In this document: piece after piece, positions 1-64,000 of the stretch
Position numbering within the stretch: position 1 is the stretch's first letter
How the letters are laid out: the number at the start of each line of letters is the position of its first letter
NCBI GenBank assembly: GCA_013348845.1
Contig: CP054675.1
Location: 186,001-250,000 of the forward strand
Direction of reading: 5' to 3'
From: Candidatus Tepidiaquacella proteinivora
GTDB taxonomy: Bacteria > Bacteroidota > Ignavibacteria > Tepidaquicellales > Tepidaquicellaceae
Length of the DNA: 64,000 nt
Made by a program: the position numbers and the translations under genes
Notes under the pieces: generated by a model
Seen by the model: only the letters and a program-made list of their open reading frames with translations
Told to the model about the DNA's origin: nothing
Databases searched by the model: none

Positions 1-1461
1 CAGATACAAAAACAAACTCAGAAATTGGTCCCTGTTATTGTTCAGAAGCAGAACCTGTTAATGCTCCCGAATCTTGCTCTCGAACAAAAAATTAAGCAGG
101 AAATTGAACTTAATCCCTTTTTAGAAGAAGTTGAAGAGATAGAAGAATCAGAATATTCAGAAGAGCCAAAGAAAGAAGATACAGAGGATTCATCTATTGA
201 AAAAGAAGATACTGATGTTACTGAAGCGGATAAGGATGATGAGTTTGAGTTGGAAGATTGGTATGATGATGATTATGAGGGGTATAAAACTCAAAGTGAA
301 GATACTGTAAATAAGAGACTTGCCATAGAAAATTTATATAAAACTGAAGCAACACTTAAAGATAATCTTTTAATACAATTATATTTACAACCTTTTTCTG
401 ATAAAGAATATTTCATAGGGGAAGAGCTTATTGAGTATATCGATACCGATGGATATATTAGAGAGGGATTATCAGAATTAACAGAGTCTCTGAATAAACT
501 CAGAGAAGAGGAGAGAAAAGAAATATCAGAAATTACTGAGGATGAAGTAAAAAAAGTTCTTGATATAATTAAAACTTTTGACCCACCCGGAATAGCATCA
601 AATAATCTTCAGGAGTGTTTGATAACTCAGGTTAAAGTATCTGACCAACCGGAAGATTTTAAAGATTTATGTATAAAGGTTTTAACTGATTACTTAGAAG
701 ATTTGAGACTTAAGCGATATGAAAAGTTAATTAAGGAGTTAAACCTTGATTCTGAATCAGTTAATAAAATATTTGATTTCATATCAAAACTGGATCCTAC
801 CCCCGGATTAACTTCTGAATCAATTCCGAATACAATTATATATCCTGACTTCATTGTTTATGAAGATAATGGTGAATTTAAGGTTGATTTAACGGATTGG
901 TATATGCCATCAGTAAGAATTAATTCTGATTATCTTAAGTACATAAAGAAAACCAGTAAAGTAAAAAAGGAAACTAAAAAATATATAAAAGAAAATTATG
1001 AAAGAGCAAAATGGTTTATTGATGCAATAAATTCAAGGCGTGAAACTATGTTAAAAGTGATGAATTCAATTTTAAAAAGACAGTATAAGTTTTTTGAAAC
1101 TTCTGGTAAAACTCTTATGCCATTATACGAAAAGGATATTGCAGAAGATGTCGGAGTTGATATTTCAACTGTAAGCAGAGCAATTAAAGGGAAATATGTA
1201 CAAACTGATTTTGGAATTTTTGAATTAAAACATTTTTTCAGCAATTCTCTTAAATCCGAAAACGGTAATGATGTTTCTACAAGAGAAATAAAAAACAAAA
1301 TAAAAGAATTGATTGAAAATGAAAACAAAAGTTCACCATATACAGACGATGAACTTGTGGTTGCTTTAGAAAAGTTTGGTTATAAACTTTCAAGAAGAAC
1401 AGTAGCAAAATATAGAGACTTAATGAAAATTCCGAAAGCAAGATTAAGAAGAAAAATTTAA
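1..1461 (+). CDS. rpoN: RNA polymerase sigma-54 factor RpoN (5' end outside window)
   Basis: This is sigma-54, which directs RNA polymerase to -24/-12 promoters and needs an AAA+ activator. The reading frame is open from base 1, so the first codons lie upstream of the window; the TTG at 25 is internal. Visible parts in order are the Gln/Leu-rich activator-interacting region I ([20 protein letters not shown]), a long acidic region II, the core-binding region, a helix-turn-helix ([14 protein letters not shown], about residues 371-386 counted from base 25), and the RpoN box [10 protein letters not shown] (about 456-465), close to the consensus [10 protein letters not shown]. It is the first gene of a compact run: hslV starts 5 bp after its stop. 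Confidence 0.96.
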
Positions 1462-1466
1462 AAAAT

Positions 1467-2000
1467 ATGAAATTTAATTCAACAACTGTAATTGGATTAA
1501 TCCGAAACGGAAAAGCAGTGATTGCAAGCGATGGACAGGTATCTTTAGGGAATACTGTAATGAAGCACAAAGCAAGCAAAATCAGGAAAATCTATAACAA
1601 TAAGGTGTTGGTTGGTTTTGCGGGAGCTACTTCCGATGCTTTTACACTATTTGAAAGATTTGAATCAAAACTTGAGCAATATAAGGGTAATCTTTTGCGG
1701 GCAGCAACGGAATTAGCAAAGGATTGGAGAACAGATAAATATTTAAGAAGACTTGAAGCTTTGCTTGCTGTAATTAATAAGGAAAAGACATTAATAATAT
1801 CAGGAAATGGTGATGTAATTGAACCTGATGATGGAATTGTTGCTATTGGTTCCGGTGGTCCTTATGCTCTCAGTGCTGCAAGGGTTTTAGTAAAATATAC
1901 GAAATTAAGTGCGCGTGAAATAGTTGAAGAAGCTTTAAAGCAAGCAGCTGAAATTTGTATTTATACAAATTCTCATATAAATATTGAAGAACTTGAATAG
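1467..2000 (+). CDS. hslV: HslV, peptidase subunit of the HslUV ATP-dependent protease
   Basis: HslV is the threonine-protease core of the cytoplasmic HslUV (ClpQY) proteasome-like complex. The 177-residue length is typical. After removal of MKFNS the catalytic N-terminal Thr (T6) would be exposed, followed by the family pattern TTVIGL...[15 protein letters not shown] and the block [15 protein letters not shown]. The ATPase partner hslU follows 19 bp downstream, as in most bacteria, so the two should be co-transcribed. Identification is secure. Confidence 0.97.
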
Positions 2001-2019
2001 AAAGGAATTATAGAAATTT

Positions 2020-3477
2020 ATGCAAAAGAATAAAGCAGGAAAAGAAATATTAAACGATTCAGAAATTAGAATGAAAAAAATTGAACAACTTACCCCAAGT
2101 CAGATTGTTGAAGAACTGAATAAATATATTATTGGACAGGATAATGCAAAAAAATCAGTAGCAATTGCTTTAAGAAACCGATGGAGACGGCAGCAGGTTA
2201 CAGGCCCGTTAAAAGATGAAATAATGCCTAATAATATTATATTAATCGGACCAACAGGGGTAGGAAAAACCGAAATTGCAAGAAGAATCTCAAAACTTGC
2301 TAATGCTCCCTTTGTTAAAGTAGAAGCATCAAAATTTACTGAAGTTGGTTATGTAGGCAGAGATGTTGAATCAATGATCAGGGAATTAACAGACCTTTCT
2401 GTTAATATGGTAAAACAGGAGAAAACAAAAGAAGTTGAAATTAAAGCAAGAGAAAACACAATTGAAAAAATTCTTGATATCCTGATTCCACCAGTTAAGA
2501 AAAGATATACAAATACAAAAATATCAGAAGATGACTCTAAAAAGGATTCCATAGAAGGATTTGAAGATGAGGTAAAAGCCGAAGAAGAAAATAAAAAAAC
2601 CCGTGAGAAATTTCGGAAAATGCTTATTGATGGAGAACTTGATTCAAGAGTAATTGAACTTGATACGACTACTACAAATGCTCCGTTATTGCAGGTATTG
2701 GGACCGATAGGTTTAGAAGAAATGGGATTAAATATTCAGGATTTATTCGGAAGTATTCTTCCTAAAAAGACGAAAAAGAGAAAGATGACGATAAAAGAAG
2801 CAAAGGTCATACTTGAACAGGATGAAATTCAAAAATTAATAGATATGGAATCAGTTGTAAAGGAAGCAATAAACAGAGTTCAAAATTTCGGTATAGTTTT
2901 TATTGATGAAATAGATAAAATTGCAAGCACCCACACATATTCAGCCGGTCCCGATGTATCAAGAGAAGGGGTGCAACGAGACTTATTACCTATAGTTGAA
3001 GGTTCTACAGTTATGACAAAATATGGACCCGTAAAAACTGACCACATTCTGTTTATTGCTTCTGGTGCATTTCACAGCTCTAAACCGAGTGATTTAATTC
3101 CTGAACTTCAAGGTAGGTTTCCTTTAAGAGTTGAGCTTAACAGTTTGTCTGAGGAAGATTTCTATCAAATATTAACCAAACCGGAAAATGCTTTAATAAA
3201 GCAATATAAAGCAATGCTCGAAACAGAAGGCGTAGAATTAGAATTTAAAGAACAATCATTGAGAGCAATAGCAAGAATTGCAACTGAAGTAAATGAACAA
3301 GTTGAAAATATTGGAGCCAGAAGATTACATACAATTTTATCAACACTTCTTGAGGATATACTATTCGAGATACCTGATAAGAGAAAAGGTAAAAAAATTA
3401 TTATTGATGAGAAACTTGTTGAATCAAAATTGGGTAAAATAGTTACTAATAGAGATTTAAGCAGATATATTTTATAA
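2020..3477 (+). CDS. hslU: HslU, ATPase subunit of the HslUV protease
   Basis: This AAA+ unfoldase feeds substrates to HslV. It carries [20 protein letters not shown] at the N-terminus, Walker A GPTGVGKT (residues 77-84), a charged I-domain insertion, Walker B VFIDEIDK (293-300), the sensor region, and a C-terminal tail ending RDLSRYIL, the segment that docks into HslV pockets in this family. The 485 residues are slightly long. The ATG at 2071 ([13 protein letters not shown]) matches the usual family start better, so the first 17 residues are doubtful. It lies in an operon with hslV and rpoN. Confidence 0.96.
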
Positions 3478-3491
3478 TTAAAAAACTAATT

Positions 3492-4208
3492 ATGAAAAAA
3501 ATTATTTTAGTTGCACTGCTTATTCTGGTAAATTTTCAGGTATTTTCGCAGAGCGAAATTAAATCATCTACAAGTGAAGGATATACGGGAGTTGGGCTTT
3601 CATTTGTTTTCTTTACGAATAAGGATGTCTGGAACATTTATCCATTCCTGGATATTTCCAATACTTCTTTTGTAACAGAAGTTACTCCTTATATTGGTTA
3701 TAAATTCAGTAAGACAGTATCCCTTGAGTTCGCACCAGGTTTTTTAATGAATAGGTCATATAGTAAAAATGGATTTTTTTTCACCAATGAATCAGGTATA
3801 AGACAATATTATGTTCCGCAAAATGTTACTCTTGTTGCAATTCCGGTTAACGCTCGCGCTAAGATTTTTCCATTTGCTAAAAATGCAATGATTAGTGATT
3901 TTGTTTCGGGATTATACTGCGGGTCAGGTTTAGGAATTATGTTTATTGGGGAAAGTTACGATAATTTTATTTATGCTGATGATATTTCCCTTACACCTAT
4001 TGGAGCCAAAATAAGCAAGAAAAATAGTTGGGTATTTAATTCTCAGGTCTTTGTTGGTTTTGAGTTTCAATCAAGACTTGGTCTTGGTGTAGAAATTGGT
4101 TATAGAATTGTTCCTACAAATAATGAAAGAAAAGTTGCTGTTGTTTCAGATATAGCACCCAATATGAGTTATTTTTATCTTAATTTTAAAGGTAGATTGG
4201 GCTTTTAA
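3492..4208 (+). CDS. Outer-membrane beta-barrel protein, function unknown
   Basis: This 238-residue protein has a clear signal peptide (hydrophobic stretch after MKK, probable cleavage near VFSQ at residue 20). The body has alternating hydrophobic/aromatic strands typical of small OmpA/OprF-like barrels (for example TPYIGYKFSKTVSLEFAPGF, FVGFEFQSRLGLGVEIGYR) and ends LNFKGRLGF, with a terminal Phe as in proteins inserted by the BAM complex. It starts 14 bp after hslU and precedes a terminator, so it is the last gene of the rpoN-hslVU run. I do not recognise a specific function; adhesion, transport or a structural role are all possible. Confidence 0.75.
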   Translation: MKKIILVALLILVNFQVFSQSEIKSSTSEGYTGVGLSFVFFTNKDVWNIYPFLDISNTSFVTEVTPYIGYKFSKTVSLEFAPGFLMNRSYSKNGFFFTNESGIRQYYVPQNVTLVAIPVNARAKIFPFAKNAMISDFVSGLYCGSGLGIMFIGESYDNFIYADDISLTPIGAKISKKNSWVFNSQVFVGFEFQSRLGLGVEIGYRIVPTNNERKVAVVSDIAPNMSYFYLNFKGRLGF

Positions 4209-4228
4209 CTTAATATAATTATCGAAAA

Positions 4229-4262
4229 GTTATGAATTATTTTAATTCATAACCTTTTTTTA
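4229..4262 (+). terminator. Rho-independent terminator after the rpoN-hslVU run
   Basis: A perfect 10-bp stem GTTATGAATT / AATTCATAAC (4229-4238 with 4244-4253) is followed by CTTTTTTTT. It lies 20 bp after the outer-membrane protein stop. Confidence 0.8.
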
Positions 4263-4333
4263 TTTCTAAAAATTCTTTTTTACAATATTATTTTAATTAT
4301 TCGGATTTAATATATAATTATATTTGGGTATAT

Positions 4334-5146
4334 TTGTATTACAAATTGAATAGGATATATTACAAGAGAGGTTTTATTTTTTTAATTCTATTAGTTTTAT
4401 TATTCCCATCCTGTGAATTATTGAAAATAAAGCATACTGAACCACCTAAAAAGCAGGATAAGGATAAAACTACTATGAAGAAACCTGTCATTAAGGGAAT
4501 GAGAGTAGGGGCTTTAAAAACAGGAAAGTATGTTTATAATGCTTCAGTTGAAGTATCAGATGGTTTTCTTAAGTCTAAAATATTCAGAGAGATTAAGTTT
4601 CAATTTGGTAATGTTATTATTACAGAGGATACTTACAACTCAACAGAAAGAACTTCTGATAAATTCGTTATAGATTCAGTGTCTTTATTACCATATTCAA
4701 GAATATTGTCTTCCGGTATTGAAGAATTAATTAATGCAAAGTTTTCTCCGACACAGATTGAAGGTTATTTATTACTTTCAAGTGGTTCAACTCCATTTCA
4801 GAGAATTCTTTCACATCCAGTTTTTAGTGATGGGTTTTCTTTAGACCTTGCGATTACTTTATTACCTCTGGAAGTTGGATACAGAACTAAGTTATATTAT
4901 TATGATTTTAAACTTGATGATATAAGAAGTATAAATATTGAAGTTGTGAATATAGAATATTTTCAGTTAGCAAATGAAAGTATTGAATGTTATAGAGTTT
5001 TTGTTACTGATGAAGAAAACGGAACAATGGATACATATTGGATTTCGTATGAAGAATATCCCAAAATCATAAGAGCAGAAATACAGGTAATTTCTGATTT
5101 TTCGAAGCGAATGAAAACATACGAATTGGTTGAGGTAATTTATTGA
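4334..5146 (+). CDS. Lipoprotein, function unknown (possibly DUF3108-like)
   Basis: This 270-residue protein begins with a TTG codon. Positive residues, a hydrophobic core and the lipobox-like LFPSC with Cys27 point to a lipoprotein. The mature part begins with a short Lys-rich linker, then a beta-rich domain (RVGALKTGKYVYNASVEV...; SIECYRVFVTDEENGTMDTYWISYEEYPKIIRAEI). The pattern of a cysteine-preceded YRVFVTDE...WIS strand resembles periplasmic DUF3108/LolA-like sheets, but this is only a resemblance. It stands alone between two terminators. The start is uncertain because no ATG lies upstream of the signal sequence. Confidence 0.6.
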   Translation: MYYKLNRIYYKRGFIFLILLVLLFPSCELLKIKHTEPPKKQDKDKTTMKKPVIKGMRVGALKTGKYVYNASVEVSDGFLKSKIFREIKFQFGNVIITEDTYNSTERTSDKFVIDSVSLLPYSRILSSGIEELINAKFSPTQIEGYLLLSSGSTPFQRILSHPVFSDGFSLDLAITLLPLEVGYRTKLYYYDFKLDDIRSINIEVVNIEYFQLANESIECYRVFVTDEENGTMDTYWISYEEYPKIIRAEIQVISDFSKRMKTYELVEVIY

Positions 5147-5180
5147 TTTAATATTTTAGTTTATTTTTTTTATAAAATAA

Positions 5181-5215
5181 AAAACGCCTGAGATTTTTTA
5201 AGTCTCAGGCGTTTT
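5181..5215. terminator. Bidirectional terminator between convergent genes
   Basis: A perfect 13-bp inverted repeat AAAACGCCTGAGA / TCTCAGGCGTTTT (5181-5193 and 5203-5215) has A-tracts upstream and T-tracts downstream on both strands. It sits between the lipoprotein gene (+) and the T9SS protein gene (-), so it can stop transcription from either side. Confidence 0.9.
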
Positions 5216-5236
5216 AATATTAATTTATAAATTTCC

Positions 5237-7216
5237 TTATTTAATCAACATCATTTTCTTTACTTCGCTGAATCCGTTTACATCTAATTTGTAGAAGTAA
5301 ACGCCACTAGTTAAATTAGCACCATTGAATTCTACTGAATATGAACCTGCATTCATATTTTGATTAACAAGCGTCATAATTTCTTTACCAAGAATGTCAT
5401 AAATCTTTAATGTAACAAGTCCTGACTTTGGTAAAGCGAAGTTAATCTTGGTAGATGGATTAAATGGATTTGGATAGTTTTGTGACAATGAGTATTCGCT
5501 TGGAACATTTGTAGATATTGGTTTAACACCTACAAGGGGTGGTCCGTAACGTCCGATTTTTCCATTACTTCTTACACCCCAAATTACACTTCCATTCCTT
5601 GCTTTATTGATATGATACCATGCACCATCAGGAGCAGTATATTGTGTTGTCCAGTTAGCACCATTGTTTGAGCTGTAATAAACAGCGGTACCTTGTGGGA
5701 CAACCCACCATTCACTACCAGCACCTGTAATACCACCGCAGGAAGCGGATAATGGGGAAGTTAAAGCTGACCAGTTTTGTCCACCGTTTGTAGTTATATT
5801 TAATGTATTGTAAGCGGTTAATCCGACAGTTGCACTGTTGAACCATACAGCGTATTGATTTGTGAATGTGGTTGTTTGTTGTGACCAGTTAGCACCTAAA
5901 TTGGATGAATACATTAAGTAGTTTGCATTTGTTCCAAACCATATATTATTTCCAACCATCATAAATGAGTTATTCCATCCTGCTGCAGTACTTGCAACTG
6001 TTGCCCAGTCAACCCAGTTGATACCACCATTTGTGGATTTCTTTAATGTCCAGTTACCACCTACTGGATCACCCATATGATATGCGGTGTTTGCATCAGT
6101 CATCCATAATGCATTTCCAAATCCACCTGGTTGATTAAATACTTCAGTCCAGTTTACACCACCATTTGATGTCCTATATATATAATTTCCAGCCGTGGGG
6201 GAACCGGTAACTAATGCAATATTTGCATCCCATGCAAAAATATTGTATAATGGATAAGATGCTGGAATGTTACCACTTACAACTACCCAGTTTTGTCCTG
6301 AATTTGTTGTTCTTAATACTTTTCCTGCAGCACCACAAGCCCATGCTACATTATCATTAACTGCTGAAACTGAATATAACGAAGTAGTAACGGGAGAAGT
6401 TTGCTCTGTCCACGCAGGAGGAGTTAGAGGAATAGCTGTTCCATAAATAACGAATGGAACACCTTGTGGGTAGGTGCCATCCAACATATCAACCCAGCCT
6501 GTTGGTTGTTTTTGTTTACCGTTACCAGTTACTTGTTGATTTAAAATAGACCTTGGGGGTGCCCATGGCCCTGAAGCTAAAGAGCCAGCGAAGGCAGTGT
6601 AGAACCAATATGTACCTGGCATTAATGTTACTGCTAATGTGTCAGTTACTGCCATTATTGGTCTTTGACTGTTGGTCAAATCTGTTCCTGTAACGCGATA
6701 AATGCCGGTAAAGTAAGTAGATCTGAGTCTTGAAGTAGTAGTATCACCAGCGAGCAATGTTGTAAATGTGGAATTTGTGTAAATTGCAAGCCTTGATGCC
6801 GTAATTGTTGAAGTTGTAGTGGAACCAGTTTGATAAGAAAAGAATCTTATTGAATCAATTTGCCATTTCACACCGGCAGGAACCACAAAATCATCACCTA
6901 ATCCGTATCCTTGAGCCAAATTAGCTCCGTAACCGTAGATAGTTCCACCAGTGAAAATTGCACTTGCATGAGCTCCACCAAATCCTTGATTTGGGTGAGT
7001 TATTAATTGCCCAGAATCAGCTAATAAAGCCATCATATCGACTGTTGAATACAAAATTTTTGAGCCAGTTTGATTGGCATAGTCAAGTGTATTTGTGGGA
7101 TGTGCTAAATCCCATTCAGTGACTACATCATTTGGGTCTTCGTTTATATATCCGAAACCAAATAAAAGTAGTCCTGCTATAAGCAGTGCGAACAAAGGAA
7201 TAATGAATTTTTTCAT
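5237..7216 (-). CDS. Secreted YCF48/BNR-type beta-propeller protein with type IX sorting domain
   Basis: This is a 659-residue secreted protein. The N-terminal signal peptide (MKKFIIPLFALLIAGLLLFGF) is followed by a beta-rich domain to about residue 265. At least six propeller blades follow, each with an SxxGxxW-type motif: TTNSGQNW, TSNGGVNW, STNGGINW, SSNLGANW, TTNGGQNW, SSNNGANW. The C-terminal about 85 residues are a type IX secretion/sorting domain (SQNYPNPFNPSTKI, GLVTLKIYDILGKEI, GVYFYKLDVNG, ending KKMMLIK). The protein should cross the outer membrane through T9SS and be surface-attached or released; none of the secretion machinery is in this window. The repeats suggest binding or scaffolding, and no catalytic motif is visible. 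A strong AAAGGAG ribosome site precedes the ATG. Confidence 0.9.
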   Translation of the reverse strand: MKKFIIPLFALLIAGLLLFGFGYINEDPNDVVTEWDLAHPTNTLDYANQTGSKILYSTVDMMALLADSGQLITHPNQGFGGAHASAIFTGGTIYGYGANLAQGYGLGDDFVVPAGVKWQIDSIRFFSYQTGSTTTSTITASRLAIYTNSTFTTLLAGDTTTSRLRSTYFTGIYRVTGTDLTNSQRPIMAVTDTLAVTLMPGTYWFYTAFAGSLASGPWAPPRSILNQQVTGNGKQKQPTGWVDMLDGTYPQGVPFVIYGTAIPLTPPAWTEQTSPVTTSLYSVSAVNDNVAWACGAAGKVLRTTNSGQNWVVVSGNIPASYPLYNIFAWDANIALVTGSPTAGNYIYRTSNGGVNWTEVFNQPGGFGNALWMTDANTAYHMGDPVGGNWTLKKSTNGGINWVDWATVASTAAGWNNSFMMVGNNIWFGTNANYLMYSSNLGANWSQQTTTFTNQYAVWFNSATVGLTAYNTLNITTNGGQNWSALTSPLSASCGGITGAGSEWWVVPQGTAVYYSSNNGANWTTQYTAPDGAWYHINKARNGSVIWGVRSNGKIGRYGPPLVGVKPISTNVPSEYSLSQNYPNPFNPSTKINFALPKSGLVTLKIYDILGKEIMTLVNQNMNAGSYSVEFNGANLTSGVYFYKLDVNGFSEVKKMMLIK

Positions 7217-7250
7217 TTTTTCTCCTTTTTTTTAATTTTTTACATTTTAC

Positions 7251-7279
7251 AATATATTAATATCCTAAAGAATTGTCAA
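7251..7279 (-). promoter_or_regulatory. Sigma-70-like promoter for the T9SS propeller gene
   Basis: On the minus strand, TTGACA (7279-7274) is followed by a 17-bp spacer and TATATT (7256-7251), about 35 bp before the start codon at 7216. Only the sequence match supports this. Confidence 0.6.
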
Positions 7280-7384
7280 GATAATTTTTTTTGTTATGAT
7301 TTTTTTTGATGATAAAATATAAAAATTGGAAAATGTACACTATATATATAACAGAGGTTTATAGTTTGGGTGGGTGGGAAGGTG

Positions 7385-7414
7385 AAAAGGATAAGTCTTA
7401 GAACTTATCCTTTT
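7385..7414 (-). terminator. Terminator hairpin overlapping the end of the BtuF-like gene
   Basis: A perfect 12-bp inverted repeat AAAAGGATAAGT / ACTTATCCTTTT (7385-7396 and 7403-7414) has a 6-nt loop. It includes the stop codon region (7398-7400) of the minus-strand gene and is followed on that strand only by the TTTT of the stem itself. Confidence 0.6.
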
Positions 7415-8306
7415 TATTTTTAAGCTCTAACAATGCTTGTATTATTCTTGGTCCGGGCCTTGAAATTAAATCTGCATTTATTACAAATATTTTATTTTCT
7501 TTGATTGCTTTGGTTGTTGAAAGTTTATTACTTAACATTCTTTTCCATTCTCCAAATTTGTCTTCTAATTCGGATGTTAATATTATATATTCGGGATTCT
7601 TTAACAAAATATCTTCATAATTAATCTCTGGATAAGGTAAATTTACCGTAGCGTATATATTTTCAAATCCTGCTAAATCCAAAATGTTATGAATGTAGGT
7701 AGTTCTATTTACTGTTATCAAAGGATTTAATGATAGTAAAAATAAAGCTTTTGCTTTTGGTGTATTTCTCTTGATAGAATCTAATAGAATTTTGATTGAG
7801 TCTATTTTTTTATTTATATCTTTTGCTTTATCTGTACTATTAGTTATAATTCCTATATCTGTAATCATTTTCATAATTCCTTCAATATTTCTTGGATTTG
7901 TAACAAAAACCTTATAATTATTTTCTATTAAAGTACTATATGTTGATTTTGAATTACCTTCAATTGTAAAAAGTATTAAATCAGGATTTAAAGATGTAAT
8001 TATTTCAATATTGGGATTAATCATACCGCCTACACTTTGTTTAGTCCTGCACTCAGGGGGAAAATTGCAATAATCTGTTATCGCTACGAGTTTGGAATCT
8101 GCACCTAACTCATAAATCGTTTCCGTTATATTGGGAGCGAGAGAAATGATTCTTTCCGGAAGTTTATCAAAATTAAATACATTACCAATATCGTCTTTAA
8201 CTGTTATTTGTGTGAATTTCTCCTGTGTTTTGTTTTCACAACTTAAAAATAAAATTATAATGAAAACGATAAATGTTTTTATGGTATATTCTTTTATTAT
8301 TTTCAA
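7398..8306 (-). CDS. BtuF/FhuD-like periplasmic substrate-binding lipoprotein
   Basis: This 302-residue class III substrate-binding protein belongs to the cobalamin/iron-chelate ABC transporter family. A hydrophobic leader ending FLSC (Cys23) suggests lipid attachment. Typical family segments are DDIGNVFNFDKLPERIISLAPNITE, LGADSKLVAITDYCNFP, and PNIEIITSLNPDLIL, followed by the long linking helix region. No permease or ATPase gene (btuC/btuD) is adjacent, so the ligand (vitamin B12, haem or a siderophore) cannot be deduced. It lies 43 bp downstream of the M28 peptidase gene on the same strand and may be co-transcribed with it. Confidence 0.85.
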   Translation of the reverse strand: MKIIKEYTIKTFIVFIIILFLSCENKTQEKFTQITVKDDIGNVFNFDKLPERIISLAPNITETIYELGADSKLVAITDYCNFPPECRTKQSVGGMINPNIEIITSLNPDLILFTIEGNSKSTYSTLIENNYKVFVTNPRNIEGIMKMITDIGIITNSTDKAKDINKKIDSIKILLDSIKRNTPKAKALFLLSLNPLITVNRTTYIHNILDLAGFENIYATVNLPYPEINYEDILLKNPEYIILTSELEDKFGEWKRMLSNKLSTTKAIKENKIFVINADLISRPGPRIIQALLELKNKKDKF

Positions 8307-8349
8307 AACTTATTTAGCAGTGGATTATTCTAATATAAAAAGAGATATT

Positions 8350-9798
8350 TTAATTATTAGCTAAAAATGAAGAAATCAAATAAACTAATCTGACTGTTTT
8401 TTCAAATAAAGGTAAATTTAATGTCTCTGGTTTATCAGTAGTCAAATGGAGGTGTTGATATCCGTTCGTTGTTACAAAATATAAACCATTAATTCCTTTT
8501 TCGTAGAATGGTGTTAAATCAGCACCACCACCAGCCCATGTACCTTCAACCATAGATTTGGTATAAACAGAATCGATACTTCTGGCAATTTTCCATAGTT
8601 CGGGTGAAGATAATCCATTACCTACACGGATACTATCGCCACTTGCAATGCAATCCATATTTAAGACAGCGATTATTTTATCAAGTGGGACAACTGAATT
8701 ATTTACAAAAAACTTTGCACCTTGCATACCTGTTTCTTCATTTGAAAAAAGTAGAAATAGTATTGACCGTTTAGGTAATTCTTCCGAGTTTAAAAATGCT
8801 CTCGCAATTTCTAATACAGCAGCAGAACCGGAAGCGTTATCATTTGCACCCGGGAAATAAATTTCACCTGCCTGCCCACCAACATGGTCAAGGTGAGCGC
8901 TGATTATTATATATTCATTTTTTAAATCTTCATCTGTTCCTTCCAGTAAACCTAAAACATTCATCGTAGTTCTATGGTATGAATATTCAGAAACTATATC
9001 AATTTCAACTACTGTACTGCATACTTTTGAAATTGGTATTTTTTTAGTATCAATTTCATTTTGTAAATCAGATAAAGATAATTTATAATCTTCCCGTAAT
9101 AATTCTTCTGCAACACTATAATCTATTTGAAGCATAGGGAAATTATTCAATTGTACTCCTTCACCATCCATAACGCTACCAATGGGTTTTTGTTTTTCTG
9201 GTGCATTCGGTTTAGGCACAAAGAGAATACCAACTGCTCCTTTCATATAAGCTGTATATGCTTTATTTCTTAATGAAGGGTCCCATTTAGAATATGGAGA
9301 CAAATTCCAATCTGGTTGTTGTTTAAAAACAAGAACAACTTTACCGTTTACATCAATATCTTTATAATCATCGTATCCGAGTGATGGTTCTGAAATTCCG
9401 TAGCCACAAAAAACTATATTAGATTTTATTTTACCTGAACCTGTAAATCCACGGCAGACATAATCTTTACCAAGAATTAGCTTCTCCTTAACATTATTTT
9501 TTATTATATAAAATTCAGCTTTTTTGATTTCATTATATTCAATCAGAAATTTCTGAAAAAAACTTCCATTGGAAACAGGCTTCAACCCGAGTGAAATAAA
9601 TTCTTTTGCAAAAAAATCTGCTGCTTTATAATATCCTGTACTACCACTGAGTCTTCCTTGCAATTCTTTAGAAGAAAGATACTCAACTGTTTTTATTAAG
9701 TTTTCAGATTTAATATAATCATATCCCTTAAAATCTGCTTGCGGATATGATATTTTAAAAAATGCTATAATTGAAAGTAAAACAAATATTCTTTTCAT
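8350..9798 (-). CDS. Exported M28-family zinc peptidase
   Basis: This 482-residue secreted metallopeptidase has a signal peptide (MKRIFVLLSIIAFFKISYPQ), an inserted PA-like domain (about 110-270) and an M28 catalytic domain. Expected zinc ligands and catalytic residues are visible: AHLDHVGG (around residue 302), GANDNASG, SNEETG (the catalytic Glu and a ligand), LNMDC, and HLHLTTD near the end. Family members are aminopeptidases or carboxypeptidases acting in the periplasm or outside. The upstream gene ends 22 bp before it on the same strand. Confidence 0.92.
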   Translation of the reverse strand: MKRIFVLLSIIAFFKISYPQADFKGYDYIKSENLIKTVEYLSSKELQGRLSGSTGYYKAADFFAKEFISLGLKPVSNGSFFQKFLIEYNEIKKAEFYIIKNNVKEKLILGKDYVCRGFTGSGKIKSNIVFCGYGISEPSLGYDDYKDIDVNGKVVLVFKQQPDWNLSPYSKWDPSLRNKAYTAYMKGAVGILFVPKPNAPEKQKPIGSVMDGEGVQLNNFPMLQIDYSVAEELLREDYKLSLSDLQNEIDTKKIPISKVCSTVVEIDIVSEYSYHRTTMNVLGLLEGTDEDLKNEYIIISAHLDHVGGQAGEIYFPGANDNASGSAAVLEIARAFLNSEELPKRSILFLLFSNEETGMQGAKFFVNNSVVPLDKIIAVLNMDCIASGDSIRVGNGLSSPELWKIARSIDSVYTKSMVEGTWAGGGADLTPFYEKGINGLYFVTTNGYQHLHLTTDKPETLNLPLFEKTVRLVYLISSFLANN

Positions 9799-9820
9799 AT
9801 TATATCTTTAATTTAAAAAA

Positions 9821-11080
9821 TTATGTTTTCATCTTCTTCTTTTTCGCTGCGGGAAAAAGAACATTATTTAATATTAATCTATATCCCGGTGAGTTTGGGT
9901 ATTCATCTAAATTTGTTGCTGGTGCGCCTACAAGATGTTGATAATCTTCAGGGTCATGTCCGCCAAGCAGAGTAAAAGTGCCTTTACCATAGTTACCATG
10001 TATATATCTTACCCAGTTAGTGCCTTCATTCATTCCAAGTATGGTAATGTTTTTCTTTAAAAATTCTTTTTTAAAACCGGATGTCTGTCCCATAAATCCT
10101 TTTATAGTTGAAGTATGGCACTGAGTTAACATAGTCGGTACGGGGTCTATTTTCGCCTGAAAATCAACTAATTTAAAATTATCATTATACTGCCCTATAT
10201 AAAATAATTCATCTGTGATATCTATATTTGAGTATTCATATACGAGTGGGTCAAGAATAATTTTAAAGTTTTCGAATGCAATACATTCTGAATAATCAAG
10301 TTTTTCATTTGCTTTTGTATCAAGGGGGTCTCCATCATATATTTCAGCGCAGATATCAGTGTTTTCTGTTGCAAGTGAAATATCGTAAGTATCAGTTGCA
10401 GAACACATAGTAAATAAAAAACCACCATTTGCTATATATTCATTTAATTTCTTAACAACATCTCTTTTCAGTTGAGATACTTTTTTATAACCAAGTTTTT
10501 TTGCCATATCTTCATTTGTCTTTTTCTGAATCAGGTACCAATCTGAAGTTGAAAACGTTGCAAAAAACTTCCCGTATTGACCTGTGAAATCTTCATGATG
10601 TAGATGAATCCAGTCAAATCCTTTTAATTTACCTGATAGCACTTCTTCATCCCATAACTTTTCATAAGGAATACCGGCGTAGTCTAATGCAAGTTGAACT
10701 GCATCATCCCAGGGAAGTGCATTCGGGGGTACATAGACTGCTATTCTCGCTGCTTTTTCAAGTCTTACAAGTTCTGTATTATTATTTTCCTCCTGTACAA
10801 AAGCATATACCTGTGCTGTTTCTGTTCCATTCAGTAATTCGTAATAAACTTTATTAGATTTACATTCTTCTTCGAGCGATGGAGAATAATTAAATAAGAA
10901 AGAACCGCCACGATAATTTAATAGCCAATCAAGTTCTTTTCCTGCTAACAGATGTCTATATGCGATACCATAGGCTTTCAGATGATTTGTCTGTGTACTT
11001 TCCATTGGAATAAGTAATTTTACCTGTGAAAAGCAATTAGAAATAAAAACAGATAATAATAGTATTAATACTCTGAACAT
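9821..11080 (-). CDS. Exported conserved protein (family often named asparagine synthetase B)
   Basis: This 419-residue protein has an N-terminal signal sequence (MFRVLILLLSVFISNCFSQ). From memory, proteins opening LLIPMESTQTNHLKAYG in Bacteroidota/Ignavibacteria genomes are often labelled asparagine synthetase B. I see neither an N-terminal nucleophile Cys2 with a glutaminase domain nor the SGGxDS pyrophosphatase loop of real AsnB, and the protein is exported, so the label is probably wrong. Several segments (VAVYVPPNALPWDDAVQLAL, GGFLFTMCSATDT, YGKGTFTLLGGHDPEDYQH) suggest a class I glutamine-amidotransferase-like/flavodoxin fold. It heads a minus-strand run with the M28 peptidase. Function is unknown. 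Confidence 0.6.
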   Translation of the reverse strand: MFRVLILLLSVFISNCFSQVKLLIPMESTQTNHLKAYGIAYRHLLAGKELDWLLNYRGGSFLFNYSPSLEEECKSNKVYYELLNGTETAQVYAFVQEENNNTELVRLEKAARIAVYVPPNALPWDDAVQLALDYAGIPYEKLWDEEVLSGKLKGFDWIHLHHEDFTGQYGKFFATFSTSDWYLIQKKTNEDMAKKLGYKKVSQLKRDVVKKLNEYIANGGFLFTMCSATDTYDISLATENTDICAEIYDGDPLDTKANEKLDYSECIAFENFKIILDPLVYEYSNIDITDELFYIGQYNDNFKLVDFQAKIDPVPTMLTQCHTSTIKGFMGQTSGFKKEFLKKNITILGMNEGTNWVRYIHGNYGKGTFTLLGGHDPEDYQHLVGAPATNLDEYPNSPGYRLILNNVLFPAAKKKKMKT

Positions 11081-11175
11081 ACATCTAAATTATAAATCAA
11101 TTAATTAAAAATCAAATGCATTGTAATTGTAATAATTTGATTTAATATTTGTGATATTAATTTAAATAATTATTT

Positions 11176-12195
11176 GTGAAAATACTTGCATTTGAAACTT
11201 CCTGTGATGAAACTTCTTCAGCAGTGCTGAATGATGAAAATGTTGTTTCAAATATAATAATGTCTCAATTATCCCACCTTGAATGGGGCGGCGTTGTACC
11301 TGAAATTGCATCAAGAGAACATTTGAAAAATATAGTTTTGGTAATGAATGAAGCCTTGAAAAAAGCTAATTCGAAACTTAATGAAATAGAACTTATTGCT
11401 GCAGCAAAAGAACCTGGTTTAGTAGGTGCTTTGTTAATTGGTTTTAGTTTTGCCAAATCATTGGCTATTTCCCTTGAAGTTCCGTTTGTGCCCGTTAATC
11501 ATATACAAGCGCATTTATATTCATCTTTTATTCAAAATGAAAAACCATCATTTCCTTTCTTATCATTAATTGTTTCAGGTGGTCATACTTTATTAGTATA
11601 TGTCGAAGATTATTTTAAGCACAAAATTGTAGGAACTACTGTTGATGATGCAGCAGGGGAAGCATTCGATAAAGTGGCAAAGTTACTTAATCTTGGATAT
11701 CCCGGAGGTCCGATAATAGATAGATTAGCAAAAACGGGAAATAAGGATTTTCATAAGTTTCCGCTGGCAAATGTAAAAAATCAGCCTTATAACTTTTCAT
11801 TTTCAGGAATAAAAACTTCGGTATTGTATTTCCTGAGAAAATTAAATTTTGAAGAAAATAAAAATGATAAGTTAATATCTGATATTTGTGCTTCATTTCA
11901 GGAAGCTGTTACTGAGAGTTTATTGAGAAAAACACTTGCTGCTGCAAAAAAATATAATGTGAAAACCATTACTATTTCTGGTGGTGTTGCTGCGAATTCT
12001 TTACTAAAAGTCAAATTTGAGAATTTAATTTCAAAAGGCTATAAGATTTATATCCCATCTACTGATTATATTACTGATAATGGTGCAATGATCGGATATT
12101 TAGCGTATCTGAAATATAAATATTATAGTGATAAATCGTATTTTATTTATGAAAGTTTGAAAGAAGCCGTGAATCCAAGATTAGTTAATATTTAA
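11176..12195 (+). CDS. tsaD: TsaD, tRNA N6-threonylcarbamoyltransferase
   Basis: TsaD (Gcp/YgjD/Kae1) transfers the threonylcarbamoyl group to A37 of ANN-decoding tRNAs, working with TsaB, TsaC and TsaE. The 339 residues are a normal length. Visible are the ASKHA-fold start ILAFETSCDETS, the metal-binding NHIQAH (His109 and His113), SGGHTLLV, DDAAGEAFDKVAKLL, and the C-terminal SGGVAANSLLK and TDNGAMIGYLAY. The start codon is GTG at 11176. It diverges from the exported-protein gene with a 95-bp gap that must hold both promoters. Confidence 0.97.
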   Translation: MKILAFETSCDETSSAVLNDENVVSNIIMSQLSHLEWGGVVPEIASREHLKNIVLVMNEALKKANSKLNEIELIAAAKEPGLVGALLIGFSFAKSLAISLEVPFVPVNHIQAHLYSSFIQNEKPSFPFLSLIVSGGHTLLVYVEDYFKHKIVGTTVDDAAGEAFDKVAKLLNLGYPGGPIIDRLAKTGNKDFHKFPLANVKNQPYNFSFSGIKTSVLYFLRKLNFEENKNDKLISDICASFQEAVTESLLRKTLAAAKKYNVKTITISGGVAANSLLKVKFENLISKGYKIYIPSTDYITDNGAMIGYLAYLKYKYYSDKSYFIYESLKEAVNPRLVNI

Positions 12196-12308
12196 ATTGT
12201 TGTGCTTCTTGTTATTAAAAATTTAAATATAAAAAATATTATATTTGGATTATTTAAATAAATATTTTTTATTATATTAAATGGGAACAATACAAACAAA
12301 TTAGTCTT

Positions 12309-13802
12309 ATGATTATAACTTCAGAAAAATCTGTTTATGATGTATTATATGCCGAAGATGATCCAATAGCTCAAAAACTATTATATGATTATGTAAAATC
12401 TTATAATTATCCTTATAATATTACATTGGCATCTTCATTTGAAGAAGCAGTAGAAAAACTCAGGAACTTTAAATATGATGTTGTTTTAGCAGATTATTAC
12501 CTTGGTGATGGGGAAGGAATAGATCTCGTTAAATATTTAAAAGGTGTTCCGCTGATAATAATAACAGGGGCAGGGGATGAAGAAATTGCTATTAATTCAA
12601 TGAAATCAGGAGCATATGACTATCTTGTTAAATCTCCGCAATTAACGCATTTAAAGAAACTATCATTTACAATTGAGAATGCAGTTACAAGGAAAAATAT
12701 GGATAATCTTATTCAAATGCATTCTCAGGCAATACAGGATATTACAGATGCAGTATTCTTTATTGATACCCGAAATAGATTTATATATGTTAATGATGCC
12801 TTTTGTAAAATGTATCAATATGATAAAGAAGAAATTATAGGGAAAAATTTAGGAACAATCTGGGAGAAAGGTGGTAAAGTTTTTGAGAAGTTTTATGATA
12901 AGAAATTTTCAGGTGATTATTATAGTGTTAAAAGTGATGGGACTGTTTTTCCTGTGTCTTTGACTTATACACCAATAATTCAGAAAGATGGAGAAATAAT
13001 AGCGAGCGTAGGGATAGCAAGAGATATTACTGAACAAAAGAAAACCCAACTGGTATTGAAGAAATATTCTGAACATCTTGAAAAACTTGTTGAAGAAAAA
13101 ACGAAAGAATTAAGGGAGAAAGAAAGATTAGCAACCATTGGAGAAACTGCTACGATGGTAGGACATGATTTACGAAATCCCTTGCAAGTATTAATTAATT
13201 CTATATATATTGCAAAATCAAGTATTAATGAGAAATCTGTCGGGAATCATACTATAGAAGAAGTTGCGACTATATTCAATGAAATGATGGAGCAGGTTGA
13301 ATATATGAATAAGATTGTATCTGATTTGCAGTATTATGGAAAGAATTTAAAACCAGAGTTTAGACGGGTTGATTTGGAAGCTTTTTTATATAAAATAATA
13401 TCAGAACATGCGAATTTTGACAATATTGAGTATCAGGTTATTATAGAACCGAAAGCAAATGAAATATATTTTGATAAAGATTTAATGCAAAGATTATTTA
13501 TCAATTTATTTTCAAATAGTCAGGCTGCAATGAAAGATGATGGTATAATTAAAATAAAAGCAGTAAAATCAAGGAAAAATTATATTATTACTGTATCTGA
13601 TAATGGACGGGGTATCCCTGAAGAAATAATGCCACATCTGTTTAAACCATTATTCACTACAAAGGCAAAAGGAACAGGATTAGGATTAAGTGTTTGTAAA
13701 AGGATTATTGAAGCTCATAGAGGTAAAATAGAAGTTGATAGTATTGAAGGAAGAGGAACAACAGTAAAATTAACAATACCAGAACTAATAGAGGAGAAAT
13801 AA
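12309..13802 (+). CDS. Hybrid sensor histidine kinase: receiver-PAS-HisKA-HATPase
   Basis: This 497-residue cytoplasmic kinase has no membrane segment. An N-terminal receiver domain (about 9-125) has the acidic pocket EDD at 16-18 and phospho-acceptor Asp62 (VVLADYYLGDG). A PAS domain follows (about 138-250; DAVFFIDTRNRFIYVNDAFC, IGIARDITEQKK), then a short coiled coil, HisKA with His286 (GHDLRNPLQ), and the ATPase with the N box (LFSNSQAAM), DNGRGIPEE and TGLGLSVCKRI. It opens a run with a response regulator (3 bp after its stop) and polysaccharide genes. The inferred role is phosphorelay control of exopolysaccharide production. Confidence 0.92.
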   Translation: MIITSEKSVYDVLYAEDDPIAQKLLYDYVKSYNYPYNITLASSFEEAVEKLRNFKYDVVLADYYLGDGEGIDLVKYLKGVPLIIITGAGDEEIAINSMKSGAYDYLVKSPQLTHLKKLSFTIENAVTRKNMDNLIQMHSQAIQDITDAVFFIDTRNRFIYVNDAFCKMYQYDKEEIIGKNLGTIWEKGGKVFEKFYDKKFSGDYYSVKSDGTVFPVSLTYTPIIQKDGEIIASVGIARDITEQKKTQLVLKKYSEHLEKLVEEKTKELREKERLATIGETATMVGHDLRNPLQVLINSIYIAKSSINEKSVGNHTIEEVATIFNEMMEQVEYMNKIVSDLQYYGKNLKPEFRRVDLEAFLYKIISEHANFDNIEYQVIIEPKANEIYFDKDLMQRLFINLFSNSQAAMKDDGIIKIKAVKSRKNYIITVSDNGRGIPEEIMPHLFKPLFTTKAKGTGLGLSVCKRIIEAHRGKIEVDSIEGRGTTVKLTIPELIEEK

Positions 13803-13805
13803 AAA

Positions 13806-14246
13806 ATGAATACTAAAAAAATATTAGTAGTAGATGATGATTTAGGTATATTAAAATCATTCGAAACAATTTTAAAAAAGCGCGGTTACGAAGTTGAAAC
13901 CGCAGCTACTGCAAAAGATGGGATAAAATTAATCAAGAAAACTGCATTTAATGCGGCGCTTCTTGACATTAAGTTACCTGATAAAGATGGTACTGAGGTA
14001 TTAAAAGAAATAAGGAAAATCAGACCTGGTATGATTAAAATAATGATTACCGGCTTTGCAGATATAGATAATGCAGTTCAATCACTAAATCTTGGAGCAA
14101 ATGCTTATATAATGAAACCGGTAAATCCTGACGAATTATTAAGGCTATTGGAAGAAAAACTCTCAGAACAGGAGAAAAATGAAATGTTGACCGATGACAG
14201 AATTTCACAATGGATTGAAGACAGATTAAATCAATTAGATGAATAA
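13806..14246 (+). CDS. Stand-alone response regulator (receiver domain)
   Basis: This 146-residue protein has one CheY-like receiver domain: acidic pocket DDD at 10-12, phospho-acceptor Asp54 (ALLDIKLPDKDG), Thr in MITGF, and Lys in IMKPV. The last about 25 residues (DDRISQWIEDRLNQLDE) form a short acidic helix with no DNA-binding or enzymatic output domain. It lies 3 bp after the hybrid kinase and 20 bp before the BcsB-like gene. It probably relays phosphate to, or binds, another protein, perhaps the synthase complex. Confidence 0.9.
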   Translation: MNTKKILVVDDDLGILKSFETILKKRGYEVETAATAKDGIKLIKKTAFNAALLDIKLPDKDGTEVLKEIRKIRPGMIKIMITGFADIDNAVQSLNLGANAYIMKPVNPDELLRLLEEKLSEQEKNEMLTDDRISQWIEDRLNQLDE

Positions 14247-14266
14247 TTAATTTAATAAATTATAAA

Positions 14267-16324
14267 ATGAAAAAATTAATTTTTATTCTTTTTGTAGTAG
14301 TTTTTTGTTCTACATTGGGGATATCATTTTCACAGGTTGAAGAAGGGTCAAGAGTTTATGACTTGAAGATATTTCCGGAAGCAGAAGTGATTATGGGTCC
14401 ATTGGGAACCCTATATGGGTATTTTCAAATTATGCCATTGTGTAAAGCTACAAGCAATACACATATTGACATAGTATATACCAATTCTGAAGTTATTATG
14501 AGCAGCGTTAGTTTTATGACTCTTTATATAAATGGGAAACCCCTTTCCAGTATATTCATCAATGCTAAGACACCTGATAGTGCTGTATGGAGGGTAAATA
14601 TACCACCAGAGTATTTAATATCTGGATATAATACGATATTGATTACATCTTTACAAAGAACAACCGATGATCCCTGTAAAGACCTTTATAACAAAGCAAA
14701 TTGGGTTAGGATTAAGAACTCATCAAATCTGCATCTTGAATTAAGTTTAAACAATCCGCTTGCTTTATATAGATTTCCTTTCCCATATTTGAATTATTTA
14801 AGGGATAATCCTATCAATTGTAAAATTGTTATTCCACCCCCGTTTAGTAATGAAGAAATAGAGTACTTATTAAAATTAGCAAGTGACTGGGGGGCAAGAG
14901 TTCCTTTTAGGGGTTTGAATATAAGTTTCTCTTCAAAGTTTGATGAATCTCCGACTGAAAACAGGATTTATATTGGTGATTATAATAAAATGAAGGGAAA
15001 AATTACAGCAAGTATTCCGGAAGGTAGCGGATATTTATATCAGACCAGAGATGGAAACTATCAACAGATTTATATTACAGGAGCAGATAAAAGTAGTATT
15101 AGTAAAGCTTTATATTCACTTGTATCACCAAATCTTTTACCGCAAAATGATGAAACTTCTCAAGTTGTTACAAGAACTTTTTCAGAAAATCTTGAAGAAT
15201 ATAACTTACCAAAACAAGGACTGTTTGTATTGACCGATTTAGGATTACCCCAGATTAACCTTGAAGGGATTTTTTCACAAAGTAAAATTGTCGTTGTCAG
15301 GAGACCTGTCAGGTATGGTGCAGGTATAGAATCATATATTAAATTATATTTTTATCATTCAGAAAATCTTGATAAGAAACAATCATTACTTTCTATATAT
15401 ATTAATGGTGTTCCCGCAGGAAGTATATCACTTGGTCCTGAAAATGTCAGGGGTGGAGAATTGGTTGTGAAGATTCCTGAATCAGAATTAAATAAACCTT
15501 CCTGGGTTATTAGTTTTGTTGTGTATCATTATGTTGGATCAATTGAAGAAGTTAATTGTACTTACGATTATGATAATTCCGTATGGACCTTGATTGAAGG
15601 TAAGTCTGAAATATACTTAGCACCTGGTGGAGCCGAAGTAAGACCAAGTTTGGTTGACTTCCCAAATATGATAGGTACCGATATAGAAAGTATTAAGAGA
15701 ATATATTTCTGGTTACCAGATAACGCTGATGATGATTTAATAAAAATTGCTTCAATAATTTCTGCAAGAGCTGGGCAAACATTAAAACATAGAATAGACC
15801 CAAAGGTTATTATATCCAATGAGATTGATAATAAGTTGAAATCAGATGCAAATATTTTATTTGTCATCGGTTATCCAAACGATATGCAAAGATGGAATTA
15901 TTTTAAGGATAAAATGTTAATAAAACCAACCGGAGAAGATAATTATATTGTTGATGAAAGAATTGAAACTCCAAATGAAAGTTTAAAAAATATGTCAATG
16001 ATACAAGCGTTTGAGTCGCCATGGAACCCGAATGGTGTTGTTTATGCAATTATGCCTAAAGGAGCTGATGGAATAAAAAATTTAGCGGATGCTTTGACAA
16101 TTCCTGAAAAAATTTCGAAAATTGATGGTCAGGTATGCCTTGTATCTAAAGAATCAGAAGTTATTCCACTTGCAACACCTGAGAAGAAACATATAGTAGA
16201 AACTGTGAGCGGACCATTAAGAAATATTCCGTTGAGATATTTGATAGGAGGAATAATTGTTATTCTGATAATAGCATACTTGATTATCAGGTATATTAAA
16301 AAGCATCGTTCAGCAAAAATATAA
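14267..16324 (+). CDS. bcsB: BcsB-like periplasmic subunit of an exopolysaccharide synthase
   Basis: This 685-residue protein has a signal peptide (MKKLIFILFVVVFCSTLGISFSQ), a long periplasmic part and one C-terminal membrane helix (about 650-672, LIGGIIVILIIAYLIIRYI) followed by basic residues. This is the topology of BcsB, which guides nascent glucan from the membrane synthase. It has BcsB-like alternating carbohydrate-binding/flavodoxin-like halves and the segment DDPCKDLYNKANWVRIKNSS, matching the C-x-D...LW-x-x-I region of the family. The synthase follows 5 bp downstream. No BcsZ cellulase, BcsC pore or PilZ protein is visible, so the polymer need not be cellulose. Confidence 0.8.
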   Translation: MKKLIFILFVVVFCSTLGISFSQVEEGSRVYDLKIFPEAEVIMGPLGTLYGYFQIMPLCKATSNTHIDIVYTNSEVIMSSVSFMTLYINGKPLSSIFINAKTPDSAVWRVNIPPEYLISGYNTILITSLQRTTDDPCKDLYNKANWVRIKNSSNLHLELSLNNPLALYRFPFPYLNYLRDNPINCKIVIPPPFSNEEIEYLLKLASDWGARVPFRGLNISFSSKFDESPTENRIYIGDYNKMKGKITASIPEGSGYLYQTRDGNYQQIYITGADKSSISKALYSLVSPNLLPQNDETSQVVTRTFSENLEEYNLPKQGLFVLTDLGLPQINLEGIFSQSKIVVVRRPVRYGAGIESYIKLYFYHSENLDKKQSLLSIYINGVPAGSISLGPENVRGGELVVKIPESELNKPSWVISFVVYHYVGSIEEVNCTYDYDNSVWTLIEGKSEIYLAPGGAEVRPSLVDFPNMIGTDIESIKRIYFWLPDNADDDLIKIASIISARAGQTLKHRIDPKVIISNEIDNKLKSDANILFVIGYPNDMQRWNYFKDKMLIKPTGEDNYIVDERIETPNESLKNMSMIQAFESPWNPNGVVYAIMPKGADGIKNLADALTIPEKISKIDGQVCLVSKESEVIPLATPEKKHIVETVSGPLRNIPLRYLIGGIIVILIIAYLIIRYIKKHRSAKI

Positions 16325-16329
16325 AAGAA

Positions 16330-18306
16330 ATGATTTTCAAATCCAGTTATGAGAAAAAACTCCTTAATTTCGTATTTGACCTTTTGAGAAAATACGGATT
16401 TAATCCTGATGCTATTTTTTCGAAAAAGGAAATAAAATTAAGGACTCTTTTATATACTCTACGAGATAAGAAAATTTATCCTCCGGAAGACTTTTATAAG
16501 GAACTTTCAAAATTTCTTGACTTACCATATTTTGAAGCAGGATTATTAAAAGAAATAACATATAGAGCTACTGCACTACCATATAGTGTAATGTATAAAA
16601 ATCTGATTTTTCTTTTACAGGTAAAATCAGATAAAGTTGTTTTAGCAATTGCAAATCCGTTCAATTTTCCACTATTTCGTGAGCTTGAAAAAATATTTAA
16701 GAGAAAAGTAGAAATTTATATTACTTCAGCAGAGGCAATTGAATATGTTTTAGATGAAGGATTTAAACAGATACATAGTTTTAAAGCAATTGATGAACTT
16801 CGTATTAAATCTCCTGAATATTCTGCTTCTAAAGTTTTGTACGATTGGCAGAGAAATTTCTTAATACTTTCATTAGTTGTATTTTTTATTTTACTGATTT
16901 TAGAACCCGGCCAAGTTTTCTTTATTTTGTTTTTAGTAATCAATTTGATTTATTTTATTATAAATCCTTTTAAATTAATAATTGCTCTTAAAGGATTTGA
17001 AAGTATTCGGAGGAAAGTAAATATAACTCAACCGGAAGTCAGGGCATTAGATGAAACTTCACTTCCTATATATACCATTTTGATACCCGTTTATAAGGAA
17101 TCTGAGGTTATTCCGAATATTATTAATAATATGAATAAGCTTGATTATCCGAAAGAGAAACTTGATATAAAATTATTAATTGAGGAAAAAGATTCTGAAA
17201 CTATTGAAGCTTGCAAAAAATATGGTATAATCGGAGAACCCCAGGAAACTTTATTTGGATTATCGAAAGAGACGTATAAAGAAATGGTCAAAATGTTTGA
17301 CCCGATAATAATTCCGGATGCTCCGATAAAAACAAAGCCACGAGCATGTAATTATGGACTGTATAGAGCTTATGGTGAGCATATAGTAATTTATGATGCA
17401 GAAGACGAACCGGAACCAGACCAGTTGAAAAAAGCTATAGTTGCATTTCAAAAATTAGGTGATGAATATGCTTGCTTGCAGGCGCATTTAAATTTCTATA
17501 ATCCAAAAGAGAATTTACTTGCAAGATGGTTTGCCCTTGAATATACATTCTGGTTTGATTACTGGTTGCAGGGATTAGATATATCAGGAGCGCCATTGCC
17601 GCTCGGTGGAACGAGTAACCATTTTAAAACAAAAACATTAAAAGAACTTGGAGGATGGGACCCGTATAATGTTACTGAAGATGCAGATTTAGGTGTTAGA
17701 ATTTCACAGAAAAGGTATAAAACCGCAATGTTAAATTCCTATACTCTTGAAGAAGCCAATTTAAGAGTTGGAAACTGGATTAGACAAAGGTCTCGCTGGA
17801 TTAAAGGATATGTACAGACATTTTTTGTACATATGAGACATCCAATAAAATTATTCAGAAAACTTGGTATAAAACAATCGCTTTATTTCATTCTGACATT
17901 CGGCTTTAATATTTTATTCCCCCTTGTTAATCCTTTGTTATGGTTAATAACTATACTCACTTTTGTTTTTCCTGAATCTACTTTAACACTTTTTACACCG
18001 GAGGTAAAAACTATTTGTGAGTTCAATCTGATATTAGGAAATCTCGTTTATATTATTCTACATATCGGACCTACAGTTATTAAAGAACATTATACTTCTA
18101 TACCTTTTGCTGTTTTAATTCCACTTTACTGGGTGCTTATGAGTTATGCAGCGTGGAAAGGGACTTTACAATTAATAACAAAACCTTTCTACTGGGAAAA
18201 AACTCAACACGGTTTAACATCATATAAACCGAAAGCAAGTCTTAGTGAGAATGAAGAAATGATAAATCAAGTAAAAGCAAGAAAAATTAAACCTGAAAGC
18301 GTATAA
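16330..18306 (+). CDS. Family 2 processive glycosyltransferase with N-terminal T2SSE_N-like domain
   Basis: This 658-residue membrane synthase starts with a domain resembling the N-terminal (T2SSE_N/MshEN) module of type II secretion ATPases (about 15-145). Two membrane helices (about 172-220) precede a GT2 domain with IPVYKESEVIPN, DAEDE (the DxD site), TEDADLGVRI (catalytic base Asp), and QRSRW (the QxxRW motif of processive synthases), then further membrane helices. The layout resembles XagB-type exopolysaccharide synthases, which use MshEN instead of PilZ for cyclic-di-GMP. The usual RLG and Gln positions of MshEN are not kept here (KLR, Phe), so nucleotide binding is doubtful. It sits directly after the BcsB-like gene. 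Confidence 0.85.
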   Translation: MIFKSSYEKKLLNFVFDLLRKYGFNPDAIFSKKEIKLRTLLYTLRDKKIYPPEDFYKELSKFLDLPYFEAGLLKEITYRATALPYSVMYKNLIFLLQVKSDKVVLAIANPFNFPLFRELEKIFKRKVEIYITSAEAIEYVLDEGFKQIHSFKAIDELRIKSPEYSASKVLYDWQRNFLILSLVVFFILLILEPGQVFFILFLVINLIYFIINPFKLIIALKGFESIRRKVNITQPEVRALDETSLPIYTILIPVYKESEVIPNIINNMNKLDYPKEKLDIKLLIEEKDSETIEACKKYGIIGEPQETLFGLSKETYKEMVKMFDPIIIPDAPIKTKPRACNYGLYRAYGEHIVIYDAEDEPEPDQLKKAIVAFQKLGDEYACLQAHLNFYNPKENLLARWFALEYTFWFDYWLQGLDISGAPLPLGGTSNHFKTKTLKELGGWDPYNVTEDADLGVRISQKRYKTAMLNSYTLEEANLRVGNWIRQRSRWIKGYVQTFFVHMRHPIKLFRKLGIKQSLYFILTFGFNILFPLVNPLLWLITILTFVFPESTLTLFTPEVKTICEFNLILGNLVYIILHIGPTVIKEHYTSIPFAVLIPLYWVLMSYAAWKGTLQLITKPFYWEKTQHGLTSYKPKASLSENEEMINQVKARKIKPESV

Positions 18307-18341
18307 ATATATTCTATATAATCTGAAAATTTTGTTTTGCT

Positions 18342-19904
18342 TTGAGTAGGATAATTGATACTGTCAAGAAGACAATAAAAAATTTTTTTGAGCTTCAGTC
18401 CGGAAAAATAGCAGCATTAGTAATCTCTTCTATTACTGGTTTTTTTGCACAATTATATTTTTATTCTAATGAATTAATTTTTTCATACCGCGATGCTGTA
18501 ACTCATCTTGATAGCGCAAGGAGATTTTTTGATTCTATTACTCCCGGTGTATTATCGCAAATGGGAACAGTGTGGCTCCCTATTCCTCACTTTTTACTCT
18601 TACCATTAACATATATTGACTATTTTTGGTTTACAGGATTAGCTGGTTGCATTCTGGGGTACTTTTGTTATATAATAACCTGTCTTAATGTATTTAGATT
18701 GGGAGAATTAATTACGGAAAAGGGGTTAACTAAATGGGTTACTTTTTCTATTTTTGCTTTTAACCCTAACATCTTATATTTCCAGACAACAGCGATGACC
18801 GAGCCAGTTTTCTATATGTTTTTACTTACTTCTTTGTTTTTTCTTTTAAGATGGCAGGATTATAAGAAGAAATTTGATTTAATTGCTTCAGGTTTCTTTG
18901 CTGCTTTAGCAATGGGAACAAGGTATGAAGCATGGTTATTTACATTTTTTATAGCGGTTTTTATTTTCATCATTTATAAAAGAAGAAAGCGAAACCCATT
19001 ACGAGGATTATTTCTTTTTTATTCAATACCGGTGTTTTTCATCTTTCTTTGGTTATTATATAATTGGATTTACTTTAATGACCCACTTGATTTTCAAAGA
19101 GGGGAATATTCCTCTCAAGCTCTTATGAAACCCTTTGAGGAAGCGGGAAATTTACCTGCAAAAGGAAATATTTTTGTTGCAATAGAAATTTATTTTAAAG
19201 CTGTTTTTTCTAATATTAGTGTTTTTTTCTTTATTCTTTCTTTAGTTGGGGTTTATATTTATTATAGAAGATTTAAATTTTTCAATAAATCATTAATTCC
19301 TTATGTAACGATAACAGTTTTCATTGTTGGTATTTCATCGCTTTTTTTAGGTCAAGTTGCAGTTTTATTGCCTAATACTGAACCTGCCGGCTATTTTAAT
19401 GCAAGGTACGGATTGTTTGCGTTTCCATTCATAATTTATTTTGTCGGTTATTTATATGATAGAATTTCTATCAAGAAAATATATGAAGTAGTCGGCTTGA
19501 TTGTCGTTGTTATTATTTCAATATTATGGGTATTTAATTATCCTTATTCTGCCGGCTCAATTGAAGAAGCATATTATTTCGATTCATATCACCCTGAATT
19601 GAAACGCGCTTCTGTATTTTTAAAAAATAATTATAACGGAAAAAGGATACTTTACGATGATAAAAATTTGAATTTATATCCTTATTGTCAGATCCCTATA
19701 AAAGAAAGAATTCACAAACATACATTTAAGTTTGGTGAAGTTGCTTTAAAAAGCCCTTCTTTGGTAGTTGGGTGGATTATGGTTGATAATAGAATAAACG
19801 ATGAAGTATTATTCTATATTAAGGACCTACCGGATTTTAAAGCAAATTTCAAAATTGTTTATGTTGACCGTGGAATTGAAATATATAAAAGAATAAGGGA
19901 TTGA
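18342..19904 (+). CDS. GT-C fold membrane glycosyltransferase (ArnT/PMT-like), copy A
   Basis: This 520-residue polytopic membrane protein has about 10 hydrophobic segments. The first outside loop contains YRDAVTHLDSARRFFDS, with acidic residues where PMT/ArnT-type lipid-linked sugar transferases carry catalytic Asp/Glu, followed by TVWLPIPHFLLLPLTY. A soluble C-terminal tail ends with IEIYKRIRD. The start codon is TTG at 18342, 35 bp after the GT2 synthase. It is clearly homologous along its whole length to the convergent gene at 19907-21541. Likely role: adding a sugar from a polyprenyl-phosphate donor to the polymer or an envelope acceptor. Confidence 0.75.
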   Translation: MSRIIDTVKKTIKNFFELQSGKIAALVISSITGFFAQLYFYSNELIFSYRDAVTHLDSARRFFDSITPGVLSQMGTVWLPIPHFLLLPLTYIDYFWFTGLAGCILGYFCYIITCLNVFRLGELITEKGLTKWVTFSIFAFNPNILYFQTTAMTEPVFYMFLLTSLFFLLRWQDYKKKFDLIASGFFAALAMGTRYEAWLFTFFIAVFIFIIYKRRKRNPLRGLFLFYSIPVFFIFLWLLYNWIYFNDPLDFQRGEYSSQALMKPFEEAGNLPAKGNIFVAIEIYFKAVFSNISVFFFILSLVGVYIYYRRFKFFNKSLIPYVTITVFIVGISSLFLGQVAVLLPNTEPAGYFNARYGLFAFPFIIYFVGYLYDRISIKKIYEVVGLIVVVIISILWVFNYPYSAGSIEEAYYFDSYHPELKRASVFLKNNYNGKRILYDDKNLNLYPYCQIPIKERIHKHTFKFGEVALKSPSLVVGWIMVDNRINDEVLFYIKDLPDFKANFKIVYVDRGIEIYKRIRD

Positions 19905-19906
19905 AT

Positions 19907-21541
19907 TTAGAATTTCCTTTTATAAACTTCTATACCTTCATCATTATACATTAGTTTAAAATTCTCAGTAAAATCTAAGTTGTTTTTCATTGCAATATAT
20001 ATTTTATCATTCGGATTCATTTTATTAAATAAAACCCACCTTACAACTGTAGAGGGCTTATTCATTGCCTGATTTCCTACATCCCATGTATATTCGTGGA
20101 TTCTATCTTTCATTGGAATACCTGTTCCAGCAAAGAAGATTATTGAGAAGTCGTCATATAAAATATTTCCACCATCATAATATGTTTTTAAGAAATTTGA
20201 GGTTCTTCTAAAAGGTTGAGATAACATAATTGCTGTTTTCGCTTCCCCGATTGCTGGAACACCCATAGGCCATACTATATACCAGCTCATAAATTCAATA
20301 AAGATGAAAATACAAAATGCTACAATTTTATAATTGATTTCTTTAATTATCGTAAAGAAAAACCCGACAAAAACACACAACCCCGGAATAATTCCTACTA
20401 CATATCGAGTCTGGAAATAACCTTTAGGTATTGTTTTTGGTGTTTCTATTGCTACCTGTCCGTAATATAACGATATTAAATTTAAAATATAAAATATTAA
20501 CATTGCCAGAGGGATTAAACAATAGACAGAAAATTTGCGCTTAACGAGAAAAAGAATTAATCCTGTAAAAGCTAATGCAGCCATTACAAAACCTGTATTG
20601 GAAATTAATGTTGTATTTAAGATATCAAGAGATTTATCAATATCGTGTTTGTAAGGTGCTCCACCAATACTTGCATATCTTAAATTAACCTGAAATTCAC
20701 TTGAATATGGTCCTCTTTGAAAAGTGAGCACATCTCCGTGTAAAGAGTAATTTAACCATAAATACCATGCGATGCATAAAATGGGAACAAAGGAAAAATA
20801 AATTAAAGACTTTACAGGATGCTTTTTCTTTTCGAAAATTGCAACTAATAAAACAACAAAAAAGAGACAAAGAAAATATCCCCAACTTTCATATCTTGTA
20901 AGTGATGCTAATCCTAAAACTATTCCTCCCCTGACAAGTTCTCCGGAGAGTTCTGTTTTTTCCCAGTTTAATACATGATATATAGCAAGAATAATAAACA
21001 TCAGGAAAATCGGTTCTGTCATTGCGGTTGTATATAAATAAAGTATATTTGGATTAAACACAAAAAAAGCCGTTCCCAATAGAGCGGAAATGTTTTCCCC
21101 CGTTATCATTCTGATTACTTTGTATAAAAAACCTGCTGAAATAATAAAACAAATAAACCCAACAATGCAACCCGCTAACCCAGTTACCCATAAAAAATCA
21201 AAATAGACAAAAGGTATGTATATTAAATGTGGAACAGGGAGCCAGACTATACCAATTTGATTAATGATGCCAGGGTCTCTTGAGTCGTAAATTCTTCTTG
21301 CTACATCAAGATGAAGACCAGCATCATTATATGCAAAAACTAATCCATCAGAAAATGAAATTATCTGAGCGATAATACTAACAATCGCAGATATTAAAAG
21401 AACAAACCTGAATGTTGTTTTAATATCTGAATTTGTTGAAATTGCGTCTTTAATAAATTTTGTAAATTTGTCCACTTTAATTTTTTTATCTTTATTTTTA
21501 CTAAATTTTTTTTTAAATTCAATGTAATTATTAATACTCAA
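19907..21541 (-). CDS. GT-C fold membrane glycosyltransferase (ArnT/PMT-like), copy B
   Basis: This 544-residue polytopic membrane protein is a paralogue of the gene at 18342-19904. Matching blocks include YNDAGLHLDVARRIYDSRDPG, IVWLPVPHLIYIPF, TGLAGCIVGFICFII, FNPNILYLYTTAMTEPI, LTRYESWGYF and NILYDD near the C-terminus. Copies A and B are convergent and only 2 bp apart at their stops. The called start is TTG at 21541, giving a Lys-rich cytoplasmic tail; a GTG at 21475 (VDKFTKF) is an equally plausible start and would leave more room for the divergent promoter. Predicted function is as for copy A. Confidence 0.75.
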   Translation of the reverse strand: MSINNYIEFKKKFSKNKDKKIKVDKFTKFIKDAISTNSDIKTTFRFVLLISAIVSIIAQIISFSDGLVFAYNDAGLHLDVARRIYDSRDPGIINQIGIVWLPVPHLIYIPFVYFDFLWVTGLAGCIVGFICFIISAGFLYKVIRMITGENISALLGTAFFVFNPNILYLYTTAMTEPIFLMFIILAIYHVLNWEKTELSGELVRGGIVLGLASLTRYESWGYFLCLFFVVLLVAIFEKKKHPVKSLIYFSFVPILCIAWYLWLNYSLHGDVLTFQRGPYSSEFQVNLRYASIGGAPYKHDIDKSLDILNTTLISNTGFVMAALAFTGLILFLVKRKFSVYCLIPLAMLIFYILNLISLYYGQVAIETPKTIPKGYFQTRYVVGIIPGLCVFVGFFFTIIKEINYKIVAFCIFIFIEFMSWYIVWPMGVPAIGEAKTAIMLSQPFRRTSNFLKTYYDGGNILYDDFSIIFFAGTGIPMKDRIHEYTWDVGNQAMNKPSTVVRWVLFNKMNPNDKIYIAMKNNLDFTENFKLMYNDEGIEVYKRKF

Positions 21542-21551
21542 ATTTAATTAA

Positions 21552-22346
21552 TTGGCTAAAAAAAGGGTCTTTATTTTAACTTTACTAATTGTTTTTACAC
21601 AAATAACGAATTCTTTTTCTCAATGGGCTTTAAGAAAAGGAGAGGGTGGCGCAATAGTTAGTTTCCGATATTATGAAAGTGACCAATACTATGATGCAGA
21701 TGGAATTTTAAGAAGTTCTGTAAATGATGGAAAATTTCAAAAGACAGAAATCGGGGTTTGGTATTCTGTTGGATTAGGTAAAAAATGGGGTCTTTTTACA
21801 GGGTTTTCATTTGCAGCATTGCAATACAAAGATAAATATCTTGATAATAAAAGCGCAGGTTTTACTAACCCGCAGGTTGGAGTTGTGTACCAAATTACAG
21901 AATATCCAAAGCCTGTTACAGGGATATTATTCAGTATAAATCTACCGCTTCATTTTCCAAGAAATCAGTTACCTGAACTCGGGGCAAAATTCGTTGAATA
22001 TGACCTTGCTTTTGCAATTGGTGATGGATATAAAGCATTTAATAAAAATGGATTTTGGAGTTTTGGAATTGCCGGACATTATAAAGCAAATGTATTTACT
22101 GAATTTCAATATAGAATTTATACTGCAGACGGTTTTGATTTTTCAAAAAAGTTTACTTTGTTTGCAGGAGCAGAATATGCACATTCTGTTAATACAAGTT
22201 TTAGAGTACTGAAAATTGGAGGGACCTTATTGTATAAAGTAACGAAAAATGTCGGTATTGGTATATTTACTGAATTAATTCCTTATGGAAGAAACATTGG
22301 TGTTGGTCCTACCGGTGGGGTATCTTTCTGGTATTCTTATTATTAA
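21552..22346 (+). CDS. Outer-membrane beta-barrel protein
   Basis: This 264-residue protein has a signal peptide (MAKKRVFILTLLIVFTQITNSFSQ) and a body of amphipathic strands (GGAIVSFRYYESDQYYDADG, WGLFTGFSFAALQY, GVSFWYSYY at the C-terminus) typical of outer-membrane barrels. The start is TTG at 21552, only 10 bp from the start called for the divergent glycosyltransferase. Its position next to the polysaccharide genes makes an export or anchoring role possible but unproven. Its stop overlaps the end of the convergent pyrE by 4 bp. Confidence 0.7.
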   Translation: MAKKRVFILTLLIVFTQITNSFSQWALRKGEGGAIVSFRYYESDQYYDADGILRSSVNDGKFQKTEIGVWYSVGLGKKWGLFTGFSFAALQYKDKYLDNKSAGFTNPQVGVVYQITEYPKPVTGILFSINLPLHFPRNQLPELGAKFVEYDLAFAIGDGYKAFNKNGFWSFGIAGHYKANVFTEFQYRIYTADGFDFSKKFTLFAGAEYAHSVNTSFRVLKIGGTLLYKVTKNVGIGIFTELIPYGRNIGVGPTGGVSFWYSYY

Positions 22347-22921
22347 TTTTTAATAAACCTGCTTCCGGGTTTACTTACAGGTATTTTTTCTAACCAATCG
22401 GGAACTTCATCCGGAGCGAACTTTATAACATCTAATTTAGCAAGAGAAAATTGTTCTGTATTAAAATTTACTTTACCGTTACTTCTATCTATAATATATC
22501 CTACCCCTTTTAAATTAGCTTTATTTTCCTTAACAATTTCAATTATTTCAAAAACACTTTTGCCAGTTGTCACTACATCTTCGCAAATCAATACATTATC
22601 ACTTTCACTTATTGTAAAACCTCTTCTTAATTTCATAATACCATTTTCTCTTTCAGCGAATATTGTTCTTACATTTAGTATTCTCCCAACCTCCGTACCT
22701 AATACAATACCACCTATCGCTGGCGAGATAACAAGAGTGATGTCAAAATTGCTGAAATGTTTTGCTATTTCTGTAGCAAATAATGTGTTATATTTCGGGT
22801 ATTGAAGGACTTTTGCACACTGAAAATATTGAGGACTGTGATATCCTGAGGTCAAAATAAAATGTCCTTCTAACAAACCTCCTGTTTCAATGAAAATTTT
22901 TAAAACATCATCCTGATTCAT
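22343..22921 (-). CDS. pyrE: PyrE, orotate phosphoribosyltransferase
   Basis: PyrE converts orotate and PRPP to orotidine 5'-phosphate in de novo pyrimidine synthesis. The 192 residues include the N-terminal block GHFILTSGYHSPQYFQCAKVL, the catalytic loop region (TIFAERENG), and the PRPP-binding motif VLICEDVVTTGKS. The start overlaps the stop of murI by 4 bp, so the two are translationally coupled. Confidence 0.96.
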   Translation of the reverse strand: MNQDDVLKIFIETGGLLEGHFILTSGYHSPQYFQCAKVLQYPKYNTLFATEIAKHFSNFDITLVISPAIGGIVLGTEVGRILNVRTIFAERENGIMKLRRGFTISESDNVLICEDVVTTGKSVFEIIEIVKENKANLKGVGYIIDRSNGKVNFNTEQFSLAKLDVIKFAPDEVPDWLEKIPVSKPGSRFIKN

Positions 22922-23739
22922 TGTAATTTAATTTTTTCAACTTTAGCTATTTTCTTTCCTAAAAACCTTTCGCTTATTGCTTTAAAATTGCTTGGAAAAT
23001 CTGTCACATAGAATTTATGAATTCCTTTTCTCTTACGATTAGTTAATAAATTATTTCTTTCTAATACTGATTTTACTTCTTTTGCAGTTTCTTCTCCGGA
23101 GTCAATTAAAGTTACTTTTTTCCCCATAACCTTCCCAATTGTCTTTTTTAATACGGGATAGTGTGTACAACCAAGTATGAGTGTATCAATTTTTTCTTTT
23201 TTCAAAATAGTTAGGTATGTTTCTGCAGTTAAGTATGCGATTTTATTATCAATCCAGCCATCTTCAGCAAGTTGAACAAAAAGACTGCAAGGTTGACTAA
23301 ATATTTTTAATTTATTATTAAATTTTCTTATTTCTTTAAGATATGATTTACTTTTAATCGTTCTTACAGTTCCAATAACGCCAATCTTATTGTTTTTTGT
23401 TTTTTCAACAGCAGCTTTTGCACCTGGTGTAATTACTCCTAAAATTGGTATTTTTGTAATTTTCTTTAAAAAGGGAACCGCAACTGAAGATGCAGTATTG
23501 CAGGCAACAACTATAAGTTTAACCTTTTTTTTAATTAAGAATTTTAAACATTCTATTGAATAAAGAATTACGGTTTCTTTTGATTTTGTACCATAAGGTA
23601 GTCTTGCAGTATCTCCAAGATAAATTACCTTCTCATTTGGGAGCAAATTAAAGATTGATTTTGCAACTGTTAAACCGCCTATTCCTGAATCAAAAATTCC
23701 TATTGGTAAATTTTTAGTTTTTTTATCTATGCTATACAT
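22918..23739 (-). CDS. murI: MurI, glutamate racemase
   Basis: MurI makes D-glutamate for peptidoglycan. The 273-residue protein has IGIFDSGIGGLTV, LGDTARLPYG, and the two catalytic cysteines in VACNTAS (Cys80) and LGCTHYP (Cys191). It is followed with a 4-bp overlap by pyrE. It faces the mlaF-like gene divergently across a 98-bp AT-rich gap. Confidence 0.96.
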   Translation of the reverse strand: MYSIDKKTKNLPIGIFDSGIGGLTVAKSIFNLLPNEKVIYLGDTARLPYGTKSKETVILYSIECLKFLIKKKVKLIVVACNTASSVAVPFLKKITKIPILGVITPGAKAAVEKTKNNKIGVIGTVRTIKSKSYLKEIRKFNNKLKIFSQPCSLFVQLAEDGWIDNKIAYLTAETYLTILKKEKIDTLILGCTHYPVLKKTIGKVMGKKVTLIDSGEETAKEVKSVLERNNLLTNRKRKGIHKFYVTDFPSNFKAISERFLGKKIAKVEKIKLQ

Positions 23740-23837
23740 AATAATTCAAAAATACTTTTTTTTAACTTCTTAATAAATACAAAAAGAAAACTAATATTAT
23801 GAATTTATTATAAATATTATTTGAGTTAATTTAAAAT

Positions 23838-24593
23838 ATGGAAAAGATTATAGAAATTGTAAATCTCAAAAAACGGTTTGGAGATAAAGAAGTTCTAAAA
23901 GGTGTTAATTTAACAGTTAATAAAGGGGATACTCTTGTCATTATTGGTAGTAGTGGTTGTGGAAAGTCTGTTTTACTGAAGTTAATTATTGGGTTAATTG
24001 AACCAGATGAAGGCTCTATTTTTATCGAAGGAGTAGATATTGTGAAACTGAATAAGAAGGAATTATACAAAATCAGAACTAAATTTGGCTTTCAGTTTCA
24101 AGGTTCAGCTTTATTTGATTCAATGACGGTAGAGGAAAATATAGGGCTTGCACTTAGGGAAAATACTAATCTTTCCAATAAAGAAATTAAGAAAATTGTT
24201 GCAGAAAAACTTGAAATTGTTGGGTTACCGGGAATTGAGGATTTAATGCCTGCTGATTTATCCGGCGGTATGAAAAAAAGAGTAGCATTAGCAAGATCTT
24301 TGGCAACAAACCCGCAAATTATTCTTTATGATGAACCTACCACAGGTCTTGATCCTATAATGAGTAATAATATTGATGAGTTTATAAAGGAATTATCAGA
24401 AAGGTTAAAGGTGACATCAATTGTTGTAACTCATGATATTTTCACCGTACTTCATATTGCTGATTATGTAGCTATGCTATATGATGGCAGGATTTATTTT
24501 TACGGAAAACCTAAAGAATTAATGAACTCAAAAGATAGTATAATCGTAGAGTTTTTAAGCAGAACCACCCAAAGAAATTTATCAAGGCGATAA
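23838..24593 (+). CDS. MlaF-type ABC transporter ATP-binding protein
   Basis: This 251-residue ATPase resembles MlaF/Ttg2A, the motor of the phospholipid (Mla) transport complex. Walker A GSSGCGKS is at 37-44, the Q-loop at FGFQFQGSALFDSMTV (a hallmark of the Mla subgroup), the signature LSGGMKKRVALARSL, Walker B IILYDEPTTGLDP, and the H-loop VVTHD. The usual partners (MlaE permease, MCE-domain protein) are not adjacent; secD follows 90 bp later. It either works with a permease coded elsewhere or has another role. Confidence 0.85.
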   Translation: MEKIIEIVNLKKRFGDKEVLKGVNLTVNKGDTLVIIGSSGCGKSVLLKLIIGLIEPDEGSIFIEGVDIVKLNKKELYKIRTKFGFQFQGSALFDSMTVEENIGLALRENTNLSNKEIKKIVAEKLEIVGLPGIEDLMPADLSGGMKKRVALARSLATNPQIILYDEPTTGLDPIMSNNIDEFIKELSERLKVTSIVVTHDIFTVLHIADYVAMLYDGRIYFYGKPKELMNSKDSIIVEFLSRTTQRNLSRR

Positions 24594-24683
24594 GTTCGTA
24601 AAGATATATAAAAATTCATTGATTTTAGAATTTATTAATGATAAATTGAAATTTCTATTTTTTAATAATTTGGAGTAATAAAG

Positions 24684-26681
24684 GTGAAAAAGAATCTTAC
24701 ACGAATTTTACTCACAGTAGCATTGATAATCCTGTCTGTCTGGCTTCTTTTACCTACTTATAAGGATTATGTTTATACAAAAGAATTATCCGAATTAAGA
24801 GGTAAAGATAGCGCGGATTATGTTAATGAAAGACTGGAAAGTATAAGAAAAGCTCGTAATAAGAGATTAAAACTTGGTTTGGATTTAAAAGGTGGAATGT
24901 ATGTGGTGATGGATGTGGATGTTGTAAAATTATTAGATGATCTTGCAAATCCAAAGACTAAAGATGAAGTTCTTACTTCAATTTTAGATGAATTAAAAGA
25001 AATAGCAAAGACAACTGATGAACCTATTTTAAAGATTTTTGTAGCGAAACTTAAAGAAAGAGGAAAAACCTTACTTTCTTATTATGGTGATACAAGGCAG
25101 GATGAGTCTCAGGTAGAATCAGAATTGCAAGAGAAGATTGATAAAGCTATAGAAGGGGCTGTCAGGACAATAAGAAACAGAGTTGACCAGTATGGTGTAG
25201 CAGAGCCACAGATACAAACCGTAGGTGGTAAGAGAATAATAGTAGAATTACCAGGTATTGCAAATGCTGAAGAAGTTCGTAGATTATTAAGACAAACTGC
25301 TATATTGCAATTTCATTTACTTTATGATATGAATAAGTTTGTTAAAGTGATGAGGGATATTGACAAGAAGCTTTCCTCTACAGATATAGATAGTTTATTA
25401 AACATAGATACTGCTTCAGTAAGCAATGTACCCTTAGATTCATCAAAAATAGAGCCTGTAGAAAAATCAGAAAAAACAACCGCAGGGAAAAAGGATAAAA
25501 CAAAGGAAAAAACAACTAAAGACGAAAAAGAAAAAGGTAAAAAGGATACAACTAAATCTACTGATTCCTCAACAAAAGCAGATACGACATTAGAAGAGGA
25601 TACAACTAAACAAATGACTGAAGAAGAATTCAGAAGAACTTATCCTTTTTCATCATTATTTGATTTACAGACGTTACAACAATATGGTTCATTATATACT
25701 AACTCAATAAACAAGGAGAAAATTGATTTAATACTGAAAAGAGAAGATATTAAAGCATTAATCCCGTCAGATTTATTGATTGCCTGGTCAGCGACAAGAG
25801 ATGATAGAGCAGATATTTACGAATTATTTCCTCTGAAAAAAGAGGCTGAATTATCGGGGAAAGTACTTGAAGATGTGAAAGCTGATATAGATCCTTACGA
25901 TAATCAGCCAAAGGTTAGTATGACAATGAATACAGAAGGAGCAAATGAATGGGCAAGGATTACTGGTGCTAATGTAGGTAAAAGGTGTGCAATTGTTCTT
26001 GACGGTGTTGTTTATTCTGCACCTGTTATACAAAACAAAATCACCGGAGGAAGGTCAGAAATTAGTGGTATTCCTAACATTCAGGAAGCAAAATTAATTG
26101 AGATTGTATTAAGAGCAGGGTCGTTACCTGCACCGCTCAATATAATAGAAGAAAGAACAATTGGTCCTTCTCTTGGTGAGGATTCTATCAGAGCTGGAAT
26201 AAATTCTTCCATTGCTGCACTAATCCTTGTTGCTTTATTTATGATAGTATATTATCGTTTAGGAGGTTCTGTTTCGGTTTTTGCTCTTGTAATTAATGTT
26301 CTGTTTGTTTTTGGTATAATGGCATCGTTTAAAGCAACACTAACCGTACCGGGTATTGCTGGGTTAATTCTATCAATTGGTATGGCTGTAGATACTAATG
26401 TGCTTATCTATGAAAGAATTAGGGAAGAATTAAAAAGTGGAAAACCTTTAAAAACTTCAATTGACATTGGTTATAAAAAAGCATTTTCTGCAATTATTGA
26501 CTCACATATAACAAGTATTATTACAGGTTTAATTCTTTATCAATTTGGTTCAGGTCCTATTCAGGGTTTTGCTTTGACTTTGATGTTTGGTCTATTATCT
26601 AACTTATTTACTGCTATTGTTATAACACATTTCATTTTTGATATTCTTATTGAAAAAGAATTCGAACCTAATTTTGGTTAA
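24684..26681 (+). CDS. secD: SecD, protein translocase subunit
   Basis: SecD forms the proton-driven SecDF complex that helps pull proteins out of SecYEG. The 665 residues hold an N-terminal helix, a periplasmic domain starting LGLDLKGGMYVVMDVDV, the P1 base block VRTIRNRVDQYGVAEPQIQ, and a C-terminal five-helix bundle with GMAVDTNVLIYERIREEL. An unusual hydrophilic insert rich in Lys, Thr, Asp and Glu spans about residues 256-312. The start is GTG at 24684 with GGAG upstream. secF follows 18 bp later. Confidence 0.96.
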   Translation: MKKNLTRILLTVALIILSVWLLLPTYKDYVYTKELSELRGKDSADYVNERLESIRKARNKRLKLGLDLKGGMYVVMDVDVVKLLDDLANPKTKDEVLTSILDELKEIAKTTDEPILKIFVAKLKERGKTLLSYYGDTRQDESQVESELQEKIDKAIEGAVRTIRNRVDQYGVAEPQIQTVGGKRIIVELPGIANAEEVRRLLRQTAILQFHLLYDMNKFVKVMRDIDKKLSSTDIDSLLNIDTASVSNVPLDSSKIEPVEKSEKTTAGKKDKTKEKTTKDEKEKGKKDTTKSTDSSTKADTTLEEDTTKQMTEEEFRRTYPFSSLFDLQTLQQYGSLYTNSINKEKIDLILKREDIKALIPSDLLIAWSATRDDRADIYELFPLKKEAELSGKVLEDVKADIDPYDNQPKVSMTMNTEGANEWARITGANVGKRCAIVLDGVVYSAPVIQNKITGGRSEISGIPNIQEAKLIEIVLRAGSLPAPLNIIEERTIGPSLGEDSIRAGINSSIAALILVALFMIVYYRLGGSVSVFALVINVLFVFGIMASFKATLTVPGIAGLILSIGMAVDTNVLIYERIREELKSGKPLKTSIDIGYKKAFSAIIDSHITSIITGLILYQFGSGPIQGFALTLMFGLLSNLFTAIVITHFIFDILIEKEFEPNFG

Positions 26682-26699
26682 TTTTTAACGAATATTCTT

Positions 26700-27647
26700 A
26701 TGAGATTATTTGAAAATACAAATATTAATTTTTTAGGTAAAAGAAAAATCTTTTACATTGTTTCATTAGTTTTTATCATTTGTGGTTTTGTAACATTATT
26801 TTTATTTGGTATTCCTGTCGGAATTGATTTTCAGGGTGGTACTGAAGTTCAGTTAAAGTTCGAGAACTCTGTTGAGATCGGTAATATTAGATCAATTATG
26901 GATAATGCTGGGTTTAGTGGTATGGAAATTAAAACAATGGGTACTGATAAGGAAATATTGCTTCGGACACCACTTCAGGCTGAAGGGCAAATAATTGCTG
27001 ACAGAATAAGGGAAGCTATTGATAAAGCATTGCCAGATAATAAATATGAAGTTTTAAGAATAGATAAAGTTGGACCTAAAATAGGGGCAGAATTACGGAC
27101 AAATGCTTTCTTTGCTGTTATTTTTTCTCTGATAGGAATTTTAGTATATCTTTCTTTCAGGTTCCAGTTAATTTATGCAGTTTCTGCTGTAATTGGACTG
27201 TTTCATGATGTTTTTATTACCATAGCTGCAATTGCTATTTCAAGTGCCTTATTCCCATCATTGGGTCTGGAATTTGGTCAGACTATGCTTGCAGCATTCT
27301 TAACCTTGATAGGTTTTTCTGTTAATGATACAGTTGTTGTATTTGATAGAATTAGAGAAAACATTAAGCTGTATAAGAATGAAGATATAGAAATTGTAAT
27401 GAATAGGAGTATTAACGCAACTTTAAGTAGAACTGTAATAACAAGCGGATTGGTTTTTCTGACTGTTTTTGTCCTATTTTTATTTGGTGGAGAAGTGCTA
27501 CGCAGTTTCTCTTTTACTTTTGGAGTTGGTGTAATAATTGGTACTTATTCTTCTGTTTTCGTTTCCGGTGCTATTGTTGTTGATTGGAAGCATAAGTTAA
27601 TGAAAAAATCAGGTGAGAAAGTATTAAAACCAGCATTTAAAAAATAA
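26700..27647 (+). CDS. secF: SecF, protein translocase subunit
   Basis: SecF is the partner of SecD in the inner membrane. The 315 residues have the first helix, the periplasmic motif GIDFQGGTEVQLKF, and a C-terminal helix bundle with GFSVNDTVVVFDRIRENI. Length and order are typical. A STAS-domain gene starts 5 bp downstream. Confidence 0.96.
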   Translation: MRLFENTNINFLGKRKIFYIVSLVFIICGFVTLFLFGIPVGIDFQGGTEVQLKFENSVEIGNIRSIMDNAGFSGMEIKTMGTDKEILLRTPLQAEGQIIADRIREAIDKALPDNKYEVLRIDKVGPKIGAELRTNAFFAVIFSLIGILVYLSFRFQLIYAVSAVIGLFHDVFITIAAIAISSALFPSLGLEFGQTMLAAFLTLIGFSVNDTVVVFDRIRENIKLYKNEDIEIVMNRSINATLSRTVITSGLVFLTVFVLFLFGGEVLRSFSFTFGVGVIIGTYSSVFVSGAIVVDWKHKLMKKSGEKVLKPAFKK

Positions 27648-27652
27648 TTATT

Positions 27653-27970
27653 ATGCAATTTTTAGTTGAGAAAATAAATTTTGAAAGCATAGATTATTTA
27701 AAGATTAGGTTAAAACCAGAATTACTTAATTTAGCTAATAAAGATGTTTTAAAAGAATATATAGGAACTGAAATAAAGAATAAAAATAAGAATTTTATCT
27801 TTGATTTCTCAGATATTGTTACATTGAATAGTTCTGCTCTGGGTGTTTTGATTGGAATATTAAATCAGATTAAAAGTGTAGATGGCAATCTTAAGTTTTC
27901 GAATTATAGTGAGAAAATAAAAACTATTTTTGAAATAACAAAATTAAATTTAGTTTTTGATTTAATATAA
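27653..27970 (+). CDS. STAS-domain protein (anti-anti-sigma factor-like)
   Basis: This 105-residue single-domain STAS protein is of the SpoIIAA/RsbV type. The conserved turn FDFSDIVTLNSSALGVLIGIL carries Ser60/Ser61 where phosphorylatable serine lies in SpoIIAA-like proteins; Gly of the DSSGLG motif is replaced by Ala62. No cognate kinase or phosphatase is next to it. Its location between secF and purA gives no functional clue. Confidence 0.8.
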   Translation: MQFLVEKINFESIDYLKIRLKPELLNLANKDVLKEYIGTEIKNKNKNFIFDFSDIVTLNSSALGVLIGILNQIKSVDGNLKFSNYSEKIKTIFEITKLNLVFDLI

Positions 27971-27997
27971 TATTTCCATCTATAATAATTTTATTTT

Positions 27998-29269
27998 ATG
28001 TCTAAAATTACTGTCCTTACTGGACTTCAATGGGGAGATGAAGGAAAAGGCAAGATGATAGATTTGTTAAGTCCTAAGTATGATATTGTAGTTAGATATC
28101 AGGGAGGGGCTAATGCTGGTCATACGATAGTTTTTAATAATAAAAAATATATATTACATTTAATTCCGTCAGGGATTTTTACAAAAAATATTAAATGTGT
28201 AATAGGAAACGGAACTGTTGTTGACCTTGAGGCATTAATTGATGAAATTGAAATACTTAAACACGAAGGAATAAATTTAAACAACAGGGTTTTTTTAAGC
28301 AAAGATGCACATATAATTTTATCCTATCATAAAATTATTGATAGTATCAATGAAAGCAAAGAAGATAAATTAGGTACAACTAAAAGAGGTATTGGTCCAT
28401 GTTATATTGATAAATATGCAAGAACCGGAATAAAAGTACAGGATTTAAGTCATCCGGAAAAAGTGAGTAAAATTATAGAAAAAAACCTGGAGGTCTTAAA
28501 GAATAGTTTTAGAAATTCTGAAGAAATTCATTCTCTTAAAATAGAAGTTATATTAGATAAACTTTTTACCAATTATGAGTTAATAAAACATCTTGTAATT
28601 GATACACAGGATTATTTATATAAATCTTATAAAAAGGGTAAAAGAATTTTGATGGAAGGTGCGCAGGGGACTTTGCTTGATATTGATTTTGGGACTTATC
28701 CATTTGTAACATCGTCGCATCCTATTTCAGGTGGTGCATGTATTGGTAGTGGTTTGCCACCTACATTTGTTGATGATGTTGTAGGTATTTTTAAAGCTTA
28801 TACTACTCGTGTCGGAGAAGGTCCTTTTGTTACTGAACTGATTGATGAAACAGGGCAGTATATATTGAAAAAAGGGAATGAATACGGCGCAACTACAGGA
28901 AGGCCAAGAAGATGCGGATGGTTGGATTTAGTAGCTCTGAAATATTCTTGCAGTATTAACGGTGTTACTTCGATGATAATGACAAAAACCGATGTGTTAA
29001 ATGATTTTGATAAGATAAATGTGTGTATAAAATATGATATTAATGGAAAGAAAACCGATAGATTTATTACGGATTCTGAATTATTAAAAATAACCAAACC
29101 AGTATATAAACAATTGAATGGTTGGAAATATGATATATCCAAATGCAGCAAAAAGAAGGATTTACCAAAGAATTTGATTAAGTATATTTCCTTTATTGAG
29201 AATTATACTGGTGTAAAGATTAAATTTATTTCTTCAGGTCCTTCAAGAGAACAATTTATAAAAATGTAA
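27998..29269 (+). CDS. purA: PurA, adenylosuccinate synthetase
   Basis: PurA joins IMP and aspartate using GTP in AMP synthesis. The 423 residues include the P-loop GLQWGDEGKGKMID, the catalytic QGGANAGHTIVF, KRGIGPCYIDKYARTGIK, EGAQGTLLDIDFGTYPFVTSS, and the C-terminal SSGPSREQFI. It lies 27 bp after the STAS gene and is followed by a short AT-rich gap and a tRNA. Confidence 0.97.
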   Translation: MSKITVLTGLQWGDEGKGKMIDLLSPKYDIVVRYQGGANAGHTIVFNNKKYILHLIPSGIFTKNIKCVIGNGTVVDLEALIDEIEILKHEGINLNNRVFLSKDAHIILSYHKIIDSINESKEDKLGTTKRGIGPCYIDKYARTGIKVQDLSHPEKVSKIIEKNLEVLKNSFRNSEEIHSLKIEVILDKLFTNYELIKHLVIDTQDYLYKSYKKGKRILMEGAQGTLLDIDFGTYPFVTSSHPISGGACIGSGLPPTFVDDVVGIFKAYTTRVGEGPFVTELIDETGQYILKKGNEYGATTGRPRRCGWLDLVALKYSCSINGVTSMIMTKTDVLNDFDKINVCIKYDINGKKTDRFITDSELLKITKPVYKQLNGWKYDISKCSKKKDLPKNLIKYISFIENYTGVKIKFISSGPSREQFIKM

Positions 29270-29337
29270 GAAAGTATTTTTCTGTATTGAAGATATCATT
29301 GAATTTACATATTAATAATAATATATTTGAAACACTT

Positions 29338-29409
29338 TGGCAGATAGCTCAATGGTGGAGCATTCGGCTGTTAACCGAAGGGTTGCGGGTTCGAGTCCCG
29401 CTCTGCCAG
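29338..29409 (+). tRNA. tRNA-Asn (anticodon GTT)
   Basis: A 72-nt cloverleaf can be drawn. The acceptor stem TGGCAGA (29338-29344) pairs with TCTGCCA (29402-29408), the anticodon arm is TTCGG-CTGTTAA-CCGAA with GTT at 29370-29372, and the T-arm is GCGGG-TTCGAGT-CCCGC. The discriminator base is G29409. CCA is not encoded. Confidence 0.97.
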
Positions 29410-29410
29410 C

Positions 29411-29438
29411 AATAACCCCAGAAAAGGGGTTATTTTAT
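29411..29438 (+). terminator. Terminator directly after tRNA-Asn
   Basis: A 9-bp stem AATAACCCC / GGGGTTATT (29411-29419 and 29426-29434) with a 6-nt loop is followed by T-rich sequence. It starts 2 nt after the tRNA and ends only a few bases before the xseA start codon. Confidence 0.8.
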
Positions 29439-29441
29439 TTT

Positions 29442-30683
29442 ATGGATATACAACCTTTAACAGTAACTGAATTTACCAAAAAACTGAAGTTGTTAATTCA
29501 GGAGGAGTTCTCTGATGTTTATATAACGGGGGAAATTTCTAATTTTAAAAAGCATTCAATTTCAGGACACTGTTATTTTACGCTTAAAGATGAAAATGCT
29601 TCATTACAGGCGGTATTATGGAATTTTCGCTATAACCTTTTAAATTTCATACTAGAAGATGGATTGCAGGTAATTGTGAGGGGAAAAATTACTATATACG
29701 AACCGAGAGGAAACTATCAAATTGATATAACTGAAATTAGACCTGCTGGTCTCGGTGAATTGCAATTGGCTTTTGAAAGATTGAAAAAAAAATTGGAGCA
29801 AGAAGGTCTGTTTGAAGAATCCAGAAAAAGGCCTTTACCTGAATTTCCTGAAACAGTAGCAATAATTACATCTGAATCAGGTGCAGTAATTGAAGATTTC
29901 AAGAGAGTTACTCTAAAGAGATTTCCTGTAGCCAAAATACTTCTGTTTCCTGTTTCCGTTCAGGGACCGGGGTCAGTGGAAAGTATTATGAATGCTTTGA
30001 AATTAGCAAATCAGGATAAATATTCTATTGATATAATTGTATTGGCAAGAGGTGGTGGCTCACTCGAAGATTTATGGAGTTTTAATGATGAAAGATTGGC
30101 AAGAGAAGTGTTTAAGTCAAAAGTGCCAACAGTAAGCGCAATTGGGCATGAAACGGATTTTACAATTTGTGATTTTGTTGCTGATGTCAGAGCGCCAACA
30201 CCATCAGCAGCAGCTGAAATAATTTTTCCTGATAAAAATCAGTTACTTGAAAGATTGATGCAAATTAATTATTATATAAATGATTCTATTAAAAACTGGT
30301 TTAGACATTATTACGACAATTTAAACAGAATTCAGAATAGTTATGTAATGAATAGGCCTATGGATATTTTGAATCAGATTAAAATGAGGTTAGATGAGAA
30401 TTATAAAACAATTTCTGATGTTTTGGATAATATATTTAAAAAATATCACGAAAGATTAAATTATATGGAGAAATTATTAAGAAATACTTCTCCTGAACAT
30501 ACTTTGAAAAGAGGCTTTACATATATAATAAAAGACGATAAATTAATCCCCAGAAAAGTTTTATTAAAAGATTTAGATTTTGTGAGGATAGTATTTTATG
30601 ATGGAGAATTAAATGCACGAATACGGAAAGATAGTCTTAAATTTAAACAAATTAATTTATATGACAACGAAGAAAAAAAGTAA
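29442..30683 (+). CDS. xseA: XseA, exodeoxyribonuclease VII large subunit
   Basis: XseA is the catalytic subunit of a single-strand-specific DNA exonuclease. It has an N-terminal OB-fold (DVYITGEISNFKKHSISGHCYFTLKD), the catalytic domain with ARGGGSLEDLWSFNDE and SAIGHETDFTICDFVADVRAPTPSAAAE, then a long coiled-coil region. The true start is ATG at 29442 (413 residues); the open frame extends upstream through the tRNA, giving a spurious MADSSMVEHSAVN-type leader. xseB overlaps its 3' end by 23 bp. Confidence 0.96.
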   Translation: MDIQPLTVTEFTKKLKLLIQEEFSDVYITGEISNFKKHSISGHCYFTLKDENASLQAVLWNFRYNLLNFILEDGLQVIVRGKITIYEPRGNYQIDITEIRPAGLGELQLAFERLKKKLEQEGLFEESRKRPLPEFPETVAIITSESGAVIEDFKRVTLKRFPVAKILLFPVSVQGPGSVESIMNALKLANQDKYSIDIIVLARGGGSLEDLWSFNDERLAREVFKSKVPTVSAIGHETDFTICDFVADVRAPTPSAAAEIIFPDKNQLLERLMQINYYINDSIKNWFRHYYDNLNRIQNSYVMNRPMDILNQIKMRLDENYKTISDVLDNIFKKYHERLNYMEKLLRNTSPEHTLKRGFTYIIKDDKLIPRKVLLKDLDFVRIVFYDGELNARIRKDSLKFKQINLYDNEEKK

Positions 30684-30873
30684 AAATACTTTTGAAGAAG
30701 CATATAAAAGACTTGAAGAAATTATGGAAGAATTGGAGGTAAAAGCTGAGAATATACCTTTAGAGAAAATGTTATCTTTGTATCAGGAGTCGTTGGAATT
30801 ATTGAAGATATGCAGGGATAAGTTGAGTGAAGCAGAATTAAAAATCGAAAAAATAAAATCAGAAAGTAATTAA
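30661..30873 (+). CDS. xseB: XseB, exodeoxyribonuclease VII small subunit
   Basis: This 70-residue helical protein (FEEAYKRLEEIMEELE, IPLEKMLSLYQESLELLKIC) matches the ExoVII small subunit that binds the coiled coil of XseA. The start is taken at ATG 30661 (MTTKKKSK); an in-frame upstream ATG at 30613 would lie deeper within xseA and add a non-conserved leader. dxs starts 11 bp after its stop. Confidence 0.94.
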   Translation: MTTKKKSKNTFEEAYKRLEEIMEELEVKAENIPLEKMLSLYQESLELLKICRDKLSEAELKIEKIKSESN

Positions 30874-30884
30874 AAAAAGTTGTT

Positions 30885-32804
30885 ATGTTAAAAATTGAGT
30901 ATGATTTTTCAAAAACTAAATTTCTGAAGGATATTGATTATCCTAAAGACTTGAAAAAGTTAACCGTTTCCGATTTACCAATCTTGTGTGAAGAAATCCG
31001 GGATTATTTGCTAGAGGTTATTTCAAAAATTGGTGGTCATTTGGGAGCTTCTCTTGGAGTGTGTGAATTAACTGTAGCACTTCATTATGTATTCAATACT
31101 CCAGTCGATAAAATTATTTGGGATGTCGGACACCAGGGATATATCCATAAGATTCTTACAGGTAGGAAATTAGCTCTTAAAACAATAAGGCAATTTGGAG
31201 GCATTAGCGGATTTCTGAAAAGAAGTGAAAGTGAATATGATTGTTTTGGAGCTGGTCATGCAAGTACTTCACTTTCCGCTGCTTTAGGTATTGCTACCGG
31301 GAGAGATTTTAAGAAAGAAAATTATAAGGTTATAGCAGTTATTGGTGATGGTGCTATGACTGGTGGAATGGCTTATGAAGCAATGAATAATATAGGAATT
31401 CTTAAGAAGGATATCATTGTGATTCTTAATGATAACAGAATGTCGATTTCACCGAATGTATGGGCATTTCAGAGATATTTCAACGAACTTATCACAAGTG
31501 ATAATTTCAATAAACTTAGAAATAAAATCTGGAACATTACTTCTAAAATTGATAGAAAGAGTGACAGATTACAACTTTTATTATCGAGAATTGAAGGGGG
31601 TATTAAAGGAATAATAACTCCGGGAATGCTATTTGAAGCATTAGGATTCAGATATTTTGGACCTATAAATGGTCATAATGTTGCAAAACTTACAAAGATT
31701 CTCGAAGATATTAAAAAATTAAAAGGACCTATCCTTTTACACATAATAACAGAAAAGGGAAAAGGACCTCAGTATGCAGATAAGCACTCTCAGAAATTAC
31801 ATGCTTTAAATCCTTTCGATAAAACAACCGGAATAGAATTAAAGAAATCAAACCATCCCGCATATACACAAATATTTGGTGAAGCATTGGTTGAGCTTTC
31901 AAAGAAGAATGATAAGTTAATTGGTATATGCGCTGCTATGCCAGATGGAACTGGTTTAAATTATTTACAAAAAGAAATTCCTGATAGATATTTTGATGTT
32001 GGTATTGCAGAACAACATGCAGTAACTTTCTCTGCAGGTCTTGCTACTGAAGGTTATAAACCAGTTGTTGCTATTTATTCAACTTTTTTACAAAGAGCAT
32101 TTGACCAGATTATTCATGATATTGCTTTACAAAACTTAAATGTGATTTTTGCCATTGACAGAGGTGGTCTTGTTGGTGCTGATGGACCAACTCATCATGG
32201 AAGTTTTGATTTATCTTATTTGAGAATGATTCCAAATATGGTAATAATGGCTCCAAAAGATGAAAATGAGTTAAGAAATATGTTATATACAGCTACGCTA
32301 TATGATAAAGGACCTGTAGCTATCAGATATCCAAGAGCTGAAGGGGTTGGAGTAAAATTAGGAAACTTTAAGGAAATAATTATTGGTAAAGCAGAAATAT
32401 TAAAGAAAGGTTCTGATATAGCTCTATTGGCTGTCGGGAATATGGTTACGCACAGCTTAAAAGCAGCAGAATTGCTACAGGAAAAAGGTATTAACGCCGA
32501 AGTGATTAATATGCGTTTTGTTAAACCGCTTGATGCTGTTATTTTAAAAAATGTTTTTGATAATTTTCAGAAGATTGTTACCATAGAAGATAATTCTATT
32601 ATTGGTGGATTTGGTTCAGCAATCAGTGAATTCGCAGAGCAGTATGGATATAAGAATGACATTCTTATGCATGGTTTACCGGATAAATTCATAGAACACG
32701 GTTCTTTAGATGAACTTTATAGTTTATTGAAACTTGATGCTAAAGGAATTGCAGAAGTGACATTGATGTTTTATTATAGGGAAAAAAATAAAATTCTTAA
32801 GTAA
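30885..32804 (+). CDS. dxs: Dxs, 1-deoxy-D-xylulose-5-phosphate synthase
   Basis: Dxs condenses pyruvate and glyceraldehyde 3-phosphate, the first step of the MEP isoprenoid pathway, using thiamine diphosphate. The 639 residues have GGHLGASLGVCELTVALHY, the ThDP/Mg motif GDGAMTGGMAYEAMNN...NDN, the transketolase block RGGLVGADGPTHHGSFDLSYL, and the C-terminal domain. Its association with xseB is common in bacteria. miaB follows 11 bp later. Confidence 0.97.
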   Translation: MLKIEYDFSKTKFLKDIDYPKDLKKLTVSDLPILCEEIRDYLLEVISKIGGHLGASLGVCELTVALHYVFNTPVDKIIWDVGHQGYIHKILTGRKLALKTIRQFGGISGFLKRSESEYDCFGAGHASTSLSAALGIATGRDFKKENYKVIAVIGDGAMTGGMAYEAMNNIGILKKDIIVILNDNRMSISPNVWAFQRYFNELITSDNFNKLRNKIWNITSKIDRKSDRLQLLLSRIEGGIKGIITPGMLFEALGFRYFGPINGHNVAKLTKILEDIKKLKGPILLHIITEKGKGPQYADKHSQKLHALNPFDKTTGIELKKSNHPAYTQIFGEALVELSKKNDKLIGICAAMPDGTGLNYLQKEIPDRYFDVGIAEQHAVTFSAGLATEGYKPVVAIYSTFLQRAFDQIIHDIALQNLNVIFAIDRGGLVGADGPTHHGSFDLSYLRMIPNMVIMAPKDENELRNMLYTATLYDKGPVAIRYPRAEGVGVKLGNFKEIIIGKAEILKKGSDIALLAVGNMVTHSLKAAELLQEKGINAEVINMRFVKPLDAVILKNVFDNFQKIVTIEDNSIIGGFGSAISEFAEQYGYKNDILMHGLPDKFIEHGSLDELYSLLKLDAKGIAEVTLMFYYREKNKILK

Positions 32805-32815
32805 AACATTTTTGA

Positions 32816-34186
32816 ATGGGTTTTCGGTTTAATGATATTGAAGAAAGTGAAAAAACTATGATGAATTTTGAGGAAAAAGTAAAAAAAGGGGGAAGAGTAT
32901 ATGTTGAGACTTATGGTTGTCAAATGAATTTTTCAGATACGGAGATACTTTTAAGTATTCTTTTAGATAACGGTTTTTATGAAACCGGAGAAATTTCTGA
33001 TGCTGATGTAATATTTCTTAATACTTGCAGCGTAAGGAAACACGCGGAAGATAAAATTTATAGTCGTCTCAATTCTCTTAAAAAATTGAAAAAATCCAAG
33101 CCACACCTGATAATTGGTTTGCTTGGGTGTATGGCTGAAAGGGTAAAAAGAGAATTATTTAATAAGTTTGAGTTTTTAGATTTAATTACAGGTCCCGATG
33201 AGTATAGGAAGTTACCGGAATTGATCAGGAGTGTAAGAAGAGGAGAGAAAGGTATTGCAATTAAACTTTCTAAAACGGAAACTTATGATGATATTACGCC
33301 ATATAGAAAAGTAGGAGTTAACGCCTGGATAAGTATTATGAGAGGGTGTGATAAATTCTGTAGCTTTTGTATAGTTCCTTTCACAAGGGGCAGAGAAAGA
33401 AGTAGAAGTTATAATAGTATAATAAAAGAAGCTCATTGTCTTTATAATGAAGGTGTCAAGGAAATAATTTTGTTAGGGCAAAATGTTAATTCTTATAGAT
33501 ACAATGATTTTGATTTCGCGGATCTTCTGATTGCTGTCGCTAATGCTACTGGTAATACACGAATCAGGTTCACCACTTCACATCCTTATGATTTATCTGA
33601 AAAATTATTAAAAGCAATAGCATCAAAAGAGAATATTTGTAAATATTTACATTTACCTGTTCAATCTGGTTCAGATAAAATTCTGAAATTGATGAACCGA
33701 CATTATACTATTGAAGATTATAAAGCGGTTATCAATAAAGCGAGAGAATTAATACCTGAAATAGGGATATCCACTGATTTGATTTCAGGATTTCCAGGTG
33801 AAACTGATGAAGATCATAAATTGACTTTAAAGTTAATTGAGGAGGTGCAATTCGACAGTGCATTCACATTTATTTATTCACCAAGAGAAGGAACGAAAGC
33901 ATTTAAATTAAAAGATGATGTCCCTTTGGAGTTGAAGAAAAAGAGACTTAGTGAAATTATAAACTTACAAAGGAAAATTTCTTTAAACATACATAAGAAA
34001 TTAATAGGAAAGAAAAAACAAATTCTGATTGAGTCTTACAGCAAAAGGTCAAAAGACTTTTTAATGGGAAGAACTGATTGCAATAAAACTGTTATAATCC
34101 CTAAAGGTAATTACAATATTGGTGATTTTGTTAATGTGAAAATTAAGAAAGTAAATTCTGCTACACTTTTCGGGACTGTTATATGA
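32816..34186 (+). CDS. miaB: MiaB, tRNA-2-methylthio-N6-isopentenyladenosine synthase
   Basis: MiaB is a radical-SAM methylthiotransferase acting on i6A37 of tRNAs. The N-terminal domain has the three cluster cysteines (YGCQMN, NTCSVR, LGCMAE). The radical-SAM motif CDKFCSFC is followed by the RGRERSR motif, and a C-terminal TRAM domain ends in VNVKIKKVNSATLFG. The 456 residues are normal length with a short extra leader; initiation at the internal Met14/15 is possible. Its stop overlaps the acyltransferase start by 4 bp. Confidence 0.96.
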   Translation: MGFRFNDIEESEKTMMNFEEKVKKGGRVYVETYGCQMNFSDTEILLSILLDNGFYETGEISDADVIFLNTCSVRKHAEDKIYSRLNSLKKLKKSKPHLIIGLLGCMAERVKRELFNKFEFLDLITGPDEYRKLPELIRSVRRGEKGIAIKLSKTETYDDITPYRKVGVNAWISIMRGCDKFCSFCIVPFTRGRERSRSYNSIIKEAHCLYNEGVKEIILLGQNVNSYRYNDFDFADLLIAVANATGNTRIRFTTSHPYDLSEKLLKAIASKENICKYLHLPVQSGSDKILKLMNRHYTIEDYKAVINKARELIPEIGISTDLISGFPGETDEDHKLTLKLIEEVQFDSAFTFIYSPREGTKAFKLKDDVPLELKKKRLSEIINLQRKISLNIHKKLIGKKKQILIESYSKRSKDFLMGRTDCNKTVIIPKGNYNIGDFVNVKIKKVNSATLFGTVI

Positions 34187-35121
34187 AGATTATAGATAAG
34201 ATTGTCTATTTAATTTTTATTCTATTATCAGTAGTACTGAGTTTTTTCCCTTTAAACTTAGTTCGAAGGTTTGCAGTAGTTTTAGGTAATATTATTTATT
34301 TTTTCATTCCCATAAGAAAAAAAATACTTCACACAAATTTAAAGCTTTGTTTTCCCAAGAGAAGTGAAAAGTGGCGTAAAACAGTTGCAAGAAAATGTTA
34401 TGTTAATATCTGCATTGTAATTTTTGAAATACTTTATATGTCTTTTTTAGATGAGAAAGGTATAATTTCTTCAGTTGATACCGGGAATTTGTCATTGATT
34501 AAGGAAAGTATAAAAAAAGATAAAGGATTAGTCATTGCAAGTGGACATTATTCTAACTGGGAATATTTTGGCGCTTATATTTCTAATCAGATACCTGTTA
34601 GAGCAAGTTGCATAGCTAAAACTCAAACGAATTTGTATGTAAATAAAAAAATGAATAGTTTAAGAATACAATTCAGATATGAAGCAATTGAAATAGGTGT
34701 TAATCTTAGAGAAGTTTTCGAAAGATTACAAAATAACGAAGTTCTTATGATGTTGATTGATCAATCTGCGCATCCGGATTATTCCAGTTATGTTGAATTT
34801 TTCAATGTGAATGTTTCTTCTTTTAGCGGTGCAGCAAAATTTGCATTAAAATTCAATACTGAATTAATTTTTGCGTATTTGAAAAGGGATAATAATTTAA
34901 AGTATAATTTTAAATCATTCAAAGTTGACTATTCTGATTTGAAAGGATACAGTAAAGAAAATATTGAAATACTCACTCAGAGATTACAAAAGTGTCTTGA
35001 AGATTGTATCAGAGAAGAACCAAGCCAATGGTTATGGTTTCATAGAAGGTTTAAAAATATAAAATCAATAAATTCAGATGCAGCAGCGTTATTTGATTAT
35101 TCAGACAGCATATATAGGTGA
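34183..35121 (+). CDS. LpxL/HtrB-type lipid A acyltransferase
   Basis: This 312-residue inner-membrane enzyme adds a secondary acyl chain to lipid A. It has an N-terminal membrane helix and the catalytic HX4E motif in SGHYSNWEYFGAY, plus the QSAHPDYSSYVEFFN region. The last residues overlap the next gene by 44 bp in another frame. Lipid A genes lpxB and lpxK lie a few kb away on the other strand. Whether it adds the first or second secondary chain cannot be told. Confidence 0.9.
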   Translation: MKIIDKIVYLIFILLSVVLSFFPLNLVRRFAVVLGNIIYFFIPIRKKILHTNLKLCFPKRSEKWRKTVARKCYVNICIVIFEILYMSFLDEKGIISSVDTGNLSLIKESIKKDKGLVIASGHYSNWEYFGAYISNQIPVRASCIAKTQTNLYVNKKMNSLRIQFRYEAIEIGVNLREVFERLQNNEVLMMLIDQSAHPDYSSYVEFFNVNVSSFSGAAKFALKFNTELIFAYLKRDNNLKYNFKSFKVDYSDLKGYSKENIEILTQRLQKCLEDCIREEPSQWLWFHRRFKNIKSINSDAAALFDYSDSIYR

Positions 35122-36100
35122 TGTAATTTTATCATTACCTATCGCTCAGGTTATTAAAAAGAATATTGATGCAGAAGTTGATTTTTTATGTATTCCAAAA
35201 ACAAGTATTTTAGTTAAGAATAATGAATACATAGATAATGTTATTATTTATGATAAACACGGGGTTGATAAAGGATATATCCCATTTAGAAATATCTCAA
35301 AAAGAATAAAATTCAGAAGATATGATGCTGTTATTTCTCCGCATCGTTCTTTAAGAAGCACTTTCATATCTTATTTTTCTAAGTCTGAATTAACTATTTC
35401 ATTTGATAAATCTGCATTAAGCTCTCTTTATAAGGTAAGAGTACCATATAAAAAAGATATTCACGAAATTCAGAGAAATCTGATGTTACTTGAACCTCTT
35501 GGTATTAAAGAGACCAAAATTATCAGACCGGAATTATTTATAACTGATGAAGATAAAAAGATTGTTGATTTACTTTTGAAAAAATTTAATATTACTGAAA
35601 ATGAGAAGTTTATAACTGTTGCGCCCGGCAGTATATGGTATACAAAGCAAATACCACCTCATAAGCTAATAGGTGTTCTTAATTTACTTTCAGGAAATAA
35701 TATTAAAATTGTTTTTGTGGGGGGGAAAGGTGATATTGAATTATCAAAATATATTGTGGATAAAACTGAAAATGAAAATATTCATATTTCTGCGGGAAAG
35801 TTAAATCTGCTGCAGTCAGCAGAATTAATTCGTCGTTCAAGATTGCTTCTTACAAATGATTCTGCACCTTTACATATAGCTAACTCAGTAGGTACTAAAG
35901 TTATTGCAGTTTTTGGTGCAACAGTACCGGAATTCGGTTTTTTCCCTTATGGTGAAAAGGATGTTGTTTTCGAAGTAAAAGGTTTAAAGTGCAGACCATG
36001 TTCTATTCATGGTGGTAAAAGATGCCCGATTAAGACTTATGAATGTTTTGAAAGAATTGAAGAAGAAAAAATTTATGAAGAAATTATTAACTCTATTTAA
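35078..36100 (+). CDS. Glycosyltransferase family 9 (heptosyltransferase-like)
   Basis: This 340-residue GT-B enzyme resembles ADP-heptose:LPS heptosyltransferases. Visible are the N-terminal IIQTAYIGDVILSLPIAQVIKK, the core VAPGSIWYTKQIPPHKL, VFVGGKGDIELS, and the donor-site TNDSAPLHIANSVGTKVIAVFG. A Cys-containing tail (LKCRPCSIHGGKRCP) is common in the family. It overlaps the acyltransferase and likely acts in LPS core assembly. Its stop overlaps the 3' end of convergent ribE by 8 bp. Confidence 0.92.
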   Translation: MQQRYLIIQTAYIGDVILSLPIAQVIKKNIDAEVDFLCIPKTSILVKNNEYIDNVIIYDKHGVDKGYIPFRNISKRIKFRRYDAVISPHRSLRSTFISYFSKSELTISFDKSALSSLYKVRVPYKKDIHEIQRNLMLLEPLGIKETKIIRPELFITDEDKKIVDLLLKKFNITENEKFITVAPGSIWYTKQIPPHKLIGVLNLLSGNNIKIVFVGGKGDIELSKYIVDKTENENIHISAGKLNLLQSAELIRRSRLLLTNDSAPLHIANSVGTKVIAVFGATVPEFGFFPYGEKDVVFEVKGLKCRPCSIHGGKRCPIKTYECFERIEEEKIYEEIINSI

Positions 36101-36713
36101 CTCTTAAATTCTCAATAATCCTTTTAACAAACTTTCCTAACATATCAAATTCAATATTAACTCTATCGCCTGGTTTCATATATCTGAAATTCGTCACTTT
36201 CCAGGTATGTGGAATTATTGCAATTTTTATTAAGATATCTTTTTTTGTCTCTTTAACAATTTGAGCAATTGTTAAACTTACACCATTAATAGCGATTGAA
36301 CCAACATATATAATATTATCTTTAAAAGCTGAAGAAAAAGTGAAATAATATTCCCAACTATCTTTTAATTTTATAATTTTTTCAACATAACCGGTCGTAT
36401 CTACGTGCCCCTGAACTATATGACCGTCTATAGTTGCATTTATTTGCATCGGCTTTTCAAGATTTACATAACTACCAATCTTTAAATCTCCAAGGTTTGT
36501 TTTTTTCAAAGATTCATTTACTGTAGTGAATTCAAAAGTGTTACCTCTTTTATCAGTGATTGTCATACAAGCACCGTTAATAGCAATACTCGAACCTTTT
36601 TTCACATTTTTTAAATAATTTTTAATTGTGGGTTTTACCGTGAATTTGATACTGTCGCCAACAGTTTGCATTTTTAAAATTTTTCCCATATCTGTTACGA
36701 TTCCTGTAAACAT
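36093..36713 (-). CDS. ribE: RibE, riboflavin synthase alpha subunit
   Basis: Riboflavin synthase dismutates two lumazine molecules. The 206 residues show the two internally repeated lumazine-binding domains, each with an IAINGxxxT segment (SIAINGACMTI and SIAINGVSLTI), and the standard N-terminus MFTGIVTDMG. It follows ribD with a 1-bp gap. The other pathway genes ribBA and ribH are not in the window. Confidence 0.96.
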   Translation of the reverse strand: MFTGIVTDMGKILKMQTVGDSIKFTVKPTIKNYLKNVKKGSSIAINGACMTITDKRGNTFEFTTVNESLKKTNLGDLKIGSYVNLEKPMQINATIDGHIVQGHVDTTGYVEKIIKLKDSWEYYFTFSSAFKDNIIYVGSIAINGVSLTIAQIVKETKKDILIKIAIIPHTWKVTNFRYMKPGDRVNIEFDMLGKFVKRIIENLRVK

Positions 36714-36714
36714 T

Positions 36715-37746
36715 TTAATTTCCTTTCTTATAATATATTAATAAATCGTCTTTTATATTTTTATAATTTTCTAATTTTAATTTATTCGACATCTTTAAAT
36801 TTTTTATTGATAACATTTCAAAAGGGGAAATCCCTCTACCTATAATTTTATTCGACTGAAAAATATATATATCATCATATAAACCATATTCCATAAATTT
36901 GGAGAAAATAAATGCACCACCCTCAACTAAAACACTATAGATATTCATTGAGTAAAGTGTTCTCAATATTTTAGTATAACCTTTTTTATTTATATCAGAA
37001 AATAAAATAAATGTTTTATCATTAAATTCGTCTGAAAATAATTTATGTGTTATGGGTAACTTCTCTGGTATATCTGATAATATAATTCTAAATGGGATTT
37101 TTCTTGTCAGATTTGACGGTAAAAGAGAAGGGTTGTCAATAAGAGCAGTATTATGTCCTATTAATATTGCGTCATAATTATTTCTTAATTCTTTTACATA
37201 TTTTCTTGATTCTGAATTCGTTATCCATTTTGATTCATTGTTAATCAAAGATATCTTACCATCTACACTTTGCGCAATCTTTAATGTAACATAGGGCAGT
37301 TTATTTTTGATATTTTTAATATATATTTTGTTTAATTCTTTACAATCTTTTTCCCTGATTCCTACATTTACCTTTATTCCGGCTTGTAATAATTTTTTAA
37401 TACCTTTTCCATTCATTATAGGATTCGGGTCCTTCATTCCTATAACTACTTTTTTTATCTTTTGTTTTATTATTTCATCAGTGCAGGGAGGAGTTTTACC
37501 AAAATGACAGCATGGTTCTAAATTAACATACAATACTGCTCCTTTAAGATTGTGTCCTTTCTTCAAAGCATCATTTATTGCATTGATTTCTGCATGAGAT
37601 CCACCAAAGCACTTATGATAACCTTTTCCTATTATTTCATTATTTTTTACAATTACGGAACCCACAAGGGGATTTGGTAATGTTTTCCCATTACCCTTTG
37701 CTGCTAATTTTAAGCACAGATGAATATATTTTTCATCAATAGACAA
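36715..37746 (-). CDS. ribD: RibD, riboflavin deaminase/reductase
   Basis: This bifunctional enzyme deaminates and then reduces the pyrimidine intermediate of riboflavin synthesis. The N-terminal deaminase has zinc ligands in SHAEINAI and EPCCHFGKTPPC; the C-terminal reductase has VTLKIAQSVDGKI, LIGHNTALIDNP and LVEGGAFIFSKF. The 343 residues are typical. It lies in an operon with ribE and 12 bp after the TPR gene. Confidence 0.96.
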   Translation of the reverse strand: MSIDEKYIHLCLKLAAKGNGKTLPNPLVGSVIVKNNEIIGKGYHKCFGGSHAEINAINDALKKGHNLKGAVLYVNLEPCCHFGKTPPCTDEIIKQKIKKVVIGMKDPNPIMNGKGIKKLLQAGIKVNVGIREKDCKELNKIYIKNIKNKLPYVTLKIAQSVDGKISLINNESKWITNSESRKYVKELRNNYDAILIGHNTALIDNPSLLPSNLTRKIPFRIILSDIPEKLPITHKLFSDEFNDKTFILFSDINKKGYTKILRTLYSMNIYSVLVEGGAFIFSKFMEYGLYDDIYIFQSNKIIGRGISPFEMLSIKNLKMSNKLKLENYKNIKDDLLIYYKKGN

Positions 37747-37758
37747 AAGAACTATTAT

Positions 37759-38619
37759 TTAGTTCTTGGCATCTTCTTTATTTTCTGTAAGTTTTGTTTT
37801 TAATTCTTCTATTTTATCTTTCAATCTACTTTCATACGAAGAGTTCATATTCAAAGCGGTTTCATAATCCTTTAATGCTTCCTCTAACTTGCCAAGGTTT
37901 TCATATGTATAACCTCTGTTATAATAATATGATGCATCTTTTGAATTCAGATTTATTGCTGTATTGAGGTCTGTAAGTGCTTTTTCCCATTCTGCTTTAT
38001 CAATAAAAATTCCTGCACGGTCAAAATAAGCATAAGAATTTTTGGGATTCATTTCTATGGATTTTGTGATATCAGTAAGAGCATTTACCGTATCTCCAAG
38101 TTTTAGCTTCGTTTTACCTCTATACCAAATAAATCTGAAATTATCGCCATTAAATTCTAATGAATTATTTAAATCTGAAAGTGCTTCCTGATATTTTTGT
38201 ATAGAATAATAAGATATTCCCCTGAATCCCAAAGCATCATAATTTTCAGGGTCCATTTCTACTATTGTAGTATAGTCGTTAATTGCATCTTCATATTTCT
38301 TTAAAATTCTGTAACAGTTTGCTCTTGCAAACAATGCTTTAAGATGACTCGGGTTTATTTCAAGTGCTTTAGAATAATCTAACACTGCATTTTCATAATC
38401 ACTTATATTATAATAACAATTACCGCGCATTACATAAGCAGATGTACTATTTGGGTTTATTTCTATTGCTTTTGTATAGTCAAGAATTGCTCCTTTATAG
38501 TCTTCAGAATCAAATTTTTCATTACCTTTTATGATATAATCCTCTTCTGTTTGTGCATAAATATTCACAGAGATTAATAATAAAACTACAGAAGTTAATA
38601 CAAAGAGTGTTTTACGCAT
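37759..38619 (-). CDS. Exported TPR-repeat protein
   Basis: This 286-residue protein has a signal peptide (MRKTLFVLTSVVLLLISVNIYAQ) and about seven tandem tetratricopeptide repeats with the pattern A-x-x-D-Y-x-x-A-I-E-x-N-P (for example YKGAILDYTKAIEINPNS, YENAVLDYSKALEINPSH). It probably acts as a periplasmic protein-protein interaction scaffold. It is 12 bp upstream of ribD and 99 bp downstream of the GT2 gene. Confidence 0.88.
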   Translation of the reverse strand: MRKTLFVLTSVVLLLISVNIYAQTEEDYIIKGNEKFDSEDYKGAILDYTKAIEINPNSTSAYVMRGNCYYNISDYENAVLDYSKALEINPSHLKALFARANCYRILKKYEDAINDYTTIVEMDPENYDALGFRGISYYSIQKYQEALSDLNNSLEFNGDNFRFIWYRGKTKLKLGDTVNALTDITKSIEMNPKNSYAYFDRAGIFIDKAEWEKALTDLNTAINLNSKDASYYYNRGYTYENLGKLEEALKDYETALNMNSSYESRLKDKIEELKTKLTENKEDAKN

Positions 38620-38718
38620 AGTATATATTTTTTAGTTTAAAATAATCATGCAATTTAAATAAAAAAATATTTAAAAAATACAGAATTCATATACATTATA
38701 TTAAACAATAATTTTTAA

Positions 38719-39390
38719 CTAAAGTTCACTTTTTTTCTTCAGGTTAGTTAATATACTATCTTTTGAATTTCTATAATAAATATATGTTGGAATATCATAT
38801 TTTTTTACATTAAATTTTTTTGAGGCTCTGTTAATAAACTCAAAATCGTAAGCATATATATTCTTGAAACCATTTAATTTAATAAATACTTCTCTTTTCC
38901 CGAATATTGTTGCTCCAATTATACAATTATCCAGGTGGATTAATCTTTTAGGGGCTCTTGCATCCGGAACGTACATATCTTTCTTACGCCCTATAATTTT
39001 AGCAGAAGTATGAATAATATCTATTTTATTGTTTTTTCTGAATAAATTAACCCTTTTTTCTATATGGTTCGGTAAATAAATGTCATCAGAATCTAAAAAT
39101 GTTATATAATTTCCTCTTGAAATATTTATCCCTTTATTTAAAGCAATTGGTGTTCCACTGTTTTTTTGCTTTATATAAATTACAGATTCATAATTAGAGA
39201 TGTATTTTAAGATGCTTTTTTCAAGACAGTCTGTACTCCCGTCATCCACCACAATAATTTCAAAATTTTTATAGGTCTGATTTAAAACTGAATTTAATGC
39301 TTTAAATAGTTTTCTTTTCCTGTTATAAACCGGAATTATTATTGAAACATTAGGGTTTTTGGGGAATGAATATTTTACCATTCTATCCAT
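38719..39390 (-). CDS. Family 2 glycosyltransferase
   Basis: This 223-residue GT-A enzyme has no membrane segment: VSIIIPVYNRKRKLFKALNSVL, the nucleotide-binding IIVVDDGSTD, and the DxD-containing ITFLDSDDIYLP. The C-terminus is short (about 80 residues after the DxD), so it may be minimal. It overlaps the EnvC-like gene by 16 bp and is the last gene of the long minus-strand run. The sugar and acceptor are unknown. A start at ATG 39381 is also possible. Confidence 0.88.
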   Translation of the reverse strand: MDRMVKYSFPKNPNVSIIIPVYNRKRKLFKALNSVLNQTYKNFEIIVVDDGSTDCLEKSILKYISNYESVIYIKQKNSGTPIALNKGINISRGNYITFLDSDDIYLPNHIEKRVNLFRKNNKIDIIHTSAKIIGRKKDMYVPDARAPKRLIHLDNCIIGATIFGKREVFIKLNGFKNIYAYDFEFINRASKKFNVKKYDIPTYIYYRNSKDSILTNLKKKSEL

Positions 39391-40541
39391 TCTTTAGGGT
39401 CAACTGGTTGCTTATTCTCCCAAATTTCAAAATGAAAAATCTGACCTATATTGTTGTGGGAAGTTTTTGCAATTATTTTCCCAGCTTCAACCTTTTCATT
39501 TTCGGAGACTGCAATTTTTTCTACAACGGAATATACTGTGAAATATTGATAATCATGTTTGATAATGATTACGTTTCCAAATTCAGGTACTGTGAAGATT
39601 TTAAAAACTATTCCATCTGCTACACAAAAAACATCAGAACCTTTGGATACTGAAAAATCTATTCCATTATTATATGTAATTGCTCTTGTGGATTCATTTA
39701 CACTTTTCCCGAAATCCCTTTCTATATATACACTTGTTACTGGAAGTATCAGTTTCCCTTTTAAAGTACTAAATGGTTGTCCTGTATAGTTTGGTATATG
39801 ATTTATACTGAATTTTAATTCCTGTGAGATATTTTGTTTCTTAAGTTCAGCTTTTTGTATTAATGAATTAAGATTTTCAATTCTTCTGGATAATATCTCA
39901 TTCAAATAAGTCAAAGAATCAATAATTGCTTCGGTCTGGATTTTACTTTCAAGTATAGTTTTTTGTATGCTTTTCTTTTCAGAGAGATATTTCTCTTTTT
40001 CTTGACTACTTAATTTATTGATTTTTTTCTTTTCTTGTAGTATGAAAGATTCAGTTTTAATTTTTTCGTATTCTCTTAATCTCAATTGTGATAACCTTTG
40101 CAGATATTCTAATCTTGTATAGAGCTGTGGTATTGATTCTGATGAAAATAATATCTGTATCGGATAGTCGGAGCCTTGCTTATAAAGCGCAATAATTTTT
40201 TGTTTATAAGAATTTTTTATTCTTTCTAATTTTTCCTTTTGTGCTGTTAGTTCTAATTCCTGAACAATTAATTTACTCTCGTCTTTTGAATCAGAATACT
40301 CTGAAGATTCAAGCAATTGGGCTAATTGATTTAGTTGTGATATATAATCTTTTAAATCTTTTTTATAATTTATTAAGAGGTTATTATTTGAATTTATAAG
40401 ACTCTCAATAAATTTGATTTCCTCCTGATAAATTCTTATTTGCAATTCTAAATCTGATAGTAAATTAAATTCGTCACAATAAGCAACGGTTGCAAATAAG
40501 ACTATAAATAAGATAATTATTTTTTTATTTATGTTTCTCAA
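39375..40541 (-). CDS. EnvC-like murein hydrolase activator with degenerate M23 domain
   Basis: This 388-residue protein has a signal peptide (cut near AYCDE), a long coiled coil (about 25-245) and a C-terminal LytM/M23 domain (about 270-388). The zinc ligands of active M23 peptidases are replaced: the His of the HxxxD motif is Asn (NNGID), and the first His of HxH is Ile (QIFHFEI). It therefore should not cleave peptidoglycan but activate amidases, as E. coli EnvC does. The preceding DUF4292 gene overlaps by 4 bp, an order familiar from Bacteroidota. Confidence 0.88.
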   Translation of the reverse strand: MRNINKKIIILFIVLFATVAYCDEFNLLSDLELQIRIYQEEIKFIESLINSNNNLLINYKKDLKDYISQLNQLAQLLESSEYSDSKDESKLIVQELELTAQKEKLERIKNSYKQKIIALYKQGSDYPIQILFSSESIPQLYTRLEYLQRLSQLRLREYEKIKTESFILQEKKKINKLSSQEKEKYLSEKKSIQKTILESKIQTEAIIDSLTYLNEILSRRIENLNSLIQKAELKKQNISQELKFSINHIPNYTGQPFSTLKGKLILPVTSVYIERDFGKSVNESTRAITYNNGIDFSVSKGSDVFCVADGIVFKIFTVPEFGNVIIIKHDYQYFTVYSVVEKIAVSENEKVEAGKIIAKTSHNNIGQIFHFEIWENKQPVDPKEWIEW

Positions 40542-41329
40542 TTCCAGTTAATTATTTTTGCACTCTTTGGAATATTTATTCTCCAATCAAGCTTAGATAA
40601 AACAAAGTTGACATCAGTATAATTTATCCAAAGATATTCTTTCATTGATTCTCTTACAAAATCTATTTTATATGGAAATTTTATCCCGTTTATATCTTTA
40701 TAATTTGAAAAATTTATTTCATAATCAATATTCCCTGAATCATTATAACTTCGAATTCTATATACTAATGATTTTGATGTATCAATCCAGTATTCTTTTT
40801 TATGATTTAATGAATCAAAAGTACAATAAAGTAACCACGATTTGGAAAAAGTAAAAGAATCTTTCTTAATTGCTGTATCGGGAAGAATGAAAGAGCCACT
40901 CATTAAGTTTAGAAGATTATCAAAAGAGATATTAACCCTTAAAATTATGCCAAGATTATAATCGGTCGATGGTCCTTTAATTACATAATTATTTAGTACG
41001 TTGTAATATGTAAATTCTTTTTTTGTTAGTAATAATATAATTCCTGTAATCCCAAAAGGACCTTTAATTTTAGCATAGCAACTATCGGGTCTAACAATCA
41101 TAGCAAATAAACTTCCGTAATTACTTGTTTGTGTATTTTCAAATTCTATATCACCTTCCAATTCTACATTCCGAATGAGCAATGAGTTCTGATTAATATT
41201 TTTTAGAATATTCTTTACTTTTATAGTATCGTTCTGAACAGTCTTACCAAAACAAAAAGAATAAAGAAAAAATATAATTATTATACTTGGTAGTAATTGT
41301 ATTTTAATTTTAAATATTTTAGAAGTCAT
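40538..41329 (-). CDS. DUF4292-type envelope protein (LolA/LolB-like fold)
   Basis: This 263-residue exported protein has a hydrophobic leader (IIIIFFLYSFCFG). The mature part resembles DUF4292/LolB-like half-barrels: ELEGDIEFENTQTSNYGSLFAMIVRPDSCYAKI, GPFGITGIILLLTKKEF, YWIDTSKSLVYRI. It lies directly after lpxK with no gap and overlaps the EnvC-like gene by 4 bp. The fold suggests handling of lipids or lipoproteins in the envelope; the exact role is unknown. Confidence 0.75.
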   Translation of the reverse strand: MTSKIFKIKIQLLPSIIIIFFLYSFCFGKTVQNDTIKVKNILKNINQNSLLIRNVELEGDIEFENTQTSNYGSLFAMIVRPDSCYAKIKGPFGITGIILLLTKKEFTYYNVLNNYVIKGPSTDYNLGIILRVNISFDNLLNLMSGSFILPDTAIKKDSFTFSKSWLLYCTFDSLNHKKEYWIDTSKSLVYRIRSYNDSGNIDYEINFSNYKDINGIKFPYKIDFVRESMKEYLWINYTDVNFVLSKLDWRINIPKSAKIINWN

Positions 41330-42367
41330 TTATAAATTCAAAATTAAATTAATCAGCTCATTTTCCTTGTCTATTTCTATAGATAACCGAATGAAATAAA
41401 CCGGATAAGTCTCTGTAAATTTATCAAAATTTTTTATTTTTACAAAGTCCTTTTCCGTTGTAATGAATGAATCTCCGCTGGAATAATTCCTTTTGATATA
41501 TTCTAAATCTTTTTCAGTATAGTTTTTATGGTCGGGAAAAGCAATAAAATCCTTTATTTTAAAATTTTCTAATGATTTTTTAAATGAATCAGGATCTGCA
41601 ATTCCACAGAAAGCGATTACATTATTTATGCTTCCTTCTATTTTTTTGTTTTCTTTATCATATATTCCTGAATTAGTGTAACGAATTTTAAATATCGGTT
41701 TGTTAAATTTTTTTAAAAAATTTGCTGTATCTATTTCAGAATATTTATTATTCTGGAATATAGCAGTACCTCTGTATAGACTGTTAAGGGGTTCCCGTAA
41801 ATTTCCAGCGGGTAATAAAATTCTATTTAGAATTTTGTGTCTTTGAAAATTGTTTACATCTATAAGCACAAAATCACAATCTTTTTTCAATACCAATTGT
41901 TGAAAAGCATCATCAAGAATTATATAATCAGAGCTGAAATTCTTTTCAAGATATCTAATTGCCTCTATTCTATTCTCTGATACGATAAAATAAAAATTGT
42001 TATATCTTTCCATAAGAAATTGTGAAATCATATAAGGTTCATCTCCCGATTCTTCAGGCTTTAATACTATATTTTTTGTGTCAAAAACAACTTGCATACC
42101 TTTTGATTTTCTTCTGTATCCTCTTGAGATTATTGCAACCTTAAAATTTCTATCAAGGAGTATTTCTGCTAATTTTATCACTAATGGTGTTTTTCCTGAA
42201 CCACCTGTGTTGATATTACCAACTGATATTATTTTTGATTTTGAATTATATTTAAATAAAATTTCATTATAGTATAAATAATTGCGTATTGAAATAAATA
42301 TCCCATAAATAAATGAAAAAGGAAAAAGGATAAGTCTTAAATAATTAATTACTGAATAGATATTCAT
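41330..42367 (-). CDS. lpxK: LpxK, tetraacyldisaccharide 4'-kinase
   Basis: LpxK phosphorylates the lipid A disaccharide at the 4' position. The 345 residues have an N-terminal membrane anchor (LILFPFSFIYGIFISI), P-loop VGNINTGGSGKTPLVI, ISRGYRRKSKG, GDEPYMISQ, and the FPDHKNYTEKDL region. It overlaps the 3' end of lpxB by 23 bp. Confidence 0.96.
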   Translation of the reverse strand: MNIYSVINYLRLILFPFSFIYGIFISIRNYLYYNEILFKYNSKSKIISVGNINTGGSGKTPLVIKLAEILLDRNFKVAIISRGYRRKSKGMQVVFDTKNIVLKPEESGDEPYMISQFLMERYNNFYFIVSENRIEAIRYLEKNFSSDYIILDDAFQQLVLKKDCDFVLIDVNNFQRHKILNRILLPAGNLREPLNSLYRGTAIFQNNKYSEIDTANFLKKFNKPIFKIRYTNSGIYDKENKKIEGSINNVIAFCGIADPDSFKKSLENFKIKDFIAFPDHKNYTEKDLEYIKRNYSSGDSFITTEKDFVKIKNFDKFTETYPVYFIRLSIEIDKENELINLILNL

Positions 42368-43487
42368 TTATAATTTCTACTGCTGTTTTTTTAACGGGAT
42401 ATTCAGATAATAACTTTTTTATATTTTTAAATTCATTAATCATATTTTCTCTATAATTATCATCATTAATAATTTTTTCTATCTCATTGCATATATTTTC
42501 TGTTTTTAAATCATTTTGTATAAGTTCTTGAACAATTGATTTATTAGCAATGATGTTTATTAATGTTGCATATTTAACTTTCACAAGTAGTTTGGCGATG
42601 TAATAATTAAACAGGTTGGCTTTATAAATTGTTAAGAAAGGGGTTTCCAAAAAGGCGCATTCAGTTGATGAAGTCCCGAACTTTGTTATTACAACATCAC
42701 TATTTAAAATTAAATTATATTTTTCTTCTTCTGAATATTTCTGAATCTTTATTTTGTTTTTTGTAATTATATCTTTATATTTTTCATAATCTATATTCGG
42801 TGATAATAACAGAAATATATCAGGATTGAACGACTGCCTTAATTTTTCTATTGCACCTTCAAGAGAAATTAAATTTCTTCTGAATTCTTCATCTCTGCTT
42901 CCCGGTAGTAAGGTAATTAATTTCTTCCCGCTTTTTATTCTTTTATGATTTTTGAGATAGTTTTCTATTTTAATCAAAAGTGGATTGCCAACATAATCTA
43001 CATCAACACCATAACTTTTATAAAAATCAACTTCAAATGGATAAATTACCAACATTCTGTCTATATATTTTTTTATTTTTTCCACTCTTTTTGTATTCCA
43101 GACCCAGATTTGCGGGGAGATATAATAAATAATTTTTCCTTTATAGAATTTTTTTATTTCTTCAGCAAATTTAAGATTGAAAGAAGGGAAATCTACAAGT
43201 ATTACCAGATCAGGTGATTTTGATTTAACAAATTCAACACATTTATTTAAAATATTTTTAATACCTTTCAGATTAGTAATGACTGAATAAAGCCCGATAA
43301 AATTTACCTCTCTGTAGTTATATAACAATTTCATCCCAGCAGATTCTAATTCATTTCCTCCAATGCCGTAAATATTAGTGTCAGGATTTGATTTAATTAT
43401 ATCTTTTATGAGTAATGCAGCATTAGAATCGCCGGATTGCTCTCCCGTTATTATAAAAATTGATTTATTATCAGATTTATCGCTCAT
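42345..43487 (-). CDS. lpxB: LpxB, lipid-A-disaccharide synthase
   Basis: LpxB joins UDP-2,3-diacylglucosamine and lipid X. This 380-residue GT19 enzyme has IFIITGEQSGDSNAALLIKDI, YGIGGNELESAGMKLLYN, YYISPQIWVWNTKRVEKIKKY, VGNPLL, LLPGSRDEEFRRN and GTSSTECAFLETPFLTIY. It overlaps the methyltransferase-like gene by 4 bp and lpxK by 23 bp. Confidence 0.96.
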   Translation of the reverse strand: MSDKSDNKSIFIITGEQSGDSNAALLIKDIIKSNPDTNIYGIGGNELESAGMKLLYNYREVNFIGLYSVITNLKGIKNILNKCVEFVKSKSPDLVILVDFPSFNLKFAEEIKKFYKGKIIYYISPQIWVWNTKRVEKIKKYIDRMLVIYPFEVDFYKSYGVDVDYVGNPLLIKIENYLKNHKRIKSGKKLITLLPGSRDEEFRRNLISLEGAIEKLRQSFNPDIFLLLSPNIDYEKYKDIITKNKIKIQKYSEEEKYNLILNSDVVITKFGTSSTECAFLETPFLTIYKANLFNYYIAKLLVKVKYATLINIIANKSIVQELIQNDLKTENICNEIEKIINDDNYRENMINEFKNIKKLLSEYPVKKTAVEIINEYLFSN

Positions 43488-44086
43488 ACTTTAAAAATTC
43501 TTATTTCTAAAAGATATACAACAATTATTAAAGTAACAACGAAACCAATTGCAATCAATGTCTTTAGCTCTGATTTTAATCCTTTAATAATATCAAATTT
43601 TAAATTTGATTTGCATTCATCTGGTACTTTTTTAAAGCGAAAGAAAAATCTACCGACATTGTTTTTATATTTGGTATAACTCTCGCAAAATTGTTCTTGT
43701 AAATAGTCTTCTTCAACTAATATTATACAGTAGTATTGAAATAAGAAATAAATTATCCCGATTATCTGTAAGTATGGAAATAAAGAATTAGTCATAATTC
43801 CAACTCCAAGATAAATAAATATATTAGCTACATACAAAGGGTTTCTTACTATAGCAAATGGACCCTGTGTAACTAAAACTGAACCACCTACTTCACCGGT
43901 AGTTCTTGTTTCACTACCAGCATAACTAACAGCCCAAATTCTTATTAGTTCCGCAAGGATAACGAAAATAATGCCAATTATAATAGATTTAGCAGTAGGA
44001 TTGATGAACAAAATACAAACAAATAAAAAGGGAAGTGGAGTGTAACTTCTGTTTGAAAATAAATATTTTCCGATTTTTTTCATCAT
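43484..44086 (-). CDS. ICMT/PEMT-like membrane methyltransferase
   Basis: This 200-residue polytopic membrane protein is of the isoprenylcysteine carboxyl methyltransferase/phospholipid methyltransferase group: about four helices and the conserved block GPFAIVRNPLYVANIFIYLGVG...EEDYLQEQFCESYTKYKNNVGRFF, whose Arg-Asn-Pro and Glu-Glu are the cofactor-binding hallmarks. The substrate is unknown; a lipid is likely given its place beside lpxB. It starts 3 bp after the HAD gene. Confidence 0.82.
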   Translation of the reverse strand: MMKKIGKYLFSNRSYTPLPFLFVCILFINPTAKSIIIGIIFVILAELIRIWAVSYAGSETRTTGEVGGSVLVTQGPFAIVRNPLYVANIFIYLGVGIMTNSLFPYLQIIGIIYFLFQYYCIILVEEDYLQEQFCESYTKYKNNVGRFFFRFKKVPDECKSNLKFDIIKGLKSELKTLIAIGFVVTLIIVVYLLEIRIFKV

Positions 44087-44089
44087 AAA

Positions 44090-44830
44090 TTAACCTCCTA
44101 TATAGACATCTCTTCTTAACATTTGAGCGGTTTGTCTGAATTTAATTTTGTTTTTTTCTTTCAGTTTATTGAGTTTGTTCATAATATCAAGAAAATTATT
44201 ATATGGGAAATATGTTATATTATTTTTCCAGCAGTAAGATACTAATTTTTTCTTTGCAAATACAATATCAGCATAGTTAGCCGCGCAAAAGTCTGAGGTG
44301 CTATCACCGATAAGAACAGAAATTTCATTATCGAATTCGTTTGTGTATGAAAGTATGATGTTTCTTTTACTCATTCCGCAAAAAACACAGTTCTCATCAG
44401 AATATGGAAATTCGCAGGTAAGTTTCTGTTTATTATTTTCATCAAAATATATAACCATTTTATTACAGAAATACGGTAAATCAATATTTTCTTTTTTTAA
44501 TATTCTTTCTATGTAATAATCTAAACCTTCACTAATAATATAAATCTCATAATTATTAAACTTACAATAATCAATAAAAGATTTAAAATATGGGTCAATT
44601 TTTTCCTCATTTATAAATTCATCAAATTTCTCAAAATTGAAATCTTCGATTAAATTCAGTTCTCTTTTTATGCATTCCCTTGCAGAGATTATATTCATAT
44701 CAAATAAATCACAAAGTTCTTTAAACCTTTCTTTATCTTTAATAAATTTCCCGAGTGAATTCACCCATACATCATTAACGGTTATTGTACCATCGAAGTC
44801 ACAAAAAATTTTTAACTTATAATTTTTCAT
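44090..44830 (-). CDS. HAD-family phosphatase, MtnX/SerB-like
   Basis: This 246-residue cytoplasmic HAD enzyme has motif I FCDFDGTITVND (nucleophile Asp), motif II IIS, and motif IV GDSTSDFCAA. It carries the CVFCGMSKRN segment reminiscent of MtnX-type phosphatases. MtnX acts in methionine salvage, but no salvage gene is nearby, so the substrate is open. It overlaps smc by 4 bp. Confidence 0.82.
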   Translation of the reverse strand: MKNYKLKIFCDFDGTITVNDVWVNSLGKFIKDKERFKELCDLFDMNIISARECIKRELNLIEDFNFEKFDEFINEEKIDPYFKSFIDYCKFNNYEIYIISEGLDYYIERILKKENIDLPYFCNKMVIYFDENNKQKLTCEFPYSDENCVFCGMSKRNIILSYTNEFDNEISVLIGDSTSDFCAANYADIVFAKKKLVSYCWKNNITYFPYNNFLDIMNKLNKLKEKNKIKFRQTAQMLRRDVYIGG

Positions 44831-47800
44831 TGATTGACTGGTTTGAATCTTGTCTCTACTATCGTAGTTACCCCGGGTTCCTGCATAGTAATTCCATATA
44901 AACGGTCAACCATTTCCATGGTTCGTTCATTGTGAGTAATTAAAATAAATTGTGTGTTGCTGGAAAATTTTCTTATCATTTTGTTGAACCTCATTAAATT
45001 TGCCGGGTCGAGCAATGCATCAACCTCATCAAGCACACAGAAAGGAGAAGGTTTGATAAGATAAATTCCAAAAAGAAGTGCAATTGCAGTTAAAGTTTTT
45101 TCACCTTGTGATAATAGTTCTATAGAAGTTGGTCTTTTACCTCTTGGTTTAGCCGATATTTCAATTTTTGCTTCAAGTGGGTCTTCTATAACATTACCTT
45201 CTTCGTCAGTGTCATATACAAGTTTTAAATCTGCTTCATCACCTTCGTGAAAGAGTTCCTTGAAAATTTTTATGAAATTCTCCCTTATCTGTTCAAATAC
45301 TTTTAAAAATCTTGCTCTCGCTTCTGTATTTATCCGTTCTATAGTTTTTCTTATTTGTTTTTCTGATTCAACTAAATCATCACGCTGTTTTATTATATTT
45401 TCTAATTCATCTTTTTCTTCCTGAAAACTGTCCCATACAAGCTGTTGATAACCACCACCAAGTTTTTTCAACTTTTCAGACAGTTCTTCAATCCGTTTTT
45501 TAGCTCTGATTATATCAAATTCTGAATTTTCGTTTATAAATTCTTCTATAAAGTTATCATTTATATCTACTTTATCATTTTCTGTTATTTTGTAATCATA
45601 TTTCCTTAATATATACTCATAAACCTGTTCTGACTTAATTGTGTATTCTCTGATTAAAATTTGTGAATCTATTAGTTTTTGTGAAACTCTGTCATATTGA
45701 TTTCTGTTATTCCTTTGTTCAGTATTTAATTTATTCTGCACTTCCCGAAGTTCATCTAATTGAAATTTAATTTTCTCATATTCTTTGGAAAATTCCATCT
45801 GTTCTGAATTTAACTCATTAAATAATTCTTTATCATTTTTTATCTTTTCTTTCTTTTCTGTTAGTTCAGCATTTTCTTTTTCAATGGAATATTTGTTTTT
45901 TTCGAGTTGTTTTGACTGCGTTTCTATTGTATTTATTACTCTTTCTAAAGTTGCTTCTTCATTTTTCAATTCATTCTTCAATTTCATTAACTCCATATTG
46001 AAACTATTGTAATCAGTGAGATATTCTGTATATGTTTTCTCTATTTCATCAAATTCATCAGTCAGAAAAGCAAATTCTTTATCAAGATTAGAACTTTCAT
46101 TTTCCCCGATTTGTATTTCTTCTGTTTTAGTATTTAATAATTCTTTAAGTTTGTTATTCTCTTCCTGAAGCTTTTTGTATATTATATTATTTTCATCTAT
46201 CGTTTTATTTAGTGAATCGATTTTAAAATTAATAATTGAAATTTCATTTGAGAGTTGACTTCTTCTTTTATCGTATTCGCTCAATACCTTTAATGCTTCA
46301 GGGATATTCAGAGTTTTTATTTTCTCTTTTAATTCAGAAATTGATTTTTTTAGATTTTCAAGAGTTATTTCATAATCTTTTTCTTTAATCTTAAGTTTTC
46401 TTATGTATTCATCTCTACCTAACCTGAGACTTTCTTCATTAATCTTACCGCCAGCCCTTACAACTCCTTCTGTAACAATATCACCATCAAGCGTTATGAA
46501 TTTGTAATAATTATCTTTGGAAAGTTTAAATGCTAAATTTAAATTATCTACAATGACATATTCATCAAGCAGGAATCTTATTAATTTTTCATATTCTTTA
46601 TCACTGCATTTCACAAGACTATCTGCAAAACCATAAACGCCTTCAAGATGTAAAAAGTCGAGCCCTTCATCAGAAAAAGTAATATAGTTTAATCTTTCGC
46701 TGAAAAGTCTGTCATTTAATATAAATGTTACCTTCCCCTTATCTTCATTCTGTAATAATTCAATTAAATCAAATAATTTATTTGAGTTTTCAAGTATTAA
46801 ATAATTAGAAACTTCTCCAAGTGCAGTTTCTATTGCTGTTTTAAATTTTGAATCAACAATAATAGTATCAATTACCGTGCTTAATTCTTTATAATTCTTT
46901 TCATCAATCAGAAATCTTATTCCTTCTGCGTAATCATCAAGGTTCTGATACATATTTTCCAGATGTGTTATTTTTGTTCTGTGTCTTTGTAAATCCAGAT
47001 AAATAGAATTATAATCAGATTCTAATTTTTCGATTTGATTCTTAAGGAAATTTTGTTCTTCCTGAAGAGTTTTTAAATTATTGTTTATCTTTTTTATTTC
47101 CTGCTCTATCTTTTGAAGTTCATTTTCTAATTTTTGCTTTTCTGTGTTATATGCATTTTGCCGGTTTATATTGTTTTCTGTAATCATCGAAATTGCTTTC
47201 ATACGGTCTAAATTCGTATCGTATTTAATCTTATATTGTTCATATTCCCTTCGTTTATCATTCAACAGTTTCATTGAGTCTTTCACCTTTATTCCTAATG
47301 CAGTCAGTTCATCTTTTTTATTTGATATTATTTCTATAACCTCATCAAGTTTATTTTTCTTTTCCGCTAATGATTTCTCTGATATTGCAATTGTACCCCT
47401 GAGAACTTTTATCCTTTCTTCAAGTATAGTTTTTCTTGATTCGTTATTTCTGATATTTTCAGTCAGATTTACATTCTCATTCGTTAGTCTGTTTAAATCA
47501 TTCTCAAGGTGTTTAATTTGTTGGTCAAGAACAAGAATCTCTTTTTCAAGTTTATTTACATTATCTTTTTTTATATTTAAATTCTTTTCAGATTCAATAA
47601 CCAGATTTTCTATTTCCTTTACTTTCTCTGTTATTTCATCAATCTTTGAGTCATTTTGTTGAATTTTTTGCAGCAGAGTTTCTTTCAGAGAAATATTATG
47701 AAATTCATTTTCTTTAATTGAAGTAATTTCATTTTGTAAAAAGTTTATTTCTGCAATTGCAGTGATAATCTCAAGTTTCTTTAAGTCTTCAAATACTATT

Positions 47801-48447
47801 TTCGCTTCTTCATTCTTTTTAACCTGTCTTTCGAGCATATTTATATTTCGGTTCTTTTCTCTTATTATGTCATTTATTCTTACAAGTGATTCTCTTATAG
47901 ATTCAAGCCTTTTATAAGTTAAATCCCGATTTTGTTTATAAGAAACTATCCCCGCTGCTTCTTCAAAAAGTTTTCTTCGCTCATTTTTTACGGGAGACAG
48001 AATAGTCTCAACCATCTTTAACTCAATTACGGAATAAGCATCAGGTCCAATACCTGTATCAAGGAATAAATTTCTTATATCCTTTAATCTTACTTTTACA
48101 CCGTTAAGGAAGTATTCAGTCTCTCCGTTTCTGAAGTATCTTCTTGCTATTTTTACTTCTGTGTATTCTGTTGGTAATATTTTTTTACTATTGTCAAATG
48201 TTAAAGCAACTTCAGCTATGCTAAGTGGTTTTCTTGTTCTTGAGCCGTTGAATACGATATCATCGCGTTTTTCGCTTCGCAATATTTTATCTCCCTGTTC
48301 TCCTAATGCCCAGCGGATTGCATCTACTATGTTTGATTTTCCGCAACCATTAGGACCGACAATTGCGGAAACTCCCTCTGCAAATTCTATTTTTACTTTT
48401 TCAGGGAAGGACTTAAAACCAAATATTTCAACTTTCGATAAATACAC
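44827..48447 (-). CDS. smc: SMC, chromosome segregation ATPase
   Basis: This 1206-residue condensin core subunit has the N-terminal Walker A GPNGCGKSNIVDAIRWALGE, a long coiled coil, a hinge (about 510-650, with YNYLILENSNKLFDLIE-like and GDIVTEGVVRAGGKINE segments), a second coiled coil, and the C-terminal signature LSQGEKTLTAIALLF and Walker B CVLDEVDALLDPAN. The length is normal. Partners scpA and scpB are not in the window. The GH2-like gene ends 1 bp upstream; a HAD phosphatase overlaps downstream. Confidence 0.97.
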   Translation of the reverse strand: MYLSKVEIFGFKSFPEKVKIEFAEGVSAIVGPNGCGKSNIVDAIRWALGEQGDKILRSEKRDDIVFNGSRTRKPLSIAEVALTFDNSKKILPTEYTEVKIARRYFRNGETEYFLNGVKVRLKDIRNLFLDTGIGPDAYSVIELKMVETILSPVKNERRKLFEEAAGIVSYKQNRDLTYKRLESIRESLVRINDIIREKNRNINMLERQVKKNEEAKIVFEDLKKLEIITAIAEINFLQNEITSIKENEFHNISLKETLLQKIQQNDSKIDEITEKVKEIENLVIESEKNLNIKKDNVNKLEKEILVLDQQIKHLENDLNRLTNENVNLTENIRNNESRKTILEERIKVLRGTIAISEKSLAEKKNKLDEVIEIISNKKDELTALGIKVKDSMKLLNDKRREYEQYKIKYDTNLDRMKAISMITENNINRQNAYNTEKQKLENELQKIEQEIKKINNNLKTLQEEQNFLKNQIEKLESDYNSIYLDLQRHRTKITHLENMYQNLDDYAEGIRFLIDEKNYKELSTVIDTIIVDSKFKTAIETALGEVSNYLILENSNKLFDLIELLQNEDKGKVTFILNDRLFSERLNYITFSDEGLDFLHLEGVYGFADSLVKCSDKEYEKLIRFLLDEYVIVDNLNLAFKLSKDNYYKFITLDGDIVTEGVVRAGGKINEESLRLGRDEYIRKLKIKEKDYEITLENLKKSISELKEKIKTLNIPEALKVLSEYDKRRSQLSNEISIINFKIDSLNKTIDENNIIYKKLQEENNKLKELLNTKTEEIQIGENESSNLDKEFAFLTDEFDEIEKTYTEYLTDYNSFNMELMKLKNELKNEEATLERVINTIETQSKQLEKNKYSIEKENAELTEKKEKIKNDKELFNELNSEQMEFSKEYEKIKFQLDELREVQNKLNTEQRNNRNQYDRVSQKLIDSQILIREYTIKSEQVYEYILRKYDYKITENDKVDINDNFIEEFINENSEFDIIRAKKRIEELSEKLKKLGGGYQQLVWDSFQEEKDELENIIKQRDDLVESEKQIRKTIERINTEARARFLKVFEQIRENFIKIFKELFHEGDEADLKLVYDTDEEGNVIEDPLEAKIEISAKPRGKRPTSIELLSQGEKTLTAIALLFGIYLIKPSPFCVLDEVDALLDPANLMRFNKMIRKFSSNTQFILITHNERTMEMVDRLYGITMQEPGVTTIVETRFKPVNQ

Positions 48448-48448
48448 T

Positions 48449-51052
48449 TTATATATTATAACTTAAAATTAGACTTAGTATACTTAAAGTATTTTTATAG
48501 AAATATAAATAAAAGAATAAACCACCGGCAGTAATTATATAAAATATTAATCCATAAAGGAAGGCTCTGCCAAAATGATGTTCGAACAAAAACTTAAAGC
48601 CGCTAATCAGTCTGAAGATTGATAACAGATAGCAAATAAAGAACAGAATTAAACTCAATGTAATATAAGTTGTGCTCAGAGTCCCGAGTTTATATATAAT
48701 TATTCCGATGGGTAAGAAAATCAGGTATGGATATAACGACCAAACTGTAACAGCAAATATATTTTTGAAGTTGTATCTTTGCTTCATTATTACCGTGATA
48801 AAAGAAAGTATGAAAATAACAATAAAGATTAGGATTAAACAAAAAAGAGTTACAAAAATTACCGATAAAATAGGATTAGTAAAATAATAAGAGAAAATAA
48901 TTTTTGCTTTGTCTGATGAGAATATATTGGCAAGCAGCATATCAAGATATGGATTCTCCTTGTAAAAATAAAGTATTGATGTTAAATATATACTCACTGA
49001 TGCTGATAACACTAAAGCAAAGAGAACATCATAATAAATAGATAGTATATTCTGTTCTTTAGCATATTGAAAGAAATTAACCGAGCGCGTTAAACAGGAA
49101 AAACTTCTTGATACTGATTCTTTAAAACGGGGTATTCTTGTATAAATAAAAGAAAAGAATATCGAAACAAAAACTCCAAAGAGAATTATAATAAATGATT
49201 TATCTTTTAATATATTCTCTGAACTACCTTCTGAAATTTTCGAAAGGCTCTGGTCGAAATTTAATCTTTTTATAAATACCGCTGATAGTTTCTGATTTCT
49301 GTCAATGTCTAATATTCCGTTTGTATTCAGGTAATAATTATCTGACAGCGGAAAGTTCAAAGGTCTCTGGCTGAACCAATCAGAAAAGGAAGATATGAAT
49401 ATACAGGGGAAATCTTTTGCAAATAAATTGTAAGACTCAACTAAAAATTTAGCCTGATATTCTACTGAATGTCTGTCATTATAACCATTTTTATTATTAT
49501 TATCAATTGGTATTCCGATAAATGAAACAAATACAGGTGGATTATTCGGGGTATTTTCTTTTTTTAATTTATCTTTTATTTCTTCAAGTTTTCCAATACT
49601 GGAAGTTCTTATATTAATTCCCCGTAAATCAGAGAGCTCAAAACACATATCATCATTTATATTGCTTGATGTATAATATACAGGTCTGGAATCGTATTTA
49701 GAAATTGCCTCACGGATTTTTATTAAATATTTCTGTGAAATTTCTTCTGTCACATCGAAATCATTACCTACGCCCCATGCTATTATTGACGGAGCGGTTT
49801 TATCTCTTTTTATTATTGCTTCAATATATTCAGAAGCATTTTTAATATAATCTGACTTATTTAAAATTTTTGAAGGTACTTCATTAAGCGGTATTTCATC
49901 AAAAATATATAACCCGTTACGATTACATACATCTACAATATATGGATGTGCAGGCCTTCCCGGTATGCGCACACAATTAAACCCTAAATCTTTAATTAAA
50001 AGTATATCTTTTTCAATATTCCGATATGTAAATATATTATTATGAAAAGATGCTTCCCCGAAATAATTTATTCCGATTATTTTTACAGGCTCACCTGCAA
50101 CATTTACAAAAGATTTTTTTGAAGGTGAGAATTTAATATCGTTTATACCAAACTCTACTGTGTATTCATCAATTACTTCATTGTCCTGTAAAAGTAATGT
50201 TTTTAATGTGTAAAGTTTCGGATTATTTGGTTTCCAGATAACGGGGCTTCTTATTGAAAGGTCGTTCACTAAATTGTCTAAATGTTGATAATCGGCTATA
50301 TTAACCCTTAGCAAATTGCTTTCAGAAACCGGATTTTCTGTATCATCTGGTTTATATATTTGAGATTTTATATAGAAACTTCCGCCTTCTTTATATTTGG
50401 CTAAATTTCCCGCAAGTAAGGATACTTTGTTTGAAATTCTTGCATAGTTTTCTGATTCTAATTTTATATCCGGTTTCGCATCAAGAATAAACAGCTTTGG
50501 GACTGCAATGATATAAATATCCTGTGTTATACCTGCATTTATCTTTCCATAATTAATCTGATCTTTCAGCGGAATTGTGTTTTTGTAACTTAAATCACTT
50601 GTTAATGTTATTACAATTTCATTGGAGTTCCCGAGAATATTTTCATCTAATGGTGAAATTATAGAAGAAAACCCATAAGGATTTTTCGTTACAAAAGTTC
50701 TGTTGATGTATATTTCAGATTCATAACTAATCCCTTCAGCAACGAGAACGAAAAAGAAATTTTTAAGCGCTGCATCATTAATATTAAAATATCGTTTGAG
50801 CATCAGATTACCTTTATACTCAATTGCTGATGGAACATTTATAGGGCTGAAATTCTTTCCCTCATTTAATGATAAATTCCATTGACCGTTCAGGTCAAGG
50901 AAATATCTTGTTTTGGTTTTAATTACCAATCCTTTATAAGGTATATCCTTTTCTGTTTGCTTTTCGTAAACTGTAATCTGAGTATAACTATTGGTAAAAG
51001 AAAACACCATTAAAACTAATATAAGAATCAGTTTTCTTATACTCTTATACAT
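48449..51052 (-). CDS. GH2-like pseudoenzyme fused to a C-terminal multi-helix membrane domain
   Basis: This protein of about 867 residues has a signal peptide (MYKSIRKLILILVLMVFSF...). It shows the GH2 order: sugar-binding beta domain (FLDLNGQWNLSLNEG), Ig-like domain, and TIM barrel (IIGINYFGEASFHNN, LGFNCVRIPGRPAHP, YIFDEIPL). The acid/base motif, normally GNE, reads GND (near residue 430), and the nucleophile region VFVSFIGIP has Phe where GH2 has Glu, so hydrolysis is unlikely. From about residue 625 on there are six or more membrane helices resembling a Yip1-type domain. ATG 51052 fits the signal peptide best; 51097 is an upstream alternative. It heads the smc-lpxB run. Confidence 0.72.
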   Translation of the reverse strand: MYKSIRKLILILVLMVFSFTNSYTQITVYEKQTEKDIPYKGLVIKTKTRYFLDLNGQWNLSLNEGKNFSPINVPSAIEYKGNLMLKRYFNINDAALKNFFFVLVAEGISYESEIYINRTFVTKNPYGFSSIISPLDENILGNSNEIVITLTSDLSYKNTIPLKDQINYGKINAGITQDIYIIAVPKLFILDAKPDIKLESENYARISNKVSLLAGNLAKYKEGGSFYIKSQIYKPDDTENPVSESNLLRVNIADYQHLDNLVNDLSIRSPVIWKPNNPKLYTLKTLLLQDNEVIDEYTVEFGINDIKFSPSKKSFVNVAGEPVKIIGINYFGEASFHNNIFTYRNIEKDILLIKDLGFNCVRIPGRPAHPYIVDVCNRNGLYIFDEIPLNEVPSKILNKSDYIKNASEYIEAIIKRDKTAPSIIAWGVGNDFDVTEEISQKYLIKIREAISKYDSRPVYYTSSNINDDMCFELSDLRGINIRTSSIGKLEEIKDKLKKENTPNNPPVFVSFIGIPIDNNNKNGYNDRHSVEYQAKFLVESYNLFAKDFPCIFISSFSDWFSQRPLNFPLSDNYYLNTNGILDIDRNQKLSAVFIKRLNFDQSLSKISEGSSENILKDKSFIIILFGVFVSIFFSFIYTRIPRFKESVSRSFSCLTRSVNFFQYAKEQNILSIYYDVLFALVLSASVSIYLTSILYFYKENPYLDMLLANIFSSDKAKIIFSYYFTNPILSVIFVTLFCLILIFIVIFILSFITVIMKQRYNFKNIFAVTVWSLYPYLIFLPIGIIIYKLGTLSTTYITLSLILFFICYLLSIFRLISGFKFLFEHHFGRAFLYGLIFYIITAGGLFFYLYFYKNTLSILSLILSYNI

Positions 51053-51097
51053 ATTTATATTTCCCATAGAAGGGTTATAAATTATATAATCAAACAA

Positions 51098-51348
51098 GTT
51101 ATTAATTTATTATTAAAATAAAAATGTAAATTTTTAATACTAATAATTGAATCTTTTAAACAAATACTTTAAATAGGTATTAAAAAACTAATTGCCCCAT
51201 CCCATCAACTATTTAAAAATTCATAATTATAATTCAGAATTTTAATCTGATTCCTATTATTCAGAACTCATAAAATATAGGAAGGAATTTATCTATTTAA
51301 ACATTTATAATTATTTTACATTTTACAGAATAAGGAGAAAAAAATAAA
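51098..51348. other. Divergent intergenic region, no gene seen
   Basis: This 250-bp AT-rich gap lies between the GH2-like gene (-) and queF (+) and must carry both promoters. I see no ORF or stable hairpin. A good ribosome site AAGGAG lies 13 bp before queF. A short ATTAAAAAACTAA string recalls the tail of a preQ1-I riboswitch, but the stem-loop is absent. Confidence 0.5.
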
Positions 51349-51708
51349 ATGTCAGATAAAATTAACCTTCTGGAAGTATTCGAAAATAAACATCAGTACA
51401 GGGATTATGTAATCGTTCATCAGGCAGATGAATTTACATCTTTATGTCCTCTCACCGGACACCCTGATTTCGGTAAAATAACTATTTCTTATATACCGCT
51501 TAAAAAGTGTATTGAATTGAAGTCCCTGAAATTATATTTGCAGTCATTCAGAAATGACGGTATATTTTATGAAAATATAATAAATGAAATTTTAAATGAC
51601 CTTGTGAAAGTCCTGAAGCCTAAGTGGATTGAAGTGAAAGGAGTATTTTCAGTTCGCGGTGGTATTTTCTCTACTGTTACTGCTTCTTATGGAAAAAAAC
51701 CTAAATAA
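51349..51708 (+). CDS. queF: QueF, NADPH-dependent 7-cyano-7-deazaguanine reductase
   Basis: QueF reduces preQ0 to preQ1 in queuosine synthesis. The 119 residues match the short, unimodular (YkvM-type) form. The catalytic Cys lies in FTSLCPLTGHPDFG, the family Asp follows in the same motif, and the QueF motif region is LKSLKLYLQSFRNDGIFYEN. No other queuosine gene is adjacent. fumC starts 30 bp later. Confidence 0.95.
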   Translation: MSDKINLLEVFENKHQYRDYVIVHQADEFTSLCPLTGHPDFGKITISYIPLKKCIELKSLKLYLQSFRNDGIFYENIINEILNDLVKVLKPKWIEVKGVFSVRGGIFSTVTASYGKKPK

Positions 51709-51738
51709 AATAATTATATAAACAAAATTAATTTAATT

Positions 51739-53130
51739 ATGGAATACAGAATAGAACACGACACAATGGGAGAAGTAAAAGTACCCATTGATAAGTACTG
51801 GGGTGCACAAACCCAGCGTTCATTACAAAACTTTAAAATTGGCAATGAAGTAATGCCAAAGGAAATTATCTATGCTTTTGCAATTCTGAAGAAAGCAGCC
51901 GCAATGGCTAATTTCGATTGCGGAGTCTTACCCGAAGATAAAAAGAAACTCATCTGTCAGGTCTGCGATGAAATACTGGAAGGAAAACTTTACGACCAGT
52001 TCCCGCTTGTCGTATGGCAAACCGGTTCAGGTACGCAGACAAATATGAATGTTAATGAAGTAATTGCCAACAGGGCGCATGTTCTGACAGGTGGAAAACT
52101 TGAAGATAAAAAGAAAGTATTACATCCAAATGATGATGTAAATAAATCTCAATCTTCCAATGATACTTTCCCGACTGCAATGCATATAGCAGCATATAAA
52201 ATCCTGCACGATATAACTATTCCGAAAGTAGAAAAGCTCTTAAAAACCATACAACAGAAATCAAAAGACTTCTGGGATATAGTTAAAATCGGAAGAACGC
52301 ACCTGATGGATGCAACACCTTTAACACTCGGACAGGAATTCTCCGGATATGCTTCGCAGATTGACCACGGCTTGAGAGCATTAAAAAATACTCTTGCACA
52401 CTTATCGGAGCTTGCATTAGGTGGTTCTGCTGTTGGTACTGGTTTGAATGTTCCGAAGAACTACGATGTAATCGTTGCAAAATACATTTCAGATTTAACC
52501 GGTCTTCCATTTAAAACAGCAGAAAACAAATTCGAATCACTCGCAGCACACGATGCAATCGTAGAGTCTTCAGGTGCATTAAAAACTCTTGCATGCAGCT
52601 TAATGAAAATTGCACACGACCTAAGAATGTTAGCATCAGGACCAAGAAGCGGATTAGGTGAAATAATATTCCCGGAAAACGAACCCGGCTCTTCAATTAT
52701 GCCAGGTAAAGTCAATCCAACTCAGGCAGAAGCACTCACTATGGTTTGCGCTCAGGTAGTCGGAAACGATGTTGCAATATCTATCGGCGGAATGAATGGC
52801 CATTTTGAACTGAATGTATTCAAACCGCTAATGATACACAACTTCCTACGCTCTGCAAGATTGCTCGGTGATGCATGCGAATCATTCAACGACAACTGCG
52901 CAGTTGGTATCGTACCAAATTATGAAGTAATAAAAAGACATGTAGAAAATTCACTAATGCTTGTTACCGCTCTAAACCCATACATCGGATACGAAAATGC
53001 AGCAAAAATCGCAAAGAAAGCCCATAAAGAAAACAAAACACTAAGACAGGCAGCAATAGAACTCGGCTTACTAACAGATGAAAAATTCACAGAAATAGTT
53101 GACCCAAAGAAAATGGTAGGCAATTTGTAA
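51739..53130 (+). CDS. fumC: FumC, class II fumarate hydratase
   Basis: FumC interconverts fumarate and malate in the TCA cycle. The 463 residues have [50 protein letters not shown], and the signature [16 protein letters not shown] with the catalytic Ser loop. By eye it uses more C- and G-ending codons than its neighbours, perhaps because it is highly expressed. It is the last core gene before the restriction island. Confidence 0.96.
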
Positions 53131-53292
53131 TAAGTTTATTTCTGATAGAAATTAATTATGAGATAAAACTGGGAAAATAGAGTGAATATAATATTGAAGC
53201 TTGAAATTTTATATTTTTAGAAATTGAGAATTTTTTAGATTTTGAAGCAAATAATAAAATCTTAACTTATGTAAAGTATTTAATAATGTAAA

Positions 53293-54828
53293 ATGGCAAA
53301 AACAAAATCAAAAGGTGCGAACTTAGGTTTTGAGCAAAAACTCTGGCAAGCAGCAGATAAACTGAGAAGTAATATGGACGCTGCAGAATACAAACATGTT
53401 GTTCTTGGACTGATTTTTTTAAAATACATTTCTGATGCTTTTAATGAAGTTTATGAAGAGGTAAAAAAAGATCCTCTTTCTGATCCCGAAGACAGAGATG
53501 AATATATTGCAAGGAGAGTTTTCTGGGTCCCTAAGGAAGCCCGTTGGGATTATCTTCAGTCAAATGCTAAAAAATCAGAGATTGGTGAGATTATAGATAC
53601 TGCGATGGAAGACATTGAAAGGGACAACCCGTCACTTAAAGGAGTTCTTCCGAAAAATTATGCTCGACCAGCTTTGAATAAAGAGCGATTAGGAGAACTG
53701 ATTGATTTAATCGGAACAATAGGTTTAGGCGATAAGGAAAATAAAAGCAAGGATATATTAGGAAGAGTTTATGAGTATTTTCTTGGACAATTTGCAGATG
53801 CTGAAGGAAAGAAAGGAGGACAATTTTACACTCCAAGAAGTATTGTTCAATTGCTTGTAGAAATGCTTGAGCCATACAAAGGAAGGATATTTGATCCCTG
53901 CTGTGGCTCAGGAGGAATGTTTGTTCAGAGCGAAAAATTCATAGAGGCACACGGCGGAAGAATAGGCGATATTTCTATTTATGGACAGGAAAGCAACCAG
54001 ACCACCTGGCGTTTGTGCAAAATGAATTTAGCTATCAGAGGAATTGATGCAAATATTAAATGGGGTGATTCTTTTCATGATGATCAGTTTAAGGATTTAA
54101 AAGCAGATTTTATTTTAGCGAATCCTCCTTTTAATGACAGTGACTGGAGAGGAGAACAACTACAAGATGATGTGCGCTGGAAATTCGGAGTTCCCCCTAA
54201 AGGCAATGCCAACTTTGCGTGGGTTCAGCACTTTATCCACCATTTATCACCTATAGGAACTGCAGGTTTTGTTCTTGCCAACGGCTCTTTAAGCTCTATG
54301 ACTTCCAACGAAGGAGACATAAGAAAAAAAATTGTAGAAGCGGACCTGGTTGATTGCATCGTTGCTTTACCTTCTCAATTATTCTATAACACAATGATTC
54401 CTGCGTGTTTGTGGTTTGTTTCAAGAGACAAAAAAAATCATAAATTCAAAAACAGACAAGAAAAAGTTCTATTTATTGATGCAAGAAAAATGGGTGTGAT
54501 GATTGACCGAAGACACAAAGAACTTACAGACGAAGAAATAAAGAAAATCGCAGACACCTATCATGCCTGGCGGGGAGAAAATGGTCTTGAATACAAAGAC
54601 ATTCCCGGATTCTGCAAGTGTGCTACAATAGAAGAAATCAGAAAACACGACCATATCTTAACCCCCGGCCGTTATGTCGGCACCGTAGAAGAGGAAGAAG
54701 ACAACGAGGCATTCGAAGAAAAGATGAAAAGATTAACAACCGAGCTTGCAAAACAAATGGAAGAAGGAAAAAAATTAAATAAAGAAATAAAAAGAAATCT
54801 GGAAAGTATTGGATGGAAGATAGAATAA
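53293..54828 (+). CDS. hsdM: HsdM, type I restriction-modification DNA methyltransferase
   Basis: HsdM is the N6-adenine methyltransferase subunit of a type I system. The 511 residues show the N-terminal helical domain ([23 protein letters not shown]), [16 protein letters not shown], motif [12 protein letters not shown] (about residues 200-210) and catalytic motif IV NPPF (277-280). The C-terminal tail is a charged helix. A Schlafen-type gene starts 1 bp after its stop, so the unit order is hsdM, accessory genes, hsdS, hsdR. Confidence 0.96.
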
Positions 54829-54829
54829 T

Positions 54830-56284
54830 ATGAATAACGATTTGAAAAGTAAAATAGAACAATTACTTAAAAAAGGCGAAGGGATTACTCTTGAGTTTAA
54901 AGAATGTAAAAAAGGTGTTCCCAAAAGCCTTTATGAAACTATCTGTGCTTTTCTTAATAGATATGGTGGCGAGATATTATTAGGGGTAAATGATAAAGGA
55001 AGAATTACAGGAATTAATTATATCGAAACAATAAAAAAAGAAATCATTACCACCATAAATAATCCTCAAAAAATCAGTCCTCCGGTTTATCTGGCAATTG
55101 ATGAAGTTGTAATAGAAAAGAAAAAAATTCTTTATTTATATGTGCCTCAAAGTTCACAGATGCATTCGTGCAATGGCAGAATATTTGACAGAAATGAAGA
55201 TGCAGATCTGGATATTACTGGCAATCAGTCGCTTATTTCACAAATCTTTTTAAATAAACAAAGTCAATATTCTGAAAATACCATTTATCCTTATTGTGAA
55301 CTTTCTGATTTAAGAGAAGATTTAATTGAGAAAGCTCGTAAACTTGCTGTTATCAAAGATGGCATCCACCCTTGGAAAAATTTGACTAATGTTGAATTGC
55401 TAATAAGTTCCAGATTATATATGAAAGACCTTAAAACAGGAAAGGAGGGTTTTACACTCGCCTGTATTTTGCTTTTTGGAAAAGACGAGACAATTCTTTC
55501 GGTCGTTCCCCACCATAAAACAGACCTGATCGTAAGACGAATTAATCTTAACAGATACGATGATCGAGACGATGTGCGAACCAATCTTATTGAAAGTTTT
55601 GACAGAATAATGACATTCAGTGAAAAACACCTGCCAGATCCCTTCTATTTAGAGGGTAGCCAGAGATTCAGTTTACGAAACCAAATTATGAGAGAAATTG
55701 CATCCAATGTTTTAATTCACAGAGAATATATGAATGCATATCCAGCCAAAATTATTATCGAAAAGAATAGAATCTTTTGTGAAAATGCCAACAGACCACA
55801 TTTCAGAGGGAGCATATCTTTAAAAGATTTCACCCCCTTTCCTAAAAATCCTACAATTGCAAGAATGTTTAAAGAAATAGGGCTGGCAGATGAACTTGGC
55901 TCTGGTGTAAGGAATCTGCTTAAATATGTAAAAATATATTCAGGAAAAGAACCTATTTTTATAGAGGATGATATTTTTAAAATTATCGTTCCGCTTAGAG
56001 AAGACTTGTTTGAAAAAATAACAGAAGATAAAAGTTCCCAGAAAAGTTCCCAGAAAAGTTCCCAGAAAGTTATTGATCTAATCAAAGAAAATAAACAGAT
56101 AACTATTTTAGAAATATCATCAAAATTAGGTATAAGTGATAGGGCAGTAAAAAAGATTATCTCTAAATTAAAGCAACAGGGCAAACTAAAGAGAATAGGA
56201 CCAGACAAAGGTGGATATTGGGAAACAAAATTTTTAGATGATGAAATACAAAACTATAAAAGAAAATCAAAACACAGAATTTAA
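54830..56284 (+). CDS. Schlafen/AlbA_2-domain protein with HATPase-like and winged-helix parts (copy 1)
   Basis: This 484-residue protein has an N-terminal AlbA_2 (Schlafen-like) domain with LEFKECKKGVPKSLYETICAFLNRYGGEILLGVNDKGRITGI. A middle/C-terminal domain resembles the HATPase_c_4 region of RecG-like proteins (REIASNVLIHREYMNAYPAKIIIEKN, GLADELGSGVRNLLKYVK), and a winged helix follows (ITILEISSKLGISDRAVKKIISKLKQ). A Lys-Ser-Ser-Gln repeat links the last two parts. Such proteins often accompany type I systems; they may bind nucleic acid or regulate. It overlaps the next, related gene by 47 bp. Confidence 0.82.
   Translation: MNNDLKSKIEQLLKKGEGITLEFKECKKGVPKSLYETICAFLNRYGGEILLGVNDKGRITGINYIETIKKEIITTINNPQKISPPVYLAIDEVVIEKKKILYLYVPQSSQMHSCNGRIFDRNEDADLDITGNQSLISQIFLNKQSQYSENTIYPYCELSDLREDLIEKARKLAVIKDGIHPWKNLTNVELLISSRLYMKDLKTGKEGFTLACILLFGKDETILSVVPHHKTDLIVRRINLNRYDDRDDVRTNLIESFDRIMTFSEKHLPDPFYLEGSQRFSLRNQIMREIASNVLIHREYMNAYPAKIIIEKNRIFCENANRPHFRGSISLKDFTPFPKNPTIARMFKEIGLADELGSGVRNLLKYVKIYSGKEPIFIEDDIFKIIVPLREDLFEKITEDKSSQKSSQKSSQKVIDLIKENKQITILEISSKLGISDRAVKKIISKLKQQGKLKRIGPDKGGYWETKFLDDEIQNYKRKSKHRI
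56030..56065 (+). repeat. Three tandem 12-bp repeats inside Schlafen-like copy 1
   Basis: The unit AAAAGTTCCCAG occurs three times without a gap, coding for repeated K-S-S-Q. The unit length is a multiple of three, so slippage would change linker length but not frame. Confidence 0.95.
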
Positions 56285-57608
56285 AGTGTCCTGGCGTGAT
56301 GAATACTTAAAGGTTTTATCAGCCTTTGCTAATTCTAAGGGAGGAACTTTATACATAGGTGTAGATGACTATGGTAAGCCTGTAGGTATACCTGAAAGCC
56401 AAAGGAAAAAACTCCTTGAAAGCCTGCCTAACAAAATCAGAAATAGATTGAATATAACGCCGATGGTAAGTGAAGAAAAATATAAGGGATTTGACATTAT
56501 AAAAATACAGATTGATTCAGCTGGTTTCCGCGTTCCCTTTGAAGGGAAATTTTATAATAAAGTTGGAAGTACCGTTCAGGAATTAACAGGACTTGAACTT
56601 TCTGCTTTTCTGCTGGAAAAATCAGGAAAAACATGGGATGGTTTGCCAATTGAGGCTGACATAGATGAATTGGACATTGACACTATTGAACTATTCAAAA
56701 CGCTTGCCCAAAAACGCTTGCCCCATATAGAGCAAGAAAAAGATGTTAGACTTTTGCTTTCAAAATTGAAGCTAATAGATGACGATAACAAATTAACAAG
56801 AGCATCTATTTTACTTTTTGGTAAAGACCCAAGAAAACATTTTTTTACAGCTTACACACGAGTAGGGAGATTTAAAACTGAAATAGATATTCTGGACACT
56901 GTGGATATAGAAGGAAATCTTTTTCAACAATTTGAACAAACAGTTGAAGCCATCAAAAAACATTTAAATGTCAGGTTTGATACTTCCGTGAAAGAATATA
57001 GTATTGGAGGGTTTTCACGCCGTGATATCTGGGATTATCCTCTGGATGCGATACGAGAAATTATTGCCAACGCACTCATACACAAAGATTATCTGGATAC
57101 CTCACCTATTCAGATTAAAGTATATGATGATAAGATAACTTTCTGGAACAGCGGAAAACTTCTTTTCCCTCTCACTGTAGAAAGTTTGAAAACCGAACAT
57201 CCTGTAAGACAGCGTAACCCCCTTCTTGCTTCTGTGTTTTATTATGCAGGTATCGTGGAGCAGTGGGGCTCTGGTACGCTAAAAATAATAAGGCTTTTTA
57301 GAGAACAGGGACTTCCTGAGCCAGAATTTGTAGAAAAAAAAGAAGGTATTGGAGATTTCACGGTTTATATTTATAAAGACAGGTTTAATGTAAAGGAACT
57401 CCGTAAAATGGGGCTTAACGAAAGACAAATAAAGGCTGTGCTTTATGTAAAAGAAAAGGGAAAAATTACAAATAAGGAGTATCAGGAATTAACACAAGTA
57501 TCAAGACAAACAGCCACGAGAGACCTTCAGGAACTTGTTGAAAAGAGTATTTTTATTATGCATGGCGCAGCTAAAAGAGAAATTTATTATCAATTGAGTC
57601 AAAAATGA
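56238..57608 (+). CDS. Schlafen/AlbA_2-domain protein with HATPase-like and winged-helix parts (copy 2)
   Basis: This 456-residue protein has the same domain order as the previous gene but is well diverged: N-terminal AlbA_2 (NTEFKVSWRDEYLKVLSAFANSKGGTLYIGVDDYGKPVGI), the HATPase_c_4-like part (REIIANALIHKDYLDTSPIQIKVYDDKITFWNSGKL, VEQWGSGTLKIIRLFREQGLP), and a C-terminal winged helix (ITNKEYQELTQVSRQTATRDLQEL). The start at 56238 overlaps copy 1 by 47 bp, with a second Met two codons on. The 3' end lies within a 27-bp repeat. Likely a regulatory or nucleic-acid-binding partner of the restriction system. Confidence 0.82.
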   Translation: MMKYKTIKENQNTEFKVSWRDEYLKVLSAFANSKGGTLYIGVDDYGKPVGIPESQRKKLLESLPNKIRNRLNITPMVSEEKYKGFDIIKIQIDSAGFRVPFEGKFYNKVGSTVQELTGLELSAFLLEKSGKTWDGLPIEADIDELDIDTIELFKTLAQKRLPHIEQEKDVRLLLSKLKLIDDDNKLTRASILLFGKDPRKHFFTAYTRVGRFKTEIDILDTVDIEGNLFQQFEQTVEAIKKHLNVRFDTSVKEYSIGGFSRRDIWDYPLDAIREIIANALIHKDYLDTSPIQIKVYDDKITFWNSGKLLFPLTVESLKTEHPVRQRNPLLASVFYYAGIVEQWGSGTLKIIRLFREQGLPEPEFVEKKEGIGDFTVYIYKDRFNVKELRKMGLNERQIKAVLYVKEKGKITNKEYQELTQVSRQTATRDLQELVEKSIFIMHGAAKREIYYQLSQK

Positions 57609-57648
57609 GGCAATAATGAGGCAATTGAGTCAAAAACGAGGCAATAAT
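57591..57648 (+). repeat. Direct repeat of 27 bp at the 3' end of Schlafen-like copy 2
   Basis: Copies lie at 57591-57617 and 57622-57648, beginning CAATTGAGTCAAAAA, with one T/C difference. The first covers the last codons of copy 2 (Q-L-S-Q-K-stop); the second repeats the same codons in the downstream 35-codon frame. Confidence 0.9.
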
Positions 57649-57723
57649 TTATATTGGCAAATGGTTGGCGAATCTGGCGAATATCTGGGAAACAACTTGG
57701 TAAAAGAAAGGGCTAACAAATGA
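57616..57723 (+). pseudogene. 35-residue ORF, probable decayed fragment
   Basis: The frame reads MRQLSQKRGNN...ERANK. It starts in the gap of the 27-bp repeat and ends in an ATGA overlap with the next small frame. It looks like a shifted continuation of the repeated Schlafen-like 3' end rather than an independent gene. No function can be assigned. Confidence 0.35.
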
Positions 57724-57908
57724 CTAATAATGGATCTAAACGGCTCATAGAAGTTAAAATGATAAATTTGAACAAGGATCACATGGAGATAAATAAAGTT
57801 TCAAATAAACCTCCTTTTATTGAATTAAATGAATTGGTGGAAAAAGGATTTTTAGAAACACAAGGATTGGATCGCTTTTTGATTTATGTCATCAAAAGTA
57901 ACGATTAG
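57720..57908 (+). pseudogene. 62-residue ORF resembling the end of a winged-helix domain
   Basis: The last half (FIELNELVEKGFLETQGLDRFLIYVI) looks like the recognition helix and wing of a winged-helix domain, as found at the C-termini of Schlafen/AlbA_2 proteins. The part before it lacks the other helices. I take it as a remnant of a third or alternative C-terminus. Short imperfect repeats (AAAGTAACGATTA / AAAGTAATGATTA) follow it at about 57894-57935. Confidence 0.4.
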
Positions 57909-57970
57909 GTAATGAAAGTAATGATTAAGAAATGAAAAAGAAGGTAATAAGATTAAAGAATGAAATAAAC

Positions 57971-58516
57971 ATGAAATTCGACCCCGACAAACATCACCGC
58001 CGTTCTATTAGGTTGCCCGGTTACGATTATTCACGGGCAGGTGCGTATTTCATCACCATTTGCACACAAAACCGGGAATGTTTGTTCGGGAATATTGTTG
58101 ATGGTGTTATGGTGATAAATGAATATGGAATGGTGGTACAAAAATGTTGGTTGGAAACCGAATATATTCGACCCGGTGTTAAATTGGATGAATATGTTGT
58201 GATGCCGAATCATTTTCATGGGATTATCGTAATTACCGATGAATATCGAAAAAATGTAGGGGCGTATTGCGATACGCCCCTACAATACGATAACGTTTAT
58301 TTTAAATCCCCGTCCAAAACCATTGGTGCCATTGTTCGTGGTTTTAAATCGCAAACAACCAAACAAATCAACCAAATCCGCCAAACACCCGGCATTCCCC
58401 TATGGCAACGCAATTATTACGAACACATCGTTCGCAATGAAATGGATTTAAACCGCACCAGACAATACATAATTGACAATCCGCAAAATTGGGAGAAAGA
58501 TGAAAATTATGGATAA
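57971..58516 (+). CDS. REP-associated tyrosine transposase (RAYT, IS200/Y1-like)
   Basis: This 181-residue single-strand DNA transposase of the RAYT type has the family start KFDPDKHHRRSIRLPGYDYS, HUH motif VVMPNHFHGIIVI (His-Phe-His), and a catalytic Tyr candidate in QRNYYEHIVRNEMDLNRTRQYI. RAYTs act on REP/BIME palindromes. A 30-bp REP-like palindrome lies inside this reading frame at 58255-58284. The frame is open from ATG 57932, but 57971 fits the family. Its base composition is less AT-rich than the neighbours, suggesting separate arrival in the island. Confidence 0.9.
   Translation: MKFDPDKHHRRSIRLPGYDYSRAGAYFITICTQNRECLFGNIVDGVMVINEYGMVVQKCWLETEYIRPGVKLDEYVVMPNHFHGIIVITDEYRKNVGAYCDTPLQYDNVYFKSPSKTIGAIVRGFKSQTTKQINQIRQTPGIPLWQRNYYEHIVRNEMDLNRTRQYIIDNPQNWEKDENYG
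58255..58284. repeat. REP-like palindrome within the RAYT gene
   Basis: Perfect 13-bp arms TGTAGGGGCGTAT and ATACGCCCCTACA enclose a TGCG loop. The form matches GC-rich REP hairpins that RAYTs mobilise. It is read through in frame and codes for V-G-A-Y-C-D-T-P-L-Q. I found no second copy by eye in the window. Confidence 0.9.
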
Positions 58517-58652
58517 AACAGAGGAATTAATAGATAATTTTGTATCGACAAAAATCGCCAGTATCAAAACAAAAGTGAATATAATGTATAGGTAAAATGA
58601 TGTGTGGGTTGTGTGGTCTTGAGTAGGAAGAAATATAAAGTATCAAAATAAT
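58517..58652. other. Gap between RAYT and the RloC-like gene
   Basis: This is 136 bp of AT-rich sequence with no ORF of interest and no strong hairpin. It would have to contain any promoter for the RloC-like gene. Confidence 0.4.
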
Positions 58653-60917
58653 ATGGAGAAACATACCATGATAGAAAAAATCAAATTACACAATGTAGCA
58701 ACATACAAAAATGAAGTTAAAATATCTGATTTAAGAGAAATTAATTTCTTTTATGGTTCAAATGGTAGTGGTAAGACAGCTATTTCTAAGTTAATTGCAA
58801 ATCCTGAATTATTTCCAAATTGCCAAGTTAATTGGAGAGGTAATAACAAATTGAAAACGCTTGTTTTTAATGAAGATTTTGTAAAAGCATATTTCTATCA
58901 ATTTGATGAACTAAAAGGTATTTATACAATTGGTGAAGGGGCAAAAGAAATTGAAGAAAAGATAGATAATAAGAATGGTGAATTAAAAAAATTAATTGAA
59001 GGAACTAATGGTTTGCGAGTAACAGAAGAAGAAAAAAAACAAGAGTTTAAATTAGCTTTTGATAAATTTAAAGATGATTGTTGGAAAAATATTTACCAAA
59101 AATATCAAAAAGATTTTCCCGATATATTCAAGGGGTATGGAAAAAGCAAAGAAAATTTTGCTAATAAAATCTTATTTGAAAATAAAGAAAATGAATCAAC
59201 TTTAAAAGATTTAAATGATTTAAAAAAAGAGTATGCAATCCTTTTCAATAAAAATTTAACACAGTTAGATACAATTTCTAATATTAATAAAAATCTAATT
59301 GACCATATTTCAGAATTAGAAAATCAACAGATATTGAAAACCAAGATCATTGGAAAAGAAGGTATCGACATAGCCCAAATGATTCAAAAATTACAAAACC
59401 ATGACTGGGTTAGACAAGGAAAAGATTATTTTGAGAAAAATTATAGTGAAGATGAAAAAGTATATTATTGTCCTTTCTGCCAGCAAAAAACACCCAGTGA
59501 TTTTAAAGAAAAATTGGAAAAATACTTCGGTGAAACTTATGAAAATCAAATTAAAGAGCTTAATAAGTTAATTCAAGATTATGAAGATATAGAAAAAAAT
59601 TTAACTGATTTCTTTGAAAAATTAAATAAATTAGAAAATCAGTATTTAAATGAAAAAAAGAAAGAATTGGAAGATAAAAAGCTATTCCTATTTCAGATAA
59701 TATCTATAAATAAACAAAAACTGTCAAACAAACAACAAAATCCAAGCACTGCAATTACTCTTGATTCAATAATTAAAACCATCGAAGAAATAAATAAAAT
59801 TATTAATTCAATAAATACAGAAATTCAAAAGTATAATCAACTAATCCAAAACCAAAAAAATGAACAAAAAAGAATTGAATCAGAATTGTGGAAATATTTT
59901 ACTAATGGGATATCTACAATAATTCAAAGTTATAATACACAAAATGGAAATATTCAAAAAGCCTTAGAAAACATTAATAATCAAATTAAAGAAAAAGAGG
60001 AAAAACAAAAAACTATTAAGAATGAAATTTTAGAACTTGAAAGTAAAAGAAAAAGCGTTATTCCAACTGTTGAAGCGATAAATAACTTATTAGAAAGTTT
60101 TGGTTTTAGTGGTTTCAGATTAGCAGCAACTGAAGACGAAAAGCATTATAGAATAGTTAGAGACGATGGGTCTTCAGCTAAAGAAACTTTAAGTGAAGGC
60201 GAAAGGAATTTTATTGTATTTCTTTACTTTTATCATCTAATTCATGGAGTTTTAAATCCAGAAGAAAATATTACTCAAGATAAAATCGTTGTTTTTGATG
60301 ATCCTGTCTCAAGTTTGGATTCAGATGTCTTATTTATTGTTGCAACATTAATTAAGAAAATTTTAAAAGATATCAGAGAAAAAAAAGGTAATATAAATCA
60401 AGTTTTTGTACTTACTCATAATGTTTTTTTCTTTAAAGAAGTATCTTACATTTCTTCAAGAAAATCAAATAACAAAAGGAGAGTTACAAAATATTTAATA
60501 GTAAGAAAAGCAAATGGAATTAGTTCGATAAATTCTTTTGAAGAAAATCCAATAAAAACAACCTATCAATTATTATGGGATGAAGTTAAGAGAACCGATA
60601 AAATTAATTGTGTTTCGCTTCAAAATTCTATGAGAAGAATAATAGAATTTTATTTTAAACTATTGGCTGATCTTAATGAAGAGGAATTAATAAATGAATT
60701 TGTGGATGAAAGAGATAAACAAATATGCGGATCCTTAATTTCATGGATTAATGTAGGTTCACACGAAGTTTTTGATGATTGTAATTATACTCCTTCTGAG
60801 GATATAGAAAAATTTAAAGAAATATTTAAAAATATTTTTGAAAAAACAGGGCATATTGCCCATTATAATATGATGATGGGAATTAATGAAAATATTGATG
60901 AAAATATTAACGACTAA
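58653..60917 (+). CDS. RloC-like ABC-type ATPase with zinc hook, candidate anticodon nuclease (AAA_13)
   Basis: This 754-residue protein has Walker A GSNGSGKT (35-42), long coiled coils with a Rad50-like zinc hook CPFC (273-276), ABC signature LSEGERNF, Walker B KIVVFDDPVSSLDSD and H-loop VLTHN. The C-terminal domain holds R661-x3-E665 (in SMRRIIEFYFK) and His704 (NVGSHEVFDD), matching the Arg-Glu-His triad of the tRNA anticodon nucleases PrrC and RloC. RloC is known to be linked to type I loci and to combine exactly these parts, and this gene sits between hsdM and hsdS. Nuclease activity is inferred. A start at internal ATG 58668 is possible. Confidence 0.82.
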   Translation: MEKHTMIEKIKLHNVATYKNEVKISDLREINFFYGSNGSGKTAISKLIANPELFPNCQVNWRGNNKLKTLVFNEDFVKAYFYQFDELKGIYTIGEGAKEIEEKIDNKNGELKKLIEGTNGLRVTEEEKKQEFKLAFDKFKDDCWKNIYQKYQKDFPDIFKGYGKSKENFANKILFENKENESTLKDLNDLKKEYAILFNKNLTQLDTISNINKNLIDHISELENQQILKTKIIGKEGIDIAQMIQKLQNHDWVRQGKDYFEKNYSEDEKVYYCPFCQQKTPSDFKEKLEKYFGETYENQIKELNKLIQDYEDIEKNLTDFFEKLNKLENQYLNEKKKELEDKKLFLFQIISINKQKLSNKQQNPSTAITLDSIIKTIEEINKIINSINTEIQKYNQLIQNQKNEQKRIESELWKYFTNGISTIIQSYNTQNGNIQKALENINNQIKEKEEKQKTIKNEILELESKRKSVIPTVEAINNLLESFGFSGFRLAATEDEKHYRIVRDDGSSAKETLSEGERNFIVFLYFYHLIHGVLNPEENITQDKIVVFDDPVSSLDSDVLFIVATLIKKILKDIREKKGNINQVFVLTHNVFFFKEVSYISSRKSNNKRRVTKYLIVRKANGISSINSFEENPIKTTYQLLWDEVKRTDKINCVSLQNSMRRIIEFYFKLLADLNEEELINEFVDERDKQICGSLISWINVGSHEVFDDCNYTPSEDIEKFKEIFKNIFEKTGHIAHYNMMMGINENIDENIND

Positions 60918-61070
60918 AAATAAGGTAAAACAAATATGAAAATAACATATCAATATAACAGTTACCTAAAACTAACTACTCGGTCTGTTTGCTTAAGAAT
61001 ATAGATTTTACGAAACAAAAAAAACGTTCTAAGATTTTTAATGTAATATAATAAATACGATAATACTATT
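60918..61070. other. Gap before the hsdS fragment
   Basis: This is 153 bp of AT-rich DNA without a convincing ORF or hairpin. It may hold a promoter for the HEPN-hsdS-hsdR part. Confidence 0.4.
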
Positions 61071-61238
61071 ATGAAACCACGAACAACCAAATTCAAACCT
61101 GCATGCACTTCGAACGCAGGTAAACAAACCGAAATCGGTTCACCTGTGCACCCCGTGCAGGCAGGATCAATACCTGAAGAGTGGGAAGTGAAGAGTATTG
61201 GCGAGGTAGAGGACATTATTGTTTATAAAATAAAATGA
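61071..61238 (+). pseudogene. Truncated 5' fragment of hsdS
   Basis: The 55-residue frame contains KQTEIG, then an extra about 10 residues, then IPEEWEVKSIGEV, the N-terminal signature of type I specificity subunits, and stops soon after. Its 61170-61209 segment is repeated at 61885-61924 in full-length hsdS (39 of 40 bases the same). It is probably the original start of hsdS, separated from the rest by insertion of the HEPN gene. The extra residues come from GC-rich hairpin sequence (61098-61120 and 61143-61161). Confidence 0.75.
61098..61161. repeat. Two GC-rich REP-like hairpins in the hsdS fragment
   Basis: CCTGC...GCAGG (61098-61102 with 61116-61120) and CCTGTGCAC...GTGCAGG (61143-61151 with 61155-61161, one bulged base) stand out against AT-rich surroundings. 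A similar GGCAGG...CCTGCC hairpin lies at the end of hsdS. Confidence 0.6.
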
Positions 61239-61924
61239 TTCATAAAACAAGTCAAAGTAAGCAAGAAATTGGATAAATGTATAAAATGAAATTGATGAGT
61301 ATTGAAAATGAATTATAAAGATTTAATTACAAATTGGCACAAAAAAGCAAAGAGGCAAAGAGATTACTTTTCAAAATTTGTTTTTGAGTATTTAGCATTT
61401 ATTGCATATCTCAAAACACAAAAATATTCTAGTAGGGATAGGGATAGACAATCGATACAAAAACTAAAAAGAGAATCTGAATTAAAAACAAAATATATTA
61501 AGAGAATAAAAGATATGAATAAATTAAAAAAGAATTGGGTAAGAATTAAAGAAGAATTTGATTATATTCCATTAGGTAATGCTTCAAGAAATTTAAATGA
61601 AGTTGAAGAAATTGAGTGGTGGAATTGCTCGCATGATAATTTAAAGCAAAAAACAGATGAAGAAAAAAGAAAATTAAAGGGAGTTATTCACTCTCTTGAT
61701 GATTGGGAAAATATGGTTGAATTTTGGTACAGTATAAGAAATAATTTATTTCATGGTGCAAAAAATCCTGAAAATGAAAGAGATCAATTTGCAGTTAAAT
61801 ATGGATATTTAACATTAAAAGAATTAATGGAGCTATTATTAAATGAAAAGTAAATCAAGTTTTAAACAAACAGAAATAGGATGGATACCGGAAGAGTGGG
61901 AAGTGAAGAGTATTGGCGAGGTAG
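61170..61924 (+). repeat. 40-bp direct repeat of the hsdS 5' end bracketing the HEPN gene
   Basis: Copies at 61170-61209 and 61885-61924 differ at one base (T61175 versus G61890) and are 715 bp apart. Both code for I-P-E-E-W-E-V-K-S-I-G-E-V. The reading frames are in register, so recombination between them would remove the HEPN gene and leave one open hsdS. Confidence 0.93.
61302..61853 (+). CDS. HEPN-like protein, putative RNase (restriction island cargo)
   Basis: This 183-residue, Lys-rich, mostly helical protein ends in a helix with WYSIRNNLFHGAKNP, where R146-x4-H151 fits the Rx4-6H motif of HEPN ribonucleases found in toxins, abortive-infection proteins and CRISPR effectors. The preceding helix is DDWENMVEFWYSIR. 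No antitoxin partner (MNT nucleotidyltransferase) is adjacent. Its 3' end overlaps the hsdS start by 11 bp, so the two should be coupled. It is bracketed by the 40-bp hsdS repeat. I do not recognise the precise family; HEPN membership rests on the motif and predicted helices. Confidence 0.65.
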   Translation: MKMNYKDLITNWHKKAKRQRDYFSKFVFEYLAFIAYLKTQKYSSRDRDRQSIQKLKRESELKTKYIKRIKDMNKLKKNWVRIKEEFDYIPLGNASRNLNEVEEIEWWNCSHDNLKQKTDEEKRKLKGVIHSLDDWENMVEFWYSIRNNLFHGAKNPENERDQFAVKYGYLTLKELMELLLNEK

Positions 61925-63213
61925 CAGATGTTATAGGTGGTGGTACACCTTCAACAAAAAACCAGGAATTTTGGGATGGTGATATTCCTTGGATAACTCC
62001 AAAGGATTTGTCTAGTTTGAACTTTAGATACATTAAAAGGGGTGAAAGAAATATAACTAAAAAGGGATTAGATAATAGTAGTGCAAAATTATTGCCAGAA
62101 GGAACTGTCTTATTAACTACACGCGCACCAGTTGGGTATTTAGCTATTGCTGCTAAGGAACTTGCAACAAATCAAGGATTTAGAAGTTTAATACCAAAAA
62201 ATAAAATACTCTCTGAATTCTTATTTTATCTATTAAAAAAGAATGTAGAAATTTTAAAATCAAATGCAGGTGGTTCAACATTTGGTGAACTTTCAGGTAG
62301 CAGATTAAAGGAACTTGAATTCCCCATCCCTCCCCTTACCGAACAGCGCGCCATCGCAAAAATCCTCTCTGACCTGGATGCGAAAATTGAACTCAATCAG
62401 CAGATGAATAAAACGCTTGAAGAAATTGGCAGGGCTATTTTTAAGCACTGGTTTATAGATTTTGATTTCCCTAATGAAGAAGGCAAGCCATACAAAAGTT
62501 CCGGTGGGGAGATGGTTTACAACGAAGAATTAGGCAAAGAGATACCGAAGGGGTGGTGGGTTGAACAATTAGGTAAATTAATTTTTAAAAACAGAAATAA
62601 ATTATCTCAAAAGAGCCAATGGGAAAAGGAAAATGTTATTGATTTATCAAATATGCCAAGATTTTCAATATGTATTGATACCTTTCAAAAAGGTAAAAAT
62701 TTTGAATCAAATATATATATACTAAAAGAATTTGATATTTTATTCGGTTCGATAAGGCCTTATTTTGGTAAAGCTGGTTTTTCGCCAATAAATGGTGTAG
62801 TTACTGGTACAGTTTATTCTTTTTTACCAAAAAAAAAATATTTTTATTCATATTTACTGTTTCTAATTTCAAGTAAAGAATTTATTGAATATACAGTAAA
62901 TTATTCAAAAGGAACAAAGATGCCTATAATTGGATGGGACGATTTTTGTTTGTATTTGGTAACCTTACCAGAAAATATTGACTTAATCGTAAAATTTAAT
63001 TCAATTATGTCACCATTAATAAGAAAAATTAAAGATAATATCTGTGAATCCCTCACCCTTTCCTCCATCCGCGACGCTCTTCTTCCCAAACTTATGTCCG
63101 GGAAAATTCGTGTGCCGGTTAGTATCGTTCAGGATTCATCTGCACACAAAGGGCAGGCAGAAAAACCTGCCAGCAAAATATGCACAGGTAAATCAAAAGA
63201 GGAAAAGGTATGA
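61843..63213 (+). CDS. hsdS: HsdS, type I restriction-modification specificity subunit
   Basis: This 456-residue DNA-recognition subunit has two target-recognition domains. TRD1 begins IGWIPEEWEVKSIGEVADVIGGGTPS. The first conserved helix region is IPPLTEQRAIAKILSDLDAKIELNQQMNKTLEEI...FKHWFIDFDFP, TRD2 begins around IPKGWWVEQLG, and the second conserved region ends RDALLPKLMSGKI. A tail of about 30 residues after PKLMSGKI is longer than usual and comes from GC-rich hairpin DNA (GGCAGG/CCTGCC at 63152-63171). The stop overlaps the hsdR start (ATGA). The target sequence cannot be predicted here. Confidence 0.95.
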   Translation: MKSKSSFKQTEIGWIPEEWEVKSIGEVADVIGGGTPSTKNQEFWDGDIPWITPKDLSSLNFRYIKRGERNITKKGLDNSSAKLLPEGTVLLTTRAPVGYLAIAAKELATNQGFRSLIPKNKILSEFLFYLLKKNVEILKSNAGGSTFGELSGSRLKELEFPIPPLTEQRAIAKILSDLDAKIELNQQMNKTLEEIGRAIFKHWFIDFDFPNEEGKPYKSSGGEMVYNEELGKEIPKGWWVEQLGKLIFKNRNKLSQKSQWEKENVIDLSNMPRFSICIDTFQKGKNFESNIYILKEFDILFGSIRPYFGKAGFSPINGVVTGTVYSFLPKKKYFYSYLLFLISSKEFIEYTVNYSKGTKMPIIGWDDFCLYLVTLPENIDLIVKFNSIMSPLIRKIKDNICESLTLSSIRDALLPKLMSGKIRVPVSIVQDSSAHKGQAEKPASKICTGKSKEEKV

Positions 63214-64000
63214 AAAAAGCCATCTCTGAATCGGACCTTGAAGATTTTGTTCTATCGGTGTTGGGTAGCCTCGGTTATGAGGTTATTCGCGGAGACAGAG
63301 AGGAATATCTTCCGGGAGGGAGTTTTGCCTTAAGAAACGATTACAAAGAGGTTCTGCTTGTTGAAAGATTGAGAAATAGTTTAAGAAATATCAATCCTTC
63401 CACTACCACAGAATCAATAGAGCAAGCAATAAAACAGATTCTTACAAGTGAAAGTCAAAATCTGCTTTTTGAAAATGAAAGATTTCATAAAATGCTTGTT
63501 GATGGTGTTGATGTTGCAATTCGTAAAGATAGCGAGGAAAGATATGAAAAAATCTGGCTTTTTGATTTTAAGGATATTAGTAACAATGAATTTATGATTA
63601 CCAATCAGTTTACCGTTCTTGAAAATAATTATGAGCGACGCCCTGATATTGTAATTTTTATCAACGGCATACCTTTAGCTATAATGGAACTGAAGAATCC
63701 TGCCGATGAAAACGCCACGATCTGGGATGCTTACAATCAACTGCAAACTTATAAGGAACAGATTTCCACTCTCTTTAAATACAATGAAATTCTTGTTATC
63801 AGCGACGGCTTGCAGGCAAGGGCGGGAACAATCACGTCGGAGTCCGAACGATTTATGCAATGGAAAACCATCAACGGAGAAAAACCTGATAAGGATTTGA
63901 TTGAAATCGAAGTTCTGCTGCGGGGGATGTTTGATAAATCAAGAATCCTTGACATTATAAGAAATTTTATAGTATTTGAAAAAAATGGAGAAACTAAAAA
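63210..64000 (+). CDS. hsdR: HsdR, type I restriction endonuclease subunit (3' end outside window)
   Basis: This is the start of the restriction and translocation subunit; only the first 263 codons are present and the frame remains open at the window end. The N-terminal nuclease domain is visible: an early helix ESDLEDFVLSVLGSLGYEVIRGD, the PD-(D/E)xK core with Asp146 (RRPDIVIFING) and E160-L-K162 (AIMELKNP), followed by AYNQLQTYK and the segment preceding the helicase motor. The ATG overlaps the hsdS stop by 4 bp (ATGA), implying coupled translation. Confidence 0.95.
   Translation, partial: MKKAISESDLEDFVLSVLGSLGYEVIRGDREEYLPGGSFALRNDYKEVLLVERLRNSLRNINPSTTTESIEQAIKQILTSESQNLLFENERFHKMLVDGVDVAIRKDSEERYEKIWLFDFKDISNNEFMITNQFTVLENNYERRPDIVIFINGIPLAIMELKNPADENATIWDAYNQLQTYKEQISTLFKYNEILVISDGLQARAGTITSESERFMQWKTINGEKPDKDLIEIEVLLRGMFDKSRILDIIRNFIVFEKNGETK

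Follow-up and report, generated by a model that had tools for sequence, protein, structure and literature searches.

An intact RloC-type candidate anticodon nuclease encoded within a type I restriction–modification locus of Candidatus Tepidiaquacella proteinivora

Results

Gene Organization of the hsd Locus

The window analyzed here, the whole 64,000-nucleotide stretch of the contig, contains a type I restriction–modification (R-M) locus in which hsdM, two SLFN/AlbA_2 genes, a REP transposase gene, rloC, a 5′ remnant of hsdS, a HEPN-like open reading frame, hsdS, and hsdR follow one another in this order on the forward strand. The methyltransferase subunit is encoded by hsdM at positions 53,293–54,828 (Pfam N6_Mtase, 1.7e-117; HsdM_N, 4.5e-29) and the specificity subunit by hsdS at positions 61,843–63,213 (Pfam Methylase_S, 6.1e-49). 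The 5′ part of hsdR occupies positions 63,210–64,000 (Pfam HSDR_N, 6.1e-53), and the full gene, encoding 1054 aa, runs past the window.

Downstream of hsdM are two cargo genes, assigned through Pfam, for SLFN_AlbA_2/RecG-C-like proteins A (positions 54,830–56,284) and B (positions 56,238–57,608), and the end of the second of them is straddled by short repeats, CAATTGAGTCAAAAATGAGGCAATAAT, at positions 57,591–57,648. The next gene (positions 57,932–58,516) resembles REP-associated tyrosine transposases (Y1_Tnp), with an NCBIfam REP_Tyr_transpos match of 6.8e-18, below the cut-off, and a Pfam Y1_Tnp match of 1.7e-4, just below the cut-off. It is followed by the rloC-like gene at positions 58,653–60,917 and then by the hsdS remnant at positions 61,121–61,219, which duplicates part of the beginning of the intact hsdS (positions 61,863–61,934) as a 57-nt direct repeat with 88% identity and an 18-nt repeat with 89%. 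This remnant is the scar of an insertion or recombination at hsdS. The sequence-only reading had placed rloC between hsdM and hsdS; the gene does lie inside the hsd locus, but it does not directly adjoin either of them, since the two SLFN/AlbA genes and the transposase gene precede it and the hsdS remnant and the HEPN-like frame come after it. The GC content of both rloC and the HEPN-like frame is 24.8%, and that of the hsd genes is 34–38%.

The HEPN-like frame (positions 61,302–61,853, forward strand) encodes 183 aa from a TTG start, or begins at an ATG at position 61,308, and overlaps hsdS by 11 nt. Its product contains the motif RNNLFHG, which has the form R-x4-H, and matched no Pfam or NCBIfam family. 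Searches of viral contigs, of phages, and of another 295 genomes of the phylum found no relatives; a single distant relative, with 25% identity and the motif RCNLFHG, is encoded on a Methylocystis plasmid.

The same genome holds a second copy of hsdM (L123, 4942–8134; contig approximately 384.9–388.1 kb), 87% identical to that of the window, which is split (residues 2–200 and 269–465) around an N6/N4 methylase frame and a frame of unknown kind and adjoins a further SLFN-like gene. It also holds a second RloC-like paralogue (L002, 1399–3678; approximately 1365 kb) with a CQFC hook and the R-x3-E...SH pattern; it neighbors a gene for a DUF3644 protein, and an HSDR_N-type fragment lies 5 kb away.

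Domain Composition and Conservation of the RloC-Type Protein

The rloC frame is single, open, and unbroken from its ATG start, and its product of 754 aa has an ABC ATPase head split by a coiled-coil/zinc-hook insert and a C-terminal domain of the anticodon-nuclease type. Pfam AAA_13, the check proposed from the sequence-only reading, matched residues 15–730 almost end to end with an E-value of 4.9e-167, and the PADLOC model PDC-S06 matched residues 6–747 with 4e-248. The PADLOC model for PrrC covered residues 496–740 (3e-12), and the best PADLOC model, PDLC04890, is common to this protein and a phage homologue titled "translation-disabling ACNase RloC" by its depositors.

All of the expected ATPase motifs are present: Walker A, GSNGSGKT (residues 35–42, codons 58,755–58,778); the ABC signature LSEGER (residues 513–518) and the Walker B DDP (residues 549–551), together spanning positions 60,189–60,309, the latter within VVFDDPVSSLD at 546; and the His switch, THN, at 588. 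The columns of these motifs are invariant in the relatives. The CPFC zinc-hook motif (residues 273–276, positions 59,469–59,480) is the sole CxxC of the protein and lies near residue 277.5, halfway from Walker A to the signature motif. In the C-terminal domain (residues 630–754, positions 60,540–60,914), the triad has the form R661-x3-E665-x38-H704, with S703 preceding H704; the codons are at 60,633–60,635 for R661, 60,645–60,647 for E665, and 60,759–60,764 for S703–H704. The combination of an ABC ATPase, a CPFC hook, and R661, E665, and H704 in one protein, claimed from the letters alone, was thus found at the residues then named.

A scan of named genomes yielded 80 loci; 78 of them, spread over many phyla, have a full-length open frame with 32–41% identity to the window protein. 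Residues C273, C276, N658, R661, E665, S703, H704, and H737 (window numbering) are invariant in all 78 full-length relatives. K41 of Walker A is invariant as well, but Walker A and THN served as search patterns, so that their conservation is biased, whereas the hook and the triad lay outside the patterns. The published RloC consensus is R-x3-E-x36-52-H, often with Ser preceding the His (PMC2610378). In the window protein, R661 is the only residue at which a match to this pattern begins. The bare pattern arose in 16% of shuffles of residues 601–754 and in 1.3% when Ser-His was demanded; shuffling of the insert produced CxxC in 1.5% of cases. Despite the rate of 16%, a chance origin of R661, E665, and H704 can be rejected, and the motif residues as a whole are not a product of chance, because they are invariant in 78/78 relatives. 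A protein of Streptococcus phage Javan105 that carries the annotation RloC (L014, 4983–7244) has SND aligned with the conserved GSH and may lack the catalytic His.

Comparison with Studied RloC and PrrC Proteins

In RloC of G. kaustophilus, R692, E696, and H737 are each required for tRNA cleavage (Davidov & Kaufmann 2008, PMC2610378), and a mutation of the hook leads to higher activity (PMC2610378). Compared through the published residue numbers and the consensus, the spacing of the window triad fits that of these residues. The domain order, the CxxC hook in the coiled-coil insert, and R-x3-E-x36-52-(S)H are shared with RloC of G. kaustophilus and A. baylyi (Davidov & Kaufmann 2008; Klaiman et al. 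2013); the length of 754 aa falls inside the range of 658–897 aa given for RloC proteins (PMC2610378), and insertion in a type I R-M locus is a further likeness. With the end-to-end AAA_13 match, the invariant triad, and the spacing expected from PMC2610378, the earlier identification as RloC is borne out, and the conserved Arg-Glu-His of the relatives falls on R661, E665, and H704 rather than elsewhere.

The window protein resembles PrrC, the EcoprrI-linked anticodon nuclease, in the ABC motifs, in the C-terminal R-x3-E...SH region, and in residence at an hsd locus, and differs from it in length and build: PrrC has 341–416 aa and no coiled coil or hook. Judged by sequence comparison, the C-terminal domains of the two are homologous: the C-domain profile gave an E-value of 2.2e-5 against PrrC-like proteins in hhalign, and residues 630–754 alone matched AAA_13 (model positions 612–713) with 1.4e-21. 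Around the triad, where a comparison with PrrC had been proposed from the sequence-only reading, N-x2-R-x3-E is common to the window protein and two PrrC-like proteins, one encoded in another genome of the family (L007) and one on an E. coli plasmid (L110, annotated as an anticodon nuclease). The automatic alignment sets Tyr opposite H704, and the Ser-His of PrrC, about three residues earlier, can be brought into register by a small shift. In the original work, this part of the RloC/PrrC alignment was likewise adjusted by hand (PMC2610378).

Predicted Structure

The full-length model, built on a 79-sequence alignment (mean pLDDT 87.6, pTM 0.55), has an ABC head from which long helices lead out (from 95–151 onwards) and back (421–464), with the hook loop close to the midpoint and long helices on both sides of it. 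The top match of the predicted head is Rad50 (5da9_B, Z 17.1, rmsd 3.0 over 235 residues), and Lamassu chains are also among the matches. R661 and E665 share one predicted helix (653–671); H704 lies in a loop (699–713) modeled with a pLDDT below 50.

The C-terminal domain modeled in isolation reached a pTM of 0.75. A Foldseek comparison of it with solved structures gave none with an E-value under 0.001 (best 1.1), and the top rows of VIA-align 2 were unrelated helical bundles (RSV M2-1, Z 5.6). HEPN toxin chains appear among the fold matches (7ae2_A, Z 3.5; 7ae6_B, Z 3.3) as weak hits below the unrelated bundles; the C-domain of RloC has been placed in the HEPN RNase superfamily (PMC3710099). 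Sequence searches of the PDB found no solved relative by phmmer and only coiled-coil look-alikes by profile.

Linkage of rloC with hsd Genes

Where this hsd lineage occurs in related genomes (hsdM identity 57–65%), it carries other cargo: an AAA_15/AAA_21 ATPase and a GmrSD_N protein in one (L126) and a Fic protein, an SMC-like protein, and a DUF6615 protein in another (L128). The interval is therefore a hot spot for cargo, and the low-GC rloC is one of its passengers. The family owes its name to hsd inserts of Campylobacter (PMC2610378), and the rloC of the window is likewise a passenger of an hsd locus.

Across the relatives, an hsd match was found in the flanks of 13 of 87 named ones, several of these matches being weak (near 100 bits). 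Where flanks of at least 18 kb were available, hsd genes were near rloC in about 9 of 49 relatives, a count made without L106–L109. On the RloC tree, the hsd label requires 11 changes compared with a mean of 12.3 for shuffled labels, i.e., it is scattered as shuffled labels would be, and hsd linkage as an ancestral trait of the clade of the window protein was rejected on this ground. Sequences from Bacteroidota, Bacillota, Campylobacterota, and Pseudomonadota are intermingled on the tree, which suggests frequent transfer. The window protein itself sits on a long branch (1.18), with at most 41% identity to any of the 78 tree relatives.

Discussion

Our results make it highly probable that the gene at positions 58,653–60,917 encodes an RloC-type anticodon nuclease, in which an ATPase head that senses DNA ends would switch on a C-terminal tRNA-cutting domain. 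The anatomy, the motifs and their conservation, the homology of the C-domain with that of PrrC as judged by sequence, and the residence in the hsd locus are direct features of the gene, and the Rad50-like fold of the head is a prediction of the model. The defense-type genes around it and its low GC content also speak for this reading. By its sequence, the protein adds one more intact member to a family already known, in a setting already known for it, and leaves the picture of the family unchanged.

By analogy with studied RloC proteins, in which switching by ATP and linear DNA, zinc control, excision of the wobble nucleotide, and tRNA-Glu/Gln targets have been described (PMC2610378, PMC3874168), the switch by ATP and DNA ends, the control by zinc, and the cleavage of tRNA may be expected here too. 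The Rad50-like head would bind and hydrolyze ATP and, together with the coiled-coil arm and the CPFC zinc hook at its apex, would act as a sensor of DNA ends. Breakage of DNA, for example by phage-driven degradation or by restriction, would cause the head to turn on the C-terminal nuclease, and R661, E665, and H704 would then take part in a cut in the anticodon loop of tRNA, where studied RloC proteins excise the wobble nucleotide. Translation would stall as a result, and the spread of the phage would be limited.

The best-surviving alternative differs from this reading in the trigger alone: as with PrrC, the HsdMSR proteins of the locus would silence the nuclease, and phage anti-restriction factors would release it. 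Such an arrangement, which published authors thought possible, is favored by the location of rloC on the same strand and in the same locus as hsdMSR; hsdS and hsdM flank a PrrC-like gene in another genome of the family, such a gene is also found on an E. coli plasmid, and five relatives (L023, L032, L059, L094, and L095) carry rloC between hsdS and hsdR or between hsdM and hsdR. We nevertheless regard it as rather unlikely, with hsd genes near so few of the fully flanked relatives, and these scattered on the tree, with close relatives of the hsd genes bearing unrelated cargo as a hot spot predicts, and with a native RloC set off by inducers of DNA breaks even in R-M-deficient mutants (PMC3874168). 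Since published RloC proteins switch internally on DNA breaks, even without restriction enzymes, control of rloC by the neighboring R-M system cannot be assumed; the location makes a joint role possible and no more. For the same reasons, and with several cargo genes sharing the interval, the position of the gene does not bear the weight that the sequence-only reading gave it as support for a back-up role when restriction fails: the identification stands, and what was concluded about function from the position has to be put less strongly than it was.

The window rloC differs from known ones in that its hsd locus also holds the HEPN-like frame and two SLFN/AlbA genes. That RloC and a HEPN-like RNase form a layered suicide module together with the type I R-M system, as successive RNA-cutting back-ups, and that the HEPN-like protein either acts as a further toxin or regulates HsdS or RloC, is a speculative idea to which we give little credence. 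In an hsd operon of Acetobacter ascendens (L012, 3005–9768), hsdM and hsdS enclose a HEPN-MNT-type pair of nucleotidyltransferase-substrate-binding and nucleotidyltransferase genes, and an RloC gene directly follows hsdR, a layout parallel to that of the window.

It is slightly less probable still that the protein has the shape of RloC and persists as cargo without anticodon-nuclease activity, or while cutting another RNA. The authors who described RloC raised the suspicion that some proteins of the family with poor motifs are inactive, and the long branch and low identity of the window protein would be compatible with such a loss, but its frame is undamaged and the ATPase, hook, and triad residues are all intact and invariant in the family. 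A DNA-end processor of the Rad50/SbcC or Lamassu LmuB kind, instead of a tRNase, is very improbable. The protein resembles Rad50 and SbcC in its CxxC hook in a coiled-coil insert; the predicted head, with its Rad50 and Lamassu matches, and a weak LmuB profile match in PADLOC (1.9e-14) would be in line with such a processor, yet PDC-S06 scores far higher, Rad50 and SbcC end after the second ATPase half and have no counterpart of the domain at residues 630–754 that is conserved with PrrC (PMC2610378), and Pfam analysis of the locus found no gene for an Mre11/SbcD-type partner among the neighbors.

Taken together, the data describe an intact and well-conserved RloC, very probably an anticodon nuclease, from a lineage without close homologues, at the kind of hsd locus that first drew attention to the family. 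With it, a long-standing question can be tested cleanly, namely, whether an RloC linked to an R-M system answers DNA breaks alone or the neighboring restriction enzyme as well.
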